The notes under the pieces: generated by a model
Seen by the model: the letters and a program-made list of their open reading frames with translations, nothing else
Told to the model about the DNA's origin: nothing
The model's database searches: none
Assembly (NCBI GenBank): GCA_022825855.1
Contig: JAJDWB010000002.1
Location: forward strand, 62,001 to 126,000
Direction of reading: 5' to 3'
Origin: Dehalococcoidia bacterium
Lineage (GTDB): Bacteria; Chloroflexota; Dehalococcoidia; Bin125
DNA length: 64,000 nucleotides
In this document: positions 1 to 64,000 of the stretch, in pieces
How the letters are laid out: every line of letters starts with the position of its first letter
Position numbering within the stretch: the stretch's first letter is position 1
Position numbers and translations under genes: made by a program

Positions 1-921
1 CTGCGCTGGGCCGACGCGCTTCGGGACTTTCCGGCGGACGCCACCCTGGCGCTCAACGTCGACGATCCGCTGATTGCGTCGCTCGAGGCGCGTTGGTCCG
101 GCGACTGTCTGCGCTTCGGCATCGAGGACGCCGATATCCCGCCCGCGCCCGAAGGCGAGATCATGGACGCGGTCTGGGACCCCGAGACCCAGGACGACTT
201 CCGCTACAGCCGGCGCTACTTCGCCCAGCTCGGCCGCTGGCATACCGACGCCGGCGCCCAACGGCCAACCCCGCAGGTCGCCGCCGACCGAATCCTCCCG
301 GGCGAGGACGGGATCGAATTCAGCCTGCGTCTGCCCCAGGGCGAGCGCGCGCTGAGCTTGCCCGCCGAGGGTCTCTACAGCGTCTACAACGCTCTCGCCG
401 CGGCCGCGGCCGCCTCCGCCCTCGATGTCCCGCCCGAGACCATCTGCCGCGCCCTCGAGTCGCACGAGGCCGCCTTTGGGCGGCAGGAGGACCTGCTTGT
501 GGGCGGCCGCCGGGTCCGCGTCCTGCTGGGCAAGAATCCCTCCGGTCTGAATCAGGCTCTGCGCACTCTGCAACGACCGGGCGAACGCCACCACCTGCTT
601 GTCCTGCTCAACGACGGCATCGCCGACGGCGAAGACATCTCCTGGATCTGGGACGTGGACTGGGAGTCCCAGGCGCCGCACTGCCGGACGTTGTGCGTCG
701 GCGGCCATCGCGCCGCGGACATGGCCCTGCGACTGGAGTACGCCGGCTTTCCGCCGCCCGAGGCCGAACCGGCCAGAGACATCGGCAACGCCCTGGCCGA
801 CGCGCTGCGCAGCCTGCCCGAGCAAGAGCGGCTGGTCGTCCTGCCCACCTACACGGCGATGCTCGATGTGCGCCGCCGGCTCGGCGGCATGGGCGCCTCG
901 CGACTCTGGGATGTGGCCTGA
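1..921 (+). CDS. murT: MurT-like lipid II isoglutaminyl synthase subunit (5' end outside window)
   Basis: This is the C-terminal 306 residues of a Mur-ligase-family protein; the frame is open from base 1. The fragment begins inside the central ligase domain (LNVDDPL, then FGIED, typical of MurT) and runs through the C-terminal domain, ending with RLGGMGASRLWDVA. In known systems MurT binds ATP and lipid II, and its partner GatD supplies ammonia to amidate D-Glu of the stem peptide. gatD follows directly with a TGATG overlap, which supports the assignment. Oddity: MurT proteins usually carry a four-cysteine zinc ribbon in the central domain. The aligned segment here (about bases 150-270, around AVWDPETQDD and QLGRWHTDAG) has no cysteines, so the ribbon fold appears to lack its metal site. 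The family assignment is secure; the start cannot be seen. Confidence 0.9.
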   Translation: MRWADALRDFPADATLALNVDDPLIASLEARWSGDCLRFGIEDADIPPAPEGEIMDAVWDPETQDDFRYSRRYFAQLGRWHTDAGAQRPTPQVAADRILPGEDGIEFSLRLPQGERALSLPAEGLYSVYNALAAAAAASALDVPPETICRALESHEAAFGRQEDLLVGGRRVRVLLGKNPSGLNQALRTLQRPGERHHLLVLLNDGIADGEDISWIWDVDWESQAPHCRTLCVGGHRAADMALRLEYAGFPPPEAEPARDIGNALADALRSLPEQERLVVLPTYTAMLDVRRRLGGMGASRLWDVA

Positions 922-1709
922 TGTCCTCCGACACGACTGCCGACCGCCAACTCAACATCGCCGTGCTCTATCCGGAGCTGCTCAACCTCTACGGCGACCG
1001 AGGCAACGCCCGCGCCCTCGAGCGCCGCTGCCAGGCTCGCGGTATCGACGCCTCCGTCACGCCGGTCGACATCGGCGACGACTGGTCGCCCGGCGACACC
1101 GACATCGTCCTTGTCGGCGGCGGACAGGATCGCGAGCAACGCCGCGTCCAGGCCGACCTCCAACAGCGCGGCGCGGAGCTGCGGGAGTACGTCGACGACG
1201 ACGGCGTCGTGCTTGCCGTCTGCGGCGGCTTCCAGTTGTTCGGACACCAGTACCGAGGCTGGGACGGCGAGATCATGGAGGGCATCGGCGTCTTCGACGC
1301 CGTCGCCGCGCATCCGGGCCCGGCGATCCAGCGCTGCGTCGGCAATGTCGTCGCGATCTGGGAGGGCGAGACCGTGGTCGGCTTCGAAAACCACGGCGGG
1401 CGCACCTATCTCAACGAGGGGCAGGAGGCGTTTGCCGACGTCGTCAGCGGTTTCGGCAACAACGGCGGCGACGGGCTCGAAGGGGCGCGGGCCGGCAACG
1501 CCTTCGGCACCTACCTGCATGGCGCGGTCCTGCCCAAGAACCCGCGCCTCGCCGATCGGCTGATCGCCCTCGCCCTCGAGCGGCGCTACGGATCCGACGC
1601 CCCCGAACTCAGCCGGCTCGACGACCGCGCCGCGCTCCGCGCCCACGCCGAAGCGTTGCACGCCGCATTCTCGCCCGGCGAGTCCGCCCTGGGCCGCCGC
1701 TTCGCATAA
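921..1709 (+). CDS. gatD: GatD-like glutamine amidotransferase, partner of MurT
   Basis: The protein has 262 residues and belongs to the CobB/CobQ-like class I glutamine amidotransferases. It hydrolyses glutamine and passes ammonia to MurT for amidation of lipid II. The nucleophile is Cys101 in VLAVCGGFQLFG, and the catalytic His200 lies in GTYLHGAVLPKNP. The N-terminal LNIAVLYPELLNLYGDRGN is typical of GatD. The ATG at 921 overlaps the murT stop (TGATG), implying translational coupling, and length matches the family. A longer upstream extension of this frame runs antiparallel to family expectations and is arginine-rich, so I reject it as part of the gene. Confidence 0.94.
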   Translation: MSSDTTADRQLNIAVLYPELLNLYGDRGNARALERRCQARGIDASVTPVDIGDDWSPGDTDIVLVGGGQDREQRRVQADLQQRGAELREYVDDDGVVLAVCGGFQLFGHQYRGWDGEIMEGIGVFDAVAAHPGPAIQRCVGNVVAIWEGETVVGFENHGGRTYLNEGQEAFADVVSGFGNNGGDGLEGARAGNAFGTYLHGAVLPKNPRLADRLIALALERRYGSDAPELSRLDDRAALRAHAEALHAAFSPGESALGRRFA

Positions 1710-1750
1710 CCTAGAGTTCCAACACAGGCACCTGGATTCAAGGAACCGAT

Positions 1751-1969
1751 ATGGCCGCGACCAGCACGTTGACCCGCACCGCACCCGACATCTCCTGCGA
1801 ACACTGCGTCAACGCGATCACCGGCGCGCTCACCGCCATCAACGGCGTATCCAGCGTTTCCGTGGACGTCGAGGGCAAGCGAGTGGACGTCAGCTACGAC
1901 GCCGACTCCGCTTCGGCCGACCAGATCGATGCCGCGTTGGAGGAGGAAGGCTATCCCCCGCTCCGATAG
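1751..1969 (+). CDS. Heavy-metal-associated (HMA) domain protein, CopZ-like
   Basis: This is a 72-residue single-domain protein. It has the HMA ferredoxin-like fold pattern, with the metal-binding loop DISCEHCVNAI (CxxC at residues 16 and 19) and the usual GV..V.V(D/E)..... V.Y spacing. Such proteins bind Cu(I) or other soft metals and deliver them to P-type ATPases or regulators. No ATPase or regulator lies next to it, so the metal and partner are unknown. It begins 41 bases after gatD, and its 3' end overlaps the possible start of the M23 peptidase gene. Length is normal for a stand-alone chaperone. Confidence 0.88.
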   Translation: MAATSTLTRTAPDISCEHCVNAITGALTAINGVSSVSVDVEGKRVDVSYDADSASADQIDAALEEEGYPPLR

Positions 1970-2924
1970 CCCCTGGACGCCGCAGGGCGCCGGCAATGGA
2001 CTCCCGCCTCCCCGCGGCGTGCGACGACGCTCCTACTCCGACGATCAGGGCGGATGGCTGATCGGACCGACCTGGCTCTACATCTCGCTGGCCGTCGCCA
2101 TCTTTGTCGCCGCCGCCGCTCTGGCCATCGTCCGCGCGTCCGGCTCCAACGACGACGCATCCCAGGCCGCTGCCCAGCCTCAGCCCGGCGCGCAGGAGAG
2201 CTCCGTCACCCAGGTCGCGACCCAAGCGCCGCAGGCCGGGCAGCAGACCGCGGACCCCGATCAGGCGCAACAGGCCGCCGCAGTCGAGCCGCAGGACCAG
2301 CAGCAGGATGCGACGGTCCAGCCGGGTCCGCAGCAGGCCGAGTCAACCACCGACGCCGATCACCCGCTGCGCGGCTTCCGCCTGCCGATCGCCGGCGCCT
2401 GCGTCAGCCAGCACGAGGGCCATCTGCCCGGCGCCGATCGCGCCTACCGCAACCACGGGGTGCACGAAGGTCTCGACTTCTACCAGTGGGCCTCCTGCAC
2501 CACCGTTGACGAGCTCACGCCGATCCTCGCCGCCAAGGCTGGCGTCGTGATTCGCGCCGACCTCGACTACGTCGACATCACGCCCGCCGACTGGGCCCGC
2601 TTCGAAGCCGCCAACTGGGAGGGCGAGGCGATCCTCGACGAACTCCGCGGCCGCCAGGTCTGGATCGACCACGGCCGCGGGGTTGTCACCCGCTACGCGC
2701 ACCTCTCCGCGATCGCCCAGGGCATCGGCGTCGGCGTCGAAGTCGAGCCGGGCCAGATCATCGGCTACCCCGGCGAATCCGGCCAGCGCGAGGTCTACAC
2801 CGACGAGAACGACGTGCACTTGCACTTCGAGATCCGCATCGCCGACGGCTGGCTTGGACAGGGCGAGACTCCCCAGCAGAGCCGCCAACGCTACCTCGAC
2901 GCCTTCGGCCTCTCCGGCAACTAA
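1929..2924 (+). CDS. Membrane-anchored M23 (LytM-type) metallopeptidase
   Basis: The protein has 331 residues from this ATG, or 301 from a GTG at 2019, which avoids most of the overlap with the upstream gene. One membrane segment (LIGPTWLYISLAVAIFVAAA) is followed by a Gln/Pro/Ala-rich low-complexity linker and then an M23 domain. The zinc site is complete: H179-x3-D183 (HEGLD) and H297-x-H299 (HLHFE), with the family strand VWIDHGRGVVTRYAHLS and the turn PGQIIGYPGESG between. M23 enzymes cut peptidoglycan cross-links outside the membrane. The linker suggests the domain reaches into the cell wall. The two peptidoglycan genes upstream (murT, gatD) fit a wall-related neighbourhood, though operon membership is uncertain. 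Confidence 0.85.
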   Translation: MPRWRRKAIPRSDSPWTPQGAGNGLPPPRGVRRRSYSDDQGGWLIGPTWLYISLAVAIFVAAAALAIVRASGSNDDASQAAAQPQPGAQESSVTQVATQAPQAGQQTADPDQAQQAAAVEPQDQQQDATVQPGPQQAESTTDADHPLRGFRLPIAGACVSQHEGHLPGADRAYRNHGVHEGLDFYQWASCTTVDELTPILAAKAGVVIRADLDYVDITPADWARFEAANWEGEAILDELRGRQVWIDHGRGVVTRYAHLSAIAQGIGVGVEVEPGQIIGYPGESGQREVYTDENDVHLHFEIRIADGWLGQGETPQQSRQRYLDAFGLSGN

Positions 2925-3158
2925 CGCTCGCTCACATCGTTCACGATCCCCAGCGACTCACGCGGTTGTGCAGTCTGTCAACCTCGACACAGCACAAGAA
3001 CTACACGCAACACGAGCCGTGATCACATACGAAGAGTACGGCGGTTGCTGTATCACTCACTAGTGAGCGCATGGAAGCAACGCAATCAGACGCAGTTGAC
3101 TCTGGTGGATGACGCTGCTGCCCAGGGCTTGAAGCAGGACTGGCGCGACCAGTCTCGT

Positions 3159-3164
3159 AGGAGG
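3159..3164 (+). promoter_or_regulatory. Shine-Dalgarno AGGAGG of the membrane protein gene
   Basis: AGGAGG lies eight bases upstream of the ATG at 3173. It is a perfect Shine-Dalgarno sequence and fixes that start over other candidates. Confidence 0.7.
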
Positions 3165-3172
3165 CCTTAACC

Positions 3173-4066
3173 ATGGCACAGAAGCCACAGCTCGATCCAG
3201 TGTCTACTCGCATCATCTACCGCTTTGGCTGGCTCACGCTTTCACTGATCATGATTCTGACCGCCTATGGAGTAGGCATGGCCCTGGCAGACACGGGCGC
3301 CGAACCGCGCTCTCAAGGCATCACGTCGCCATCAATCTTGCAGATCGCCGTGCTGCTGATCCTCCCGGTCGTCCTCCTGGCGGCTTGGTGTTGGCACAAG
3401 CAGCATGAGCGGATCGCGGCGCTTCGCGAGTCTAACCTTGGTCCCTGGCTGCCGCTGCTCCTGACGGGGTCGGTCGTGGCGCCGCTCCTGATCGTCTCGC
3501 TGTTCGCAGGGATGTGGGAGGCGGCGACGGGAACGAGTGTCCAGAGGTCAGATCTCGGCCTCGACATTCAGAGTTGGTTGTTCTTCGCATCCGTGGCGGC
3601 CGTCCTGGTGTTCTGGTCACCGTTCTTTCCGCGACTCATCGCAACGTTGGTTGGAATGGCAGCGGGCGCTGGCCTGTTCCTCCTCCTTGGCCTCGTCTTC
3701 TTTGAGTCGTTCCTCACGGAGCCTCGGATACCCGAGGAGTACAAGTCGCTCGGCTTTGACCTGAGCGTGCTCAGCGGCGTCTCCGGGGCAGCCACGTTGC
3801 TGGGATTGACGCTGCTCAGCAGAGACAAGTGGTCGGTAATCTGGCTGCTGCTCGGTCTCGGGATATGCGCGTTGCCCTGGCTGACCTGGCCGCTGCTGAT
3901 CCTATCCATGCCAGCGTTTGTGCTCGGGCTGCTCGCGCTGGTGCTTACCGACAGGATTCGCCTTCGCGCGCATCCGCTGGCATGCGCCGCCGTCAGCGCG
4001 CTGCTCGCCGCGGGTCTCTCGGCCTTCGGTGCGGCGATCGGCAGCGCCTGGACCGTCAGCACCTGA
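3173..4066 (+). CDS. Polytopic membrane protein of unknown function
   Basis: I do not recognise this 297-residue protein. About seven or eight hydrophobic segments are visible: residues near 20-38, 55-72, 92-112, 135-150, 155-178, 195-215, 223-255 and 275-292. They are joined by short polar loops, and there is no signal peptide cleavage motif. There are no catalytic motifs, no ABC or transporter signatures and no extracellular domain. The gene stands alone between a 248-base spacer and a 213-base spacer. Base composition is somewhat lower in GC than the flanking genes. It could be a small transporter subunit or a structural membrane protein. Confidence 0.7.
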   Translation: MAQKPQLDPVSTRIIYRFGWLTLSLIMILTAYGVGMALADTGAEPRSQGITSPSILQIAVLLILPVVLLAAWCWHKQHERIAALRESNLGPWLPLLLTGSVVAPLLIVSLFAGMWEAATGTSVQRSDLGLDIQSWLFFASVAAVLVFWSPFFPRLIATLVGMAAGAGLFLLLGLVFFESFLTEPRIPEEYKSLGFDLSVLSGVSGAATLLGLTLLSRDKWSVIWLLLGLGICALPWLTWPLLILSMPAFVLGLLALVLTDRIRLRAHPLACAAVSALLAAGLSAFGAAIGSAWTVST

Positions 4067-4279
4067 GCTGCATCCAATAGGACTTGGGACTCGTTCTGCC
4101 GCACAGTGCGGGCGCGACCTCCGCATTCGTGCTTTGCTCGGGCGTGCGATCTTTCGGTCGCTTCACAGCATTGGAGCTGCATCCAGAAGCCGACAGAGGG
4201 GGACACGAACAACACGGCACTCGCTGTATCGAACGCTGGAAGAGCTACAGGAATCGTGCCGCGACCTGACGGGCGCCCG

Positions 4280-4558
4280 CTACGTCTCCCGGCCCGGAAG
4301 GTAGGGCGAGTCTGACTCGGCCTGCGATTGGGAGCTGGGGAAATCCTCCAGCCCCAGCGATCTCGCGGGCAGGAGTTCTCGCTTGAGCGAGCGGATCTCT
4401 TCGGCCAGCGACCTCACGTCGGCACGCAGCGCTTCCAGCGCCGACTGCACGTCCTCCTGTTGATCGTCCAGCGCGTCAAAGCGCCGATGCATGTCGGCCA
4501 GCGACACCTGGATCCTGGCGGCCAGGTCCTGTTGCTCGGCGGAACGATGCTCGCTCAT
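4280..4558 (-). CDS. Small coiled-coil protein of unknown function
   Basis: A 92-residue protein is read from the ATG that begins MSEHRSAEQQ. Its middle (about residues 10-65) is a charged heptad-like helix with alternating Leu/Ala and Glu/Arg/Asp, predicted coiled coil. The tail is Ser/Gln-rich and ends PYLPGRET. A longer in-frame N-terminus is Cys-rich and rejected, because the same DNA encodes a better hydrophobic micro-ORF in another frame. No function can be assigned. It lies between the unknown membrane protein gene and the giant adhesin gene, and follows the micro-ORF by 13 bases. Confidence 0.5.
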   Translation of the reverse strand: MSEHRSAEQQDLAARIQVSLADMHRRFDALDDQQEDVQSALEALRADVRSLAEEIRSLKRELLPARSLGLEDFPSSQSQAESDSPYLPGRET

Positions 4559-4571
4559 GGACGCTCGCCGT

Positions 4572-4646
4572 TCAGCAGCCGCGCAGCATGACGCCGGCTG
4601 CCGCAGCCAGCAGCAACATGACGACAATCGGGAGAAGCTGGGTCAT
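4572..4646 (-). CDS. Possible 24-residue single-span membrane peptide
   Basis: ATG at 4646 opens a 24-codon frame, MTQLLPIVVMLLLAAAAGVM followed by LRGC and a stop. It is almost entirely one hydrophobic helix with a polar start and an Arg near the end, like many bacterial membrane micropeptides. The coiled-coil gene starts 13 bases after its stop, so the two could be co-translated. There is no strong ribosome binding site, and it is too short for statistical support, so this is tentative. Confidence 0.3.
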   Translation of the reverse strand: MTQLLPIVVMLLLAAAAGVMLRGC

Positions 4647-4715
4647 GGCATTCCAACGTCCGGCCGCGTGCGCAACAGCCGCGCCGGCTGCGCAGGCTTG
4701 AGGAGCGTGTGTTCG

Positions 4716-7700
4716 TCAGTTGCGCTGCAGGAATCGAAGGTGGACCCAGGACCAGGACGGGCCGGGACCCTGGGCGAAGACCCAGCCGTTGCAGCGGCCG
4801 ACGCCCTCGCGCAGCACGGTCAACGACCGGCCTTCCGACCAGCCGCTGCGGCTGAGCCGTGCGTCGCTGCGGCAATCGGAGCGCAGCGCCACGCCCTGAC
4901 CGGCGGTGTTGACCACGACGGCGCTGGTCATGTCGCTGGCGGCGATCGCGAACGGTTGCGCCGTTCCGCTTTCGTCGACGTAGCGCGAGTGGACCCAGGA
5001 CTCCACCCCGTCGGGGCCCTGCGCGTACAGCCAGTCCGCGCAACGGCCTGTGCCGTCGCGCCGGATGTTGATCGCGTCGCCTTCGAGCCAGCCGAAGCGG
5101 GTCGTGATGCCGGCGTCCACACGGCAGTCGTCGCGGTGGAACACGCCGACCAGGCCGGTGTTGACGATTACGCCCAAACGCACGGCCGACTTCTGCTCGG
5201 CCGACGCCGTCTCATCCGTCTCGCCTGACTCCTCTGCTCCGGTGGACTCCTGCGGCTGTTCGGTCTCGGGCTCGGCCGGATCGTCCGACTCGGCGGCAGG
5301 CTGTTCGGTCTGCGCCTCGGCGTCCTGGGTGCGAACCCGCGCGATCAGCGGCGTGGCCGCGGGCAAACCCTCGGTGAACAGCGAGCGGAAGGCGCCGTTG
5401 CGGATCTCCGAGCGGCCGAACTCGTAGCTGACCAGGCCGTGCTCGTCGAAGGCGTAGAAGGTCTGGACGTTGTGGCGCAGCCCGCAGACGGCCAGCTCGC
5501 TGACGCTGCCGCCGGCGAAGACCACCAGGTTGTCGCCCACAGCCGGCGCCCGGTCGAAGCAGTTTTCTCCGCTCCAATCGAGCGGCGCGGTCGCGGCGTC
5601 GGACGACGCCGCGTCGGCAGCGACCCAGAGCGGCGTCATGGCCGGCACGGTGTCCGCGAACTGTCCGGTGAAGGCGCGATTGACCAGCTCCGGCGCCAGC
5701 GGACCGAAGGCCCGGTAGCGGCCGCCCTCAAGCGTCCAGGCCGCCTCGACGCCGCGGCGCTGCAGGCAGGCGCTCAGTTGCTCCGCGCTGCCGCCGCCAA
5801 ACAGGACCAGGCTGAAGCCGCGGTGCAGCGCGCCGCGCAGACAGTCTGCCGCGGTCTCGACCAGGACCACCGTCTTCGGCTGCTCGTCCGACTCCGCCTC
5901 GTCGACGGTCTCGACGGTCTCGGCTTCCTCTTCCTCCGACTCCGTCGCCGCGCCGATGCCGATGGCGAACGGCGAGAACTCCGTCGTCTCGGCGCAGAGC
6001 AGGGTGACGCCCTCGATCTCCACGATCTGAGAGCCGGACAGCGGGGTCCAGCCGCTGGGGTCGTCGAAGTGCAGCAGCGACAGCGGGGATGCTCCCGCCT
6101 GTTCGAGAGTCTCGTCACTGAGCGGCAAGCAGACCGTCGCCTGCTCAGCCAGCAGCGTGATTGGTTGACCGCCGCTGCCGCGCAGCGTGATGGTGACGAT
6201 GGGCTGACTGCCCGCAATGGGGATGTCCTGCGGCGCGGCGTCGGCGATCTGCTGATCTGTCTCGGTCTCAAACGACAACGCCTGGAGCTGGTTGATCGCA
6301 TCGTCGCTGGCGGAGATGACCAATCGCACGCCGATGCTGCCCTCGTCGGTCGTGACGACGACACTCAGCAACCGACCGTTGATCGTCAGCCGCACGTTGC
6401 CCTGGCCCGCCGCGACCACGGTCAGCGTCAACTCGCCCGGCGTCTCGGCGCGGATCGTGACCGGCACGATCTGCGGCTGACCGCGGCCAGCGCTGCCGGT
6501 AGAGCCGGTCGTCGTGCCAGCACTGCCGGTAGAGCCGGTCGTCGTGCCAGTCTGAGTGCCCCGCGTCGGCGGCGTCAGTTCGTCGCCGCGCTGTCCGCGC
6601 AGACCGATCAGGCTCGGGTATTCGTCACCATCCGTGTCTTCATCATCGAAGTCCCAGATGGTTGTCGACCAGCCGCTGTAGATGCCGGTATTGGTAGTCG
6701 GTGACTGCAGTTGCGCCGTCGTCTTGCCCAGGTCGGCGTCGACATCGCCCTGGCCCGCGCCGTTGCTCCGGCCCGACGTCTCGGTGTCCCAGTAGGAGGC
6801 GCTGATCGGTCCGCCCGACTGCCGGCCGATGAGGCCGCCCACGTGCGGGAACCCGTCCCGCTCCGCCACCGCACCGGTGGCGTAGCTGTTGGTGATGTGC
6901 CCGCCGCCGCTGTTGTCGCCCACCAATCCTCCGGAGAGGCTGTGGCCCGTCACGCTGCTGGTCGCGTAGGCGTTGCTTACCGTGCCCGCATTCCGTCCCA
7001 CGAGGCCGCCCAGCAGCGACGGGGTCGCCCGATCGGATCCCTCCGTGACCGTGACGCCTGCCACGGCCGCCGCCGAGTAGCTGGCCGTAACCAGGCCGCT
7101 GTTGGCGCCCACCAGGCCGCCCACGACCGCGTTGCCGGTCACCGAGCCCGTGGCGAAGGCCTGCTCGACCGTCCCGGCATTCTGGCCGACCAGCGCGCCG
7201 ACCGTCGAACGGCCCGTCACGCTCGCGTCGACGAGGCCGATGTTGCTCACCTTGCCGCCGCTGCCCAGCGCCCCGAACAGGCCGACGAACTGCCGGTCCG
7301 CCTTGCTGATGCGCAGTCCGAAGATGGCGTTGCCGTTGCCCTCGAACACGGCGGTGAAGGCGTCCGGCTCGTCCGCGGGCTCCACGTCGCCGCCGATCGG
7401 CGTCCAGTTGCCCGAGAGCGTGAGATCCTTCGACAGCTCGTAGCCCGTGCACGTCGTGCCCGACGGACAGGCCGAGCCGCCCGCCGACGCAAGCGGACTG
7501 AACCCGTCGTCGTTCTCACGGTCGTCAACCCGGCCGTCGCCGTCCAGGTCGTAGCGCACCGCGTTGAGCTGCGCCTGCGTCGTGATCTCGATCAGACCGT
7601 CGCCGTCGGCGTCGCGGTTGACCATGACTTCTTGAACCAGGCTGCGCCGCGCCTCGGCGCCGTCCAGCAGCACGACCACCTCATAGCGGTAGGTCGGACC

Positions 7701-10700
7701 ACTGTTCACCGTGTCGTCGTCGTAGAACGGCTGGCTCAGACCACTCGCAATCTCCGCGTCGTTGCGCAGGACCTGGTACGTGATCGTCGCACGGTCGGGC
7801 CAGACATCGACGATCTCGGTCCAGCCCAGATTGACCTCGCTCAGGTCCGCCGACGGCGCAGCCTGCGTGATGGTCGGCCACTCGCGCAACTGCACGCCGA
7901 ACTCCTGCCACGTCGCCGTCTGGTCGGCGTCGCGGGTCGAGTCGACCTTCAGCGCCGGGAACTGCAACTCGGAGCCGAAGTCCCACGTGGCGGCGGACCA
8001 ATTCGAGTAGATGCCGCCCGCGCCGGAGCGCAGCTCCGCGCCCGTCTTGCCGACGACGTTGGACACGTCCGTCATGTCGCCCCGAGTTCCGGCCGTGACA
8101 TCCGAGTTCTGAACGACGTCGGTGTCGTAGTAGCTGTGCTCGACTGTCGGCGTGTTGTTCCCGACCCAGCCGACGACGCCCGCCTCGCTCGCGCTGCCGT
8201 GCGAGTTCGTGATCTTGACACTGGCGTAGCCTCGGCGCAGGTGGGACGAGCCGCCGTCGATCCGACCGATCAGCCCGCCGACGTTGACGCCGGCGCCGCT
8301 GACCGAGCCGACCGCGTAGATGTCGGACACCTGGCCATGGTTCCAGCCGATCACCGCGCCGACTTCGCGCGTGCCCTTGACCGAGCCGGTCACGTAGCTG
8401 GTCACGACGTTGCCGTGACTTGTGCCCACCAGCGCGCCGACTTCTGCGCCAGCGTTGACGATGTTGACGTTCAAGAGGCCGAGGTTGCTGATCACCACGA
8501 ACTGCGAGGTCGCGCCGAACAGGCCGACATCGCTCTCGCCGGCGCGATCGATGTAGAGGTTCGAGATCGAGTGGCCGTTGCCCTCGAAGAAGTTCGAGTT
8601 GTAGGGAGTCGTCCCATCGCCGATCGGGTCCCAACCGTCGCCGCCGTTCCAGTAGGCGTCGCCCGCGTCGGCCCTGCCGTTGCCGTTGGTGTCGAAGTCG
8701 AGGTCGGCGAACAACTCATAGCCCTCGCACGTGGTCCCAGTCGGGCAGACCACACCGTTCTCCGGGTTGCTGAAGGCCGCGCTGTACGCAGCCTCGTCGC
8801 CCTGCGCGACCTGTCCGTTGCCGTCGAGGTCGTAACGCACGGCATTCAGTTGTTCAATCGTGTGAATCTCGATCAGACCGTCGCCGTCCGAGTCGTAGGT
8901 CGTCGTCTCGTCGTCCGACACGTTGACCGTGACCGTCTGATCGCCCACGTCATCGAACTCGTCCGAGCTGCTCGCGTCGACGACCGAGGCCGTGATCGTG
9001 ACCGTCTCGCTGACCGGGTTGTTGTCCTGCCGCGCCCGCACCGTGACCGTCCGCGCGTCGTCCCAGTTGCCGGCGCTGAACGTCACCGACGACGGCGAGA
9101 CCGTCACCGAGTCGGTGTTGTCGCTGACCAGCGAAATCCGCACGCTGCCCCGAGCCGGCGCCGCCGTCAGCTCGACTGTGAATGTGCCGGACTCGCCCTC
9201 GTCGACGTCGAGGCTGCTCTCGCTGAGCGTGAAGCCGGCCCGATCGTTGTCGCTGACGCTCACGTCGAGCGTGGCGCTGGGCGCGCTGCGGTACTCCGAC
9301 GCGCTGCGTCCGCCGACCACGCTGTGCGTGATCGTCCCGTGGTCGTCGACCGCGTCGTCGTCCTGCTCGCCGGTCACCCTGACCGTCTGCGTCGTCCCCC
9401 AGTTGTCGCTGGTGAAGGTCAGCTCGTTCCGGTCGACCGTGACGCCGCTGGTCGAGCTGGGGCTGACCCGCACGACCACATCGGCGCTCGGCGCGACGTT
9501 GAGCACGACCGTGTACTCCTGCGTCCCGCCCTCGTTGATCGGACTGAGTTCGGTCAGCGTGATGCCCGGCGTGTCGTTGTCCTCGATCGTCAGCCGCAAG
9601 TTCGAGATCTCCCCGGCGGCGTGGTTGTTGGTCGCCGTCGCGCTGACGTCAATCCGCTCATCCAGGCTGTCGTCGTCCTCGGCTGCCGCGATGTCGACCG
9701 AGCCCGAGCTTGTCAGTGAGCCGGCGGGAATCGTCAGCGTCGTGCCGGTTTGCCTGAAGTCGCCCGCCTCGGCCGTATCCGGCGGCTGGCCCGGAGCAAA
9801 CGCCGACGACACCGTGATCGTCGTCGCCGCGCTCGACGGCCGGTTCATCGTCGCCGTCACCGTCGCCGAGTTGTTCGGCCCCGAACTCTCGGTAATCGTC
9901 GTCCGCGACAGCGCCAGCGTGATCTCCGGCGTCGGATCGTCGTCCGTGATCATCAGTTGGATCGGATCGGCGGGATGGACGTTGTCATCGGGGTTCGTCA
10001 ACGTCACGGCAACATCGACCGACTGGGTCGGCTCGTCCGTCTGGTCCTGGTGCGCGCGCAGGGTGAACGACGTCGTTGACTGCGTTGCGGGAATCGTGCG
10101 GCTGGCCGGTGAAACGGTGTAGGCGTTGTTGGCGTTGACGCTGACCGTGGTTGCGCCAGCCCGCGTCACGCCCTCCGAGTCGGTCAGGGTGACGGTCAGC
10201 GTGATCGTCCGGCCCTCGCCAACCGACTCGTCGCCGCTCAGGCTGAGTTCCGTCGTGATCGGCGGACTGTCGTTGTCGTTGATCGCAATCGTCGCCTCAT
10301 TGACGGTGAAGCCGGTCGCGTCGCCTGTGACTCGCGCCGTCTCGCCGCCGTCGAAGTCGATGTCGTCGACCGCCGTGATCTGGAACGTCGTCGTGCCAGT
10401 GTTGCCGTTCGCGGGGATCGTCAACGAGATGGTGCCCGAGCCCAGCGTGAAGTCTTGAGGAATGCTTGCGATGCTGTTGCCATTGCCGCCGCCCACGACC
10501 GAGATTGCGACCGTCGTATCCGCATCCAGCGCCTTGCCGCCGACCCAGGCGCCGGTCACCGTGACCGTCTTCTGAGTCGTGTCGTCCTCGCTGATCGACG
10601 CCGTATCGACGCCGAGTTGGATCGTGGTCGGACGCGGATCGTCGTCCTCAATCTTCCCAACCGTATGACCATCGGGGTCGAACCCATTACCCAGCATGGC

Positions 10701-13700
10701 TCGCTGGACATTGCTGAACGTCAGAACGATCAGCTCTTCCTGCTCATGAGTGATATCGCCGTTGACCGTGACGGGGATCGTCTTGATCGTCTCATTGGCC
10801 GCGAACGTGAGCGTGCCGCCGCTAATCGGTGCGTGGTCCGAGGAGTCCGCCGTGCTGGCGGTCGCATTGTGCACGTAATCGACCGTGACCGTGCGCGGGT
10901 TGGCTGGCAACGACACCATGAAGGTCAGCGTCTTCGTGCCGCTGTCACCCTCCGAGATGCTCGGCAGCGGGTCGATCGACAGCAGCGGATCGTCGTCGTC
11001 GGTGATCGTTACCGTGGCGCACTCGGGGGTGTTCGCCAGCGACACGCCCGCTGGCGCATTGCCGGGCAGCGAAATGCAGACCTGGAACGTCTCGTCCAGC
11101 TCGGTCAGCGAGTCATCAAGCGCTTCGACCGTGACCGTCTTGGTCGACTGGCCAGCAGTGAATGTCAGTGTGCCCGAGTTGGCGCCGAAGTCGCCCGACG
11201 AAGCCTGGTTCGGCACGGTCCGCGTCTGCCAGGCAATGTTGATCGGCACACCGGTCGGCGCAGCAGGAGACAGCGTCACGGTGAGCGAGACGCTGCTGTT
11301 CTCTGCAACCGTCGCCGTATCCGTGATCGACGCGACGCGCGGCTCGTAGGAGCGGACCGTCACATCGTCGATTGTCACCCCGTCATACGCGTCGGCACTG
11401 CTGCCGGCGTTGACGGCGTGCGAGATCATGTGATTTTCGTCGTTGTCGTCGTTATCACTGTCAGCGGTGACAGTGACAGTCTGCTCGACATCCCACTTAT
11501 CCGTGGCGCCAGAGGGAGTGAAAGTCAACGTGCTCGGCGAGACAGTGATGCCGCTCGGAGCCGTGATATCGATCACCACGTTGCTCGTCGGCTCTGCATC
11601 GAGCACCACCGTGTAGGAGGCACTCCCGTGGCCCTCGGCGACGTTGATCGTGGTTGGCGAAACCGTCACGCCGGGCGTCTCGTCGTCAGTGATCGTCAGC
11701 GTCGCCATGCCAGTCAGCGTCTGGCCGAAGGCCGTCGCCGTCGCGGTGAACGTCACCGTCTCGTCGCCCTCGGCAGCGATGTCGTTGACTGGACTGAACG
11801 CCTGCGTCCTCATGGCGCTGCGGTCTCCGATGGGAATCGTGACGGTCAGACCGCTGATCGCGGTGAAGTCCGTCGATTGGGCGGTGGCGCCCGTGACCGT
11901 AAACGAGACCGGCGTGTTTGAAGGCAGCAGACCGCTGCCGGATGGCGACAGCTCCGCCTTGACGACCACGCTCTGTGATCCGCCGCTCACCGCCTCAGAC
12001 ACCGTATCTGGCGTCAGTGTCACCGTGATCCCGGTCGGCGCACTGTCGTTGTCGGCGATCGTGACGGTGCCGACGGCATTGTTGAGGTTGGCGTTGTTGT
12101 TGCCAGTGAGATCGACCCGCGTGACGTTGATGCTGATCGTTTCGGCGGTCGTGCCCTCGTACAGGTTGTCGTTGACGGCGCGGATGTCGACCGTGAACTC
12201 CCGATCACCGGCCGTCATGGTGTGAGTCTTGTTGCCTACCTCAGACCGAGAAGCCTCAGTGATATCAGCGGCTGAGGCCGTGCTGTAGCTGATGGTGTAG
12301 GTGATGACCGCCGTCTCACCGGCCACCAACGCGCGGTTGAGTGAGAGGGTGAATCCGCCGACGTTGGCGTTGTCCTCGGACAGGTTCTCGCGCGTAATCG
12401 ACGCCACCGACAGCGCCGACAGCGGCGTCTCCGACTTCTGCATCGACGCCGCGCTGGGCTCCGACTCATCCCTGGTAGCGATGACCTGCACGTCGTACTC
12501 CGTGCTTGGGTCAAGGCCGGGAATCGTGTACGTCGTCGTGCTGCCGCTCGCAATCACGTGGCGGCGGTCGGTGTCGCTGTACGCCTGAGTCCCCGACTTC
12601 CACTGCACGATGTAGCCGCCGGCGTTCGTGGACTCGTCCCAGTCCACCGTGATCCTGTCGACGCCCGCCGTCAGTTGCACGTTCTGCGGCACGCCCGCCG
12701 CCTCGGCCACGTTGGTGAACGTGATCGTGACGGTGATCGTGTCCATTTCATCGAACGGGTCGGTCGCGGTGACGACGACGGTGTACGTGGCCTTGTCCTC
12801 GCGGTCGTAATGCCGACCGCCGATCGTCTTGATCTGACCGTTGTTGTCGATCGTGAACGAGCTCGCGTCGGTCCCGCTCAGCGCGTAGGTCAGCGTGTCG
12901 CCGTTGCCGTCCGACGCCGTCACCGCCACATTCACGTTCCGACCGCCGCTCGGTTCATTCGTCCCCGCCGGCGTCTCCGTGATCGTCCGCGTCGCCGTGT
13001 TGGTTGCGAACGCCGGAGCCTGGTTAGAGTCCGGCTGTCCGAAGCTGGAGTCGCTCCAGGTCGGCCCGCCCTCGTCGTTCTTGGCCCCAACCCGCACGTC
13101 ATAGTTGACGCCCGGCATCAGCCCCGTAATCGTCGTCATCGTCCCCGTGCCCGCGAACGTCCAGTCGGACCACCCCGTCTCACTCTGGACCTTGTACTGC
13201 ACGTCGTAGTCCGAGACATCCGGCCTGCCCGTCGTATCCGGCGCCGACCACGACACATCCAGCGACGTATGACCCATCATCGACGCCGCCGACACCGTCG
13301 GCGCGCCCGGCGCAGGCGGCGGCTCGGCGACATCGTCGACCGTGATCTCAACGACCCGCGTGTTGCTCCCGCCCTGACCGTCCGACGCCCGCACCGTCAC
13401 CGAGTACGCCGACTTCGCCTCATGGTCATACGTGATCGACTTCGTCGAAATCTGCCCCGTCCCGCCGTCAATCTCGAAGGACCCCGGATCCGTCCCCTCG
13501 AGCGTGTACGTGACCGTCCCGCCGTCCGAGTCCGTCGCACTCACCGGCGCGCCAATGTCCACCCCGCCGGCCTCGTTCTCGTTGAACGAGATCGCCATCG
13601 GCGCAGTCCCATCAAACTGCGGCGGCATGTTCGCCGCCCGCGTGACGACAATCGTGTAGTCCTCAGAGTTGCCGAGCTGCGATGTGACGCGGACCGTGAT

Positions 13701-16700
13701 CGTGGTCGAACCCTGCGCAAGCGTGATCGCGCCCGTTTGTACGTTGCTACCGACAAGAATCTGCACGCTCGCATTAGGCTCGGCGGCGGTTGCCGTCACC
13801 GTGATCGAACTCATGCCGAAGTTCACCATGACGGTGTAACTGGTCGTCCCCGCGCTGAACCCCGGCGACAGCGAACCCACCGACACCGTCAACGCCGACA
13901 GATCGTTGTTGTCCGACAGCGGCGTCGCCGACATCGAGCCCGAAACCACACTGTCCAGGTTGCTGCCCGACCCGATGCTCTGCATCGTCACATTGCACGA
14001 CGTGCCGTTGGTCAGACCCATAATCGTGTAGGGACTCCCATCCTCCCGGTGCGATCCTGTGGTCCCACCGCAATCCCAGGCAATCTCATACGTCGTCGCA
14101 TCCGACACCGGTTCCCAGGTAACTTTGATGCTCGCGTCGCTCCTGGCCAGCGTGAAGCTCGGCGCCGCCAACTGCGTGTCATCGTCCGTAACGCTGACCG
14201 TCACCGACTCCGACTCACCATCAAACTCGTTGGCGCTCTGCGCGTTGTTGACGGAGTTGGTGATCGTCACCGTCGCGTCATCAGTGTTGCCGTCTTGAAC
14301 CGCGGTGACAGTGACAGTCTGGGCGGTTTCCCAGTTGCCGGTGCTGAACGTCAACGACGACTTGTTGACCGTCGCCGCAGCATTGTTGCTGCTCACGTTG
14401 ACCACCACATTCGAAGTCGGCTGAGCCGTCAACTTCACCGTGTACGTACTCGTCGCCCCCTCGGTAACCGACAAGGTGTTCGTGCTGAGTTCGATCTCGG
14501 CCTCATCGTCATCCTGGGCAGTCAATGTCCTCGTTTGCGCCGCGACGCCGTCATACTCGCTGTCCAGCGTGTTGTCCCGGTCAATGGCGAACGTAATAGT
14601 GACCAACTCATCGACCGCGTTGTCATCGCTGACCGGCAGGGCCTTGACGGTCTGCGCGTCGTTCCAATTGCCGGTCGTAAAGGTCAGTTCGCTCGGCGAG
14701 ACGGTAACCGCGTTGGCGTTACTGCTGCTCACGTCAACAACCACAGTGTCCGAGGGCTGCGTGTTCAGCTTCACTGTGTACAGATCCCGGCCGGCAGGAT
14801 TCTGCTCGAACACGTTGCTCCCACTCGATGTCACAGTGAGCCCCACCATGTCATCATCAGTAATCCCCAACGTCACATTCGCCGGCCCGCTAATCCCCTC
14901 ACTATTCGTCGCACTACCACTCACCGTCACCGACTCATCCGTGCTGTCGTCGTCCTGATTCGCCGCAATCGTCACCGACCCCGTACTCGACAACTGACCC
15001 GCAGGAATCGTCAACTGCGTCCCGTTCAGCGTGAAGTCGCTCGCGGCCGTCCCCGACCCCGCCGTCGCCGACACCGTGACCGTCGTCACCCCCTCCGACG
15101 CGCGGTTCAGCGTCGCCGTCACCGTCGACGACTGACCCTCCGTCACCGGATCCGGCGACAGCGCCAGCGTCACCGTCGGGTCCGCGTCGTCGTCCGTCAC
15201 CTCCACCGACACCGGCGCCGCGCTCACCCCGCCGTAGTCGCCGCCCGACACGCTGTGCGTAATCGTCGTCGCCCGCTTCTCGCCCGCGTTGTCCACGTCG
15301 TCGTTGACGCCCGTAATCGTGACCGTCTGCGCCTCCTCCCAGTTGTCCGACTCGAAGACCAGCGGACCGGACACAGTGGCGATGCTCGTGTCGCCGCTCA
15401 TCGGCGTGATCGTGACGTCCCCGCCGCTCGGCTGGCTCTCCAGCCGAATCGTGTACGTCGCCGTCCCGCCGTTCTCCCCGACCGTCCGCGACGCCGCGTT
15501 GATCGTCACCCCGCGCTCGTCGACCGGCGCAACCACGTCCGTGCTGACCTCATTCGAAGCCGCGCCCGCCGGCGTCACCCCGTTCAGCGCCCGCACCTGG
15601 AAGTGGTACGTGCCGCCCTCGAGATTCTCGAGTATGAGCCCAGGACTGCTGCTACCTGTGCTCGCCCAGGAGGCGCTGCTCAGCCCGCCCGACGTGGCCG
15701 CACTCCGGACCTCGTAGCCGGTAATCGTTGCCGCCGAACCATCCAGCATCCCTGCAGTCGGCGGAGTCCAGGTCAGCTCCACTTCGCCTTCCTCGGCCGT
15801 CAGCGTCAAGTCCGTCACCTGCCCCGCCGACGTGTCGTCGTCGGTGATCGTCAGCACGGCGCGTGCGGTATGCGCGGGATCGAGAGCGTCGTTATCGTTC
15901 ATCACCTTGATGAACGCCGCCGTGATGTTCAGCCGTTCGTCCGACTCATCCAGCGCGTCCTGGACGATCGTGACCGGGATCGTTGGACGGCACTGGTTGA
16001 CCGCCCACTCGGTCGTTCCACAAGTTGCTGCGCTGGCCGTGAACTTGCCGCCCGACTCAGTGACGTACTGGCGCGCCGTGAAGTCATCCGTCCGAGTCGC
16101 CGTCGTCGCACCCTGCGCGAGTCCGACCAGGTCGGTCACCAACCCGATCTCCTGACCGTCCACCGACGCGCCATTGAACGTGATCAGCACCTCGACATTG
16201 ACCGTCCCCGCGCTCTCGGCGACCGCCGGATTCGTAATCGCGATGCTGCTCACACCAGTCGCTTCCATCACCGGCGGAGCAAGCGTCACGTCAATCGTCG
16301 CCGACCCGCCGAAGGGCGTGAACACGCCGCCGAAGACCAGCCCGTCCACAACCTTGACCGTCACGCTGTAACTCGCCTGGTCGTACGTGACGCCGCTCTT
16401 CTTCTGAATCTGACCGCTGGTCGCGACAATCTGGAACTGGCCCGCGTCCGCGCCCTGCAGCGAGTAACGCAGCACATCGACGCTGTCCGTGTCGGTCGCC
16501 GCGACCGGATCGCCGATGTTGTTGCCGTCCCCGATTTCGCGAGTCACCGGAGCAGTTTCCGTGAAGCTTGGTTGGGCGTTGACGATCTGTCCGTTCTGGT
16601 TGAAGCGGCGCAGCGTCCAGGCGCTGTTTCCAATCGCGTTGTAAACCCGCGCCCGCACCAGCGAGTTACCTGACTCCGCGAAGTTGAAGTCGGGAATCGT

Positions 16701-19289
16701 GTGTCCGTCGTACAGCGTGGAGCAGTTGAGTTGGTGGTGCAGCTCGCGCCATTGGATGTTCGAGTCGTTGTTCGAGTGCTGGAAGTCGCCCCGCCGGCAA
16801 GCGAGGATCGGGCTGCCGCCGTCGTTGGACGGATTGTTGATGTCGAACCAGACCGAACCGCCCGAGTTGCTCACCGACAGGCCAGGAGGATTCGGCACTG
16901 TCGCCGCGATCGCAATCGGCGACCAGCCGCTCTCGCCGTGCGCGTTGACGGCCCGCACCCGGAACTCGTACGCCGTCATCGCCAGACCCGGAATGCTGCC
17001 GGTCGCCGACGTTCCAGTCGCTGAGTCGCGCGTCCAGCCTGAACCCCGGTACCGTTTGTACTCCCAGTCGTAGCTCGTGATCGCGCTGCCGCCGTCGTGC
17101 GGCGCGTTCCACGTCAGCGTGAACCCGTCGCCCGAGCCGCGCGACACGCTCGGCCTCGCCGGCGCCGCAGGCGCCGACGTCGAGGCCATTCCGCTTGCCG
17201 CAGTGGTCCACGCGCTCTGCCCCGCGCCGGTCTGAGACCTCACTTGCACGTCATAGGACTCGCCGCCCAGCAAGCCGGGCAGCTTGGTGCTGGGGCCTGA
17301 GACGGTTCCGGCAGGGTTCGTGTAACTGCTCGCGGAACTGAGCTTCCAGCGCACGTTGTACTTGAGCACCGATATGTCTGGCGTCGCTCCGTCGATCACT
17401 CCGCGGTTCGTCGGTGGCGTCCACGACAGGTCAAGCTGTCCCCGCTTGTCCCCTGGCGTTGTCGTGGTCAGCCCCGTCGGCGCGCCCGGCCTCGTGTCGT
17501 CGTCGATCACGTAGAAATCGACCGAGCGCCGGTCGTCGTTGTTGCTGCTCACCCAGAAGTTCCGACCCTGTGCCGAGGTGACAAACCCGAACCACGCCTG
17601 CGACCGCTCGTCCTGCTCGTCGATCTGGTCCTGCGTCACCGTGACCACAATGCTGCGCCGGCACTGGGTCGGATTCGCGTCCCAGTAGCTCGCGCCGCAG
17701 TTGTTTCTGTTCAGCGTGAAGCCGCCGTTGTTGATCCCCGACAGCGCCGCCGTCAGGTCGTTCGCGTTGCCCGCGTCCGAGCTGATGTTGAGGTAGGCGC
17801 TGACCGCCGTCGATTCGCCCGTCGTCGGCTGGCGGCTCAGCGTCGCGACCAGGTTGATCCTGATCTGGCCCGCGCTCTCCTGCACGTTCGCCCGGCTGTT
17901 GCTGTTCGCCAGCGCCACGCCGGCGGTCGTGTCCCGCTCCCACTTCAGGCCGGTAATCGTCAGATCCGTCAGTTCCGCCGTCGTCGCCGACTTCGTCCCC
18001 CACTCGCCGGTCCGGTGGTCGGTCAGCGCCCGCACGCGGAAGTCGTAGCCCGTGTTGGGCGACAGGTCGGAGACCGCAACATGCCTGGTCGTCACATTCG
18101 CGACCGAGCTCCAGCTCCCACTGTCATCTTCGGTTTTCAGCCGCCACTGGTAGTCGTAGCTCTTGATCGGCGTTCCGGCCGAGGGCGCAGTCCAGCGGAA
18201 CGTGATCCGCCCCGGCTCGAGGTCGTTGCCGCTGGGCGTGGTAACGCTCGGCGCGCCCGGGTGCCTGGAGACCTTGATTGGCGAAGTCCACGGCCCATCG
18301 CCGACGCCGTTGACGGCGCGGATGCGGAACTCATAGTCGCTGCCAAAGTCGACCGAGATGTCCACCTGTCGGGCGCTGCCGCCGCCGCTTACAGCCTGCA
18401 CCTGATCCTGTCCGCCCTGTCTGGGCCAGTTGTTGCCCGGAACAATCCGCAGTTGGTACTCGTAGCGGGTAATGGCGGAGCCGTGATTGTGCGAGGGCGG
18501 GTTCCAGGTCAGCCGTACTCGCGTCCGTGACAGACCAGAGACGCGCTCGCCGCCTTCCGCCTCAAAGTCGCGCGGCGTGGTCGGCTTGTCCGCGCTGGTC
18601 CTCACAGCCGCGCTGCTCTTCCACGCGTTACAGCCCTCGGTCCCGTCGGCAGCGTTACAGCCGCGCACCCACAGCCAGTACTGCGTGTTCGGGGTCAAGG
18701 TGTTGAACGTCTTCGTCTTGTTCGTCCCGTTGTTGGTGCCGGCGTTGTTCGGTGTGCTGCCCTTCGACCCGCTGCGCAGCACGTACCAGTAGCCGCTCGC
18801 GGTCCCTTCGTGCGCCCAGGTAAACGTGATTGTCCTGGGACCGACATTGGAAGCTGTGATGTCGCCAATTGGATGCGACGGACTCTGGACCTTGGTCCTG
18901 GCCGACACCGTGCCCGACCAGGCGCTGCAATCCGTGCCGATACAGGCCCGGACCTGCATCTCGTAGGTGATGCCGCTGGAGAGCGCCGTAACAGCGATGC
19001 GTCTCCGATTGTTGTCTATGTTCGCCGGGAACAAGTCGCCGCTGTTCGGCGTGGTCCAATTCGTCTCAGTGCTGCGCTTGTACCGAACCTCGTAGGAAGC
19101 TTCGGTGGTTCCGACGCGCACCCGATCGAAGCGGATGTCCAGCCGCGTCGGCTGCGTGATCGGATTGATCGACACGTTGCCCGGCGTCACGACATGGTTG
19201 GCGCTGGCACGCTCACCTGTCCCGTCCAGCGCGACCACCGCGCCGAACACCATCAGCACCAGTAGCAGTAATGCGGCCGGAGCGCGCAT
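4716..19289 (-). CDS. Giant secreted adhesin-like protein (FN3, cadherin, Calx-beta, GLUG, SH3b)
   Basis: One open frame encodes about 4,857 residues. A signal peptide (RAPAALLLLVLMVFGAVVAL) is followed by four fibronectin-III-like domains (to ~440), a Calx-beta-like domain (~440-600), more FN3 (~600-800), a cadherin-like domain (~905-1010), FN3 (~1155-1255) and many Calx-beta-like units ending in DDD turns (~1255-1700). Then come FN3, a cadherin-like beta-sandwich (~1795-1885), alternating cadherin and FN3 (~1895-2300), and another long Calx-beta array (~2300-3460). Two DxDGDGLIEI calcium-loop motifs (~3465, ~3890) each precede GLUG repeats. The C-terminus has a GST-rich linker, an acidic linker and two SH3b-like domains. 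There is no LPXTG or membrane anchor. A large calcium-stiffened surface or secreted adhesin is likely. A TTG directly precedes the chosen ATG. Confidence 0.9.
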   Translation of the reverse strand: MRAPAALLLLVLMVFGAVVALDGTGERASANHVVTPGNVSINPITQPTRLDIRFDRVRVGTTEASYEVRYKRSTETNWTTPNSGDLFPANIDNNRRRIAVTALSSGITYEMQVRACIGTDCSAWSGTVSARTKVQSPSHPIGDITASNVGPRTITFTWAHEGTASGYWYVLRSGSKGSTPNNAGTNNGTNKTKTFNTLTPNTQYWLWVRGCNAADGTEGCNAWKSSAAVRTSADKPTTPRDFEAEGGERVSGLSRTRVRLTWNPPSHNHGSAITRYEYQLRIVPGNNWPRQGGQDQVQAVSGGGSARQVDISVDFGSDYEFRIRAVNGVGDGPWTSPIKVSRHPGAPSVTTPSGNDLEPGRITFRWTAPSAGTPIKSYDYQWRLKTEDDSGSWSSVANVTTRHVAVSDLSPNTGYDFRVRALTDHRTGEWGTKSATTAELTDLTITGLKWERDTTAGVALANSNSRANVQESAGQIRINLVATLSRQPTTGESTAVSAYLNISSDAGNANDLTAALSGINNGGFTLNRNNCGASYWDANPTQCRRSIVVTVTQDQIDEQDERSQAWFGFVTSAQGRNFWVSSNNDDRRSVDFYVIDDDTRPGAPTGLTTTTPGDKRGQLDLSWTPPTNRGVIDGATPDISVLKYNVRWKLSSASSYTNPAGTVSGPSTKLPGLLGGESYDVQVRSQTGAGQSAWTTAASGMASTSAPAAPARPSVSRGSGDGFTLTWNAPHDGGSAITSYDWEYKRYRGSGWTRDSATGTSATGSIPGLAMTAYEFRVRAVNAHGESGWSPIAIAATVPNPPGLSVSNSGGSVWFDINNPSNDGGSPILACRRGDFQHSNNDSNIQWRELHHQLNCSTLYDGHTIPDFNFAESGNSLVRARVYNAIGNSAWTLRRFNQNGQIVNAQPSFTETAPVTREIGDGNNIGDPVAATDTDSVDVLRYSLQGADAGQFQIVATSGQIQKKSGVTYDQASYSVTVKVVDGLVFGGVFTPFGGSATIDVTLAPPVMEATGVSSIAITNPAVAESAGTVNVEVLITFNGASVDGQEIGLVTDLVGLAQGATTATRTDDFTARQYVTESGGKFTASAATCGTTEWAVNQCRPTIPVTIVQDALDESDERLNITAAFIKVMNDNDALDPAHTARAVLTITDDDTSAGQVTDLTLTAEEGEVELTWTPPTAGMLDGSAATITGYEVRSAATSGGLSSASWASTGSSSPGLILENLEGGTYHFQVRALNGVTPAGAASNEVSTDVVAPVDERGVTINAASRTVGENGGTATYTIRLESQPSGGDVTITPMSGDTSIATVSGPLVFESDNWEEAQTVTITGVNDDVDNAGEKRATTITHSVSGGDYGGVSAAPVSVEVTDDDADPTVTLALSPDPVTEGQSSTVTATLNRASEGVTTVTVSATAGSGTAASDFTLNGTQLTIPAGQLSSTGSVTIAANQDDDSTDESVTVSGSATNSEGISGPANVTLGITDDDMVGLTVTSSGSNVFEQNPAGRDLYTVKLNTQPSDTVVVDVSSSNANAVTVSPSELTFTTGNWNDAQTVKALPVSDDNAVDELVTITFAIDRDNTLDSEYDGVAAQTRTLTAQDDDEAEIELSTNTLSVTEGATSTYTVKLTAQPTSNVVVNVSSNNAAATVNKSSLTFSTGNWETAQTVTVTAVQDGNTDDATVTITNSVNNAQSANEFDGESESVTVSVTDDDTQLAAPSFTLARSDASIKVTWEPVSDATTYEIAWDCGGTTGSHREDGSPYTIMGLTNGTSCNVTMQSIGSGSNLDSVVSGSMSATPLSDNNDLSALTVSVGSLSPGFSAGTTSYTVMVNFGMSSITVTATAAEPNASVQILVGSNVQTGAITLAQGSTTITVRVTSQLGNSEDYTIVVTRAANMPPQFDGTAPMAISFNENEAGGVDIGAPVSATDSDGGTVTYTLEGTDPGSFEIDGGTGQISTKSITYDHEAKSAYSVTVRASDGQGGSNTRVVEITVDDVAEPPPAPGAPTVSAASMMGHTSLDVSWSAPDTTGRPDVSDYDVQYKVQSETGWSDWTFAGTGTMTTITGLMPGVNYDVRVGAKNDEGGPTWSDSSFGQPDSNQAPAFATNTATRTITETPAGTNEPSGGRNVNVAVTASDGNGDTLTYALSGTDASSFTIDNNGQIKTIGGRHYDREDKATYTVVVTATDPFDEMDTITVTITFTNVAEAAGVPQNVQLTAGVDRITVDWDESTNAGGYIVQWKSGTQAYSDTDRRHVIASGSTTTYTIPGLDPSTEYDVQVIATRDESEPSAASMQKSETPLSALSVASITRENLSEDNANVGGFTLSLNRALVAGETAVITYTISYSTASAADITEASRSEVGNKTHTMTAGDREFTVDIRAVNDNLYEGTTAETISINVTRVDLTGNNNANLNNAVGTVTIADNDSAPTGITVTLTPDTVSEAVSGGSQSVVVKAELSPSGSGLLPSNTPVSFTVTGATAQSTDFTAISGLTVTIPIGDRSAMRTQAFSPVNDIAAEGDETVTFTATATAFGQTLTGMATLTITDDETPGVTVSPTTINVAEGHGSASYTVVLDAEPTSNVVIDITAPSGITVSPSTLTFTPSGATDKWDVEQTVTVTADSDNDDNDENHMISHAVNAGSSADAYDGVTIDDVTVRSYEPRVASITDTATVAENSSVSLTVTLSPAAPTGVPINIAWQTRTVPNQASSGDFGANSGTLTFTAGQSTKTVTVEALDDSLTELDETFQVCISLPGNAPAGVSLANTPECATVTITDDDDPLLSIDPLPSISEGDSGTKTLTFMVSLPANPRTVTVDYVHNATASTADSSDHAPISGGTLTFAANETIKTIPVTVNGDITHEQEELIVLTFSNVQRAMLGNGFDPDGHTVGKIEDDDPRPTTIQLGVDTASISEDDTTQKTVTVTGAWVGGKALDADTTVAISVVGGGNGNSIASIPQDFTLGSGTISLTIPANGNTGTTTFQITAVDDIDFDGGETARVTGDATGFTVNEATIAINDNDSPPITTELSLSGDESVGEGRTITLTVTLTDSEGVTRAGATTVSVNANNAYTVSPASRTIPATQSTTSFTLRAHQDQTDEPTQSVDVAVTLTNPDDNVHPADPIQLMITDDDPTPEITLALSRTTITESSGPNNSATVTATMNRPSSAATTITVSSAFAPGQPPDTAEAGDFRQTGTTLTIPAGSLTSSGSVDIAAAEDDDSLDERIDVSATATNNHAAGEISNLRLTIEDNDTPGITLTELSPINEGGTQEYTVVLNVAPSADVVVRVSPSSTSGVTVDRNELTFTSDNWGTTQTVRVTGEQDDDAVDDHGTITHSVVGGRSASEYRSAPSATLDVSVSDNDRAGFTLSESSLDVDEGESGTFTVELTAAPARGSVRISLVSDNTDSVTVSPSSVTFSAGNWDDARTVTVRARQDNNPVSETVTITASVVDASSSDEFDDVGDQTVTVNVSDDETTTYDSDGDGLIEIHTIEQLNAVRYDLDGNGQVAQGDEAAYSAAFSNPENGVVCPTGTTCEGYELFADLDFDTNGNGRADAGDAYWNGGDGWDPIGDGTTPYNSNFFEGNGHSISNLYIDRAGESDVGLFGATSQFVVISNLGLLNVNIVNAGAEVGALVGTSHGNVVTSYVTGSVKGTREVGAVIGWNHGQVSDIYAVGSVSGAGVNVGGLIGRIDGGSSHLRRGYASVKITNSHGSASEAGVVGWVGNNTPTVEHSYYDTDVVQNSDVTAGTRGDMTDVSNVVGKTGAELRSGAGGIYSNWSAATWDFGSELQFPALKVDSTRDADQTATWQEFGVQLREWPTITQAAPSADLSEVNLGWTEIVDVWPDRATITYQVLRNDAEIASGLSQPFYDDDTVNSGPTYRYEVVVLLDGAEARRSLVQEVMVNRDADGDGLIEITTQAQLNAVRYDLDGDGRVDDRENDDGFSPLASAGGSACPSGTTCTGYELSKDLTLSGNWTPIGGDVEPADEPDAFTAVFEGNGNAIFGLRISKADRQFVGLFGALGSGGKVSNIGLVDASVTGRSTVGALVGQNAGTVEQAFATGSVTGNAVVGGLVGANSGLVTASYSAAAVAGVTVTEGSDRATPSLLGGLVGRNAGTVSNAYATSSVTGHSLSGGLVGDNSGGGHITNSYATGAVAERDGFPHVGGLIGRQSGGPISASYWDTETSGRSNGAGQGDVDADLGKTTAQLQSPTTNTGIYSGWSTTIWDFDDEDTDGDEYPSLIGLRGQRGDELTPPTRGTQTGTTTGSTGSAGTTTGSTGSAGRGQPQIVPVTIRAETPGELTLTVVAAGQGNVRLTINGRLLSVVVTTDEGSIGVRLVISASDDAINQLQALSFETETDQQIADAAPQDIPIAGSQPIVTITLRGSGGQPITLLAEQATVCLPLSDETLEQAGASPLSLLHFDDPSGWTPLSGSQIVEIEGVTLLCAETTEFSPFAIGIGAATESEEEEAETVETVDEAESDEQPKTVVLVETAADCLRGALHRGFSLVLFGGGSAEQLSACLQRRGVEAAWTLEGGRYRAFGPLAPELVNRAFTGQFADTVPAMTPLWVAADAASSDAATAPLDWSGENCFDRAPAVGDNLVVFAGGSVSELAVCGLRHNVQTFYAFDEHGLVSYEFGRSEIRNGAFRSLFTEGLPAATPLIARVRTQDAEAQTEQPAAESDDPAEPETEQPQESTGAEESGETDETASAEQKSAVRLGVIVNTGLVGVFHRDDCRVDAGITTRFGWLEGDAINIRRDGTGRCADWLYAQGPDGVESWVHSRYVDESGTAQPFAIAASDMTSAVVVNTAGQGVALRSDCRSDARLSRSGWSEGRSLTVLREGVGRCNGWVFAQGPGPSWSWVHLRFLQRN
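6491..6550 (-). repeat. Two 30-bp tandem repeats inside the giant gene
   Basis: Two 30-base units (6491-6520 and 6521-6550) differ at one base. They encode a duplicated GTTTGSTGSA-type linker between the GLUG region and the C-terminal domains. The arrangement is prone to expansion or contraction without a frameshift. Confidence 0.85.
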
Positions 19290-19295
19290 CAAGCT

Positions 19296-19309
19296 CCCCC
19301 CCCCCCCCC
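19296..19309 (-). repeat. 14-base homopolymer (G on coding strand) next to the giant gene start
   Basis: Fourteen consecutive C on the plus strand read as G14 on the coding strand, ending six bases before the ATG at 19289. The tract runs into GGGAG, the only ribosome-binding-like sequence for this gene. Length changes by slipped-strand pairing would alter leader spacing, not the reading frame. Confidence 0.85.
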
Positions 19310-19533
19310 GCGAGGAGGGAGTGGGACCGCGAACGCCCGCCGCCGACGCTGTGCTGCATACTGACCTCGTCCACTAGCTCCGGGCATGCGCGTGCGCACG
19401 CCAGGACACAGGAAGTGCTTCACACTTCTCTAGCAACAGGTCTGTGTGTCTCGTGTGGGAAAATTCGCGATTCCGTATGCAATATCCGTAGAAAAATAAT
19501 CAGCCCAACAAACTGTCAACTACAACACACTTG

Positions 19534-19582
19534 CCCTCCGGTCCCCTCTCCCCGAGGGAGAGGGTTAGGGTGAGGGCCCTCC
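19534..19582 (+). repeat. REP-like palindrome, copy 1
   Basis: The core CCCTCTCCCCGAGGGAGAGG is a near-perfect inverted repeat, followed by GTTAGGGTGAGGGCCCT. The same unit recurs at 19824, 19952, 25258 and 29747. Confidence 0.85.
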
Positions 19583-19662
19583 AATTCCCAGATACACTCA
19601 GAACAACAGTGCCAACCACCCGAAAGACAACCCCATGAATGCCCAAACCCGCCCGAACGCTC

Positions 19663-19818
19663 CCGAACAAACCCGAACACGTTCGGCTGAAGAAACCTGA
19701 AAAAACCTGAAAAAACCTGAAACTCCAAATCCCGCGATCCCCAGTAAAACACTGGAGATCCGCCCCGTTTTCCGAGGATCCACCCCCGAAAAAAAATTCC
19801 CCCCAAAACCTGAAACCC
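19663..19818 (+). repeat. Dispersed intergenic repeat with 10-bp tandem units, copy 1
   Basis: It contains three 10-base units (AAAAACCTGA type) at 19691-19720, an ACACTGGAGATC box near 19750, an A-run followed by TTCC near 19790, and a closing ACCTGAAACCCC. The same elements in the same order occur at 44258-44420, also in a spacer. Confidence 0.65.
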
Positions 19819-19823
19819 CAAAA

Positions 19824-19865
19824 TCCCCTCTCCCCGAGGGAGAGGGCTAGGGTGAGGGCCCTCCC
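19824..19865 (+). repeat. REP-like palindrome, copy 2
   Basis: Same palindromic core and trailing GGGTGAGGGCCCT as copy 1, with GGCTAG in place of GGTTAG. Confidence 0.85.
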
Positions 19866-19951
19866 GCTCCACTACTCTCTCCCCCCGCAGAGCGGGGGGA
19901 GATGTCACGGAGTGACAGAGGGGGGTCCGCCCGCGCACACACGAACACAGA

Positions 19952-19998
19952 CCCTCCGGTCCCCTCTCCCCGAGGGAGAGGGTTAGGGTGAGGGCCCT
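19952..19998 (+). repeat. REP-like palindrome, copy 3
   Basis: Identical to copy 1 over the core and tail, including the leading CCCTCCGGT. Confidence 0.85.
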
Positions 19999-20037
19999 GC
20001 TATCGACAGTGAAGAGAGGAAAGAGAGGAGAAAGAAG

Positions 20038-20113
<76 letters not shown>

Positions 20114-20164
20114 ACGCTGGTCCCGGACGGATTCAGCCTACAGCCGTCCCGCGCCGCCGTTCAA

Positions 20165-20713
20165 TCACTCCGGCGGCAGCAACCCATCGGGCAAGTCGAC
20201 CCGCATCACCCCGGCCGAGGGATCGATCTCGACCACCACGTCGCGCACCGCCGGAATCAGCAGGTCGCGCTCGGCGCCGCGATCGACGATGTAGACGTCG
20301 TTGGCGCCCGTTTGCAGCACCTCCCGCACCGCGCCCAGCTCGCGCCCGTCCACGCCGACCACCCGCAGCCCCTCGATCTCGTCCAGGTACCAGAACCCGT
20401 CCTCCGCCCGCGGCCGCTCGTCCTCGGGCACCTCGATCAGCTCGCCCCGCAGCGCCTCCGCCGCCTCGCGGTCGCCGACGCCCTCGATGAACAGGTAGAC
20501 CCGGTCCTTCTGCCAGTTGACCCGCGCCACCCGCCGCGCCGCGCCGGCGATGAACACCCGCGCGCCCGGTTCGAACCGTTCGGGAAAGTCGGTCAGCGGC
20601 AGCGCCTTCAGCTCGCCTTGCAGCCCGCGCGGCCGCTCAATCACGCCCACCGCGCGGTAGCCGTCGCGCGGCATCCGCTCCTCGGGTTGCGATCGTCCCA
20701 GCCGCAGCGCCAT
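20165..20713 (-). CDS. rimM: Ribosome maturation factor RimM
   Basis: The protein has 182 residues; an ATG at 20674 would give 169 and follows a GAGGAG. The N-terminal RimM domain begins AVGVIERPRGLQGELK, and the PRC-barrel half contains FWYLDEIEGLRVVG and ends DPSAGVMRVDLPDGLLPPE. RimM helps assemble the 30S head by binding S19. It follows khpA and rpsP in the usual order. In most genomes trmD and rplS come next; here a tRNA-Ala and then repeats follow instead, so that part of the cluster is broken. Confidence 0.95.
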   Translation of the reverse strand: MALRLGRSQPEERMPRDGYRAVGVIERPRGLQGELKALPLTDFPERFEPGARVFIAGAARRVARVNWQKDRVYLFIEGVGDREAAEALRGELIEVPEDERPRAEDGFWYLDEIEGLRVVGVDGRELGAVREVLQTGANDVYIVDRGAERDLLIPAVRDVVVEIDPSAGVMRVDLPDGLLPPE

Positions 20714-20734
20714 GTCCCGGATCAGCAGATTGGG

Positions 20735-20962
20735 TCAGCGGATGTCGAGCGAGGTGTCCACCGCGCGCGCGTGCCCGCCGACCGAGAGCAGCGTCCGCAG
20801 CGCCATCGCCAGCCGCCCCTCGCGTCCGATAATCCGCCCCATATCGTCCTCGTGCACGTGCAGCCGGACCGCCACGTGGTCGCCGTCCTGCGTGCGCTCC
20901 ACGCGCACCGCGTCCGGCTCGTCCACCATCCACTTGGCGACGTATTCGATGAAGTCTTCCAT
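20735..20962 (-). CDS. khpA: KH-domain RNA-binding protein KhpA
   Basis: A 75-residue protein consisting of one KH domain, with the RNA-binding GxxG loop in RIIGREGRLAMALRTLL. KhpA homologues (YlqC family) bind RNA, often as a pair with KhpB, and affect cell division and translation. It starts seven bases after the rpsP stop, and rimM begins 21 bases after its own stop, so the three are almost certainly one transcript. Size is standard for the family. Confidence 0.95.
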   Translation of the reverse strand: MEDFIEYVAKWMVDEPDAVRVERTQDGDHVAVRLHVHEDDMGRIIGREGRLAMALRTLLSVGGHARAVDTSLDIR

Positions 20963-20969
20963 TGGCTCG

Positions 20970-21299
20970 CTACTCGTCGTCCGCCGTCGCGGCGGCTGCC
21001 GCAGCCGCTGCGGCCTTCTTCGCCTCGGCCCGCTTGCTGCGCGGCTTCGGCTGGAACGGCTCGATCAGCCCCTCCCTGGCCAGGAATCGGTGCACCGTCT
21101 CGGTCGGCTGCGCGCCGTGCGAGAGCCAGTGGGTGATCCGCTCGGCGTCGACCTCGAAGGTCGCCGGGTCGGTCAGCGGGTCGTAGTGACCCACGCGCTC
21201 CACGAATCGGCCGTCGCGCGCGTTGCGCGAATCCTGCACCACCACTCGATAGAAAGGTCGCCCCTTGCGCCCGTGTCGGGCCAGTCGAATCTTCAGCAT
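20970..21299 (-). CDS. rpsP: Ribosomal protein S16
   Basis: A 109-residue protein starting MLKIRLARHGRKGRPFYRVV, the signature of bS16, with DSRNARDGRFVERVGHYDP following. It is a 30S body protein needed for assembly. The C-terminus carries an Ala/Lys tail (KKAAAAAAAAA) longer than in the minimal family member. It lies 105 bases downstream of ffh and directly upstream of khpA. Confidence 0.97.
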   Translation of the reverse strand: MLKIRLARHGRKGRPFYRVVVQDSRNARDGRFVERVGHYDPLTDPATFEVDAERITHWLSHGAQPTETVHRFLAREGLIEPFQPKPRSKRAEAKKAAAAAAAAATADDE

Positions 21300-21404
21300 C
21301 TGTCTCGCTTTGCCTGCCTGCGTTGGGTCCGTATCGATGTCAGCCTAGCGCCGAACCCGATTCCGCGCTGTCCCCCACGTCACGCAGGCGGACAGAACGG
21401 CGAT

Positions 21405-22748
21405 CTAGCGCCGCCCCGCTCCCGCGCCGGGCAGCGACGGCATCCGCCCCGAGGCCAGGTCCTTCATGATTCCCTTGGCTTGCTTGAACTGGTTCAGGAG
21501 CTGGTTCACTTCCTGCGGCGTGGTCCCGCTGCCGCTGGCAATCCGCCGCCGCCGCGAGCCGTTGATCATGTCCGGCTTGTGCCGCTCCTCCGGCGTCATC
21601 GAGGACACGATCGCCTCGAAGTGGCGGAAGAAGTCGTCGTCGATCTCGTCGACGTCGATCTGGCTCTTGATCGAGCTCAGGCCCGGCACCATGCTCACGA
21701 TCTGCGAGATCGGGCCCATCTGGCGGACCTTGCCGATCTGCTCGATAAAGTCCTCCAGGTCGAATTCGCCGTCCTGCAGGCGCCGCCGCCAGACCTTGGC
21801 GTCCTGCTCGCCGAACTCCTGCTCGGCGCGTTCCACGAGTGTGGACATGTCGCCGCGCCCGAGGATGCGTCCGGCCAGGCGGTCGGGATGGAACTGCTCC
21901 AGCGCGTCGGGACGCTCGCCGATGCCGAGGAACTTGATCGGCGCGCCGGTCACGGCGCGGATCGAGAGCGCCGCCCCGCCGCGCGCGTCGCCGTCCATCT
22001 TGGACAGCACGACGCCCGTGATTCCCACCGCCTCGTCGAAGGCCGAGGCCGCGTTGACGGCGTCCTGACCCGACATCGCATCGGCGACCAGCAGCACCTC
22101 GGTCGGCGAGAAGCGGTCGCGCAGCTCGGTGATCTCGCCCATCAACTCCTCGTCGATATGCAGCCGTCCGGCCGTGTCCACGATCACCGTGCCGGCCCCG
22201 ATCTGGTCGGCGCGCGCCAGGCCCTGCTCGACGATCCTGAGCGGCTTCTCGTCCGTGCCCAGTTCGAAGACTTCGATGTCGAGCTGCCGGCCCAGCGCCT
22301 GGAGCTGGTCGATCGCCGCCGGCCGGTAGACATCGGCCGCGATCAACAGCGGTCGCTCGCCGGCCTTGCGCGCGCGCAGGGCCAGCTTGGCCGAGGTCGT
22401 CGTCTTGCCCGAGCCCTGCAGCCCCACCATCAGGATGATCGTCGGGCCCTGCGAGGCGTGGGTCAGGCTGGGCGACTCCGTGCCCAGCAGCGCGACCAGT
22501 TCCTCGTTGACGATCTCGACGACGCGGTTGAGCGGCGTCGGCGACTTCATCACCTCGTCCGTGCTGGCCCGTCCGCGCACCGCCTTGATGTAGTCGCGAG
22601 CGACCTTGTAGTTGACGTCCGCCTCGAGCAGCGCCAGTCGTACCTCGCGCAGCGCCGCCTCCAGGTCCTTCTCCGTGATCGAGCCGCGCCGGCCCAGCGT
22701 GACGAACACGTCCTGCAACTTGCCGCTCAGCGCATCGAACATCGCCAT
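21405..22748 (-). CDS. ffh: Signal recognition particle protein Ffh
   Basis: The protein has 447 residues from the ATG beginning MAMFDALSGKLQDVF, which is preceded by GAGGGAG; a TTG six codons earlier is less likely. Domains in order: N-terminal helical bundle, GTPase G domain with GLQGSGKTTTSAKLA (P-loop), DVYRPAAIDQL, VDTAGRLHID and KMDGDARGGAALS, then the methionine-bearing M domain with GSRRRRIASGSGTT. Ffh binds 4.5S RNA and targets nascent membrane proteins to FtsY and SecYEG. The usual very Met-rich tail is short here, ending PSLPGAGAGRR. Confidence 0.97.
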   Translation of the reverse strand: MAMFDALSGKLQDVFVTLGRRGSITEKDLEAALREVRLALLEADVNYKVARDYIKAVRGRASTDEVMKSPTPLNRVVEIVNEELVALLGTESPSLTHASQGPTIILMVGLQGSGKTTTSAKLALRARKAGERPLLIAADVYRPAAIDQLQALGRQLDIEVFELGTDEKPLRIVEQGLARADQIGAGTVIVDTAGRLHIDEELMGEITELRDRFSPTEVLLVADAMSGQDAVNAASAFDEAVGITGVVLSKMDGDARGGAALSIRAVTGAPIKFLGIGERPDALEQFHPDRLAGRILGRGDMSTLVERAEQEFGEQDAKVWRRRLQDGEFDLEDFIEQIGKVRQMGPISQIVSMVPGLSSIKSQIDVDEIDDDFFRHFEAIVSSMTPEERHKPDMINGSRRRRIASGSGTTPQEVNQLLNQFKQAKGIMKDLASGRMPSLPGAGAGRR

Positions 22749-22795
22749 CGGGCGGAGCTCCCTCAATCAGTTCGTGACTCTGGGTCCCACCTTAG

Positions 22796-23821
22796 CTAGG
22801 AGAGACCGGCCTCGGCCATGCGCACGCAGAGGTCGCCGACGCGCACGCTGTAGCCCCACTCGTTGTCGTACCAGCTCACGACCTTGACCTGCGTGCCCTC
22901 GAGCACCATCGTCGACATCGCGTCAATGATCGACGACGAGGGCGAGCCCTTGAAGTCGCTGCTGACCAGCGGCTCGGTCTCGTACTCGAGGATGCCGAAG
23001 AGGGACGACTCGCGCTCGGTCGCCGCCTTCTCGAAGGCCGCGTTGACTTCCTCCGCCGTCGTCTCGCGCTCGGCGTCGATCACCAGGTCGACGACGGAGA
23101 CCGTGCTGGTCGGCACGCGGTAGGCCATGCCGTTCAGCTTGCCGTTCAGATGCGGCAGCACCAGCCCGACCGCCTTGGCCGCGCCGGTCGTCGTGGGAAT
23201 GATGTTCATCGCCGCCGCGCGAGCCCGGCGCAGGTCGCTGTGGACCGTGTCGAGGATCGCCTGGTCGTTCGTGTAGGCGTGGATCGTGGACATGATCCCG
23301 CTCTTGATCCCGACGGTATCGTCGAGCACCTTGGCCATCGGCGCCAGGCAGTTCGTGGTGCAGGAGGCGTTCGAGATCACGTGATGCGAGGCGGGATCGT
23401 AGGCGTCGTCGTTGACGCCGAGTACAATCGTCAGATCCTCGTTCTTCGCCGGCGCCGAGATCACGACCTTCGACGGGCCGTGATTGAGGTGCCCGCGGGC
23501 CCGCTCCGCGTCGGTGAAGATGCCGGTGCTTTCGACGACGATCTCGACTCCGTGGTCGCCCCAGGGGATCTGGCCCGGGTCGCGCTCGGAGATCACGGCG
23601 ATCCGACGGCCGTCGATGACCAGGTCGCCGTCGACCACGTCGACCTCGCCCGGGTAGCGGCCGTAGTTGGTGTCGTACTTGAACAGGTGCGCGTTGGTCT
23701 CCGAGTCGGTCAGGTCGTTGATTGCGACGACTTCGAGGTTGTCGCCGTGGAAGTCGAGCATGCCCTTGAGCACCTGCCGGCCGATCCGGCCGAAGCCGTT
23801 GATGCCAATCTTCGTGGTCAC
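22796..23821 (-). CDS. gap: Glyceraldehyde-3-phosphate dehydrogenase
   Basis: A 341-residue type I GAPDH. The Rossmann start is [15 protein letters not shown]; the nucleophile is Cys154 in [12 protein letters not shown], with catalytic His181 in [10 protein letters not shown]. The substrate segment [19 protein letters not shown] and the end [15 protein letters not shown] are typical. Asp36 in INDLTD favours NAD. Translation starts at a GTG six bases after AGGAG. There is no pgk or tpi beside it; ffh follows downstream after a 47-base gap. Confidence 0.97.
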
Positions 23822-23921
23822 GGAAGTCTCCTGAATGATGGCGCAGTGAATGCGCGGTGCGCTGCCTTGCCCGCAGGGTCGCAGAGCGGCGCGATGCGCT
23901 CAAGCCTGTGCGCAGGTCCCA

Positions 23922-25040
23922 TCAGGCGGCGGCCACGCGTACGCTGCCCGATCCGTCCTCGCCGCTGGCCGGCTGCGCGTGCTGCGCCGGGTAGAACTGG
24001 GCGCAGTAGGCGCGGTACTTCGAGATCTCTCCGTCGGAGCGGCAGAGGCGGGGCCGGTGGCGATGCTGTTTGCGGCTCCAGATGGTGACGTCCTGCTGGA
24101 CGTCGCGCTGCTGCAGGTAGTTGAGGAAGCGGTTGAGCAGCGTGGTGCGCCGGCGGCGGGGGATGATGTTCAGCGGCCAGGCGATGCTGCGCGGCAGCGT
24201 CAGCTCGCGAACCTGCGAGGCGATGGCGAGGTCGATCTGCTCGCCGTCCAGGGGCGTGGCCAGGATCCACATGCGGGAGTCGAGGCCGAGGTTGTGTTCG
24301 CGGATTTCGACGTAGGAGAAGCCCAGCCCGTAGACGGAGGCGGCGGCGGTGACGTCGAGCGAGGCGTAGGGCAGGGGGCCGAGCCTGCGGTCGGACTTGA
24401 AGCGGAAGCGGCTGTGCAGGGCGGCGCCGTCGATCTCGATCGGCTCGGCCTGGGCGACGCTGCCGTAGCCGTGGACGTAGCGCAGATGGGCGATATCGAC
24501 GGCGTTCTCGGTGGTTTCCTGGGGATGGCCGGGGAAGCGCAGGGTGCGGATGTCGATCTCGCACCAGCCCTGCTGCTCGAGGTTCTGGGCGGGGATGTGC
24601 CATTGCGGCGGGCGGCCGTCGAGGCCCCACCAGGCGAAGACCATGCCGAGGACTTCGCGGGTGTCGAAGACGCGCAGGGCGGCCGAGCGGGGGGCGGGAG
24701 CGTAGGGCGTGGCGACGCACTGGCCGGTGGTGTCGAACTCGAAGCCGTGGAAGGGGCAGACGAGTCGGCCGTCGCAGATGGCGCCGCCGCCGTCGGGGCC
24801 GAGGTAGGCGCCGAGGTGGGGGCAGTAGGACTCGGCGACGCAGGGGCGGCCCTGGTCGTCGGCCCAGGCGACGACGTCGAGGCCCATCCACTGCCTGGCG
24901 ATGAGGCCGCGGCGGGCCAGCTCGCGCCGGCTGGCGACGAAGTACCAGCCTTCCGGGAAGGGAGGCAGCCTGGAACCGGTTGGAGCCGTATCCGCTGGAG
25001 CTGGCACGGTATGCACTCCGAAGGCCCTTGACGCCCACAT
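23922..25040 (-). CDS. Rieske non-haem iron oxygenase, KshA/DAF-36-like
   Basis: A 372-residue protein. The Rieske [2Fe-2S] ligands are C73-x-H75 (CPHLG) and C95-x2-H98 (CPFHGF). The mononuclear iron site is visible as ENAVDIAHLRYVHG (D182, H185, H190). This ENxVDxAHxxxVH form is typical of the 3-ketosteroid 9-alpha-hydroxylase KshA and the cholesterol 7-desaturase DAF-36/Neverland group, so a sterol-like or other polycyclic substrate is plausible but not shown. The reductase partner is not adjacent. The C-terminus (after about 325) is polar and low-complexity. Confidence 0.85.
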   Translation of the reverse strand: MWASRAFGVHTVPAPADTAPTGSRLPPFPEGWYFVASRRELARRGLIARQWMGLDVVAWADDQGRPCVAESYCPHLGAYLGPDGGGAICDGRLVCPFHGFEFDTTGQCVATPYAPAPRSAALRVFDTREVLGMVFAWWGLDGRPPQWHIPAQNLEQQGWCEIDIRTLRFPGHPQETTENAVDIAHLRYVHGYGSVAQAEPIEIDGAALHSRFRFKSDRRLGPLPYASLDVTAAASVYGLGFSYVEIREHNLGLDSRMWILATPLDGEQIDLAIASQVRELTLPRSIAWPLNIIPRRRRTTLLNRFLNYLQQRDVQQDVTIWSRKQHRHRPRLCRSDGEISKYRAYCAQFYPAQHAQPASGEDGSGSVRVAAA

Positions 25041-25147
25041 GGTACGCCGATTGGCTCGGGGAGTTTGCGTATTCGGGCACAGCGAAGCCGGGGTCGGCGG
25101 CCCCGTGGGAGAGAAAAAAACGAGCGGAAGCTGGGGGGTGATGGGGA

Positions 25148-25522
25148 TTACAGGGGGTCGTCGTCTTCCTCGGGTGGTTCGTCTTCGGTCGGAGGGGCCC
25201 CCGCCTGCGCGGGGGCGACTTTGAGTTGCGCGGGGTCGGCACCCGCCTTCGCGGGGGAACCCTCACCCCAGCCCTCTCCCAGGGGGAGAGGGGGCCGGAG
25301 GGAGTCGGCGCGGTCGTGGAGGTCTCGGAGGAGGTGGCGGGCGACGTCGTAGGGGTCGGTGGTGTGGTAGAGGCGGTTGTTGCGGGCGGCGTTGGGGTTG
25401 GGCGGGAACATCTCGCGGACGAGGGCCTTGAGGGCTTTGAGTTGCTTGTAGGCGGGGATGTCGCTGTTGGCGGTTCGCCAGAGTCGGTCGATGTGGGCTC
25501 GGTAGTGGTAGGGGTTGGGCAC
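25148..25522 (-). CDS. Small hypothetical protein with REP-derived C-terminus
   Basis: The frame encodes 124 residues. The first ~75 (MPNPYHYRAHIDRLWRTANS through DVARHLLRDLHDRADS) look like a real small soluble protein of unknown function. The rest, around PLPLGEGWGEGSPAKAG and APAQAGAPP, is the translation of a REP-like palindrome and neighbouring GC hairpins. An element inserted near the original stop probably extended the frame. No function is recognised. Confidence 0.5.
   Translation of the reverse strand: MPNPYHYRAHIDRLWRTANSDIPAYKQLKALKALVREMFPPNPNAARNNRLYHTTDPYDVARHLLRDLHDRADSLRPPLPLGEGWGEGSPAKAGADPAQLKVAPAQAGAPPTEDEPPEEDDDPL
25258..25301 (-). repeat. REP-like palindrome, copy 4, inside a coding frame
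   Basis: CCCTCACCCCAGCCCTCTCC followed by CAGGGGGAGAGGGGGCCGG is a diverged, inverted copy of the element at 19534. Two GC-rich hairpins (near 25199-25214 and 25241-25256) sit beside it. Confidence 0.75.
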
Positions 25523-26082
25523 GGGGGGCTCCTCTGTTGCGGGATGTACGTATGTTCTGATGATAGCGGGATTTGGTGGGATTGGGGGGATTGCGCCGGG
25601 ACTGGATCGAGGCGATCCAGGGTGATTGGCCGGTGGTTTGGCGCGTGATTGAAAGTGATCGTCAGGGCTGGGCTGGAGACCGTGTGTCGGGGTGGGCAGA
25701 ACTGTCGAGTTTTATCGGCTGCAGGTGTTGAGGTTCGTCCGGATGGGTCCAGGTGAGTTCGGGTGTTGGGTCAGGTCATCTGCGGGCGTCCTCCTTCCTG
25801 TTCGGTTGTTGAATCCGGACACGGGTTCCAAAAGGGTGTCCATGCCTTTAGCTGCTCACTTTAGTTCCAGCTTTGGGCACAGTTGGTCATATGGAAAAGG
25901 ATATGTTGCGTCGGCGGTCCCTGGCTCCAGAAGTCCAAACGGAGACGCAACCGCAGTCCGACTCACAAACCTTCCACAACTGCTATCAAGCCAGCACATG
26001 CGACCCGCACATCCTGCTCAACTGACGTTTCGTTCATTCAACCATTACTTGCGGTATATGCATGCGCTCCGCGGAAGGAAAG
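25523..26082. other. Intergenic region, composition change, no gene seen
   Basis: This is a 560-base spacer. GC falls noticeably after about 25700, marking the left edge of the methyltransferase locus. Short frames on both strands lack recognisable motifs and good starts. It may contain decayed sequence from the acquired segment. Confidence 0.5.
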
Positions 26083-26676
26083 TCAGCGCGGTGCGGTGTT
26101 GCCCAGACGCTCAACGACCTCCTCCTTCAGCATCTTTGCGACCTCATCCAGCAGGTCGTCTAAGTACTCGATCGAACTGACTTCTCTCGCAGTCGGCGCT
26201 AGATCAACAGCAAGGTGGGCCTTTCGCAGGGGAACATCCTCTGCGTTTACGTGCAAGTGCGGTCGCCTAGGGTATTCGATATCGTCAGTTTCATCGCCAG
26301 CGTGTGGTTGCCAGTGAAACAGGACAATCTCGCCTCGCCCTTGATCGTATGCGGGCTCCCTCAGCAAGTGGAAATGGACCCGTTCAAACTCCCACATGCC
26401 TTCTGCGCGGTCCAGCGGGAGCCACTGTTCCGAATAGTGGCAACGAATGTCTTCTGCTACCGAAGGGAAAGTCCACTCCCGAACGTTATGCGACGATGGT
26501 ATGCCGTGCTTCACGCCAATGGCGAGGGTCCGGTAGCGTGTTTTCGGATCTACTCCCAAGGTCAAACCCGACAGAGGACGTAGTCGCTCCCTAATGGCAC
26601 CTGGGCGGACTTGAGTAAGGGTCTCCACGTCAGACACAATGCTAGTGGTGGCGGGCTCGGGATTACCGTGTGTCAT
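26083..26676 (-). CDS. Unknown protein coupled to the adenine methyltransferase
   Basis: I do not recognise this 197-residue protein. Its ATG overlaps the methyltransferase stop by four bases (ATGA), so the two are translationally coupled. It is soluble, with a His-rich middle (HFHLLREP, LFHWQPHAG, PRRPHLHVN) and an acidic, helical C-terminus (YLDDLLDEVAKMLKEEVVERL). There is no PD-(D/E)xK or HNH motif that I can see. Codon and base use are lower in GC than the flanks, like its partner. It could be a specificity, nuclease or regulatory partner of the modification enzyme. Confidence 0.75.
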   Translation of the reverse strand: MTHGNPEPATTSIVSDVETLTQVRPGAIRERLRPLSGLTLGVDPKTRYRTLAIGVKHGIPSSHNVREWTFPSVAEDIRCHYSEQWLPLDRAEGMWEFERVHFHLLREPAYDQGRGEIVLFHWQPHAGDETDDIEYPRRPHLHVNAEDVPLRKAHLAVDLAPTAREVSSIEYLDDLLDEVAKMLKEEVVERLGNTAPR

Positions 26677-29279
26677 TTCCTTGGTCTAACCAAGTCAACA
26701 TGTTCATCTGACAATCGGTACACAACGTCAAGGAGAAGATCATCTAACTCCAATTCTGCAGATAGGGTATCGACACTTGAGTCGAGTATGATGGCCTTCA
26801 CTGACTCCACTATCACCCGCATGTGTTCGCCCGGCAAATCAATAGGGTTTGGCACCGGTATCCGTTTCAAGAGAGAGACGGAGAGTTCGTTGAAACCGCG
26901 GGCGAACTTTCTTGCGTTCTGATCAATGAACCAAGCCGAGACGCTCGAATTTAAGATGGCGGCCATGTAGAGCATGAGGTCTTCGTCGCTATCGGCATGT
27001 CGCGTTCGAATGAATGGTGCATGGCTTGGCACCCATGAACCCAATAGATCCACGGCAAAGCGGGGCAGCAGGAACACCCTTGGTGCGACAATTTTGGGAT
27101 TCAACACCTCTTCGGGACGACGCATGCGCGTAGGAAGCCACCAGTCGTTCTGCCCAGTGTGGGCACTTCTAGACACAAGGAGCTCCCGATGCTCGGACAG
27201 ACGCCGCCATGTTTCCGGAAAATCGGTGGCTAACTCCTCTTGGCCGGGAACTCGTCCATCGAAGTAGGGGTAGAAGACGTATTGGTCGGGGCTAGTCGGT
27301 ACGGTGAAGCGTTGAACAGTCCGATCTCTTAGTAGGGGCCGATAGACACGCTGCTCACCGTTCGGCAGGTCCGCCGAGTTGATCACAAAGGCTGGGTTGG
27401 CCCCGGAAATCACGCCTTGCCTTACTATTGCAAAGTCGTCAAGGATCTGGAGAGATTCCAGGGCGCGCATCAACTCTGATTCTTCGGGGCCGCGCACTGT
27501 CCATGTTGGTGCATCTAGCGCATCTTGCGTTTGGCGGTGTACGACATAGGACGGTGTGCGTCGTCTCGTGCCGTCAAGTACATCCTTTAGTGCATCTGGC
27601 ACATCGGCTTCGCAGCGCACGAGGTCGAGTGGTGGTGGGGCCGGAAGAGTCCCTGACTTCTTTTGCACGATCAGTAGCGCTACATAAACCTGTGCGTCGA
27701 AGACGCGGACTGCGGACAAATCGACCAGCAGCCGAATCCAAGCCTGATCGCGAATCCAGGTTCGCATTTTGCGCAAGTTGTCCGAAGTCAAAAGCGGATG
27801 TGGGATTACGAAGAACCCGAACCCGCCAGGGCGCAGTGCGGCAATCGATAAGGCAAGAAATGCGAGATAGGAGTCTGCCTTTCCCTTCACAGCGAAGCCA
27901 ACGTGGTGCAGGATTGCCTCTCGTAGCGCCGTCTTCTGATTCTCCGTGCGAAGAAACGGTGGATTGGCCATGATTGAGGCGTAGTCGCCCGCAAAGGGCC
28001 GTTCGATGTCTAACGAATCGCGGGCTTCAACTTGGACCGCGCCTGGCAACTTGCCGGTGGCCGTTAGGTACAGCAATGCCAGCGACAGCCGAGCTGCGGC
28101 GGCGGCATTGCTGTCAACGTCGAATCCCTTAAGCGAGGACAGGATGTCGCTCGGCTCGAGCGGAGATCCCATCGAAGCGTTCGTCCTGAGTTTCTCCTCC
28201 ATTACAGCCCGCAAGAAGACGCCTGAGCCACAAGCAGGGTCGGATACAGTAGACGTGAGGAAGCGATGCGGGCCACTCTGCAGGCTCAAGTAGCGAGCGA
28301 AGAAAGTAGCTATATATGGTGGCGTATAGATGCTGCCCAACAGTTTGTTGATGGTCAGCCTGTCGGAACGAGGAAACATGGAAAGCTGGACGGAATCTTC
28401 GTTCTGCAGCAGGGCGACATATCGTTCGTAAATCTTGCTGAGCGCGTGCTCTGAAATGATAGAGAAATCGTACTCGTATGGAATCGCACTGTGACCGTAG
28501 AATGCGTCGACAAGCTTGGAGCGTGTGGTCACGGGGAGCGTGTCGAAAGTCCGAAGAGCGCTTTGATCAATGAGCTCAGGCTGTTCCTGTCCAAGCCGCC
28601 CTAGGAGTGATTGGTTGATTGCCCGACTTAGCGGTGTGGTTGATGATGTCACTGTTTCTCGCAGAGTGGGAGCTGAAGGGCTTGTATCAGCCCGCTCATA
28701 GTGGTCTTCTACGGCTCGGGTAAGGATCAGTGCATTCATGAGGCTTGAAATTGCAGGCGTCGTGGTGGATGAGCCAAGTTCTAGGGCGAGGATGTCACGC
28801 CATGTGGAGATGGTGTCAAGTAAGAGGTCGTCCAAGGCGGGGAAGGCGGGTGATGGCGTGTTCTTTGTTTCGGCGTCGAAGGCAGAGCGATGGAGGGGTG
28901 AGTAGTCGTGGGGGCCAAATGTTGCTATGTTTATTGAAGCCGGTGAGGACTGGCGGTTGTAATAGTAATGGACGGAATCAGTGTCGATGAACAGGTGCCA
29001 GTCTATCAGGCTGTTGAAGGACAGCGCGAGAGTGTCCCGCTGGCGATCTTCGGTAACTTGTCCAGTCTGAATGCTGGCAGGAAAGAAGGAAAGTGCGGCT
29101 GCGTGTTCGATGCCGTCTTCCATGATGAGGGTGGTGGCAGGTAAAGCTGATGGGGCGTCCAGTAGGTTTCCGGGTTGCCAGCCAAACTGTCGGGCGAAGG
29201 AGTCAGCGAATCCCTTCCTGTTGTCCCAGGACGTGGACGGATCAGAGAGCCGATTGAGCAGGTCAGGTGTTGAAGTCAT
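26673..29279 (-). CDS. Eco57I-class N6-adenine DNA methyltransferase (type IIG-like)
   Basis: An 868-residue protein. The AdoMet site is DPACGSGVFLRAVMEE (motif I), followed by GFDVDSNAAAAARLSLALLY, and the catalytic motif IV is NPPF in ASIMANPPFLRTENQ, an N6-adenine type. The segment GGFGFFVIPHPLL follows. The C-terminal third (IVRQGVISGANPAFVIN, YVFYPYFDGRVPGQEE) resembles the target-recognition part of type IIG/Eco57I enzymes. The N-terminal ~200 residues carry no obvious PD-(D/E)xK, so the cleavage domain may be missing, diverged or supplied by the coupled gene. Lower GC suggests horizontal acquisition; the role is probably DNA modification in defence. Confidence 0.88.
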   Translation of the reverse strand: MTSTPDLLNRLSDPSTSWDNRKGFADSFARQFGWQPGNLLDAPSALPATTLIMEDGIEHAAALSFFPASIQTGQVTEDRQRDTLALSFNSLIDWHLFIDTDSVHYYYNRQSSPASINIATFGPHDYSPLHRSAFDAETKNTPSPAFPALDDLLLDTISTWRDILALELGSSTTTPAISSLMNALILTRAVEDHYERADTSPSAPTLRETVTSSTTPLSRAINQSLLGRLGQEQPELIDQSALRTFDTLPVTTRSKLVDAFYGHSAIPYEYDFSIISEHALSKIYERYVALLQNEDSVQLSMFPRSDRLTINKLLGSIYTPPYIATFFARYLSLQSGPHRFLTSTVSDPACGSGVFLRAVMEEKLRTNASMGSPLEPSDILSSLKGFDVDSNAAAAARLSLALLYLTATGKLPGAVQVEARDSLDIERPFAGDYASIMANPPFLRTENQKTALREAILHHVGFAVKGKADSYLAFLALSIAALRPGGFGFFVIPHPLLTSDNLRKMRTWIRDQAWIRLLVDLSAVRVFDAQVYVALLIVQKKSGTLPAPPPLDLVRCEADVPDALKDVLDGTRRRTPSYVVHRQTQDALDAPTWTVRGPEESELMRALESLQILDDFAIVRQGVISGANPAFVINSADLPNGEQRVYRPLLRDRTVQRFTVPTSPDQYVFYPYFDGRVPGQEELATDFPETWRRLSEHRELLVSRSAHTGQNDWWLPTRMRRPEEVLNPKIVAPRVFLLPRFAVDLLGSWVPSHAPFIRTRHADSDEDLMLYMAAILNSSVSAWFIDQNARKFARGFNELSVSLLKRIPVPNPIDLPGEHMRVIVESVKAIILDSSVDTLSAELELDDLLLDVVYRLSDEHVDLVRPRK

Positions 29280-29596
29280 TCAGGGTCTCTCGGTGGCGAC
29301 GGCATCTGACAGGTGTTAGTCACCATATCGCAGATGGGGGGCTTTCGGCTGCGGCGAGATGCGTCGGACACTCAGACAATGCCTGGAGCCCGGTTGGCGC
29401 TGGTCCTCTTGGATGATTCGCCGAGCGAGTTGGCTGCAGCAATGTGCATCCGAACCAAAGAGTCGGGATGGGTTCGAGAAGGTTGTGACGCTTAGAATGG
29501 CTAAGGATTGGGGGGCTCGGACCCAAGCGGCGGGTCTGCAAGTCGATGTGTCTCTTCACGACGTCTGACACCTGTGCCGTGGGCTGTGACTAACCC
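29280..29596. other. Intergenic region upstream of the methyltransferase locus, no gene seen
   Basis: A 317-base spacer of mixed composition. The promoter for the coupled methyltransferase genes should lie near its left end. No convincing coding frame or structured RNA was recognised. Confidence 0.5.
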
Positions 29597-29673
29597 TGGT
29601 GGGCCCTCTGGGACTCGAACCCAGGACTTTCGGACCAAAAGCTCGCTGCCCTGGCCTACTGGGCTACGGGCGC
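29597..29673 (-). pseudogene. Decayed tRNA-Lys (TTT) copy
   Basis: A 77-base tRNA-like sequence of the same length as the tRNA-Lys at 31415. The 3' 31 bases, including the T arm and encoded CCA, are identical between the two. The 5' part has decayed: acceptor mismatches C2-C71 and G7-A66, and a broken anticodon stem (GCGAG against TCCGA). The anticodon position still reads TTT. Confidence 0.75.
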
Positions 29674-29746
29674 AGAGCTGGTATATGCGGGGGGGAGGCA
29701 CCGAGCGGGTCCCGGCACAGAGGCCGGGACGGGAGGCGGAAGGCGG

Positions 29747-29792
29747 GAGGGCCCTCACCCTAACCCTCTCCCTCGGGGAGAGGGGACCGGAG
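29747..29792 (-). repeat. REP-like palindrome, copy 5
   Basis: An inverted copy of the 19534 element: GGGCCCTCACCCTAACCCTC, then TCCCTCGGGGAGAGGGGACC. Confidence 0.85.
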
Positions 29793-30093
29793 GCTGTCAC
29801 CCTCGAGTCTCCTGTTATGGCGAGGGGCCGGCAAGCATGGGGCAGGCTTCTCCCTCGGGGAGCGGAGACTCGCTATGTTGGACGTCGGGCAGGCGAGTGG
29901 ACGTAGGTTGCGGTTGCGCCGTCGACCCGCCCTAGCGCGGGATCGTCTGTTAGCGATTCCCGCGCTGCGCCCTGCATTGCCGACGACCTCTGTTTCCGGG
30001 CCACATCTTTGACATGCCCATGGGCCACTGACCCACTGGGTGGTCGTCGTCATTCCTCGGCAAGCGTGCGTATTGCGGCAGCGGTGCGACGAG
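29793..30093. other. Intergenic region, no gene seen
   Basis: A 301-base spacer between the REP copy and the first PaREP1-like gene. A partial second half-palindrome (TCCCTCGGGGAGCGGAGAC) lies near 29850 and a CGCGGGA/TCCCGCG hairpin near 29936-29965, which may act as a terminator for the minus-strand genes. No coding frame is convincing. Confidence 0.45.
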
Positions 30094-30453
30094 CTACGCC
30101 AGGTCGTCCAGCTTGCTGACCAGTTGCTCGACTGCGGCCATGTATCTCGCGACCGTCTCTTCGTCGAGCCATTCTTCGTAGTAGTTGGTGTGTAGCGCTC
30201 CGGCGAGTCCGAACTGGTCACGCATCTGTGCATCGTCGGCTTCAATCGCCAGGCGTCCTAGCGCCTGCCAGAGATGCCGATGACTCACGTGCGGCCAGTC
30301 GCGCGACTCCGCCGCTGCTTTGACGAGGACGGCTGCGGCGCCCCAGGCTTTCTCGGAGGCTTGCTTGAGATCGCCTTCGGCCAGGAGCGTGCGTGCGTGG
30401 TCGAGGTACTCGGCGCTCATATCGCGGTAGTGAACGACTTGCTCGGTGGTCAT
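30094..30453 (-). CDS. PaREP1 family (HEPN-like) protein, paralogue 1
   Basis: A 119-residue helical protein with the PaREP1 pattern: YLDHARTLLAEGDLKQASEK followed by AWGAAAVLVKAAAE, then SHRHLWQAL and LHTNYYEEWLDEETV. PaREP1 proteins belong to the HEPN-related helical bundles. A conserved R-x6-H (R..VSH) is present, like the HEPN ribonuclease motif, although its position differs from classic HEPN toxins. It is one of three tandem copies with nearly identical starts (MTTE..VHYR) and identical length. No nucleotidyltransferase partner is adjacent. Function unknown. Confidence 0.8.
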   Translation of the reverse strand: MTTEQVVHYRDMSAEYLDHARTLLAEGDLKQASEKAWGAAAVLVKAAAESRDWPHVSHRHLWQALGRLAIEADDAQMRDQFGLAGALHTNYYEEWLDEETVARYMAAVEQLVSKLDDLA

Positions 30454-30542
30454 GGGGTCAGTGTAGTCAACAGTCGAGAGTGACGCCCATGCCCAGCCCG
30501 ACGATTCCTGCCGTCTGACCTTGGCTGGCAGCCACGGGCGAG

Positions 30543-30565
30543 ATTCCCGCGGCAGGCGCGGGAAT
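30543..30565. repeat. 8-bp-stem hairpin between PaREP1 paralogues
   Basis: ATTCCCGC and GCGGGAAT pair around GGCAGGC. It lies between paralogues 1 and 2, downstream of the stop of paralogue 2, and may terminate or stabilise that transcript. It lacks a T-run. Confidence 0.5.
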
Positions 30566-30590
30566 GACGAGGTTGACGGGCGGACTAGGC
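30561..30590. repeat. 30-bp direct repeat at the 3' end of PaREP1 paralogue 2
   Basis: A 30-base sequence beginning GGAATGACGAGGTTGACGGG is repeated exactly at 30985-31014, at the same position relative to the stop codon of paralogue 3. It shows that the duplicated unit included downstream DNA. Confidence 0.85.
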
Positions 30591-30944
30591 CAAGTCGTCC
30601 AGCTTCCCGACTAGCCGTTCGACGTGCTGGAGGTACTCTTCGACCTCTTCGCGATTCATGGCGGCTTCGTAGAAGTTGATGTGCATGGTCTGGGCGTAGC
30701 CGAACTCGAGGCGCAGATCGGGGTCGCCGGTTTCGCCGACGAGTTGCCGCACGACGTTCCAGAGATTGCGATGCCCGTCATGCTGCAAGCCGCGCTTCTC
30801 GGCGGCTGCTTTGACCAGGACAGCGGCCGCGCCCCAGCCTTTCTCGGAGGCCTGGGTGAGGTCGCCTTCGGCCAGGTGGGCTCGCGCCTTGAGCAGATAG
30901 CCCGCACTGAGGTCTCGGTAGTGGTCCGTCTGGGCGGTCGTCAT
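30585..30944 (-). CDS. PaREP1 family (HEPN-like) protein, paralogue 2
   Basis: 119 residues, homologous along its length to the flanking copies, but the most diverged of the three: the segment after the conserved GHRNLWNVV differs (ETGDPDLRLEFGYAQTMHIN), and the tail is NREEVEEYLQHVERLVGKLD. The core ASEKGWGAAAVLVKAAAEKR and the R-x6-H spacing are kept, arguing for retained function rather than decay. It lies between paralogues 1 and 3, with 131 and 64 bases to its neighbours. Confidence 0.8.
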   Translation of the reverse strand: MTTAQTDHYRDLSAGYLLKARAHLAEGDLTQASEKGWGAAAVLVKAAAEKRGLQHDGHRNLWNVVRQLVGETGDPDLRLEFGYAQTMHINFYEAAMNREEVEEYLQHVERLVGKLDDLA

Positions 30945-30984
30945 GCGGTGATTCTATCTGAAGGCCGAGATGAGCGCGGGCGCA

Positions 30985-31014
30985 GGAATGACGAGGTTGA
31001 CGGGCGGACTAGGC
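30985..31014. repeat. 30-bp direct repeat at the 3' end of PaREP1 paralogue 3
   Basis: Exact second copy of the sequence at 30561-30590. Confidence 0.85.
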
Positions 31015-31368
31015 GAGGTTCTTCAACTTGGCGACGAGCTGCTCAACCTCTTCGAGGTAGCCTTCGACTGACCTCTCGTCGAGCCAGTGCTCGTAGTAGT
31101 TCGTGTGCAGCGCTCCGGCGAGTCCGAACTGCCGCCGCATGTCCTGATCTTCGGTTTCGTCGGCGATCCGATGCAGGGCGCGCCACAGGTCCCGATGCCC
31201 CTGATGCTGCCAGCCGCGTGATTCCGCCGCCGCCTTGACCAACACCGACGCCGCTCCCCAGGCCTTTTCCGACGCCTGTGGCAGGTCTCCCTCAGCCAAC
31301 AGCTCCCGCGCATGACGCAGATAGCTCGCGCTGAGTTCTCGGTAGTGGACGACTGGCTCAGTGGTCAT
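31009..31368 (-). CDS. PaREP1 family (HEPN-like) protein, paralogue 3
   Basis: 119 residues, very close to paralogue 1 (shared QFGLAGALHTNYYE and ASEKAWGAA..LVKAAAESR). The conserved R-x6-H reads R..QGH. It is the first copy in the direction of transcription and begins 46 bases downstream of the intact tRNA-Lys on the same strand. Closeness to paralogue 1 and the shared 3' flank with paralogue 2 imply successive tandem duplication or gene conversion. Confidence 0.8.
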   Translation of the reverse strand: MTTEPVVHYRELSASYLRHARELLAEGDLPQASEKAWGAASVLVKAAAESRGWQHQGHRDLWRALHRIADETEDQDMRRQFGLAGALHTNYYEHWLDERSVEGYLEEVEQLVAKLKNLA

Positions 31369-31414
31369 GGGGTCAGCATAGTCAACGGTCGCGATGGAGG
31401 CGGGCGCTCAGCAT

Positions 31415-31491
31415 TGGTGGGCCCTCTGGGACTCGAACCCAGGACCTTCGGATTAAAAGTCCGCTGCTCTGGCCAACTGAGCTAAGGGCCC
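31415..31491 (-). tRNA. tRNA-Lys (anticodon TTT)
   Basis: A 77-base cloverleaf: acceptor GGGCCCT/AGGGCCC, D arm GCTC...GAGC, anticodon loop CTTTTAA on the CGGA/TCCG stem (anticodon TTT), T arm CTGGGTTCGAGTCCCAG and an encoded CCA. All stems are intact apart from the usual weak 27-43 pair. It reads away from the divergent reductase gene that begins at 31533. Confidence 0.96.
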
Positions 31492-31532
31492 AGGGCCAGT
31501 GTATGCGGGGATTTGGGGGTAGGGTGGCGGGT

Positions 31533-32129
31533 ATGCGGGAACTGGCGATTTTGAGTTTTGTGACCCTGGACGGGGTGATGCAGAGTCCGACGAGCCCGGC
31601 GGAGGATGCGTCGGGCGGGTTTGCGGGCGGGGGCTGGGGGGCGGCGTACTGGTCGGAGGTGATGCCGCAGGTGTATGCCGAGGCGATGTCGGCGCCGTAC
31701 GACCTGCTGCTGGGTCGGCGGACGTACGAGATTTTCGCGGGGCACTGGCCGCAGGTGGACGCGGTGGACGATCCGGTCGCGGCGCGGCTCAACGAGGGTC
31801 ACAAGTACGTGGTCACGCGGTCGGCGTCGACGGCGCTGCCCTGGGGTCCAGCGACGCGGATCTCGGGCGACGTTTCAGGGGACGTCGCGGGCGAGATTGC
31901 GCGGCTAAAGGCGGGGGAGGGTCCGTTGCTGCAGGTACACGGCAGCGCGGAGCTGATCCAGACGCTGCTGCGTCATGGGTTGGTCGACGAGTTCCGCTTG
32001 TGGACGTTCCCGGTGGTCGTGGGCTCGGGCAAGCGGCTGTTCGGTGACGGGTCGGTGCCGGGCGATCTGCGGTTGGTGCGATCGGGGTCGACGGGGAATG
32101 GGGTGTTGATGTCGGTGTATCGGGGTTGA
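31533..32129 (+). CDS. RibD C-terminal-domain/dihydrofolate reductase family protein
   Basis: 198 residues from the ATG of MRELAILSFVTLDGVMQSP, the usual start of this family; an ATG ten codons earlier would add an atypical leader. It contains DLLLGRRTYEIFAGHWP, KYVVTRSAS and LLQVHGSAELIQTLLRHGLVDE followed by the FPVVVGSGKRLF end strand. These stand-alone NADPH-binding reductase domains resemble YyaP/YwjB; substrates are mostly unknown. It is separate from the true ribD at 37469. The start lies 42 bases from the divergent tRNA-Lys. Confidence 0.85.
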   Translation: MRELAILSFVTLDGVMQSPTSPAEDASGGFAGGGWGAAYWSEVMPQVYAEAMSAPYDLLLGRRTYEIFAGHWPQVDAVDDPVAARLNEGHKYVVTRSASTALPWGPATRISGDVSGDVAGEIARLKAGEGPLLQVHGSAELIQTLLRHGLVDEFRLWTFPVVVGSGKRLFGDGSVPGDLRLVRSGSTGNGVLMSVYRG

Positions 32130-32132
32130 GCG

Positions 32133-34508
32133 CTATTGCAGCGCGCCTGAGGCGGCGAGGTTGACGATGCGCTCGTCGGAGTAGCCGAGCAGGTCGCGGA
32201 GGACGGCGTCGTTGTCGGCGCCCATCGTCGGGGCGACGGCCGGTCGAGCGGCGGGGGTGCGGTCGAAGACGATGCGCGCTCCCTCGACGACGGAGCGTCC
32301 CTGAGTTGGATGGGCGAGTTCGACGAAGTGGTTGCGGTGCTGGAGCTGCGGGTCGGCGAAGCAGGCGGCGGAGTCCTGGACGGCGTGGGCGGGGACGCCG
32401 GCGGCGATCAGGGCGGACATGGCGTCCTGGGTCGAGCGTGCGGCGGTCCAGTCTTCGAGGGTCTGGCCGTTGAGGACTGTTTCGAGCGCGGCGCGGTCGG
32501 CGTCATCGCGGCAGGCGATCGCCACCCAGCGGTCGTCGCCCTCGCAGGCGAAGACGCCGTGGGGCGACATGTCGGGGTCGGAGTTGCCGTTGGCCTGCCA
32601 TTTCTCGCCGGTCAGGCGATACAACAGAAACGCGGGAGTGAGGAAGTGAATCGCCGCCTCCATCTGCGAGACGTCGATGTACTGTCCGCGTCCGGTGCGG
32701 TCGCGCTCATGCAGCGCGGCGAGCAGTGCGGCGGAGGCGAAGCGGGGCGCGACATAATCGGTGTACGCGCCGAAGGGTCCGGCGGGCGAGCGGTCGGGCC
32801 AGCCGCAGAGCGGGGTGAAGCCGGCGAAGGCGGCGGCGAGGTTGCCGAATCCGGCGAACTCGGAAAGCGGACCGTCCTGTCCCATCAGGCAGGAGGACAT
32901 CATGATCGCGCGCGGATTGACCTCGTGGATGGTGTCCCAGGTCAGGTCCCAGCCGCGCATGGCGCGCGGCGTGAACGACTCGGTGACGATGTCGGCCCAG
33001 CGGACGAGGTCGAGGATCAGCTCACGTCCCTCGGGGTTGGCGGGGTCGACGGTGATCATGCGCTTGCCGGCGTTCATGTTGTGGAACATGGACGAGCCCT
33101 CGGGCTGGGTGTTCTCGTCGTCGATGAACGGTTGCAGCGTGCGTGCGGTGTCGATGCGGGTGCTCGATTCGACTCGCACGGTGCTGACGCCGAAGTCGCA
33201 GAGGGCTCGGGTTCCGGCGGGTCCGGCCATGACCCACATGAGGTCGAGCATCTTGAGGTCGGAGAGGGGCGGCAAGATCGGCGTGGCGGCGTTTGCTGTA
33301 TTGAGACTCGCCGCCGGGCGAGACTCGGCGAGCACTTCGTCGGTGTGTTCGCCGAGCATCGGGGCAGGCCGCTGGTACTCGATCGGGGTCTCGGAGAGCC
33401 GGGCGAAGGGTCCGGGGAACTTGAGGGACGCGCCGCCGCGGTCGAGCTCGCGCCAGTAGGAGCGGGCGGTGAGGTGCTGGTTGTGGTCGAGGTCGTCCAT
33501 GGTCGAGACGGGGACGAGCAGCAGTCGGCGTTCCTGGGCGACCTGGAAGAGTTCGGCCTTGGTCTTGTCGGCGCAGAGCGCGCCGACGACGTCGCAGCAG
33601 CGCAGGTACTCGCTGATCGGTTCCTGTCCCGAGAGGATCAGGTTGGTGTAGTTGAGCCAGTCCTTGTCGCGGGTGGCCTGGTCGCAGTAGCCCTCTTCGA
33701 GCGCGTACTGCATGAGGCGGTCGGTGAAGGGTCCGATGGCGGCGCCGAAGAGGTAGGTGATGGCGACGTGGCCGTCCTTGCAGGGCCAGAAGAGTCGGAT
33801 TTCGAGGGGTCCCAGGGCTGCGCCGACGGCGGAGCGCTCGAACTGTCCGGCGTTGTTGGGTGCGGCGATGATGCCGGACTGTGTGGCCTGGGCATAGGCG
33901 GCCTGGGCGGAGACGTCGATGAACTGTCCGAGGCCGGATCGCTTGCGCTCGTGCAGGGCGGCGAGGACGCCGATGGCGGCCTCTGCGCCGGCGTGCAGCG
34001 CGGTCTGGGGCAGGTCGACCCGCAGGGGCGGGCGATCGCGGTCGCCGCTCTGGATCATGGGTCCGGCAGCAGCGGCGACGGTGAGGTCGGTCGCGGGCCA
34101 GCCAGCCTTGGGTCCGGACGAGCCGAAGGGCGTGACGGCGGCGTAGACGAGCCCGGGATTGACCTCGCGGAGGGCCTGCGGGCCGAGTCCGAGCGCGTCC
34201 ATAACGCCGACGTCGGCTGACTCGATCAGGGCGTCGGCCGTGCGGACGAGGTCGAGGAAGCGGTCGCGGCCGGCATCGGACTGGAGATCGAGCACGGCGG
34301 AGCGCTTGCCGCGGGCGTAGGACTGCCAGATCAGCGAGTCTTCGATCCCGCCGGCGTTGGAGCCGTCGCTGGAGGGTCCGCGGCGGCGGGCTTGATTGCC
34401 CTGGGGCGGTTCGATCGCGATGACGTCGGCGCCGAGATCGGCGAGGATCATGCCGGCGATCAGGCCGCGGTCGTCGGTCAGGTCCAGGATTCGGTAGTCG
34501 CTGAGCAT
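32133..34508 (-). CDS. Double-domain CaiB/BaiF family CoA-transferase
   Basis: 791 residues, about twice the family length, made of two homologous class III CoA-transferase domains (about 1-400 and 415-791). Each has the opening strand (YRILDLTDDRG..AGMILADLGADVIAIE and MLDLMWVMAGPAGTRALCDFG) and the GRGQYIDVSQ or GLGQFIDVSA end motif. Family enzymes use an Asp that becomes aspartyl-CoA. The C-terminal half keeps an Asp at the expected place (GAYTDYVAPRFA); the N-terminal half reads LPQTALHAGAEAA, so it appears inactive. Substrate unknown; converges on the reductase gene with a three-base gap. Confidence 0.88.
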   Translation of the reverse strand: MLSDYRILDLTDDRGLIAGMILADLGADVIAIEPPQGNQARRRGPSSDGSNAGGIEDSLIWQSYARGKRSAVLDLQSDAGRDRFLDLVRTADALIESADVGVMDALGLGPQALREVNPGLVYAAVTPFGSSGPKAGWPATDLTVAAAAGPMIQSGDRDRPPLRVDLPQTALHAGAEAAIGVLAALHERKRSGLGQFIDVSAQAAYAQATQSGIIAAPNNAGQFERSAVGAALGPLEIRLFWPCKDGHVAITYLFGAAIGPFTDRLMQYALEEGYCDQATRDKDWLNYTNLILSGQEPISEYLRCCDVVGALCADKTKAELFQVAQERRLLLVPVSTMDDLDHNQHLTARSYWRELDRGGASLKFPGPFARLSETPIEYQRPAPMLGEHTDEVLAESRPAASLNTANAATPILPPLSDLKMLDLMWVMAGPAGTRALCDFGVSTVRVESSTRIDTARTLQPFIDDENTQPEGSSMFHNMNAGKRMITVDPANPEGRELILDLVRWADIVTESFTPRAMRGWDLTWDTIHEVNPRAIMMSSCLMGQDGPLSEFAGFGNLAAAFAGFTPLCGWPDRSPAGPFGAYTDYVAPRFASAALLAALHERDRTGRGQYIDVSQMEAAIHFLTPAFLLYRLTGEKWQANGNSDPDMSPHGVFACEGDDRWVAIACRDDADRAALETVLNGQTLEDWTAARSTQDAMSALIAAGVPAHAVQDSAACFADPQLQHRNHFVELAHPTQGRSVVEGARIVFDRTPAARPAVAPTMGADNDAVLRDLLGYSDERIVNLAASGALQ

Positions 34509-34564
34509 GCTTCGCCTCCATCCTCGAAGCGGTCGGTGAGGCAGAGGCTAGCGAAGTGTCGAGG

Positions 34565-35401
34565 TCAGTGGACGGCCCAAGGCGCAGTGAGCAGTCGTGC
34601 GGCTTCGGCCTCAACCGTGCGCTCGGACTCGATCAGGGCGGCTCGCAGATTGGCGGGCTGGGCGTTGAGCGCGGCGTGGAGGCCGGCGGCTGCGGCCTGA
34701 TGCAGCGAGGTGCCGACGTTGATCTTGGCCACGCCGAGCTCTACGGCGATCGCCAGTTCGTCGTCAGTCAGGCCGCTGGCGCCGTGCAGGACGAGCGGCG
34801 CCGCGACCGCGTCGCGGATTGCTCGCAGGCGATCGACCTGGAGTCCGCCCTGCGCCGGTCCGCCGTGGGTGTTGCCGACGGCGACGGCGAGCCAATCAAC
34901 GGCGGTCTCCCGGACAAAGCGCGCGGCCTGTTCGGGGTCGGTCCAGGATGCGTCGCCGATGGTGACGCCGGCCTCGTTCCCGGCGACGTGGCCGAGTTCG
35001 GCCTCGAGCGGCCTTCGCGACCATGAGGCGAGACCTTTGGCCGACTGCGCCAGGGTCAGGTGCTGATCGAACGGCAGCGTCGAGCCGTCGATCATCAGCG
35101 AGCCGAAGCCGGCGTTGATCGCTTCGGTCAGTTCGTCCAGGGTGTCGGCGTGGTCGAGATGGAGGCCGATCTCGGCCTCGGAGTCGGCGACGGCGCGTTG
35201 GACGGCCATGGCGGCAATCTGAACACCGCCGATCAGAGACAGTCCCGAGCGGTTGAACTGGATCAGGAGAGGACGCTGCGTCTGCTCGGCGGCGCGCACG
35301 ACGCCGGCCACCATCTGCACGGTGGAGACGTTCGCGCCGACGATGGCGTGGCCCTGCGCCTGGGCGCGCTCGACCAGCGGCAGGGGTTCCAGGAGCGGCA
35401 T
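34565..35401 (-). CDS. Class II (zinc) fructose-bisphosphate-type aldolase
   Basis: 278 residues from MPLLEPLPLVERAQAQGHAI, where homology begins. Zinc and substrate residues are visible: HLDHAD (H81, H84), EAELGHV (E135), GNTHGG (H179) and LHGASGL (H206), then NVGTSLH. The family (FbaA, GatY, KbaY) cleaves ketose bisphosphates to DHAP and an aldehyde. The short length is closer to GatY/KbaY than to classical FbaA, so the exact sugar phosphate is uncertain. It is divergent from the ECF sigma gene and lies 56 bases upstream of the CaiB/BaiF gene, possibly co-transcribed with it. Confidence 0.9.
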   Translation of the reverse strand: MPLLEPLPLVERAQAQGHAIVGANVSTVQMVAGVVRAAEQTQRPLLIQFNRSGLSLIGGVQIAAMAVQRAVADSEAEIGLHLDHADTLDELTEAINAGFGSLMIDGSTLPFDQHLTLAQSAKGLASWSRRPLEAELGHVAGNEAGVTIGDASWTDPEQAARFVRETAVDWLAVAVGNTHGGPAQGGLQVDRLRAIRDAVAAPLVLHGASGLTDDELAIAVELGVAKINVGTSLHQAAAAGLHAALNAQPANLRAALIESERTVEAEAARLLTAPWAVH

Positions 35402-35503
35402 GTGCGCAGTGTCCCACACGGTCTCGGGAGGCCGTGCCGACGGGCCGCGAGCGCGGCATTGGTACTCTCGGTAGGCTCGGCAGATGTTCAGCGAGCGTGG
35501 AGC

Positions 35504-36115
35504 GTGGGCGTGGGACAGTTCGGCGGTCATGGTGAACTGGCGACCCTCGACGACGACGCGCTCGTCACAATCTCGCTCGACGGTCGGCTCGACGCGTTCA
35601 ATGTCCTGGTGCTGCGGCATCAGGGCCGGGTGCGGGCGACCTGCCGCGGCATCGTCGGCGTGTCCGAAGCCGACGACTTGATGCAAGAGGCCTTCATCAA
35701 GGCCTGGGATCGACTGAACACGTACCGGCAGCGAGGCAAGTTCCCCGCCTGGCTGGGGGTGATCGCGCGGCGGACCTGCTTCGATCATCTGCGGCAGCGG
35801 CAGCGGCGGCCGTCCACATCGCTTGACCGGCTCACGGATTTGCTCGGCGATCAGTTCGCGCCGGAGTCTCCCGAGCGCTCGTTGGACGAGCACATGCTCA
35901 ACCTGGAGCTCAGCGGCACGCTGCGCGAGGCGCTCGACGCGTTGCCCGAGGATCAGCGTCGGGCGGTCTTCTACCGCGACGTGATGGACCTGGAATACCG
36001 GGAAATCGCCGACGCGACCGGCTGGTCGATGGGTACGGTGAAGTCGAGGATCAGCCGCGGGCGCTCGGCGATGCGTGAGTTTCTGCAGCAGCGGAGCGGT
36101 CAGGACGGGTCATGA
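35504..36115 (+). CDS. ECF-type RNA polymerase sigma factor
   Basis: About 203 residues from a GTG after GCGTGGAGC; a second GTG two codons on is equally possible. Region 2 spans VSEADDLMQEAFIKAWDRLN and FPAWLGVIARRTCFDHLRQR; region 4 is LPEDQRRAVFYRDVMDLEYR followed by EIADATGWSMGTVKSRISRG, a clear helix-turn-helix. There is no region 3. An anti-sigma gene follows after 124 bases, and a consensus ECF promoter lies between them, suggesting the sigma factor drives its own inhibitor and the riboflavin genes. It is divergent from the aldolase. Confidence 0.92.
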   Translation: MGVGQFGGHGELATLDDDALVTISLDGRLDAFNVLVLRHQGRVRATCRGIVGVSEADDLMQEAFIKAWDRLNTYRQRGKFPAWLGVIARRTCFDHLRQRQRRPSTSLDRLTDLLGDQFAPESPERSLDEHMLNLELSGTLREALDALPEDQRRAVFYRDVMDLEYREIADATGWSMGTVKSRISRGRSAMREFLQQRSGQDGS

Positions 36116-36138
36116 GCAACATTATGAACAGCCGGGCG

Positions 36139-36167
36139 GGAACCATCGTGTGTGTTTGTGCGTCTAA
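36139..36167 (+). promoter_or_regulatory. Predicted ECF-sigma promoter
   Basis: GGAACC (36139-36144), a 16-base spacer and CGTCTAA (36161-36167) match the GGAAC/CGTC-type consensus of many ECF promoters. Position: 24 bases after the sigma stop and 73 before the anti-sigma ATG. Confidence 0.55.
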
Positions 36168-36239
36168 ATTCATAGGCGGGGAACGTGTGAACCGCTCCGC
36201 CTTGCTTGGACGCCGTGATGCCGGAACCGGGTTGAGGTC

Positions 36240-37472
36240 ATGACCAACACAATTGGTCGGCTGCTGTCGAACCTGTTGGGACGCCGCGACTGGCGCGACG
36301 ACGTTTCGGCGTACCTGGACGGCGAGCTGAGCGCGCGGGAGCGGGAGCGGGTCGAGGCCCGGCTGGCCCAGTCGGACGAGATGCAGGCGTATCTCGACGA
36401 CCTGCGCGAGATGCGCTCGATGCTGCGCGGCTTCGCAGCCGAGCCGGCGCGGGCTCCCTTCCAGCTCACGACTGACATGCTCGAGACGAGAGTGACCACC
36501 GAGTTCCGGCCCGGTCCGCTGGAACGAGCGCTGCGGGTCTCGATGGCCACGGCCGCGATCGGCGTGGCAACGTTCAGCGCCGTCGTGATCTTCGATGCCG
36601 TCGATCGTCCCTCGGTGACCTTTACGACGACATCCGCCGGCGACGCCTCGACCAGCGTCCCGACAGCCCGGATTGTCACGCAACAGGTGCAGGCAGAGAC
36701 ATCGGGCGCGGAATCGGCCGGCCAGTCGGCGCAGTCCGCGCAGACGGCGGTGGCGGTTGTATCGATCGAGTCCTCGTCCGGGCAAGCGGCGCAGGACGCT
36801 GAACTACCTGTCGAAGGCGACGACTCGGGGGAGCAGGCGACGGCAGCGGCATACCGCGTCGAGGAGGAAGAGGAGGCGGAACAGGCATGGGCCGCCCAAG
36901 AGCAGGCGGAGCAAGAGCAGGCGCAGGCCGAGGAAGCGATGGAGCAGGAGGCGGACGAACAGGCCGCGGCGGCCGAGGAGGCCGACGACGAGCAGGCGGC
37001 CGAGGACCCGTCGCGGCGCGCCCTGAACGCCGGTCACGGCAGCGGCGACGCCGAGGGGCAAGAAGTCAGCGCGGCAGATGTGGTCGAGGCGCGGGACGAG
37101 CAGTCCGAACAGTCGGAGTCGTCCGAAGCGGCCGACCGTTCCGCGCAGCCCGCGGCCGCAGCCGAGCCCGCAACTGAGGACGAGGAACCAGGCGCCGCCG
37201 CCGCCGAAGCGGTCGAGTCGAGCACGGACGACAGCCAGGCGCAACCCAGCGCCGAAGCTGAGACGTCAACGCAGACGAGGACGGTAGCGACATCGGTACG
37301 GCACAGCGAATCGGAGTGGCCGCTGGAGCAGCGGCCGCAGTCCAGCAGCGTGCGGCTGGCGACGGACCCGTCCTGGGAGGCGCCGGTGCAGATTGCGCTG
37401 GCGATCGTCGCGTTCGGGTCGACGCTGGCCTGGTTCCTGCTGACCGTCATGGATCGTCGCCGGCAGACATGA
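36240..37472 (+). CDS. Membrane anti-sigma factor without zinc ligands
   Basis: 410 residues. The N-terminal anti-sigma domain has the YLDGELSARERERVEARLAQ core. The HxxxCxxC zinc ligands of ZAS domains are missing: the SxC-type positions read DEMQAYLDDL. One membrane helix follows (about 99-119), then about 250 residues of Gln/Glu/Ala/Ser-rich acidic low complexity, then a second helix near the end (IALAIVAFGSTLAWFLLTVM) and a short basic tail. With two helices, both ends are cytoplasmic and the acidic region lies outside. Its stop overlaps the ribD start (ATGA), coupling it to riboflavin synthesis. Confidence 0.8.
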   Translation: MTNTIGRLLSNLLGRRDWRDDVSAYLDGELSARERERVEARLAQSDEMQAYLDDLREMRSMLRGFAAEPARAPFQLTTDMLETRVTTEFRPGPLERALRVSMATAAIGVATFSAVVIFDAVDRPSVTFTTTSAGDASTSVPTARIVTQQVQAETSGAESAGQSAQSAQTAVAVVSIESSSGQAAQDAELPVEGDDSGEQATAAAYRVEEEEEAEQAWAAQEQAEQEQAQAEEAMEQEADEQAAAAEEADDEQAAEDPSRRALNAGHGSGDAEGQEVSAADVVEARDEQSEQSESSEAADRSAQPAAAAEPATEDEEPGAAAAEAVESSTDDSQAQPSAEAETSTQTRTVATSVRHSESEWPLEQRPQSSSVRLATDPSWEAPVQIALAIVAFGSTLAWFLLTVMDRRRQT

Positions 37473-39130
37473 GCACCCGTCCCGCGCGCGCCTCACGACT
37501 GATGGCGCGGGCCTTTGAACTGGCCCGCGCGGTCCGGGGCACGACCAGCCCCAATCCGGCAGTCGGCGCCGTGATCGCGCACGGTTCGCGGATCGTGGGC
37601 GAGGGCGCGACCCAGCCGCCGGGGATGCCCGATCCGGTATCGCAGTACGGCCGGCCGGCGCCGGACGCGGACGGCGGCGTGCCGCCGCGCGGCGGTCCGC
37701 ACGCCGAAGTGATGGCGCTGCGCCAGGCGGGCGAGCTCGCCGCCGGCGCGACGTTGTACGTGACGCTCGAGCCGTGCGGGCATGTCGGGCGGACGCCTCC
37801 GTGTACGGGGGCGATCATCGAGGCGGGAGTCGCTCGCGTTGTGGCGGCGGTCGGCGATCCCGATCCGCGCGTCTCGGGGCGCGGGCTGGCGCAGCTTCGC
37901 GACGCGGGGATCGAGGTGAGCCTGGGCGACGGGGCTGCGCTGGGGGCAGCGCACTACGAGGCCTACGCGCATCATCGGCGCACGGGTCGTCCGTTCGTGA
38001 CGGCCAAGTTTGCCGCCTCGCTCGACGGCCGGATCGCTTCGACGAGCGGCGACTCGCGCTGGGTCTCCGGTCCGCAGACCTTGCGCTGGGCGCACCAGAA
38101 CCGCCCGCTGTTCGACGCGATGCTCGTCGGCGTGGAGACGATCATTGTCGACAACCCTCAGCTCACGGCGCGGCCCGATGATTGGCGCGGCCCGGTCCCG
38201 CAGCCGTTGCGAGTCGTGCTCGACAGCCGGGGCCGCACGCCGCTGGAGAGCCGCATCCTGCAAGGCACGGACACCTCGCCCACGCTGATCGCGGCCACGG
38301 AGGCGGCGCCTGCCGCCTGGCGCGAGGGCGTGGCCGAGCGAGGAGCCGAGGTTGCGTTGCTGCCGGCCGACGCGGATCGCGGCGGACGGGTGTCGCTGCC
38401 GGCGTTGCTGGAGTTCCTGGGCCGGGAACGCGGCGTCGTCAGCCTGTTGGTTGAGGGCGGCGGCGAGGTGCTGGGTTCGTTCTTCGATCAGCGATTGATT
38501 GACAAGGTGACCGCCGTGGTCGCGCCGATGATCATCGGCGGCGACGCGCAGACCGCCGTGCGCGGTCGCGGCGCGGAACGGATGAAGGACGCGCTGCGGC
38601 TGAACCGGGCGACAAGCGAGCAGCTCGGGTCCGACCTGTTGATCACGGGCTATCCGGTGCATCCGGAGCGCGAGCTGCAGGTGCGGGTGCGGCCGGCGGG
38701 ACCGGGCGACCTGGAGCAGATCGACCTGTTGATCGCGTCGCAACTGAGTGGAGGCGCGGCCGATGGCGAGGCGCTGCTGGCCGCGGCTCGCGTGGGAAAC
38801 ACGGTCGTCTGGGCAGCGGTGATTCCTGCGGGGGACGGGTCGGAGAGAGAGGATGTGCTGGGCGTGGGCGCGATCGAAGTCGGGGGGCAGGAGATGTTCG
38901 AGGGACAGGCGTCGATCGTCTGTCTGGCTGTACGCGCGGATGCGCCGCAGAGCGCGGCCCAGCGATTGCGCGAGGCGTGCGAGGCCTCGGCCGCCGGCCG
39001 CGAGGCGACATGGCTGACTTGTACGCTCGACCGCGCCCCGGGCTTAAGCGACGAACAGTACAAGTCCGCCGGCTATCGCTACTACCGGCGGGATTCCGAA
39101 CTGGGCGATGTACTGATCAAGCGGCTCTGA
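37469..39130 (+). CDS. ribD: RibD bifunctional deaminase/reductase with C-terminal GNAT-like extension
   Basis: 553 residues, against about 360-370 for RibD. The deaminase domain has zinc ligands H78-A-E80 (PHAEV), C103 and C112 (EPCGHVGRTPPC). About 20 extra residues (around PPGMPDPVSQYGRPAPDADG) sit just before the HAE motif. The reductase domain starts at PFVTAKFAASLDGRIA and includes LLVEGGGEVLGSFF. RibD performs the second and third steps from GTP to riboflavin. After ~395 an additional domain (RVRPAGPGDLEQIDLLIASQ ... SIVCLAVRADAP ... YKSAGYRYYRRD) resembles a GNAT acyltransferase without the clear acetyl-CoA RxxGxG loop. Confidence 0.92.
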   Translation: MSTRPARASRLMARAFELARAVRGTTSPNPAVGAVIAHGSRIVGEGATQPPGMPDPVSQYGRPAPDADGGVPPRGGPHAEVMALRQAGELAAGATLYVTLEPCGHVGRTPPCTGAIIEAGVARVVAAVGDPDPRVSGRGLAQLRDAGIEVSLGDGAALGAAHYEAYAHHRRTGRPFVTAKFAASLDGRIASTSGDSRWVSGPQTLRWAHQNRPLFDAMLVGVETIIVDNPQLTARPDDWRGPVPQPLRVVLDSRGRTPLESRILQGTDTSPTLIAATEAAPAAWREGVAERGAEVALLPADADRGGRVSLPALLEFLGRERGVVSLLVEGGGEVLGSFFDQRLIDKVTAVVAPMIIGGDAQTAVRGRGAERMKDALRLNRATSEQLGSDLLITGYPVHPERELQVRVRPAGPGDLEQIDLLIASQLSGGAADGEALLAAARVGNTVVWAAVIPAGDGSEREDVLGVGAIEVGGQEMFEGQASIVCLAVRADAPQSAAQRLREACEASAAGREATWLTCTLDRAPGLSDEQYKSAGYRYYRRDSELGDVLIKRL

Positions 39131-39282
39131 GCACTCCCGGCCATAGTGTTCGCCGGATCGTGTCGTCGAGGCGGCATCCACGATGATCTGAGACTTGCTG
39201 AGTTCGGCTGGGGCCGAATCGCGGCTGCGGGTAGCATGAAGCGCGAGACCGTCGGCGCCGTGAGCCGCGAGCGAGGGCCGAG

Positions 39283-39921
39283 ATGTTCACCGGGATCATC
39301 GAAGAAGTGGGCGAGGTGACGCAGGCCAAGGAGGGCCTGCTGCGGATCGCGGCGCCAACGATCCTGGAGGACGCGCGGCTGGGCGACAGCATCGCGATCA
39401 ACGGGGTCGACCTGACCGTCACGCTGATTGAAGGGGGCGAGTTTCTCGCCAACCTGATGCCGGAGACCTACCGCCGCTCCAACCTGGGCGAGCTGACGGC
39501 CGGAGACCGGGTCAACCTGGAGCGGTCGGTGCGTCCGATGGACCGGCTGTCGGGCCACATCGTGCGCGGCGTGGTCGAGGGACGCGGCGCGTACCGCAGC
39601 AGCCGACCCGAGGCGGAGGCGCTGGTGGTCAGCTACGACGCGCCTGAGGAGTTGCTGCGGCACATGATCGTCAAGGGACCGATCTGCATTGACGGGGTCT
39701 CGCTGACGATCATCGAGAAGGACGCCAGCGGCTTTGCTGTCTCCCTTGTTCAGTACACTCAGGAGCACACCAACCTGCTCGACCGCCGGCCGGGCGATGC
39801 CGTCAACCTGGAGACCGACATCCTGGCCCGCTACGTGGACGAGCTGCTGGAGATGAAGATCGACCAGTTGTTGGAAGAACGGCTCGCGGCGCGCGGGTCG
39901 CACGAAGGCGATGCGCGATGA
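39283..39921 (+). CDS. ribE: Riboflavin synthase alpha chain-like protein, variant active site
   Basis: 212 residues with two homologous lumazine-binding barrels. It begins MFTGIIEEVGEV (catalytic Phe2 kept), and barrel 2 has CIDGVSLTIIE. Barrel 1 differs from the classic enzyme: the VNGVCLTV cysteine (Cys48 in E. coli) is Asp43 in INGVDLTV, and the second His in the GHxxxGH motif is Val97 (GHIVRGVVEG). Both positions line the active site in E. coli. Context (ribD upstream, ribBA overlapping, ribH next) supports riboflavin synthase. A regulatory lumazine-binding homologue is the alternative. The 152-base gap before it has no FMN riboswitch. Confidence 0.87.
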   Translation: MFTGIIEEVGEVTQAKEGLLRIAAPTILEDARLGDSIAINGVDLTVTLIEGGEFLANLMPETYRRSNLGELTAGDRVNLERSVRPMDRLSGHIVRGVVEGRGAYRSSRPEAEALVVSYDAPEELLRHMIVKGPICIDGVSLTIIEKDASGFAVSLVQYTQEHTNLLDRRPGDAVNLETDILARYVDELLEMKIDQLLEERLAARGSHEGDAR

Positions 39922-41294
39922 CCGAGTCGAACCCGACCAGCGACGCAGCAGAGGCAACAGGTGCGGCGGCTCCGGCGGAGAAGCCGCGGCGGGCGCGGCG
40001 CACCACGACGCGGCGTCGCAAGTCTCCGTTCTGCTCGGTCGAAGAGGCGATCCAGGCCTTTGCCAACGGCGAACCGCTGATCATCACCGACGACGAAGAT
40101 CGGGAGAACGAGGGCGATCTGGCGCTGCCGGCGCAGTTTGTGACCGCCGAGACGATCAACTTCATGGCCGTCAACGGGCGCGGTCTGATCTGCGTGGCGA
40201 TGGACGGCAAGATTCTGGATCGACTTGGGCTGAGATTGATGGTCGACCACGGCTCGAACACGGCTCCGCTGGGGACGGCGTTCACCGTTTCGGTCGAGGC
40301 ACGATCAGGCGTGACGACCGGGATTTCCGCCCCGGACCGAGCGCGGACCGTGCAGGTGCTGATGGATCCGCACGCCACGGGCGAGGACCTGGTCTCTCCA
40401 GGTCACATGTTCCCGTTGCGAGCGCGCGACGGCGGGACGCTGGTGCGCGCGGGGCAGACCGAGGCGTCCGTCGACCTCTGCCGTCTGGCCGGCCTGCAGC
40501 CGGGCGCGGTGATCTGCGAGATCATGAAGCGCAACGGCGAGATGGCGCGCCTGCCCGACCTGGTGCGGTTCTCGCGGCGGCACAAGATCAAGATCGTCTC
40601 GGTTGAACAGATCATCCAGTACCGGCTGCGCACGGAGATGCTCGTCGAGCGGGTGTCGGAAGCGCGCTTGCCGACGCCGGTGGGAACCTGGCGGCTGGTC
40701 GGCTACCGGACCAAGGACCGGACCGAGGAGCACGTGGCGCTGGCGATGGGCAACGTTGAGGGCAGCGAACCGATTCTGGTGCGGGTGCACTCGCAGTGTC
40801 TGACCGGGGACGTGTTCAGTTCGCAGCGCTGCGACTGCGGCGAGCAGCTCGACATTGCCATGCGGCGGGTCGCCGAGGAGCGACGCGGGGTGATTGTCTA
40901 CATGGCGCAGGAGGGACGCGGGATCGGTCTGCACAACAAGATTGCGGCGTACGCGCTGCAGGATCAGGGCATGGACACGGTTGAGGCGAACCTGGCGCTG
41001 GGCTTCTCGGCCGACCGCCGCGACTACGGCATCGGGATGCAGATCCTGCGCGATCTGGGCGTCCAGCGGATCCGGCTGATGACCAACAATCCGGCCAAGC
41101 GGCATGGTCTCGCCGGGTACGGGCTGGAAGTGGTCGAGCGGGTGCCGGTGATCGCTCCGCCCAACCCGCACAACGTGCATTACCTGTCGGTCAAGCAGGA
41201 GAAGATGGGTCACCTGTTTGACTCCGACTCACTCGATCCGACTGGTTCGGCCGATGACGGCGCCCCGCCGACGCGCCGATCGGCGATTGGCTGA
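39918..41294 (+). CDS. ribBA: Bifunctional DHBP synthase / GTP cyclohydrolase II
   Basis: 458 residues starting inside the ribE stop (ATGA). A basic N-terminal leader (KPRRARRTTTRRRK) precedes the DHBP synthase domain with DDEDRENEGDL (58-68), DHGSNTAPLGTAF and SPGHMFPLRARDGG. The GTP cyclohydrolase II domain has the zinc cysteines in SQCLTGDVFSSQRCDCGEQL, EGRGIGLHNKIAAYALQD and the LMTNNPAKRHGLAGYGLEV end. It makes both riboflavin precursors, from ribulose 5-phosphate and GTP. A Ser/Asp-rich tail of about 25 residues ends the protein. Confidence 0.97.
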   Translation: MTESNPTSDAAEATGAAAPAEKPRRARRTTTRRRKSPFCSVEEAIQAFANGEPLIITDDEDRENEGDLALPAQFVTAETINFMAVNGRGLICVAMDGKILDRLGLRLMVDHGSNTAPLGTAFTVSVEARSGVTTGISAPDRARTVQVLMDPHATGEDLVSPGHMFPLRARDGGTLVRAGQTEASVDLCRLAGLQPGAVICEIMKRNGEMARLPDLVRFSRRHKIKIVSVEQIIQYRLRTEMLVERVSEARLPTPVGTWRLVGYRTKDRTEEHVALAMGNVEGSEPILVRVHSQCLTGDVFSSQRCDCGEQLDIAMRRVAEERRGVIVYMAQEGRGIGLHNKIAAYALQDQGMDTVEANLALGFSADRRDYGIGMQILRDLGVQRIRLMTNNPAKRHGLAGYGLEVVERVPVIAPPNPHNVHYLSVKQEKMGHLFDSDSLDPTGSADDGAPPTRRSAIG

Positions 41295-41311
41295 AGCGAA
41301 CGGGCGAGTCG

Positions 41312-41800
41312 ATGCCGAGGATTCACGACGGGGCAGCGAATCCCGATCCGGAGCACGGCCCGGCCAGCGGCCTGCGCTTTGCCGTGGTCGTCAGCCGCTT
41401 CAACGACTTCGTCACCAGCAAGCTGCTGGACGGCTGCATCGATCATCTCGAGGAGCACGGCGCGGACACGGACGAGATCGACATCTACTGGGTGCCGGGC
41501 GCGTTCGAGATCCCGATTGCGGCGCAGAAGTGCGCGCGAACCGGCCGCTTCGACGCAGTGATTTGCCTGGGCGCGGTGATCGAGGGTGAGACCGATCACT
41601 ACCGGCTGGTCGTGGACGGAGCGATGGAGGGGATCGCGCGGGTCGGATTGGACACCGGCGTGCCGGTGATCTTCGAGGTCCTGGCCACGCAGACGGTGGC
41701 GCTGGCGATGGCTCGATCCGGCGGCTCGGCCGGCAACAAGGGCGAAGAAGCAGCCCAGGCCGCGATCGAGATCGCCCGGCTGTTGCAGGCGATTGAGTGA
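41312..41800 (+). CDS. ribH: 6,7-dimethyl-8-ribityllumazine synthase
   Basis: 162 residues. Family motifs: RFAVVVSRFNDFVTSKLLDG, WVPGAFEIPIAAQKCA, ICLGAVIEGETDHYRLVVDG (catalytic His in ETDHY), PVIFEVLATQT and NKGEEAAQAAIEIA. It condenses the ribBA- and ribD-derived intermediates to the lumazine used by riboflavin synthase. The start is 17 bases after ribBA, the last gene of the run; the convergent selenoprotein operon ends 34 bases beyond it. Confidence 0.97.
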   Translation: MPRIHDGAANPDPEHGPASGLRFAVVVSRFNDFVTSKLLDGCIDHLEEHGADTDEIDIYWVPGAFEIPIAAQKCARTGRFDAVICLGAVIEGETDHYRLVVDGAMEGIARVGLDTGVPVIFEVLATQTVALAMARSGGSAGNKGEEAAQAAIEIARLLQAIE

Positions 41801-41834
41801 TTAAGTAGTTGCTTGCGGCGCGGCTGACTAGCTG

Positions 41835-42923
41835 TTAGCCAAACGTGTTGCCGCGGCTGCGGAACGTGTCGATGCCGAGGCCGTCTCGCCACTTGGCCGA
41901 TTCCTGGCGGGAGAACGGATCGAGGGGGATGCCGCAGCCGTCGGCGATGCGGACCATGCGCTGGAAGTTGGCGATCGTTGCGGCGCAGTCGACCACGGCG
42001 TCGGGGCCTATCTCGGCGTTGAGCGCCTCACGCGCCTGGGCGAGATCCGCGGTGCGGCCGACGGCCGCGTCGGAGTAACGCAGCAGAGCTTCCCCGTGCT
42101 CGACGCCGCTGTCGACCTCGTTGAACACGGTGCCGTTCAGGTTCAGCGCGTCGTTGTCCTGGCTGCTCCGACCGAGCAGCATCACGTGGGAGATCGTTCA
42201 ATAGAAGCACTCGTTGAGGGCTGAGACGCGGGCCGCGACCAGCTCGCGCTGGGGCCGGCTAAGCACGCGGTACGGTTCCTGTTCGGCCCCGATCTCGACC
42301 CAGCTCAGGTAGTGGGCGTCGAACAGGTCGCTGAGCCAGCGGACGCTGTCGGGATGCAGGCTCATCGCCGCGCGCACGTTGGCGGTGCGCTCGCTGCCGC
42401 CGTAGATGTCGGCTTCGGGCGCATCGAGATCCTCGGGCAGGATCGTCAACGGCCAACTCCCGTGGTCCTTCGCGCCGGCGGGACGAGTCTGCGTCGGAGC
42501 GCCGGGCAGCGGGTCGGGCAGGGGTTCCAGCTCGATCTCCAGGGCGCGGTGGAACTCGTCGATCGACCAGACGTGCACGACGACGCCGAGCAGCTCGATG
42601 TAGTGCGCGTCGGACATGCCCTCGGCGCTGATCGTCTCGTCGTACCACTCGCGGGTCACGTTGGGCAGGTCGCCGATCAGCTTGTGTACGGCGAAGGCGG
42701 CGGCGTCGGGCAACTCGGCCGGGCCCGGCCCGGGATCGGGCAGGCCGTCGACCAGCGCGGAGGCGCGGCGGCATTCGGCGGCAATGCTGATTCGCTCCGC
42801 GCCGGTCCACCATTCGCCGGGCTCGGCCAGCATCGTCCAACTGCGGCGGTGGGCGGCGGCCATGCGCTCGAGCACGGGCCAGGACGTGTCGCGGTAGGCG
42901 AACGGGGCGGTCATCGTGGTCAT
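41835..42923 (-). CDS. AhpD-like selenoprotein (second gene of tandem pair; UGA read as Sec242)
   Basis: Read through one in-frame UGA (42200-42198), this frame gives 362 residues. The UGA falls in E227-x11-C239-x2-U242-x3-H246 (NECFYU then TISH), which matches exactly the Glu-Cys-Cys-His spacing of AhpD (E118, C130, C133, H137 in M. tuberculosis). After the UGA, 120 residues continue with family sequence, including ANFQRMVRIADGCGIPLD. A hairpin follows the UGA (see SECIS entry). Family members are peroxidases or thiol-disulfide partners. Start: ATG after CAGGGAG. The paralogue ends 38 bases upstream, so both form one operon. Conventional calling would give two separate genes. Confidence 0.88.
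42162..42200 (-). promoter_or_regulatory. Predicted bacterial SECIS element with UGA (gene A)
   Basis: The UGA at 42200-42198 is followed after 17 bases by GCTGCTC-GGTCG-GAGCAGC, a perfect 7-bp stem with a 5-base loop starting GGU. The loop starts 24 bases after UGA, inside the known 16-37 window of bacterial SECIS elements, whose loops carry a conserved G. Confidence 0.78.
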
Positions 42924-42961
42924 CGCGGGCTCCCTGCTTCAGGTCAGTCCAAGTTGCGGCT

Positions 42962-44020
42962 CTAGGCCGTGTTGGCGGCCGAGGCGAATGCGTGCAGGCC
43001 GAGATCGTCGCGGACGTCGTCGGTGGCGTCGCGGGTGAACTCGTCGAGGGGGATGCCGCAGCCGTCGGCGATCCGCACCATGCGCTGGAAGTTGGCGACC
43101 ACGCCGGCGGCGTCGACCAGTTCCTGCGGGCCGAGTTCGGCCGCAATCCGCTCGCGCAGACCGGGCAGCGCGTCGGTCCGGCGGACGGCGGCTTCGGCGA
43201 ACGCGGTCAGCAGGCTGCCGTGGGGGACGCCGGAATCGGAGCCGGGATCAACCGCGCCCTGCAGGTTGAGGCTGTCCAGGCTGCCGCTTCGCTTGCTGCT
43301 CTCACGGAGCATGCGCACGTGCGAGGCGGTTCAATAGAAGCACTCGTTGAGCGCCGAGACGCGCGCCGCGATCAGCTCGATCTGCGGTCGCGAGATGGCG
43401 CGCAGCGGGTCGGGTTGGCGCATCTCGGCGAAGGACAGGTAGTGGCCCTCGGACAGGTCGTGCAGCCAGCGCACGTTCTCGGGGATCAGCGAGAGCGCCG
43501 AGATCACGTTGGCGCCCCAGTCCAGGGGGCCGTAGAGCATCTCGTCGCCGGGGTTGAGGCCATCCTTGGGGACGATCGGCGGCCAGGAATAGCGCTGATC
43601 GGCCTGTGCCGGCCGCTCGCGGGTCGGTTCGCCTGAAGCGGACTCGGGCAACGGCTCCAGTTCGAGGCCGAGGGCGCGGTGGAACTCGTCGATCGAGAGC
43701 GCATGCACGACGACGGCGACGAGCTCGACGTAGCGGTCCTCGGTCATGCCCTCGGACGCGACGGTTTCCTCGTACCACTCGCGGCTGAGGTTGGCGTTGT
43801 CGACGACCAGCTTCTGGATTGCATAGACGGCGGCCTCGGGCAGGAGTTCGGTCGTGGGCGCGTCGAAGTCTCGCGCAGCCCGGGCGACGCGGGCGATCTC
43901 GACTCGTTCGGCGCCGGTCCACCAGCGGCCGGGGTTGGCGATGATCTCCCAGCTCTGCCGATGGGCGTCAACGGTCTTCGGTCGGATCGGCAGGTCGGTA
44001 GCGGCGTATGCGAAGGGCAT
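42962..44020 (-). CDS. AhpD-like selenoprotein (first gene of tandem pair; UGA read as Sec230)
   Basis: From the ATG of MPFAYAATDLPIRPK, preceded by GAGAGGGA, the frame gives 352 residues through one in-frame UGA at 43333-43331. The motif is E215-x11-C227-x2-U230-x3-H234 (NECFYU then TASH), the AhpD pattern with Sec as second redox residue. The N-terminal ~180 residues form a related helical half (WWTGAERVEIA, SREWYEETVASEGM) without CxxC. The post-UGA 122 residues align with the paralogue throughout. The two genes are colinear paralogues with 38 bases between them. The substrate is unknown; a hydroperoxide- or thiol-linked role is inferred from the fold. Confidence 0.88.
43295..43333 (-). 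promoter_or_regulatory. Predicted bacterial SECIS element with UGA (gene B)
   Basis: The UGA is followed by a hairpin TGCTC-CGTGA-GAGCA (5 bp), extended by a GC/GC pair beyond a bulged A. The 5-base loop begins 24 bases after UGA, exactly as in gene A, although the surrounding sequence differs. Confidence 0.72.
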
Positions 44021-44504
44021 CGCGAATCCCTCTCGTGGTCTCGGGCAAGGGTAGTGGCTTGCCGGTCGGCATGCGGATCGAGTCGGAAGGACCGGCGGAA
44101 GCCGCAAGCCCCTCACCCCGCCGTGGTCGACTTTGCAACCTGGACCACTCGCCGTCTGTACATAGAACTCATGTCCATATACGATGGCCCCAACAGGCTC
44201 ACGTCGCAACGCAAGGAGACCCCGGATGACGCCCCGACACCACCGACAGCCAGACGCCCGTGTTCGTCCGGAATCGAACAGATCCGAACAAACGAGACCT
44301 GAAGAAACCTGAAAAAACCTGAAAAAACCTGAAAGCCCCGGCGCTCAGAACCCAGTGTTTTACGGGAGATCTGCCCTGATCCGGCCCGCGAAAAAAATTC
44401 CGCTGAAACCTGAATCCCCGCCTCCGTCTTTCTCGGCAACAGAGGGCCGGAAGGGGCGCTGCTAGCCTCCGCTTGAGCTTGACCAGGACTGAGCGGAGGA
44501 CACT
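44021..44504. other. Divergent intergenic region with dispersed repeat
   Basis: A 484-base spacer between the selenoprotein operon (minus) and the enoyl-CoA hydratase (plus). The first ~120 bases should hold the selenoprotein promoter; an A/T-richer patch (TACATAGAACTCATGTCCATATACGATG region, 44158-44186) is a candidate. The right part holds the second copy of the dispersed repeat. No gene is seen. Confidence 0.6.
44258..44420 (+). repeat. Dispersed intergenic repeat with 10-bp tandem units, copy 2
   Basis: Same order of elements as 19663-19818: CCGAACAAAC, three 10-base GAAAAAACCT units (44301-44330), a CAGTGTTTTACGGGAGATCTG box, CGAAAAAAATTCC, and a closing GAAACCTGAATCCCC. The sequence between the boxes has diverged. 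Confidence 0.65.
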
Positions 44505-45326
44505 GTGACCTATCACGAGGTGATCTATGAGCCGGGACCGGTGGCCCGGGTGATCATGAACCGGCCCGAGTACCGCAATGCGCAGTCGCGAGTGTTGCTG
44601 GAGGAGATCGACGCCGCGTTCCAGGAGGCGGTCGACGATCCCGAGGTGCTCGTGATCGTGCTGTCGGGCAACGGTCCCGACTTCTCGGCGGGTCACGACC
44701 TGGGGTCGCCGCCGGAACTCGCCGATCGGGAGATTCGCGGCTGGGACGAGGAGTTTGTCGGCGTCTACGACCGGCAGCGGGACACGCGGATCACGAACAC
44801 GATGCGCTGGCGCAACATTCCCAAGCCGACGATCGCGATGGTGCAGGGCAAGTGCATCTTCGGCGGCTGGATGGTGGCGGCCTCGATGGACCTGATTTTC
44901 GCGGCTGACGACGCGTTGTTCCTGCCCTCGCACACGCAGTATTTCTCGGCGCCCTGGGATCTGGGCGTGCGCAAGGCGAAGGAGATCCTGTTCCAGAACC
45001 GCTTCATACCGGCGCTGGAGGCGCAGGAGCTGGGCTTCGTCAACCAGGTCTATCCGGCGGACGTGCTGGAGCGGAAGACGCTGGCCTACGCGAACGAGGT
45101 GGCCGAGCGCACGCCGATGGCGCTGCGGCAGATTAAGCACTCGATCAACAACATGCAGGACGGCCAGGGCTTCACGACGCACATCAACGCCAGCTTCATG
45201 ACCTACGCCGTGGGGGCGCGCTTCGGCCAGCCCGATCCGCGCATGATGAAGGGCAAGCGCCAGCTCTCGCCGGTGGCGCAGGCGCTGGCCAAGCTGAAGC
45301 CCTGGCCGCGTCCGCGACAGGACTGA
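44505..45326 (+). CDS. Enoyl-CoA hydratase/isomerase family protein
   Basis: 273 residues from a GTG preceded by GCGGAGGA. The crotonase fold shows ARVIMNRPEYRNAQSRVLLE, the oxyanion segment FSAGHDLGSPPEL and GKCIFGGWMVAASMDLIFAADDA. The usual second catalytic Glu of hydratases (around the PE..LG segment) reads FLPSHTQYFSAPWDLGVRK here, so isomerase or hydrolase chemistry is possible. It is followed after 14 bases by the double CaiB/BaiF gene on the same strand, suggesting one pathway: CoA activation by transfer, then hydration or isomerisation. Confidence 0.88.
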   Translation: MTYHEVIYEPGPVARVIMNRPEYRNAQSRVLLEEIDAAFQEAVDDPEVLVIVLSGNGPDFSAGHDLGSPPELADREIRGWDEEFVGVYDRQRDTRITNTMRWRNIPKPTIAMVQGKCIFGGWMVAASMDLIFAADDALFLPSHTQYFSAPWDLGVRKAKEILFQNRFIPALEAQELGFVNQVYPADVLERKTLAYANEVAERTPMALRQIKHSINNMQDGQGFTTHINASFMTYAVGARFGQPDPRMMKGKRQLSPVAQALAKLKPWPRPRQD

Positions 45327-45340
45327 GGGAGACACGGGCG

Positions 45341-47674
45341 GTGAGCGAGGCAGACCTGCTCGAGCATCTGCGGGTCGTCGAGTTCAGCCGCGACGCGCCC
45401 TCGGCGGCCTGCGCCCGCGAGTTCGCGCGCTGGGGCGCCGAGATCCTGAGCTTCGAGCCGCCCGATTCGCTGCTGCGGGATGCGCCGCCGGTGATCGAGC
45501 GCGACGGCGAGCAAGTCTCGCTGCTGCGGCACTCGTTGTCGATCGGCAAGACGCCCGGCAGCGGAGACTGGCGGTCGCGGCTCGCCGAGGCCGATGTGCT
45601 GGTCACCGATGCGCCGGCGGCGGAGCTGAGCGGCATCGACGAGCAGTTTCCGGCGCTGGTGGTCGTCCATTCCTCGCCGTTCGGCGCGGACGGTCTCTAC
45701 GCCGACTTCCTCGCCGACGATTTGATCGTGCAGGCGCTGTCGGGATTCATGGGCACGAACGGTCTCGCCGGCCGGGAACCGCTGGCCGCGCCGGCGGCGA
45801 TCATCCCGCGCGCGGTCGGCATCCTGGGCGCGGTCGCGGCGCTGGCAGCGCTGCTGGAGCGGACCCGATCGGGCCGCGGCGAGTGGATAGAGTTGTCCTC
45901 GCAGGAGGCCTGCTCGACGCTGATCATGTCGCTGCGCTCCGAGTTCTCGGGCGAGGCGTTGCCGAGGGTCGGCGGGACGCCGGGCTGGGCCGAGGTGATG
46001 CAGACGGCAGTGGGCTACATCACGCTCTCGCCGTGGTCGAAAGAGACGCTGCGCAACCTGCCGATCGCGTTCGAGGTGGAACCGCCGCCCGCGGAGTTGC
46101 TGGAGGGCGAAGCCCGCTTCGCCGAGCAGGCGCCGTCGCTGGAGTACGTGCGCCCGCTCGTGGCGTCGCGGGACGCGGAGACGATCTGGACGAAGCTGTC
46201 GGAGCTGGGCTCGGTGATGGCGATGCACCGCTCGGCGCGGCAGTTGCTGGACGATCCGCAGCTCAGAGCGATTGGATTCTTCCACGAGGAGCAGGGACTG
46301 ACCGGCGCCGGGCGGGCGATGCGGGTGACGACAGTCGAGCAGGACAGGGCGCGGGCCGACCGCTTCGCGCTGCGTCCGCGTCCGGAGTCGAGCACGGGGC
46401 CGCTGGACGGCCTGCGAGTGGTCGACTTCACCCATGCCTGGCTGGGTCCGTACGCCTCGGGTCTGCTGAGCGACCTGGGCGCGGAGGTGATCAAGGTCGA
46501 GGGGCCGAAGCGTCCCGACCTCTGGCGCTACGACGCGGGCGGGCCGATGCGGGTCGCCTCGCCGGACGCCCACCCGCTCAACGTGCGGCCCAACTTCAAC
46601 ATGGCGAATCGCGGCAAGCGCACGATCTCGGTCGCGCTGGACACGGAGGCGGGGCGGGAGATCGCGCTCGAGCTGATCGCCCGCGCCGACGTGGTGCTGG
46701 AGAACTTCCGTCCCCGGGTGCTGCAGAATCTGCGCCTGACGCACGAGGACATGGGCGGGGTCAATCCGCACGTGGCGCTGGTCTCGTTTTCGGGATTCGG
46801 CACGGGCGGTCCGTACGACAACTTCCGCGCCAACGGCGGCACGACCGAGGGCAACGCCGGCTGGGACCTGCTCTACGGCTACGCCGGCGAAGCGCCGCTG
46901 ATGCTGGGCACGATGCAGGCCGACCCGATCGTGGGCGCGCAGATGGCGGCCGCGGCGCTGGCGGCGGCGCTGGATGCGCAGCGGCGGCAGGCGGCGGTGC
47001 ACGTCGAGGGGTCGATGTTCGAGTCGGCCGTGGCCTACATCGACGAGTACCTGCTGGCCGCCTCGGCGGGCGAGGAAGTGCCGGCGCGCAACGGCAACCG
47101 GGTCCCGGGCCTTGCGCCGCACGAGTGTTTCCGCTGCGCCGACGGCGTCGACGGCTCGGACGAGTGGATCGCGATTTCGGCGCGCGACGACGCGACCTGG
47201 TCGCGGCTGGCGCGGTTGGCGGAGCTGGATCGTCCCGAGTGGCGCACGGCGGCCGGGCGCAAGCAATGCGAGGCGGCGCTGGAAGAGGCGTTGAGCGAGT
47301 GGACACGCGGCTGGAACGCGCAGACGCTGCAGCATCGGTTGCAAGGGTCCGGGGTGCCGGCGGCGGCGGTGCATTCGACCCTGACGCATCTGCGCGACCC
47401 GCAACTGGCCGCGCGCGACTGGTGGCTGCATCTCACCCACCCCGACACCGGCACGCGCCAGTACCAGGGATTCCCCTGGCGGCTGCGCCGTCGGCCGGCG
47501 GGTTGCGATCGGCCCGCGCCAAGGCTGGGCGAGCACACGCTGGAGATCCTGCGCGGCACGCTTGGCTATGGGGACGAGCGCATCGAGGCGCTGCTGGCGG
47601 ACGGAGTGATCGCCGGTCTGACCGAGCAGCGCGCCCCTGGCGAGCCTGCGCCGCGGCCGATCAGTCCGCGTTGA
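45341..47674 (+). CDS. Double-domain CaiB/BaiF family CoA-transferase (second locus)
   Basis: 777 residues starting at GTG, with two class III CoA-transferase-like domains. The N-terminal half (1-~345) opens LRVVEFSRDAPSAACAREFA, and its catalytic region reads PAAIIPRAVGILGAVAALAA with no Asp at the active position. The C-terminal half opens LRVVDFTHAWLGPYASGLLS, keeps NFRPRVLQNLRLTHEDM and has Asp in TMQADPIVGAQMAAAALAA. As in the protein at 32133, only the second half appears catalytic. The enoyl-CoA hydratase just upstream points to acyl-CoA catabolism; substrate unknown. Confidence 0.87.
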   Translation: MSEADLLEHLRVVEFSRDAPSAACAREFARWGAEILSFEPPDSLLRDAPPVIERDGEQVSLLRHSLSIGKTPGSGDWRSRLAEADVLVTDAPAAELSGIDEQFPALVVVHSSPFGADGLYADFLADDLIVQALSGFMGTNGLAGREPLAAPAAIIPRAVGILGAVAALAALLERTRSGRGEWIELSSQEACSTLIMSLRSEFSGEALPRVGGTPGWAEVMQTAVGYITLSPWSKETLRNLPIAFEVEPPPAELLEGEARFAEQAPSLEYVRPLVASRDAETIWTKLSELGSVMAMHRSARQLLDDPQLRAIGFFHEEQGLTGAGRAMRVTTVEQDRARADRFALRPRPESSTGPLDGLRVVDFTHAWLGPYASGLLSDLGAEVIKVEGPKRPDLWRYDAGGPMRVASPDAHPLNVRPNFNMANRGKRTISVALDTEAGREIALELIARADVVLENFRPRVLQNLRLTHEDMGGVNPHVALVSFSGFGTGGPYDNFRANGGTTEGNAGWDLLYGYAGEAPLMLGTMQADPIVGAQMAAAALAAALDAQRRQAAVHVEGSMFESAVAYIDEYLLAASAGEEVPARNGNRVPGLAPHECFRCADGVDGSDEWIAISARDDATWSRLARLAELDRPEWRTAAGRKQCEAALEEALSEWTRGWNAQTLQHRLQGSGVPAAAVHSTLTHLRDPQLAARDWWLHLTHPDTGTRQYQGFPWRLRRRPAGCDRPAPRLGEHTLEILRGTLGYGDERIEALLADGVIAGLTEQRAPGEPAPRPISPR

Positions 47675-47681
47675 GGTGAGT

Positions 47682-48683
47682 TCAGAAAGCGAAGTCGTCA
47701 ACGAGCCGGCAGGCTTCGGCGACCCAGTCTTCGAGTCCGACGCGGCGGCCGAGTTCGGGGCGGTCCCACTGCCAGCCAATCACGACGAGATGCCGGAGCA
47801 GCAGGAAGAGAGGCAGCCGCCGCTCCTGCTCGGGGCTGAAGGGCCGGACCTCCCGATAGCCGCCAATCAGCGACTCGTAGATGCGGTCGTAGTCGGGACG
47901 TTGGTCGAGGCGGAACAGGGCGACGGCGAGGTCGTACTGATGCCAGCCCCAGCCGGCGTCGTCGAAGTCGAAGATTTGCAGCGCGCCGTCGGGCCGGACG
48001 AGGATGTTGTGCGCGTGCAGGTCGGCGTGGATCATCGAGAAGATCCGCTCGTCGCGGCTGTAGCCGTCGAGGGTCTCCGCAATCGCCCGGCGGGCCCGGC
48101 CCAGCGTCTCGCGCTGCGGCGGGGTGAGGATCGGGATGTCCCAGAACCGACCCCAGAAGGCGTCTGGGCCGACGAAACCGGGGCGGTCGAAGGCGTGCCT
48201 GGTGAAGCCCTGGGGCGGGGTCCAGCCGGCGGCCTGGTTGTGGCAGGCGGCGATGATCCGGCCCATCTCGCGGAAGTGGGCGGCAATGCGGGATGGGTCC
48301 TGCTCGCGCTCGATGACGCTGCTCAGCAGCTCGCCCTCCAGCCACTCAACCAGGCCGACCGCTCGGCTGGACTCGCCGTCGGGCGTGGGGATCGTGGCGT
48401 ATCCGGGTCCCTCCAGGGTGCGCACGCCTACGGGCACATGAATGCCTGCCTCGTTCAGCGCCTCGGTCCAGACCAGTTCCGACTCCAGCTCCTGCAGCGT
48501 GTGATAGCCGGGTCGGTGAATGCGCAGCGCGAACGCGCGGTCGTCCGGCAAGACCAGCTTGAAGACGGTGTTCTCGCTGCGCGAGACGAGCTCGACGGCG
48601 TCGGGCCTGAGTCCCCAGTGGGGCAGCGCGCGGTGGGCGATGGCGTGGAGATCGGCGTCGCTGAGATTGGTCGGGTCGGGCAT
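47682..48683 (-). CDS. APH-family small-molecule kinase, paired with a phospho-lyase
   Basis: 333 residues of the aminoglycoside/choline/homoserine kinase fold. ATP site: NTVFKLVLPDDRAFALRIHR. Catalytic loop: MIHADLHAHNILV (HxDxxxxN); metal-binding segment: QIFDFDDAGWGWHQYDLAV. It starts four bases after the stop of a class III aminotransferase of the phospho-lyase type. In animals, hydroxylysine kinase (AGPHD1) and AGXT2L2 form such a pair, and ethanolamine phosphate is handled by AGXT2L1. I infer phosphorylation of hydroxylysine, ethanolamine or a similar amino alcohol. Choline or homoserine kinases are alternatives. Confidence 0.82.
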   Translation of the reverse strand: MPDPTNLSDADLHAIAHRALPHWGLRPDAVELVSRSENTVFKLVLPDDRAFALRIHRPGYHTLQELESELVWTEALNEAGIHVPVGVRTLEGPGYATIPTPDGESSRAVGLVEWLEGELLSSVIEREQDPSRIAAHFREMGRIIAACHNQAAGWTPPQGFTRHAFDRPGFVGPDAFWGRFWDIPILTPPQRETLGRARRAIAETLDGYSRDERIFSMIHADLHAHNILVRPDGALQIFDFDDAGWGWHQYDLAVALFRLDQRPDYDRIYESLIGGYREVRPFSPEQERRLPLFLLLRHLVVIGWQWDRPELGRRVGLEDWVAEACRLVDDFAF

Positions 48684-48687
48684 CGGC

Positions 48688-49971
48688 TCAGACGGGCTCG
48701 CCGATGGCCGTCTCGAAGGCTTCGAGGAACATGTCGGCCTGCTCTCGCTTGAGCACCAGCGGCGGGCGGACCTTGAGCACGTTGCCGAACTCGCCGGCGC
48801 GTCCCATCAGGAATCCGGCCCGGCGGAGTCGGTTGACGATGACTTCGGCGCCGTCGGGGTCGGGCGTCTTGCTGTCCCGATCGGTGACCCATTCCATGCC
48901 GATGAAGAGGCCGTGACCGCGCACGTCGGACATGGGCTCGCAACCCTCCTGCAGGGCACGCAGGTTGTCGAGCAGGTAGCCGCCGACGTCGGCGACGCTC
49001 TGGACCAGGCGCTCGTCCTCGATCACGCTAAGCACCGCCTCGCCGACGGCGGCCTGCAGCGGACTGGAGGCGAAGGTGTTGAAGTAGCGGGTCTGGCGGC
49101 GGAACGTCTCGACCAGTTCGCGGGAGGCGACGACGCCGGCGAGGGGCAGTCCGTTGCCCATCGGTTTGCCCATGCTGACGATGTCGGGTCTGACGCCGGT
49201 GGTCTCGTAGCCCCACCAGTTGCCCGAGCGGGCGAAACCGGCCTGGACCTCGTCGCAGATGAACAGCCCGCCCGCCTCGCGGACCATGTCGGCGGCGCGC
49301 GGCATGAATCCCGGGGGGATGTCGGGCAGGCCTTCGTTGGCCAGGATCGAGCAGGCCATCATCCCGGCGAAGGGAACGCCGTCCCGGGCGAAGCCGTCGA
49401 TCTCGGCCTGCAGGCGGGCGAGATACGCCTCGGTCAGCGCCTCGTCGTCGAGGCCGTCCTCGATCGGGCGGTAGCGCTGGGGCACGGGGATCGAGCGGAA
49501 CTCCCGGTCGCCGTCGCTGCGCAGGCGCGAGAGCTTGCGCACCTCGGTCGAGTTGCCGTGATAGGCGGCCTGCGTGTAGATCAGTCCGCGGCCCTCGGTC
49601 GCGGCGCGGGCCATGAGGATGGCGACCTCGTTGGCCTCGGTGCCGCTGCAGGTGAAGACGGCGGTGGTGAGGTGGTCGGCGTGCACCGAGGTGAGGTGTT
49701 CGGCGTAGTCGAGGATGCCCTCGTGCAGGTAGCGGGAGTGGACGTTGAGCGTCTCGGTCTGGCGCTGCATCGCTTCGACCACGCGAGGATGGGCGTGTCC
49801 GACGCAAGGCACGTTGTTGTAGAGGTCGAGGTAGCGCCGCCCGTCGGCGTCGAAGAGCCAGACCCCTTCACCCCGCACGATGTGTACGGGCTCGTCGTAG
49901 AAGGTGGCGATGCCGGCTCCCAGCAGCCGTTCGCGGCGTGCGAGCAGGTCTTGAGTGGATGATGTGGTCAT
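48688..49971 (-). CDS. Class III PLP enzyme, AGXT2L-like phospho-lyase
   Basis: 427 residues. The N-terminus (YDEPVHIVRGEGVWLFDADG, NNVPCVGHAHPRVVEAM, LNVHSRYLHEGILDYAEHLT) closely follows ethanolamine-phosphate / 5-phosphohydroxylysine phospho-lyases rather than generic transaminases. PLP site: CSGTEANEVA, ICDEVQAGFARSG and Schiff-base Lys in SMGKPMGNGLPLAGVV. These enzymes eliminate phosphate and ammonia from an O-phospho amino alcohol to give an aldehyde. The kinase gene directly downstream would make the phosphorylated substrate. A generic class III transaminase remains possible. Confidence 0.88.
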   Translation of the reverse strand: MTTSSTQDLLARRERLLGAGIATFYDEPVHIVRGEGVWLFDADGRRYLDLYNNVPCVGHAHPRVVEAMQRQTETLNVHSRYLHEGILDYAEHLTSVHADHLTTAVFTCSGTEANEVAILMARAATEGRGLIYTQAAYHGNSTEVRKLSRLRSDGDREFRSIPVPQRYRPIEDGLDDEALTEAYLARLQAEIDGFARDGVPFAGMMACSILANEGLPDIPPGFMPRAADMVREAGGLFICDEVQAGFARSGNWWGYETTGVRPDIVSMGKPMGNGLPLAGVVASRELVETFRRQTRYFNTFASSPLQAAVGEAVLSVIEDERLVQSVADVGGYLLDNLRALQEGCEPMSDVRGHGLFIGMEWVTDRDSKTPDPDGAEVIVNRLRRAGFLMGRAGEFGNVLKVRPPLVLKREQADMFLEAFETAIGEPV

Positions 49972-50069
49972 GGGCCGATTGTCAGTGTTTGCGCGCGCCT
50001 TCGCAAGCGGCGGCTCGTAGACTCGCCTGAGACATCCACGCGCCCCGCATCCCCGGATGGAGCTGCACG

Positions 50070-51485
50070 ATGACCGACCAAACCGACCAAACCGACCAAC
50101 TTGCCTACGCCACGATTGAGGAGCTGGCCTCGCGGATGATCACCGGCGAGGTCTCGCCGGTTGAGCTGACCCAGGCGCAGTTGAAGCGGATTGAGCGAGT
50201 GGACGGGCGGCTCAAGAGTTATGCGACGGTGATGGCCGAGTCGGCGCTGGCGGAGGCGCAGCGGGCCGCGGACGAGATTGCCTCGGGCGACTACCGAGGA
50301 CCGCTGCACGGCATTCCGGTCGCGGTCAAGGACCTCTGCTACACGGCCGGGGTGCGCACGATGGGCGGGACGAAGGTGCTGGAGGACTTCGTCCCCGACT
50401 TCGACTCGACCGTCGTGGCTCGCTTCCAGGAGGCCGGAGCGGTGCTGCTGGGCAAGCTCAACCTGACCGAGGGGGCGATGGCGGGCTACAACCGGGCGCG
50501 GCAGGTGCCGGTCAATCCCTGGGCGGAGGACCGCTGGACGGGCGTGTCGTCGAGCGGTTCGGGCGTGGCGACGGCGGCCGGGCTTTGCTACGCGTCGCTG
50601 GGCAGCGACACGGGTGGATCGATTCGCGGGCCGTCGGCGTCCTGCGGAATTGTCGGGCTGAAGCCGACCTGGGGCCGGGTCAGCCGCTACGGCGTGCTGG
50701 ACCTGGCGCAGTCGCTCGATCACGTCGGTCCGATGTGCCGTTCGACCTGGGACTGCGCGGCGGTGCTTGAGGTGATCGCGGGCAATGATCCCAACGATCC
50801 GACGACGCTGCCCGAGCCGTCGCCGGTGCTGCTCGACGACATCGGCGCCGGCATCCAGGGGATGCGGATCGGTTACGACCGGCGCTACGCGACCGAGGGC
50901 GTGAGTTCGCCGATCGCCGAAGCGGTCGCCGAGTCGGTCGAGACGCTGGCCTCGCTGGGCGCGCAGATCGTCAATGTGACGCTGCCCGACTTCGGCGCGT
51001 ACATGCCGGACTGGCCGACGCTCTGCTCGGTCGAGGCGCTGTACGCGCACCTGGACCACTATCCGAGCCGGGCCGGCGACTACGGCAACTGGTTCGGCGC
51101 CTGGCTGGAGCGCGGGGCGTCGGTCGGCGCGACCGAGTATGCGGCCGCCTGCATCCGGCGCGAGGAACTGCGCGGGCTGCTGGCGCGGGCGTTCGAGGGC
51201 ATCGAAATGCTGGCCTGCCCCGCGCAGGGCACGCTGCCGCACGAGGTGACCGAGGACCTGATGTACGACGACACGCCGGGCGAGTTCCAGTGGGCGCGTC
51301 TGCAATACACCGCGCCCTGGGACATGAACCGCGCGCCGACGCTGACGCTGCCCAACGGCTGGAGCGAGGAGGGTCTGCCGATCGCACTGCAACTCGTGGG
51401 TCCGCTGGGCAGCGAGGCCGCGCTCTGCCGAGCCGGCTACGCCTACGAGCAGGCAACCGACTTCATGCGCAACCCGGAGGTCTGA
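50070..51485 (+). CDS. Amidase-signature family hydrolase
   Basis: 471 residues. The Ser-cisSer-Lys triad is visible: K87 in VAVKDLCY, S160 in TGVSSSGSGVATAAG and nucleophile S184 in GSDTGGSIRGPSASCG, then IVGLKPTWGRVSRYGV. Length and order match the family (GatA-like, acylamidases). No gatB or gatC is nearby, so a catabolic amidase is more likely than tRNA amidation. The N-terminus repeats TDQ three times, from a 9-base tandem repeat at 50073-50099. The gene is divergent from the phospho-lyase operon with 98 bases between them. Confidence 0.92.
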   Translation: MTDQTDQTDQLAYATIEELASRMITGEVSPVELTQAQLKRIERVDGRLKSYATVMAESALAEAQRAADEIASGDYRGPLHGIPVAVKDLCYTAGVRTMGGTKVLEDFVPDFDSTVVARFQEAGAVLLGKLNLTEGAMAGYNRARQVPVNPWAEDRWTGVSSSGSGVATAAGLCYASLGSDTGGSIRGPSASCGIVGLKPTWGRVSRYGVLDLAQSLDHVGPMCRSTWDCAAVLEVIAGNDPNDPTTLPEPSPVLLDDIGAGIQGMRIGYDRRYATEGVSSPIAEAVAESVETLASLGAQIVNVTLPDFGAYMPDWPTLCSVEALYAHLDHYPSRAGDYGNWFGAWLERGASVGATEYAAACIRREELRGLLARAFEGIEMLACPAQGTLPHEVTEDLMYDDTPGEFQWARLQYTAPWDMNRAPTLTLPNGWSEEGLPIALQLVGPLGSEAALCRAGYAYEQATDFMRNPEV

Positions 51486-51543
51486 GTTTCGGCTCCGGGG
51501 AAGACGACAGGGCCGCCGTGTTGCAGATCTCGGCGGTGGTGCC

Positions 51544-51939
51544 TCAGCTCGGTTCGATCCGGTCCACCGTCCCGGGACGATCGATGTCTCGATCAAAGGA
51601 GGCCACGGCGCGGACGCCCGTGTGCTCGGCGGAGGCAACCAGGTAGGCGTCGGCGAAGTCCATGCGGTAACGCTCAAACAACTCCGCCGTCCGCACGAGC
51701 AGTTCAGGATCAAGCACGCGAATCGTTGGGTGGGTGATCACGGTCCGCAAGGCGTCGGCGACTTGCAGGCGGTCGTAGTCGTAGAAGGAGGTCAGCACGT
51801 ATGCCACCTCCGCCAGGATCAGGTCCGGGAGCAGGAGGAAGTCTGCTTCCCGCATGTAGTTCCCGGCGCGCGCCGCGAGGTCGGGCGGGTCTCCCGTGAG
51901 ATAGCGAATCAGGATGTTGGTGTCGACGAATGCAGTCAC
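51544..51939 (-). CDS. PIN-domain toxin (VapC-like)
   Basis: 131 residues. The acidic metal site is complete: D6 (FVDTNILIRYL), E44 (ILAEVAYVL), D94 and D97 (RMDFADAYLVA) and D116 (SFDRD). VapC-type PIN domains are Mg-dependent ribonucleases, often acting on tRNA or rRNA. Its ATG overlaps the stop of an AbrB-type antitoxin by four bases, the usual toxin-antitoxin layout. Confidence 0.92.
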   Translation of the reverse strand: MTAFVDTNILIRYLTGDPPDLAARAGNYMREADFLLLPDLILAEVAYVLTSFYDYDRLQVADALRTVITHPTIRVLDPELLVRTAELFERYRMDFADAYLVASAEHTGVRAVASFDRDIDRPGTVDRIEPS

Positions 51940-52184
51940 CGATTCGCAGCCGCCCGCGCGCGATGGGTCTCTTCGATGATCTGCTTCCAGGGCGTGTTTC
52001 GTTGCTCGACCGGCACCTCGAATGTGCCGGCAATCTCATCAAGCTGGGCAATGCGGGTGACGATCGCTTGCGCGCCGTCAACGCGAAACAGCACGGCGTC
52101 CCCCTGTCGCAGGCCAAGCGCCTCGCGAACAGCCTGTGGGATGGTGATCTGCCCCTTGCTGCTGACGCGGCCCACGGAATCCAT
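51936..52184 (-). CDS. AbrB/SpoVT-type antitoxin
   Basis: 82 residues. The swapped-hairpin DNA-binding domain reads SVGRVSSKGQITIPQAVREA then LGLRQGDAVLFRVDG. The C-terminal part (VEQRNTPWKQIIEETHRARA) should wrap and inhibit the PIN toxin. The ATG at 52184 follows AAGGAGG. The pair is expected to repress its own promoter, lying just upstream at 52185-52250. Confidence 0.9.
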   Translation of the reverse strand: MDSVGRVSSKGQITIPQAVREALGLRQGDAVLFRVDGAQAIVTRIAQLDEIAGTFEVPVEQRNTPWKQIIEETHRARAAANR

Positions 52185-52695
52185 GGCAGCCTCCTTACGG
52201 GTTGCTGCTGGTAAGGATAGCTCGTCGCGCTGAGTCATGCCGGGGAGCGAAGCGGGCTGGCGCCAGTGCACACCACGCGCATCCGGGCCATCCGCCCGTG
52301 CGGGTGCTGTTGCCTGCATTACCACGCGGCCGCACAGACGAACGTGCGTGCGCATACAATCGGTGATCATCACCAACCGCCAGCGATCCAGGAGCGCCTC
52401 ATGAACCCCGCCAATCCACCCAACATCACTCGACATGACCCAACGTGGGCCAACGTGGGCCAACGTGGCTCACCGAAATCTGACCTCACTCACCCAAAAT
52501 CCGACAGGATCTGACCAAATCTGACATCCCCCAGCATGAATTCCCAGCCCACAGCGCCGCAAACCAGCATTTCTGCCGAAATGTTCGCGTGTTTTCCCCT
52601 GTCGGCCCGATCATCGCCCGATCGACGGCCGGCAACGCAGGGACGAAAGGATGGTGAAGAGGCCCTAGCCTGCGGAGCGGACGAGGAGGGACGAG
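52185..52695. other. Divergent intergenic region with short tandem repeats
   Basis: A 511-base spacer between the toxin-antitoxin operon (minus) and the CinA-domain gene (plus). It contains a 10-base tandem repeat (52441-52470) and scattered AATCTGAC-type boxes (52476, 52498, 52507, 52516). No convincing gene is seen. The toxin-antitoxin promoter should lie at the left end. Confidence 0.6.
52441..52470 (+). repeat. Three 10-bp tandem units (CAACGTGGGC)
   Basis: Units at 52441, 52451 and 52461, the last ending CT instead of GC. The period equals one helical turn, as in the A-rich units at 19691 and 44301. Confidence 0.85.
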
Positions 52696-53184
52696 ATGGA
52701 AGCACTGCAACCCATGGCGGCGTCAATCGCCGAACTGCTGCGCGAGCGGGGGGAGACGGTCGCGATCTGCGAGACGACTGCGGGCGGGATGGTCTCGGCG
52801 GCGCTGCTCTCGATTCCCGGCGCCTCGCGCTACTACCGCGGCGCGGTAGTGACCTACACGCTGGTGGCGCGGACCGAGTTCCTGGGCATCGACCTCGACG
52901 ACTATCCCGGCGTCCGATCGAGCAGCGAGCCCTACGCGAAGATCATCGCGGAGACGATCCGCGAACGGCTGGGCGCGACCTGGGGCATCGGCGAGACCGG
53001 CGCCGCCGGACCGGGCGGCAACGTCTACGGCGACGCCTCGGGCCACACCTGCATCGCCATCGCGGGACCGAGCGAATACGTCGAGACGCTGGAGACGGGC
53101 ATCGAGGATCGGGAAGAGAACATGTGGCTCTTCACCAGGCGAACGCTTGAAGTGTTCGAATCGGTGCTGCGCGAGGCGGGCTGA
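52696..53184 (+). CDS. CinA C-terminal-domain protein (PncC-like amidohydrolase)
   Basis: 162 residues, the stand-alone CinA C-terminal domain. Motifs: AICETTAGGMVSAALLSIPG, YYRGAVVTYTLVARTEFLGI and WGIGETGAAGPGGNVYGDAS. PncC enzymes deamidate nicotinamide mononucleotide in NAD recycling. The usual AESCTGG motif is CETTAGG here, so the catalytic Ser/Cys region is slightly altered and activity is uncertain. Good ribosome site (GAGGAGGGACGAG) before the ATG. Confidence 0.87.
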   Translation: MEALQPMAASIAELLRERGETVAICETTAGGMVSAALLSIPGASRYYRGAVVTYTLVARTEFLGIDLDDYPGVRSSSEPYAKIIAETIRERLGATWGIGETGAAGPGGNVYGDASGHTCIAIAGPSEYVETLETGIEDREENMWLFTRRTLEVFESVLREAG

Positions 53185-53199
53185 CGGCGACGCAGTTGC

Positions 53200-53484
53200 C
53201 TAGCCGAACTGCTCGTAGATCTCCCAGGCGATCATGGCCACGCTCGATCCGAGCCAGAGCAAGACGACGATCCAGAACATCCAGGGGTTCTCATCGCGGC
53301 TGATCGGCTGGACGAGGTAGGTCACGCCGCTGAACAGGCTGGGCACCGACCAGGTCAGGAAGAGCAGGCCCCAGAGCCACTCGAAGTCCAGGACGACGGC
53401 CCCGATCACGACGACCAGCGCGGCGATGGTCAGGCCTTGCGATCGTCCCGTGGTCGCGGCGCTCCCGCGGCGGTCAAAGCTCAT
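53200..53484 (-). CDS. Small membrane protein overlapping a Rieske oxygenase gene
   Basis: 94 residues with three hydrophobic segments (about 18-32, 36-58, 67-88) and a short polar N-terminus. I do not recognise a family. Its ATG overlaps the oxygenase stop (ATGA), so it is co-translated with the oxygenase and may help substrate uptake or membrane docking. The gene ends 15 bases from the convergent CinA-domain gene. Confidence 0.75.
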   Translation of the reverse strand: MSFDRRGSAATTGRSQGLTIAALVVVIGAVVLDFEWLWGLLFLTWSVPSLFSGVTYLVQPISRDENPWMFWIVVLLWLGSSVAMIAWEIYEQFG

Positions 53485-54671
53485 GCTGAATCCTCCACGT
53501 ACCTGGGGGGCGGTTGCTCGCCGGTCAAGCGCCAGGCGAGGTAGTTGTGAAAGTCGGCGACAACCCGTTCGAGCGGGACCAGCCGCCCGCCCCGCGAGTG
53601 TTCGGAGGCCATGCCGGCTTGGGCGCGTTCGCAGATCCAGCGGTCTTCTTCGAGGAAGGCGGTCGCGTAGCCCTGCCCGATCTTCTGCGAGACCGAGTCG
53701 AGCGGTTGCCGGGTGAGCGTGCCCTGCAGGACTCGCGAACTGGTCGGTCCGATGGGATGCACGACGATCCAGTCCCATGAGTCGAGGCCCATGACGCCGA
53801 CGAAGGAGGGAGGGATCGAGACGAGGACGTAGTGATCATCGTTCGCATTGCCGCCGAACAAGCTGCTGACGAGCTTGCCCACGACTCCGTCACCGCCGTA
53901 CTGGACGACCTCGCCGCCGGTCAGCGTCCAGGAGGCCGAGCCTTCGATGTAGTAGGCGCCGCGAGTCGGCGTGACCTTCTCCAGGGTCTGTTCGTGCACC
54001 TTGAACAGGTGGTAGCTCTCAATGCCGTTCTCAACGATCAGTTTCCAGTTGGCGTCCCAGACCTCCGGGCTGGCCATCGGTCCGGCGGCGGTGAACGAGG
54101 CCGGGTCGAACTCCTCCAGATGCGGCGCGATGCCGGCCAGCCGCTGGGCCAGCGGCGGCGCGTCGGGGTCGAGACAGACGAAGACGACGCCCATCCAGGT
54201 CTCGGTGCGGAAAGCGGGCAGACTGTGCTCTTCGGGATCGATCTTGAGGCCGTGCGTGTACGGCGCGCCGCGGAACGCGCCGGTGTCGGCGTAGCTCCAG
54301 GCGTGGTAGGGACAGACGATGGTCCCCTTCTCCAGACAGTCAATGCCCGGCTCGAGCATGAGCGTGCCGCGATGGCGGCAGACGTTGGAGAGCGCGCGCA
54401 GCTCGCCGTCGGCGCCGCGAACCAGCGCCAGCGGCTCTCCGCCGATATCGAGGGCGAGGTAGTCGCCGGCATTCTCAAGCGCAGCCTCGGCGCAGACTGC
54501 GATCCAGTCGCCGCGGAAGAGACGCTGCATCTCAATCGCGAAGAGCGACTCGTCGCGGTACGCGGCAAACGGGAGCGCCCGCGCCTCTTCCGGCGGGGCC
54601 ATCGCCGAGCGGAGCAGGTCCAGTCCGCCGGCGTGGGTCTCGCCCAGAGTCGATTCGTCCGTGGTTGTCAA
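53481..54671 (-). CDS. Rieske aromatic-ring-hydroxylating oxygenase alpha subunit-like protein
   Basis: 396 residues from a TTG preceded by GGGAGAAG. Rieske cluster ligands: C98-x-H100 (VCRHRG) and C120-x2-H123 (VCPYHAWSY). The mononuclear iron site is NWKLIVENGIESYHLFKVHE (H221, H226). This form is typical of ring-hydroxylating dioxygenase large subunits and carnitine/choline-type monooxygenases. No beta subunit or reductase gene is adjacent; instead a small membrane protein overlaps its end. The SMP-30 and CapA-like genes lie upstream on the same strand. Confidence 0.9.
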   Translation of the reverse strand: MTTTDESTLGETHAGGLDLLRSAMAPPEEARALPFAAYRDESLFAIEMQRLFRGDWIAVCAEAALENAGDYLALDIGGEPLALVRGADGELRALSNVCRHRGTLMLEPGIDCLEKGTIVCPYHAWSYADTGAFRGAPYTHGLKIDPEEHSLPAFRTETWMGVVFVCLDPDAPPLAQRLAGIAPHLEEFDPASFTAAGPMASPEVWDANWKLIVENGIESYHLFKVHEQTLEKVTPTRGAYYIEGSASWTLTGGEVVQYGGDGVVGKLVSSLFGGNANDDHYVLVSIPPSFVGVMGLDSWDWIVVHPIGPTSSRVLQGTLTRQPLDSVSQKIGQGYATAFLEEDRWICERAQAGMASEHSRGGRLVPLERVVADFHNYLAWRLTGEQPPPRYVEDSA

Positions 54672-54709
54672 CGCGTCTTCTCCCAGGAAACCGGATGGGG
54701 ACGCACAGC

Positions 54710-55621
54710 TTAGCGCGAGCCCGGGACGAGGCCGCGCACCGTGGTCGCGATGCTGAACAGGCTCGTGCCCGCGGTCATGTAGAGGGTGGAAAAGTCGTCG
54801 CCGCCGAAGGTGAGGTTGGCGGCGTGCTCGTCCATTTCGAAGACGCCGAGGTAGGTCCCGTCTGCGGCGTGCGCCGAGACGCCGCCAGCGCCGGTGGTCC
54901 AGAGGCGTCCATCGCTGTCGACCTTCATCCCGTCGGGCGCGCCGCGGCGGTCGTCCTTGGACTGGTCGACGAACAGGACGCGGTCGCCGAGGGTGAGGTC
55001 GGCGTTGACGTCGTAGCGCCAGATCAGGCCCTCCTGCGAGTCGCCGATGTAGAGCTGAGATTCGTCGGGCGTCAGAGCGAGTCCGTTCGGGTTGGAGAAG
55101 CCGCTGGGCGCGACGCAGTGCAGCGAGCCGTCGGGGTCGATCCGGTAGACGCCCTGGAAATCGAGTTCCTGCGACTGTCCTTCCTGGCCGAAACGCGGGG
55201 TGCGTCCCGAGTCCGTCCCGTAGTTCGGGTCGGTGAAGAAGATGGCGCCAGAGGAGTGGACGACGATGTCGTTGGGGCTGTTGAGTTGCTTGCCGTCCCA
55301 GGAATCGGCGAGCGATGTCTCGCTGCCGGGCGATCCGTATGGGGCGCTGGAGACGCGGCGGCCGCCATGCTCGCAGGCGAGCAGGTTGCCGCTTGCATCC
55401 AGGGTCAGGCCGTTGGACCAGCCCGAGGGCTCGCGGTAGACGGCGGCTTCGGAGTCGCCCGGCCGCCAGATGTGCTGGCGATTGCCGGGGATGTCGCTGA
55501 ACACGAGCGCTTGATCGGCAGCGATCCAGATTGGCCCTTCGATGAATCCGAATCCTCCGCAGAGGCGGGTCTCTTCGCCGATCAGCAGTGCGGAGATGCC
55601 GTTGTCGTCTTCGATTCTCAC
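54710..55621 (-). CDS. SMP-30/gluconolactonase family protein
   Basis: 303 residues, GTG start after GAGG. The six-bladed propeller metal site is visible: Glu in FIEGPIW, Asn in QLNSPNDIVV and FSNPNGLALT, and Asp in APDGMKVDSDG. Members hydrolyse sugar or other lactones or organophosphates with Ca or Mg. No signal peptide. It lies between the CapA-like gene (14 bases) and the Rieske gene (38 bases), so all may share a transcript. Confidence 0.9.
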   Translation of the reverse strand: MRIEDDNGISALLIGEETRLCGGFGFIEGPIWIAADQALVFSDIPGNRQHIWRPGDSEAAVYREPSGWSNGLTLDASGNLLACEHGGRRVSSAPYGSPGSETSLADSWDGKQLNSPNDIVVHSSGAIFFTDPNYGTDSGRTPRFGQEGQSQELDFQGVYRIDPDGSLHCVAPSGFSNPNGLALTPDESQLYIGDSQEGLIWRYDVNADLTLGDRVLFVDQSKDDRRGAPDGMKVDSDGRLWTTGAGGVSAHAADGTYLGVFEMDEHAANLTFGGDDFSTLYMTAGTSLFSIATTVRGLVPGSR

Positions 55622-55635
55622 GTTCGATTCCTCAT

Positions 55636-57264
55636 CTAGCTCTGGTTCTCAGGGATGGTAGCTGCTGAGGCAGGTCGACTGGGGAGCCGATCGGCGGCGT
55701 TCCAGATGCGGTCCATGATCGGGCGGCCGGCGGCGGACGGATCGACGAACTCGGGGCGGTATCGCCAGGGCAGATCGCGGCTGTGGGCTCGGATCAGGAC
55801 CGGGCGGACGCGGTAGCCGATCAAGCGTTGACTGGTGAATCCGAGTTCCATGAGCATGCCCTGCGTCGTGGCGACCGACCAGCCCTGATCGAAGACGAAG
55901 TTGCCGAAGGAGTAGGCGGCGAGGGCGTCGTCGAACTGCTCGATCGCCTGGACCCAGTGGGGATGGTTGCCGATCAGCAGGCCGGCCCCGGCGGCCATCG
56001 CCACGCCGGCCAGGTCGCGCTGATAACGAACGGGATTGGCGGTGTACTCGACGCCCCAGTTGACGCCGACGATGACGTGATCGGCGAGTTGACGGGCGGC
56101 GGCGACGTCTGCGGCCAGGTAGTCGGCCTCGAGCGGGGCGGTGCCGGGTTGGTCGTCCTCGGCGTGATACCAGGGCGCGATGATGTCGTAGCCGAGGAAG
56201 GCGAAGCTGACCGGTCCACTGATGGTGTCGACGCTGACGACGGCGGGCGCGCGGGCGGCCTTGAGGCTCTCGCCGGCGCCGGCCGTGACCATGCCCTGGT
56301 CGTGCAGGTAGCCGAGCGTCTCGTAGAGCGCGGCAACGCCGTTGCAGCCGCCCCAGCAGTCCATCATGTGATTGCCGATGGTGAGCACGACGTCGATGCC
56401 GGCGTTGGCCATTGCCGGCGCGACGCGGTGGCTGCCGGTGAAGATCACGGTCTCGACGCAGGGCGTCAGCTCGCGATTGGCGGTCAGCGGATGCTCGAGC
56501 GGCGCGACGGTCAGGTCGGCCGCGCGCAGCGCGTCGCGGACGCCGTCGAACATGGCGTCGTAGTCGTCGAGCTGGGCGAGGACGTGGTTGGTGCAGCGCA
56601 CGGGGATCAGTTCGCCGGTAACGGCCATGCCGACCGGATCGAAAGGCGGCGCGAGTGTGCCCAGGGCGAAGGCGAAGCCGGCCAGCTCAGCGATCGTGCG
56701 CGGCGCGGGCATTCGCTGCCAGAGGCTGAGAGGCGACGCGGATCCCGGGTCGCGGTAGGGGTCGTGGCCGTCGACGGTGAGGGCGAGGGCGCCCAGTTCG
56801 AGATTCCGGGGATTGACCAGGGCGAAGGCGCCGGGCGTGTCGGCGACCTGGCGCACGACGGCCTGATCAGGCAGCAACTCGACACGCAGCTCGCCCAGGG
56901 TCAGGCCCAGCGCGCGGGCGATGGGTCGGACCTGCGAGCGGGGCAGATAGACCGTGAGCGGCGTGGATGTTCCGCCCAGTTCCGACCAATCGCGGGTGCG
57001 CCCTTGCAGGATGCGGATGACGTCGCCACGGCCGATGTCGAGCACGTCGCGGCGTTGATCGGTGATTGCCGCCCAGTGTGCGGCGGCGATCCGCAGTTCT
57101 GCTTGCGGGTGTCCAATCGAGCCCTGGGGGGCGGCCTGGACGTTGGCTGAGGGATTGGGATCGCGTTGGGCGTGGAGTTCCTGGACGTTGAGCTGGAGCG
57201 CGATTGTCACGAGCGACAGGATGAGTCCGGCGGCGAACGGCAACGAGAGCGTCAAGACCGGCAT
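55636..57264 (-). CDS. CapA/PgsA-like metallophosphatase-fold protein with PstS-like N-terminal region
   Basis: About 542 residues from the ATG of MPVLTLSLPFAAGLILSLVT; a TTG six codons earlier is possible. A membrane anchor is followed by about 150 residues with ILQGRTRDWSELGGTSTPLT, a signature strand of PstS-type phosphate-binding proteins. The CapA (PF09587-type) domain follows: APLEHPLTAN, VLTIGNHMMDCWG, VIVGVNWGVEY and LLIGNHPHWVQAIEQ, with SFGNFVFDQ near the end. CapA proteins act in polyglutamate capsule export or wall metabolism; no capB or capC is adjacent. The domain combination is uncommon to my knowledge. Confidence 0.85.
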   Translation of the reverse strand: MPVLTLSLPFAAGLILSLVTIALQLNVQELHAQRDPNPSANVQAAPQGSIGHPQAELRIAAAHWAAITDQRRDVLDIGRGDVIRILQGRTRDWSELGGTSTPLTVYLPRSQVRPIARALGLTLGELRVELLPDQAVVRQVADTPGAFALVNPRNLELGALALTVDGHDPYRDPGSASPLSLWQRMPAPRTIAELAGFAFALGTLAPPFDPVGMAVTGELIPVRCTNHVLAQLDDYDAMFDGVRDALRAADLTVAPLEHPLTANRELTPCVETVIFTGSHRVAPAMANAGIDVVLTIGNHMMDCWGGCNGVAALYETLGYLHDQGMVTAGAGESLKAARAPAVVSVDTISGPVSFAFLGYDIIAPWYHAEDDQPGTAPLEADYLAADVAAARQLADHVIVGVNWGVEYTANPVRYQRDLAGVAMAAGAGLLIGNHPHWVQAIEQFDDALAAYSFGNFVFDQGWSVATTQGMLMELGFTSQRLIGYRVRPVLIRAHSRDLPWRYRPEFVDPSAAGRPIMDRIWNAADRLPSRPASAATIPENQS

Positions 57265-57585
57265 CGTCGCGGCGCCACCCAATCTGCGGCGGAAGTGTCG
57301 CCGCGGTCCGAAGACACGCTGGTCACCCTATATCGATCGCCAAGCGACGAGAAATGCGAGTCGTGCCAACAGCGTTCGGAACCACTTACGGCATAGTGAC
57401 CTTGGTTGGTACTTTCTGTTCATCCGATAGGTACACAATTCACTTGAGTGTGTCCAAACGCTGTACCAAGCTGCCTGAGGCCAGGCAGCGGTCACACTCC
57501 TGCAAGCCTGAAAGCCGCCGCTGTCACCTGTCGTGGCGATGGGTCTGTTCCATCGCGCGTCCCGCCGCTGACGAGGGAGAGGCGC
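57265..57585. other. Divergent intergenic region, no gene seen
   Basis: A 321-base spacer between the CapA-like gene (minus) and the haem peroxidase gene (plus). It is A/T-richer at 57335-57450 and should hold both promoters. A longer N-terminal extension of the peroxidase frame into this region lacks a signal peptide and is rejected. Confidence 0.6.
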
Positions 57586-60270
57586 ATGCAAGGAAGCCGC
57601 CTGGACTCGCTGAGACTTCTGGCCCTGGCGGGGCTGGGCGCGCTCGTGCTGCTGTGCCTGAGTTCGGGGTTCGCGCAGGGGGAGGACGAGTCGGCGAAGC
57701 TGCCCGAGTTGCTCAATACCAGCGGCGACGATGTCTGGTCGGCGACGATGCGGGTGGGCAGCGAGGGACGGCTGTTGGGCTACGGATCCGTAGCGGACCG
57801 GTCCACCGGCTCACTGTCGAGCGATCGGTTCACCTGGCAGGGTCAGACCTTCACGGTGGGCAACGTGTTCTACAACCGTCAGGGATCCGGCAACGACGCC
57901 TGGGATGTGGTTGTGGACTTCTCGCCGGCCTTGCCGGACGGGTTCGAGTGCCTCGCGATCAGGCTGGGCGACCGGTGGCTGAATCTGTCGGACGGGCAGG
58001 GCAACCGGCGGCAATTCTTCTGGTACGGGGTCGAGCTGTCCTGGCGGGTGGGCGCGTCGGTGCCGATCGCTCTGCGCGAGTACGCCGCCGGATTCGAACC
58101 CCGCGCGATCGACGGCTGGTGGAACAACGTCGAGCAGCCGGAGCGAGGCACAGCGGGCGTCGAGTTGCTGCGCCGGGCCGGCACTTCGTTTGACTACGGG
58201 ATGACCTCGCTGCCGCGTCTCGACCTGCCCGATCCGCGCACGATCAGCAACATCATGGCGGACCAGCCGGGTCCAATGCCGAACCATCTGGGCGTGACCG
58301 ACATGATCTGGCAGTGGGGTCAGTTTCTCGATCACGACATCAGCCTGACTCCCGAGGCTTCGCCGCCGGAACTGCTGGCGCTCGATATCCCGCGGGGCGA
58401 TCCGGTTTTCGATCCGTTCAACAGCGGTGCGCGGACGATGTCATTCAACCGCTCGACGTTCGACGCCGAGTCGGGCACGGAGGCGGACAACCCGCGAGCG
58501 CAGGTCAACACGATCACCGCATTCATCGATGCGTCGAACATCTATGGCTCCGACATCGTGCGAGTCAACCGCCTGCGAACCAATGACGGCAGCGGACGAT
58601 TGCGGACCTCGCAGGGCGGCCGCTTGCTGCCCGTGAATCTCGCGGGACTGGAGATCGACAACGGCGGCCGGCCGCGTCCTGACCTGTTCTACGGCGGAGA
58701 TGTTCGCGCCAACGAACAAGTGGGTCTGACGGCGATGCACACGCTGTTCGTGAGGGAGCACAATCGTCTCGCCGGCCTGATCGAGGAACAGCATCCCGAG
58801 CTGAGCGGCAACGAAATCTTCGAGCTGGCTCGCAAGATTGTCGGCGCGCAGATGCAGGTGATTACGTACCACGAATTCTTGCCCTTGTTGATCGGTCCGA
58901 ACGCTAAGCCCGCGTATGCGGGCTACGACCCGGGGATCGACCCTGCGATCGCCAACGAGTTCTCGACCGCCGCCTACCGAGTCGGTCACACCATGCTCTC
59001 GCCCACGCTGATGTGTATCGAATCCTGCGGCGGCAACATCCAGATCTCGCTGGCCCGGGCATTCTTCAATCCGTCCATGGTGAGTGAGTTCGGAATCTCC
59101 GGGTTCCTGCGCGGGCTCGCGACGCAGCGCGCGCAAGAGGTCGACCGGATGCTGGTTGACGAGGTTCGCAACCTGCTGTTCGGCCCGCTCGGCAGCGTCG
59201 GCCGCGACCTCGCCGCCTTGAACATCCAACGGGGTCGCGATCACGGGATACCCAGCTACAACGTCGCTCGAGTCGCGTACGGACTGCCGGCGGCAGAGAG
59301 CTTCGCCGATGTGTCATGGGACCCGATCGTTCAAGACGGTCTTGCAGAGGCGTACAGCGACATCGATCTCCTCGATCTGTGGGTCGGCGGCCTGGCCGAA
59401 GACCATGCGCCCAACGCGATGGTCGGTGAGACGTTCCAGGCGATCATCGCCGACCAGTTTCAACGCCTGCGCGACGGCGACCGCTACTGGTTTGAGAATG
59501 ACCCCTACTTCGTCGCTCATCCGGAACTGTTGGAGATCGTGAGGGCAACGCGGCTGTCGGATGTGATTCGGCGCAATACGCCGATAGGGGACGAGATTGC
59601 CGACAACGTCTTTGGCGGTCTTCCGGCGCTCGTTTCGATTCGCGCCGACTCAGCGCCGATAAGCGAAGGCGGAACAGCGAGGTTCAGACTCACACGGACG
59701 GGTGTGACTACACGGGCGCTGACGGTGGAGATTGATTATGGCGAATCGGGGGCGGCTCGACAGTTCGGCCGGGCCAGGTTCGCAATCGGCAGCAGTACGA
59801 CGCAGTTCTCGGTCTCCACGGTGAACAATATCCGGCTCGAGCCGGACCTGGAGATCGAGGCGCGGATCATTGGCGGCGACGGCTACGGCACGGACGAAGC
59901 CTTCGATGTGGCGCGAATCGCCGTGCGGGATGACGACGGAATCGAGATGTCGTTGCCGCTTGGCTTGAGCAGCTTCGAATGGACCGGCCGCCATGGCGTG
60001 TCAATCGCCGAGGTGTTACGCGGTGGCGGGCGCGGGGACATCAGCGATCGGGTGGTTGGGGTTTATCAGTGGAATGACGAACTGCAGACGTGGTTCGCCT
60101 ACGTCCCCGACCCTGGCGCTCCACCAGGGGCGCGGCTGCTGGAGACGTTCGAGCGGGGCCGGACCTACTGGATCCGCACGACCGCTGCCGTGGAGTGGAC
60201 GATTCCGCGGCCGATCCCGGCCGTTGATCCTCGCGGGATTGAGTCGTTGCTGGATGGGCGGTTGGGCTGA
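57586..60270 (+). CDS. Secreted animal-type haem peroxidase with Calx-beta-like tail
   Basis: 894 residues from the ATG of MQGSRLDSLRLLALAGLGAL, which starts a signal peptide ending at FAQGED and follows GAGGGAGAGG. The N-terminal ~170 residues form a beta domain (DDVWSATMRVGSEGRLLGYG) seen in other surface proteins. The peroxidase domain has distal His250 in WQWGQFLDHDISLTP, FIDASNIYGSD, LFVREHNRLAG, proximal His468 in YRVGHTMLSP and NIQRGRDHGIPSYN. A Calx-beta-like domain (ISEGGTARFRLTRTG) and a C-terminal WTGRHGVSIAEVL region follow. It likely oxidises halides or phenols outside the cell. Confidence 0.93.
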   Translation: MQGSRLDSLRLLALAGLGALVLLCLSSGFAQGEDESAKLPELLNTSGDDVWSATMRVGSEGRLLGYGSVADRSTGSLSSDRFTWQGQTFTVGNVFYNRQGSGNDAWDVVVDFSPALPDGFECLAIRLGDRWLNLSDGQGNRRQFFWYGVELSWRVGASVPIALREYAAGFEPRAIDGWWNNVEQPERGTAGVELLRRAGTSFDYGMTSLPRLDLPDPRTISNIMADQPGPMPNHLGVTDMIWQWGQFLDHDISLTPEASPPELLALDIPRGDPVFDPFNSGARTMSFNRSTFDAESGTEADNPRAQVNTITAFIDASNIYGSDIVRVNRLRTNDGSGRLRTSQGGRLLPVNLAGLEIDNGGRPRPDLFYGGDVRANEQVGLTAMHTLFVREHNRLAGLIEEQHPELSGNEIFELARKIVGAQMQVITYHEFLPLLIGPNAKPAYAGYDPGIDPAIANEFSTAAYRVGHTMLSPTLMCIESCGGNIQISLARAFFNPSMVSEFGISGFLRGLATQRAQEVDRMLVDEVRNLLFGPLGSVGRDLAALNIQRGRDHGIPSYNVARVAYGLPAAESFADVSWDPIVQDGLAEAYSDIDLLDLWVGGLAEDHAPNAMVGETFQAIIADQFQRLRDGDRYWFENDPYFVAHPELLEIVRATRLSDVIRRNTPIGDEIADNVFGGLPALVSIRADSAPISEGGTARFRLTRTGVTTRALTVEIDYGESGAARQFGRARFAIGSSTTQFSVSTVNNIRLEPDLEIEARIIGGDGYGTDEAFDVARIAVRDDDGIEMSLPLGLSSFEWTGRHGVSIAEVLRGGGRGDISDRVVGVYQWNDELQTWFAYVPDPGAPPGARLLETFERGRTYWIRTTAAVEWTIPRPIPAVDPRGIESLLDGRLG

Positions 60271-60284
60271 GGCTGGGTGGGCGA

Positions 60285-61448
60285 CTACCAGAATGGGGCT
60301 CGGGGCGGGAGTCCGAGGAGCAGGCGAGCGGCGGCCGCGTAGTTGGATCGGCCGAGCACGACGTGCTGGTTCATCGCGTGCATGTCGCGCAGCCGGCGAT
60401 CGAGCGTGGAGCGCTCCGTGTAGAGCGCGGCGGAGCCGGAGATCTCGTACAGCTCGCCGACGACCTTGAGGCACTCCTGGTGGACGAAGGTGATGGCGAG
60501 ACGCAGGTTGGCTCGCAGCGGGTCGGAGAGGTCGCCGGTGTCGCAGACCTCTCGCCAGGCGGCGTCGGCGGCGGAGAGCGCGTAGGCGCGACAGGCGGCG
60601 ATTCGGGCGGACGTCTCGCCGAGCGTGGCCTGAGTCAGCGGATCCTCGCGCAGGGCGCCGCGCACGGCGACTCGCTCGCGCGCCGTGGCCAGCACCTCGT
60701 CGTGAGCGGCGCGGGCGAGCCCCAGCGGGACGCCCAGGTGCTTGGGCAGCAGCCAGACCGGATGTCGTAGCGGATCGTCGGGCACGGACGCGGTCGGGGG
60801 CCGCGGCGGAATACTGCGTTCGTCGGGGACAAACAGGTTATGGACCTCGATATCGTGGCTGCCGGTGCCGCGCATGCCGCCGGTCTTCCAGGTATCGAGC
60901 ACGGTGACTTCGTCGCGGTGTGCGACGAGACGGATGTACTGCGGTGGTTCAATGGGTTCGCCGCCGTCGGTCAGGCGGCAACTGAACTGGACCCACTCGG
61001 AGTGGGTGACTCCGCTGAGGTAGGGCCAGCGACCGCTCGCCGAGTAGCCGCCTTCGACCCGCTGCGCGGTTCCGGGCGGGAAGGCGGCGCCACAAGTGGC
61101 GACCTCGATGTCGGCGTACATCTTGCGGGCGATCTGCGGGTCGAGTTCGCGGGAGACGAACCCGCCGTCGCAACCGATCATGACGCACCAAGCGGCCGAG
61201 GCGTCGGCCCTGGCGATCTGTTCGATGAACATGATCTGGGTGACGGGATCGGCGTCGTGTCCGCCCAGCCATCGAGGCTGGATCAGGCGGAATGCGCCGA
61301 CGCTCTTGAGCAGGTCGACGACGTGGTCCGGCAATTGGCGCGCCGCTTCGATCTCATCGGCGGCTTCGCGGATCTGGGGAGCGATTGAGCGGGCGGCGTC
61401 GAGCAGGGCTGCGCGCTCTTCACGCGTGGCGCCGAACGACGTACTCAT
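60285..61448 (-). CDS. Acyl-CoA-dehydrogenase-fold flavoprotein (possibly flavin monooxygenase)
   Basis: 387 residues of the acyl-CoA dehydrogenase fold. Visible features: SVGAFRLIQPRWLGGHDADP, IARADASAAWCVMIGC, GYSASGRWPYLSGVTHSEWV and GSHDIEVHNLFVPDE. The classic catalytic Glu region is absent. The sequence style (WKTGGMRGTGSHD, HQECLKVVGELYEISGSAAL) fits the HsaA/DszC two-component flavin monooxygenase branch better than true acyl-CoA dehydrogenases. No reductase partner is adjacent. The VOC gene 53 bases upstream may be co-transcribed, echoing the hydroxylase/dioxygenase combinations of ring degradation. Confidence 0.87.
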   Translation of the reverse strand: MSTSFGATREERAALLDAARSIAPQIREAADEIEAARQLPDHVVDLLKSVGAFRLIQPRWLGGHDADPVTQIMFIEQIARADASAAWCVMIGCDGGFVSRELDPQIARKMYADIEVATCGAAFPPGTAQRVEGGYSASGRWPYLSGVTHSEWVQFSCRLTDGGEPIEPPQYIRLVAHRDEVTVLDTWKTGGMRGTGSHDIEVHNLFVPDERSIPPRPPTASVPDDPLRHPVWLLPKHLGVPLGLARAAHDEVLATARERVAVRGALREDPLTQATLGETSARIAACRAYALSAADAAWREVCDTGDLSDPLRANLRLAITFVHQECLKVVGELYEISGSAALYTERSTLDRRLRDMHAMNQHVVLGRSNYAAAARLLLGLPPRAPFW

Positions 61449-61501
61449 GAGTCGGTGGATCCACCGTCAAGCAGGCGTGGCACGTGTCGGGCGCCGGAGC
61501 C

Positions 61502-61942
61502 CTACAGCTCCATCGGTTCGCCCTGGGCGACCTGCTGCGGATCGGTCTTCCAGATGTCCGAGCCGTCGACGTAGAGTTCGACGCCGTTGCCGTCGGGGTC
61601 GTTGAGGTAGAGCGACTTGGAGACGACGTGGTCGATGGTGGCGAAGACCTTGACGCCGGCGGCTTCGAGCTCGTCCCGCGCGTCACGCAACTCATCCAGC
61701 GTGTCGCCGATGCAGAAGGCGAGATGGTAGAGGCCGGGCGCCTTGGGGTCGGCGGACTCGGGGCCGTCCTCGCCGACCTCGAGCAGGGCAAGATCGTGGT
61801 AGTTGCCGAGCGTGTAGAAGGTCATCGGCATCTGCTCGTGCCGGGCAGCGAGCTTCATGCCCAGGACCTCGCCGTAGAAGTGTTCCGAGCGCTCTCGATT
61901 GCGCACCTTGATGACTGCGTGACCGAGTTCCTTGACTTTCAT
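61502..61942 (-). CDS. VOC-family metalloprotein (glyoxalase/extradiol dioxygenase fold)
   Basis: 146 residues with a strong AGGAGAG ribosome site. Two beta-alpha-beta-beta-beta modules; metal ligands are likely His8 (LGHAVIKV), the His in LYHLAF and the Glu in NGVELYVDG. The end GNGVELYVDG with YLNDPDGN is typical of single-domain extradiol dioxygenases and glyoxalase I. Nearby Rieske and flavin oxygenase genes favour an aromatic-catabolic role, but the substrate is not evident. Confidence 0.88.
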   Translation of the reverse strand: MKVKELGHAVIKVRNRERSEHFYGEVLGMKLAARHEQMPMTFYTLGNYHDLALLEVGEDGPESADPKAPGLYHLAFCIGDTLDELRDARDELEAAGVKVFATIDHVVSKSLYLNDPDGNGVELYVDGSDIWKTDPQQVAQGEPMEL

Positions 61943-62079
61943 CGGTCTCTCCTTCGATTCCTGCGCCGCGTCTGCGCGGGTGCTTGCTGGGGTTCATTCT
62001 ATGCACGCGGCATGACGCGCGTGATTTCTTATCTTGAGATTCAACCACGATGTCGGGCAGACGGCTCAGGGGGCTTGAG

Positions 62080-62832
62080 ATGGAAGAGATTGGCTATTCG
62101 GTTGAGGGACACACGGCGTCGATCCGGCTGCTGCGTCCGGAAAAGCTGAACGCAATGACGGATGAGATGTACCAGGCGATCGGCGAGCACCTGCGCGAAG
62201 CGGACGCCGACCCGCAGGTGCGCTGCGTCGTGATCAGCGGTTCGGGCCGGGCGTTCACGTCGGGCCACGATCTGCTCGAGTTCGGCGAACGGCAGGCCTG
62301 GAAGCCGTGGGCCGGGGAGCGCTTCGACAACGGTCTGGAGACGGCCAAGCCGACTATTGCGGCGATCACCGGCTATTGCCTGGCCGGCGGACTCGAGCTG
62401 GCGCTGTTCTGCGACATCCGCATCTGCGACACCACGGCGCAGTTCGGCTGTCCCGAGCCGCGCTGGGGCATCCTGCACGGCTACGGGGCCTTGCGCACGC
62501 CGGGGCTGGTCGGTTCGTCCGACGCAATGCGTCTGCTGTTGACCGGGGAGTTCATCGACGCGGCGGAGGCGCTGCGGATCGGTCTGGTCAGCCAGGTGGT
62601 GGAGCCGGCGGCGCTGATCTCGAGAGCGAACGAGATGGCCGAGCAAATTGCGGTCAACAGTCCGCTGGCGATCCGGCTGACCAAGGAGTTGGCGCGCCGC
62701 GGCCGGGACATGTCGCTGGCCGACGGGCTGCGGCTTTACCAGGAGTACTCACGCCTCGCCTTCAGCTCGGACGACGCGCGCGAGGGCACCCGCGCCTTCG
62801 CCGAGCGCCGCGACCCGCAGTACGAGGGCTGA
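62080..62832 (+). CDS. Enoyl-CoA hydratase/isomerase family protein
   Basis: 250 residues from the ATG of MEEIGYSVEGHT; an ATG ten codons earlier is possible. Crotonase features: IRLLRPEKLNAMTDEM, oxyanion segment FTSGHDLLEFG and YCLAGGLELALFCDIRICDT, then FGCPEPRWGILHGYGALRTP with a Glu at the hydratase position. It is divergent from the VOC gene and convergent with the SDR gene. Such proteins act in beta-oxidation or isomerisation of acyl-CoAs. Confidence 0.9.
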   Translation: MEEIGYSVEGHTASIRLLRPEKLNAMTDEMYQAIGEHLREADADPQVRCVVISGSGRAFTSGHDLLEFGERQAWKPWAGERFDNGLETAKPTIAAITGYCLAGGLELALFCDIRICDTTAQFGCPEPRWGILHGYGALRTPGLVGSSDAMRLLLTGEFIDAAEALRIGLVSQVVEPAALISRANEMAEQIAVNSPLAIRLTKELARRGRDMSLADGLRLYQEYSRLAFSSDDAREGTRAFAERRDPQYEG

Positions 62833-62853
62833 TCGCAGTCGTCCCGGGGCGGC

Positions 62854-63654
62854 CTAGATCTTGGCCGCGACGCCGCCGTCGATGTTGATGATCTCGCCGG
62901 TGATGAAACGCGAGTCGTCGCAGGACAGGAAGAGGACCAGGTTGGCGACGTCGATCGAGTAGCCGGGACCTTGCACGATCTGGGCGAAGTCGAACATCTT
63001 CTCGAAGACGTGGTGACCGCCGTCGGGGTCGTTGTAGGTGCCTCGAGTGGCGCCAGGAGTGATGATCTGGCCGGGGCGGACGCAGTTGACGCGGATGTTG
63101 TCGCGGCCTCCAGCGCCGGCCATATAGCGGGTCAGCGCGTCGACGCCGGCCTTGGCCGCGTAGTAGGAGGCGGAGGCAGTGCCGAACTCGTCCTGCATGC
63201 GCGAGGAGAAACCGCGCTGCGCGGCGAGTGAGGACATGTTCACGATGGCCCCGCCGCCCTGCGCCTTGATGTGCGGCCAGACCGCCTGGCTGACGTAGAA
63301 CGTGCCGGTGAGGTTGACGTTGACGACTCTGAGCCAGTCCTCGTTGGGCTCGTTTGGGAACGTGCCGGGCGCTCCACCTCCGGCGTTGTTGAAGAGCAGG
63401 TCGATCTGGCCGTAGGCATCGGCCGCCTGCTTGACGGCGGCGACAACGGAGTCGTTGTCGCCCACGTCGCATGCGATGAAGGTCGCTTCCCCGCCGGAGT
63501 CGTTGATCTCGGCGACGATCGCCTCGCCCTCCGGGACGCGACGGGCCATGAGGATGACCTTCGCGCCCTCGGACGCGAAGAGCCGGCCGGTTTCGGCCCC
63601 GATTCCGCTGTTACCCCCGGTGATGACTGCGACCTTGCCGTCCAGCTTGCCCAC
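62854..63654 (-). CDS. Short-chain dehydrogenase/reductase
   Basis: 266 residues from the GTG that follows GGAGGATCGC; a TTG four codons earlier uses the ribosome site as coding sequence and is less likely. Classical SDR: TGGNSGIGAETG (cofactor), NNAGGGAPG, catalytic Ser in NMSSLAAQRG, YYAAKAG (Tyr and Lys) and the C-terminal FITGEIINIDGGVAAKI. The loop MARRVPEGEA after the second strand favours NADP. Substrate unknown; probable alcohol or keto-acyl oxidoreductase in the catabolic set. Confidence 0.92.
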   Translation of the reverse strand: MGKLDGKVAVITGGNSGIGAETGRLFASEGAKVILMARRVPEGEAIVAEINDSGGEATFIACDVGDNDSVVAAVKQAADAYGQIDLLFNNAGGGAPGTFPNEPNEDWLRVVNVNLTGTFYVSQAVWPHIKAQGGGAIVNMSSLAAQRGFSSRMQDEFGTASASYYAAKAGVDALTRYMAGAGGRDNIRVNCVRPGQIITPGATRGTYNDPDGGHHVFEKMFDFAQIVQGPGYSIDVANLVLFLSCDDSRFITGEIINIDGGVAAKI

Positions 63655-63729
63655 GCGATCCTCCAACTGCTCGACGCGCCCGACGCTGCGGATGTCGGGG
63701 CGTTGAGACGATCCTAACGACGACCCGCT

Positions 63730-64000
63730 TCAGTCATCCTGTGGGGGTTGCCAAAGAATCTGCCAGGCGATGCCGAAGCGGTCGGTGCAGGAGCCGAAGT
63801 AGTCGCCCCAGAACATGTCGGCCATGGGCATGTCGACCTGGCCGCCCGCTGCGAGTCCGGCGAACTTCTCGTCGGCGTCGGCCCGGCTGGCGGCGCTGAA
63901 GCTGATGGAGAAGTTGGTGCCGACGATCGGACCCGACCCGGCGGGATTGGCATCGCTGCCCATGAGCACGCTCTCGCCGATGGGCAGGGAGACGTGCATG
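63730..64000 (-). CDS. PhnB-like VOC protein (5' end outside window)
   Basis: The visible part covers 89 residues starting MHVSLPIGESVLMGSDANPA and ending WQILWQPPQDD. The pattern (small polar strand, SRADADEKFAGLAAGGQVDM, MFWGDYFGSCTDRFGIAW) is that of the PhnB / 3-demethylubiquinone methyltransferase-like VOC family, whose members are about 140-150 residues. The first ~50 residues are therefore missing beyond the window edge, and the Met shown is internal. Function in this family is mostly unknown. Confidence 0.82.
   Translation of the reverse strand, partial: MHVSLPIGESVLMGSDANPAGSGPIVGTNFSISFSAASRADADEKFAGLAAGGQVDMPMADMFWGDYFGSCTDRFGIAWQILWQPPQDD

Follow-up and report, generated by a model that had tools for sequence, protein, structure and literature searches.

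Two overlapping genes, encoding an N6-adenine DNA methyltransferase of probable type IIG descent and its probable partner, a 197-residue protein, were found to be the entire cargo of an insert of 3.9 kb. The insert lies at a tRNA-Lys spot that other modules occupy in sister species. With moderate confidence, we regard the pair as a horizontally acquired and self-contained type II-like restriction-modification (R-M) or defence module of type IIG origin, in which, we infer, the methyltransferase is active, DNA is restricted and the partner takes the enzymatic role that supplies the lost restriction activity. The 868-aa methyltransferase would recognise its DNA sequence via the C-terminal domain and methylate adenine, its N-terminal nuclease domain, a type IIG inheritance, would be dead, and the 197-aa protein from the overlapping downstream gene would restore the restriction arm, most likely as the cognate endonuclease of an undescribed family, either alone or docked on the methyltransferase.

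A low-GC insert at a tRNA-Lys spot

Both ORFs are on the minus strand, that of the 868-aa protein at 26673-29279, as placed by the ORF list and the ATGA junction, and that of the 197-aa partner at 26083-26676, and the start codon of the partner overlaps the stop codon of the methyltransferase in the four bases ATGA at 26673-26676. These are exactly the coordinates and the overlap given in an earlier note on this DNA, which had also described a two-gene modification locus with a coupled partner, a description that is supported, the pair being the only genes recognised in the insert. The same note's claim that base composition differs from both flanks holds as well, since the GC content of 26083-29279 is 0.555, compared to 0.666 on the left (25000-25652), 0.646 on the right (29597-31520) and 66.6% in the window, i.e. 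the whole 64-kb stretch analysed. The actual unit exceeds 26083-29279. In blastn against sister genome G011 the left flank aligned up to 25652 and the right flank again from 29596, and together with GC this delimits a genome-specific insert of 3.94 kb without assigned strand (25653..29595), the GC of which is 0.55-0.60 versus 0.65-0.67 outside. A scan of the locus for promoter-like sites found none. Across the 64-kb window GC skew is mostly negative on the left and positive on the right, the sign switching at about 23000-24000.

The insert is bordered by a tRNA-Lys(ttt) gene identified with ARAGORN (29597..29673, minus strand), of which a second copy is located at 31415-31491 (direct repeat D2, 85% over 96 nt). 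On one side the flank carries a Rieske-type oxygenase gene and on the other the tRNA-Lys, PaREP1/HEPN genes and a CaiB-like gene, and these flanks align to G011. Three tandem paralogous 119-aa genes of the PaREP1/HEPN family (30094-31368) are situated between the two tRNA-Lys(ttt) copies.

The same tRNA-Lys anchors a variable spot in sister genomes, and nine of these were found to have differing cargo when window 25653-29595 was compared with loci L203, L204 and L205-L211; both flanks were fully syntenic in G011 and G004, and the other sister genomes were anchored on the CaiB/tRNA side. In G006 an N6_N4 methyltransferase overlaps a BsaWI-like restriction endonuclease (REase) gene on the same strand, oriented like the pair in the window, the REase match being weak (19.9 bits against a cut-off of 26.2). 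G010 holds an N6_N4 methyltransferase and an MvaI/BcnI REase, G014 a methyltransferase with an HNH domain, and G011 a methyltransferase/HNH gene and a TIR gene with a 4-base overlap. XRE, ImmA/IrrE-like, Multi_ubiq, JAB and ThiF genes are found in G004, Fic in G005, a methyltransferase adjoining two genes of no recognised family in G012 and a DUF4209/DUF7380 protein in G001, and in the cargo of G009 no defence gene was recognisable by eye. The XRE and ImmA/IrrE-like proteins of the G004 operon (L204 5131-8389) are CapH-like and CapP-like, respectively, and the operon is probably a ubiquitin-like conjugation defence system. The variety of R-M, TIR, ubiquitin-like and Fic cargo indicates that the spot is a defence-type hotspot and that the methyltransferase/partner pair is a complete cargo, in agreement with the defence-type location anticipated in the earlier note. 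The spot thereby offers a way to locate more modules in this genus.

A probably type IIG-derived methyltransferase with a degenerate nuclease domain

By its sequence the 868-aa protein is a gamma-class N6-adenine DNA methyltransferase of the Eco57I family, as was proposed before, and has a predicted methylation activity. It matches PF07669 (Eco57I, E 6.8e-12) and PF02384 (N6_Mtase, E 4.8e-11) in Pfam, and from these matches and the motif positions the catalytic domain was assigned to residues 306-545 (27645..28364, minus strand, as are all features of the protein), including motif I, DPACGSG, at residue 347 (28221-28241) and motif IV, NPPF, at residue 439 (27954-27965). Upstream of this domain, residues 141-305 (28365..28859) form a helical connector as in type IIG, where a type IIG profile matches residues 148-412 with 44 bits. 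Downstream, residues 546-868 (26673..27644) constitute a putative TaqI_C-like target-recognition domain, delimited by PF12950 and the M.BseCI alignment; the PF12950 (TaqI_C) score of 19.4 bits is under its cut-off of 26.5, and this domain was also aligned in the comparisons with BseCI, CamA and type IIG, corresponding to the second domain of M.BseCI. The PDB sequence matches of the protein were structures of M.BseCI and CamA, 7lni/8cxz being presumably CamA.

Among 197 genomes the closest methyltransferase relatives were type IIG proteins of 930-1000 aa and type II methyltransferases of roughly 570 aa. The 868-aa protein aligns at full length with the 930-1000-aa type IIG homologues and scores 169 bits with a type IIG profile, and by such alignments it has a common origin with the type IIG R-M proteins. 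When 16 type IIG-like homologues are aligned with it, residues 1-140 (28860..29279) coincide with a degenerate PD-(D/E)xK-like domain, and it must be noted that here the alignment can be trusted less than over the methyltransferase core. The catalytic columns read D-E-K in 15 of the 16 homologues and E-A-gap (E54, A68, gap) in the window protein; the nuclease motif of the 16th homologue (L051) is likewise degenerate. The profile libraries of Pfam, NCBIfam and PADLOC detected no nuclease domain in the 868-aa protein. Thus, the suggestion that the large protein is without a visible nuclease motif stands in that no working motif is present, but has to be amended in that a type IIG PD-(D/E)xK domain persists as a dead remnant. 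The protein has the gamma-class N6 methyltransferase and the helical connector of type IIG and lacks a fused active PD-(D/E)xK domain, and it is best read, from these alignments, as a type IIG-derived methyltransferase carrying a catalytically dead nuclease remnant.

The earlier note had named one outcome that would speak against it, namely a PD-(D/E)xK domain in the large protein together with absence of the small protein from most homologous loci. Half of this outcome was encountered: a domain derived from PD-(D/E)xK is present but has lost the catalytic residues, and none of the examined loci of the methyltransferase relatives contains the 197-aa protein. This absence is not evidence against a partner role, since the relatives are intact type IIG proteins or type II methyltransferases, often with an REase of their own.

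The order of N-terminal domain, helical connector, gamma methyltransferase and putative C-terminal recognition domain is that of the single-polypeptide type IIG enzymes of the Eco57I class, from which the window methyltransferase differs in having lost the catalytic D-E-K and in being overlapped by a second gene. Two-gene type II R-M systems with a TaqI/BseCI-type methyltransferase and a separate REase likewise have a methyltransferase beside a small separate gene, but the window partner matches no REase family and the window methyltransferase retains the dead type IIG N-terminal domain. A split type IIG system with a nuclease acting in trans has been proposed in Haloferax volcanii (HVO_A0006/HVO_A0237; PMC4389544), and there too a type IIG methyltransferase part without a working nuclease has a proposed partner in trans. 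The Haloferax trans piece is, however, a recognisable PD-(D/E)xK fragment encoded elsewhere (PMC4389544), whereas the window partner is an unrelated adjacent gene. Classical type IIP methyltransferases have been modelled to arise when a type IIG gene sheds its nuclease domain (PMC6158711), and the anatomy of the window methyltransferase is as expected of an intermediate in that model, although nothing in its partner suggests an origin from the type IIG nuclease. If the partner supplies restriction, the locus would be a natural intermediate from fused type IIG to separate type II, the step proposed in PMC6158711, and would point to a restriction or effector family missed by current libraries.

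Membership in larger systems was rejected for BREX/Pgl (34.4 bits with NF033451 against a cut-off of 400, and an insert lacking BREX, DISARM and Pgl genes) and for MADS (25.8 bits with NF047738 against 720, and an insert of two genes only), and DISARM was set aside as the insert contains no further genes.

The 197-residue partner and an analogous alphaproteobacterial operon

The partner had been described as a His-rich protein of unrecognised family, and indeed it holds 11 His and was assigned to no family by profile searches. Pfam gave no match at E up to 10, NCBIfam, PADLOC and PHROGs gave nothing beyond noise, and PDB gave nothing convincing. Relatives were found neither in plasmids, phages, IMG/VR and a GTDB pattern scan, pattern scans detecting close relatives only, nor in its class and phylum, across hundreds of genomes, and the protein was seen in a single genome only. 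Matches below E 0.1 in 400 genomes of the phylum were inspected and judged to be due to chance, as were plasmid matches at E 2-10, which fell mostly within Xanthomonas methylase genes. The chance of 197 stop-free codons at the local composition is about 0.0008, and of the six frames only this one scores positively with the codon usage of the methyltransferase. A chance ORF is unlikely, though no homologue was found that would show selection.

A single-sequence AlphaFold model of the partner was unusable (pLDDT 33). No HNH, PLD or GIY-YIG match and no recognisable nuclease motif or fold was found in the protein, and the one DxK tripeptide, at residues 43-45, carries no weight alone. No REase family matched, though the gene adjoins and overlaps a methyltransferase gene. 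Type II REases with unrelated specificities usually have no sequence similarity to one another (PMC4081073), and an unrecognised REase would therefore not be exceptional.

The methyltransferase had plasmid matches in Sinorhizobium mexicanum and Sphingomonas sp. NY01, where a methyltransferase of 815-830 aa is overlapped by a partner of 245-260 aa, and a GTDB scan with that partner yielded 22 further loci, all in Alphaproteobacteria or unplaced Proteobacteria except for one Lysobacterales MAG. The operon (L094 2760-6476; L097 5540-9184; L098-L119) consists of a MerR-like gene, an Eco57I methyltransferase without nuclease motif and the 250-aa partner. This layout, shared by 20 loci, is unnamed, and no description of it was found in the open-access literature. 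In these 20 loci, which were compared as both genes are present and the methyltransferase is essentially complete, the start of the partner lies between about 45 bases upstream and 5 bases downstream of the methyltransferase stop, and the identities of the two proteins are correlated (Mantel r 0.916, with 0/5000 permutations as high), the partner diverging 1.37 times faster than its methyltransferase. The upstream gene of roughly 150 aa has marginal MerR similarity and is present in most loci but was not found in L115, L116 and L119, and the genes flanking the operon differ among loci. In L098 the methyltransferase gene is in pieces that are separated by about 2.4 kb.

RxEW and AGHPHWQxD are invariant in the alphaproteobacterial partner and H(L/F)(A/P)SAAxWW is near-invariant, and the databases searched gave no family for it. 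Its model (pLDDT 78) predicts an antiparallel sheet and a long C-terminal helix, for which no clear structure match, nucleases included, was obtained; the best matches (Z 6.5: Mediator Med17C and actin capping protein) are middling and were not taken as informative. As some carriers are named isolates, among them S. mexicanum, Mesorhizobium tamadayense and Methylobacterium sp. GXS13, the operon is a tractable test case.

The window shares with this operon a homologous methyltransferase without nuclease motif (151 bits with the alphaproteobacterial methyltransferase profile over residues 278-818, a score similar to the 169 bits with type IIG) directly upstream of, and overlapped by, a partner of no recognised family; the operon differs in the third, upstream gene of most loci and in that homology between the two partners is not significant. 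HMMER hmmsearch with the alphaproteobacterial partner profile gave -1.7 bits for the 197-aa protein and hhalign a P of 0.45, and the profile-alignment score was equalled by 19/980 real ORFs and 155/3000 shuffles (rank p about 0.02-0.05). By eye the comparison is suggestive, with a shared order of YxExW, an aromatic strand, W, HxHxx(D/E), HLA and a C-terminal helix, a list drawn post hoc that counts little. A search of the phylum with the same profile gave no convincing match. It is doubtful that the 197-aa and 250-aa partners belong, as remote relatives, to a single undescribed effector family recurrently paired with nuclease-dead, type IIG-derived methyltransferases. Should they do so, they would represent a class of defence in which a new protein has taken over the restriction arm of a fused PD-(D/E)xK domain.

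Possible roles of the partner

An effector role of the partner, as raised in the earlier note, is putative. Several observations argue for a restricting partner: the family and motifs of the methyltransferase; the loss here of the D-E-K that is intact in type IIG-like homologues standing without the 197-aa protein; an insert with these two genes only; the other R-M and defence genes of sister species at the same spot; the REases often found beside catalytic-domain relatives without fused nuclease; the PIN-type genes that overlap the methyltransferases of L051 and L059; and the layout of a methyltransferase with an overlapping partner, conserved also in Alphaproteobacteria, where the two proteins diverge in a correlated way (r 0.92). 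Counting against it are the lack of a recognisable nuclease in the 197-aa protein and of a clear nuclease match in the alphaproteobacterial analogue. These last observations, together with the antiparallel sheet and long C-terminal helix of the analogue, would suit an accessory or regulatory subunit that controls specificity, stability or expression in a modification-only system or in a non-cleaving one of BREX type, and the methyltransferase does have distant similarity to the PglX/BREX methyltransferases. Such a role is nevertheless rather unlikely, since the insert, from which BREX, DISARM and Pgl genes are absent, would then carry no visible effector, and the BREX score of 34 bits is far under the cut-off of 400.

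It is still less probable that the partner is a toxin-like effector, e.g. an RNase or NADase, released or triggered by loss of methyltransferase activity or by phage and leading to abortive infection instead of DNA cleavage. The methyltransferase overlapping a TIR gene at the same spot in G011 and the overlaps with PIN and DUF5615 genes in L059 and L051 are consistent with an effector of this kind, but no profile library gave a toxin family match for the 197-aa protein. Least probable of the readings is a decaying locus, with an orphan methyltransferase and a leftover or spurious downstream ORF, to which the dead nuclease domain, the single known genome of the partner and the promoter scan could point; both frames are, however, intact, coupled by ATGA and matched in codon usage, and the methyltransferase motifs are intact. 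A horizontally acquired module with a restricting partner is the reading we retain.

Neighbours of other methyltransferases were also recorded. The methyltransferase of L051 (927-4572), which has lost the intact nuclease motif, overlaps a DUF5615 (PIN-like) gene, and that of L059 (2317-5371), also without an intact nuclease motif, overlaps a PIN gene, so that methyltransferase plus PIN is possibly a recurrent pairing. An REase often adjoins catalytic-domain relatives without fused nuclease, of the PaeR7I family in Vibrio and as an annotated REase in Lactobacillus, and neighbours bearing DxK/ExK were seen beside methyltransferase relatives in L055, L057 and L068. Methyltransferase-overlapping neighbours of 183 aa in Nostoc and 222 aa in Bradyrhizobium were considered as relatives of the 197-aa protein and rejected, as they have no similarity to it. 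On the Nostoc plasmid (L168 1964-9290) a TaqI-like methyltransferase overlaps the 183-aa protein, which is a predicted membrane/coiled-coil protein and is followed by a 418-aa protein of no recognised family and then by a helicase-related protein.

Follow-up and report, generated by a model that had tools for sequence, protein, structure and literature searches.

The closest described relatives of the two genes analysed here belong to a family introduced in 2005 as "hypothetical protein 1" of the Sargasso Sea, which then comprised four sequences and was given no function (PMC1088965). In a 2026 review it appears as a CxxU protein under the name "AhpD-related protein (hypothetical protein 1, Sargasso Sea metagenome)" (PMC13188914). 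NCBIfam represents the family by the model NF041238 (AhpD_rel_CFYUT), which has a length of 357 and a curated cut-off of 175 bits. In view of the NCBIfam entry and these two papers, neither the family nor its motif is new, and its members were already known to be selenoproteins.

AhpD-type proteins such as PA0269, DR AhpD (6k40) and YP_296737.1 (2prr) are single-domain proteins which form dimers or hexamers and carry a five-residue Glu-Cys-Tyr-Cys-His relay on a helix hairpin. In PA0269 this relay is composed of Glu36/Cys48/Tyr50/Cys51/His55 (PMC3141380). Other proteins include two AhpD-fold domains in one chain. These are the Sestrins, pseudodimers built from two AhpD domains (PMC4674687), and bacterial fused-AhpD analogues of Sestrins, for example proteins of Corynebacterium ureicelerivorans and Comamonas aquatica, whose catalytic cysteines are found only in the C-terminal domain (PMC11429811). 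No link between the Sestrins or fused AhpDs and the NF041238 selenoproteins was found in the open full texts searched.

Two adjacent read-through genes of the NF041238 family

The window, a stretch of 64,000 nucleotides from a Dehalococcoidia genome, carries two neighbouring genes, called A and B, each with a single in-frame TGA. Their features are as follows.

42962 to 44020, minus strand: gene A (upstream copy), predicted AhpD-related selenoprotein of 352 aa, Sec codon 230 in NECFY-U-TASH, from the read-through translation
43331 to 43333, minus strand: in-frame UGA of gene A (candidate Sec230)
44028 to 44034, minus strand: Shine-Dalgarno-like GAGAGGG ahead of the gene A ATG, read from the sequence
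41835 to 42923, minus strand: gene B (downstream copy), predicted AhpD-related selenoprotein of 362 aa, Sec codon 242 in NECFY-U-TISH, from the read-through translation
42198 to 42200, minus strand: in-frame UGA of gene B (candidate Sec242)
42930 to 42935, minus strand: Shine-Dalgarno-like AGGGAG ahead of the gene B ATG, read from the sequence
43331-44209 and 42962-43318: the ORFs called in gene A with table 11
42198-42923 and 41835-42185: the ORFs called in gene B with table 11

The genes are paralogues whose products share 52% identity along the chain, and the two UGAs align with each other. Each UGA is followed by 120–122 conserved residues before the stop codon (TAA in gene B, TAG in gene A), and the spacing E-x11-C-x2-U-x3-H is exact, involving E227, C239, U242 and H246 in gene B. 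ORF calling with table 11 returns two ORFs per gene, four in total. The original prediction had already described from the DNA two adjacent paralogues with one TGA each at an identical motif position, the Glu-Cys-Cys-His spacing of AhpD, about 120 homologous residues beyond each TGA as far as a TAA or TAG, and four truncated genes in the output of a gene finder. The genes are separated by 38 nt, and this short gap together with their conserved adjacency suggests that they are co-transcribed as an operon. The region showed no sigma-70-like promoter.

Both proteins match NF041238 over nearly its full length (365 bits, E 3e-109, profile span 1–357 of 357 for gene A; 343 bits, E 2e-102, profile span 3–357 for gene B) and include the CFYUT motif with UGA at the Sec position. 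They score above the gathering cut-off of Pfam CMD (PF02627; 25.5 and 31.4 bits, cut-off 23) and, together with the AhpD folds matched in the PDB (below), this agrees with their earlier description as AhpD-like. Scores remain below the cut-offs of the classical AhpD model TIGR00777 (12.8 against 191.95, gene A only) and of the peroxidase-related model TIGR01926 (36.7 and 31.7 against 81.8). The original prediction had also supposed that a tandem with so long an N-terminal half might be unrecognised, and here it has to be corrected: the long form is NF041238, nearly from end to end. The present additions are the conserved adjacent pair and the Sestrin-like two-domain structure, while the family itself is already catalogued.

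Named relatives stem from MAGs of Dehalococcoidia/Chloroflexota, of Rhodospirillaceae and other Alphaproteobacteria, and of marine Acidimicrobiales; Marinomonas sp. MED121 has a Cys form. Genes A and B share with the Sargasso Sea family the near full-length match, the place of the CxxU and an occurrence in marine lineages, but differ in that two divergent copies adjoin in a conserved order. In contrast, alphaproteobacterial genomes, searched one by one, contain 2–3 copies on separate contigs, each with one TGA, and their proteins have a CxxC in the N-terminal half which is missing in genes A and B. The motif of these members (L081-L086, L093, L094) is N[RQH]CVY-U, with no Glu right before the Cys.

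Short AhpD-like selenoproteins (~200 aa) of other Chloroflexota resemble genes A and B in having a UGA at the equivalent second Cys, with the same E-x11-C-x2-U-x3-H spacing, but they consist of one domain and score below the NF041238 cut-off. Such short one-domain TGA proteins (e.g. NRCRY-U-LSSH; L052-L077) are common across Chloroflexota and are sometimes present in several copies per genome.

Probable decoding of the in-frame UGA

The genome includes tRNA-Sec with the anticodon UCA (TCA in DNA), selA (513 bits), selB (344 bits) and selD (352 bits), and so contains every component of the Sec machinery that the original prediction had singled out for a search. Within the genus sample, selA occurs in 13/13 genomes and tRNA-Sec lies above the cut-off in 12/13. 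The selD gene has an in-frame TGA within its own frame (LARCGG-U-GSKFGPEG; L019:1501-2442; G000 C13:217544-218485). Selenoprotein forms of SelD are known in many bacteria, and the SelD of the source genome is probably one of them.

A SECIS-type hairpin follows the UGA in each gene.

43295 to 43314, minus strand: hairpin of gene A, GC(A bulge)TGCTC-CGTGA-GAGCAGC, shared by all 13 A-type copies
42162 to 42180, minus strand: hairpin of gene B, GCTGCTC-GGTCG-GAGCAGC, from sequence and folding

Both are formed by a 7-bp stem GCUGCUC/GAGCAGC (with one bulged A in gene A) and a 5-nt loop C/G-G-U-N-N, which starts 24 nt past the UGA. As in the bacterial SECIS model (PMC13188914), a G is present in the first two loop positions (GGTCG / CGTGA) and the distance is suitable. 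The stem (with at most 1 mismatch) and an NGU loop codon are found in 36/36 distinct UGA copies, which represent three phyla (with Dehalococcoidia, Alphaproteobacteria and Acidimicrobiales), and in 0/2 of the Cys homologues examined. In the neighbouring genes, 7% of Arg codons are CGT and 9% of Gly codons are GGT. Of the synonymous recodings, 0.4% for gene B and 6.4% for gene A are as stable when folded; taken alone, the gene A hairpin is only moderately better than its synonymous recodings. When B-type copies are aligned with those from Alphaproteobacteria and Acidimicrobiales, 95.7% of the stem cells are paired, compared to 29–58% with a slid partner, and stem covariation is weak to modest, a single pair having changes in both of its bases.

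It could be argued that the UGAs are true stops, which would make the genes either two pseudogenes that arose in parallel or genes that naturally end at NECFY, with separate or dead downstream ORFs. The four truncated frames of standard ORF calling and the presence of GTG codons just past each UGA are in line with this. The substitutions are not: between gene B and its counterpart L024 they number 8/10/41 by codon position before the UGA and 4/3/18 after it, and in the orthologue comparisons changes before and after the UGA alike are mostly third-position, which indicates that the downstream part is a protein under purifying selection like the part before it. Moreover, wherever orthologues of A and B occur in the family, they retain their single TGA. 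The NF041238 members checked also share one TGA at this codon, without exception in Dehalococcoidia and Alphaproteobacteria and with few exceptions in Acidimicrobiales. Marinomonas and another acidimicrobial have Cys instead. Alignment with such Cys homologues, as the original prediction had proposed, places Cys in the UGA column, and homologues ending naturally at that codon were looked for without any being found, since relatives have either a read-through UGA or Cys there. Given also the full Sec machinery of the genome, true stops appear vanishingly improbable. Pseudogenes and nonsense mutations are ruled out by conservation and by the codon-position pattern, and the earlier argument that two such mutations would hardly arise by chance is strengthened by the TGA kept in orthologues, the third-position substitutions and the conserved hairpin. 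Reading of the UGA as something other than Sec, for instance as Trp or Cys through a near-cognate tRNA or recoding, is very improbable: tRNA-Sec(UCA), selA, selB and selD are all present, a SECIS-type hairpin is located at the right distance, and the aligned residue in non-UGA homologues is Cys. With the Sec machinery complete, we found no support for such a reading. We infer from these sequence comparisons that Sec is inserted at the UGA of both genes.

A predicted Sestrin-like chain with an AhpD active site

Two domains can be delimited in the product of gene B.

42504 to 42878, minus strand: N-terminal domain, residues ~16-140, a predicted degenerate AhpD fold without CxxC, from hhalign and the model
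41889 to 42386, minus strand: C-terminal domain, residues ~180-345, a predicted catalytic AhpD domain with E227, C239, Y241, U242 and H246

The profiles of the N-terminal and C-terminal halves align colinearly in hhalign, with an E value of 0.0009–0.0014 (for a single comparison) and a probability of 18–23%; for the kinship of the halves the fold result, as predicted by modelling, carries more weight. The AlphaFold2 model of gene B (pLDDT 86, pTM 0.89) has human Sestrin2 as its best whole-chain match (Z 17.8, ~245 residues at 3.2–3.3 Å, model residues 2-333), and single-domain AhpDs reach Z ~12 while covering little more than the C-terminal half. When the N-terminal half is modelled alone (pLDDT 91), its 12 best PDB matches are all AhpD-fold proteins (Z 6.8–9.3), and the next has Z 4.0. 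A CxxC in the N-terminal half (e.g. CAYC, CEFC) is kept in Alphaproteobacteria and Marinomonas, near the position matching CFYU, and is lost in the Chloroflexota and Acidimicrobiales copies. In these models the long N-terminal half looks like a degenerate second AhpD domain, and the whole chain like a pseudodimer with a Sestrin-like fold.

The alphaproteobacterial members combine an N-domain CxxC and a C-domain CxxU in one chain. Such a polypeptide may be redox-active at two places, at a Cys-Cys pair and at a Cys-Sec pair.

Genes A and B resemble the Sestrins (human SESN2) in having two predicted AhpD-fold domains per chain, and the bacterial fused-AhpD analogues in confining the catalytic residues to the C-terminal domain, but both of these groups have Cys where genes A and B would have Sec. 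The active Cys125 of Sestrin lies in the N-terminal domain, whereas the CxxU of genes A and B lies in the C-terminal domain. The C-terminal domain of Sestrin also carries a DDYDY hinge for GATOR2 (PMC11429811), which is not found in genes A and B; that of gene B keeps CFYU with E227 and H246. The absent hinge rules out membership of the Sestrins proper and therefore limits the claim to proteins that fold like a Sestrin. A more extensive proposal is that the tandem pair constitutes a bacterial Sestrin-like redox sensor, in which the N-terminal domain, relieved of catalysis, interacts with a ligand or partner in the manner of Sesn-C in animals, and is coupled to a Sec peroxidase in the C-terminal domain, and that NF041238 is the Sec branch of the fused-AhpD lineage that gave rise to Sestrins. 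We regard this as highly doubtful.

The relay residues E227, C239, Y241, U242 and H246 are invariant in 19 homologues. The relay of PA0269 maps onto them without gaps, the AhpD-like proton relay Glu-x11-Cys-x-(His/Tyr)-Cys/Sec-x3-His is present, and the helix hairpin is shared with the single-domain proteins described above, which have Cys and not Sec. By analogy, the proteins probably reduce alkylhydroperoxides by thiol/selenol chemistry. In the proposed mechanism, UGA would be decoded as Sec by SelA, SelB, SelD and tRNA-Sec(UCA), directed by the hairpin loop 24 nt downstream. The N-terminal domain, which has lost its CxxC, would probably be structural or regulatory, and the C-terminal domain would hold the Glu-Cys-Tyr-(Sec)-His relay. 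If the chemistry follows that of the homologous AhpD, the selenol of U242 would attack an organic hydroperoxide (or a disulfide), C239 would resolve U242 as a selenenylsulfide, and a thiol donor would reset the enzyme.

The same selenoproteins might nevertheless perform another chemistry. They might, for example, dehalogenate reductively, as does Bmp8, a debrominase with the AhpD fold, or take part in thiol-disulfide exchange with a dedicated partner. The single-domain folds nearest to the model include Bmp8 (6ohi/6ohj; Z 12.6–12.7), although its identity is just 14–15%, no more than that of other AhpDs. Deiodinases use Sec, and some relatives presumably derive from metagenomes of sponges (one record bears the name Spongia_Bin9); relatives in planktonic Acidimicrobiales, however, speak against a sponge-halogen role. 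Since the AhpD proton relay is also preserved in full, we consider another chemistry unlikely, though worth bearing in mind. The explanation as a whole, namely selenoproteins with a SECIS-type hairpin and a Sestrin-like two-domain AhpD structure, with peroxidase chemistry assigned by homology, appears highly probable to us.

Conservation and surroundings of the pair

Members of NF041238 above the cut-off are present in 14/20 genomes of the source's GTDB family. Judging from the listed coordinates, two copies lie side by side in 12 of these 14; the exceptions are G014, with copies on two contigs, and G005, with a single copy. In the tree, all 27 family copies keep the UGA, A and B form separate, fully supported clades within the genus, and the two copies of a sister genus (G017) fall outside these clades with weak support. 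The duplication is therefore at least as old as the genus.

In the window the neighbours are a riboflavin operon, an enoyl-CoA hydratase gene and a CoA-transferase gene. The flanks are kept in two relatives (L078 and L080), with the riboflavin operon on one side and the enoyl-CoA hydratase on the other. In other lineages the neighbours are amidase, aldolase, hydantoinase or exonuclease genes, and no convincing functional theme is common to the neighbours in the window and in these lineages. None of the plasmid records searched for relatives carries one, and there is no PHROG match. An alpha/beta-hydrolase gene lies between gene A and the enoyl-CoA hydratase gene in the two relatives (L078:1019-1810; L080:1048-1848). 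It is missing from the window, where the gap (44021-44504) is short and includes, upstream of gene A at ~44297-44340, short direct repeats of ~11 nt (CCTGAAAAAAC-like); these might be a scar left where the hydrolase gene stands in the relatives. Elsewhere in the window, two tRNA-Lys(TTT) genes (29597-29673 and 31415-31491) are found on the same strand within 2 kb.

What appear as four broken gene fragments can thus be understood as two complete selenoproteins, probably Sec-containing at the same codon. They extend a known marine selenoprotein family to a family of Dehalococcoidia, in which it is present as a fixed, ancient tandem duplication. The models would also provide NF041238 with a structural identity, that of a two-domain AhpD pseudodimer with a Sestrin fold and Sec in one of its domains, and a selenium-dependent, Sestrin-like enzyme would now be open to direct biochemical testing.
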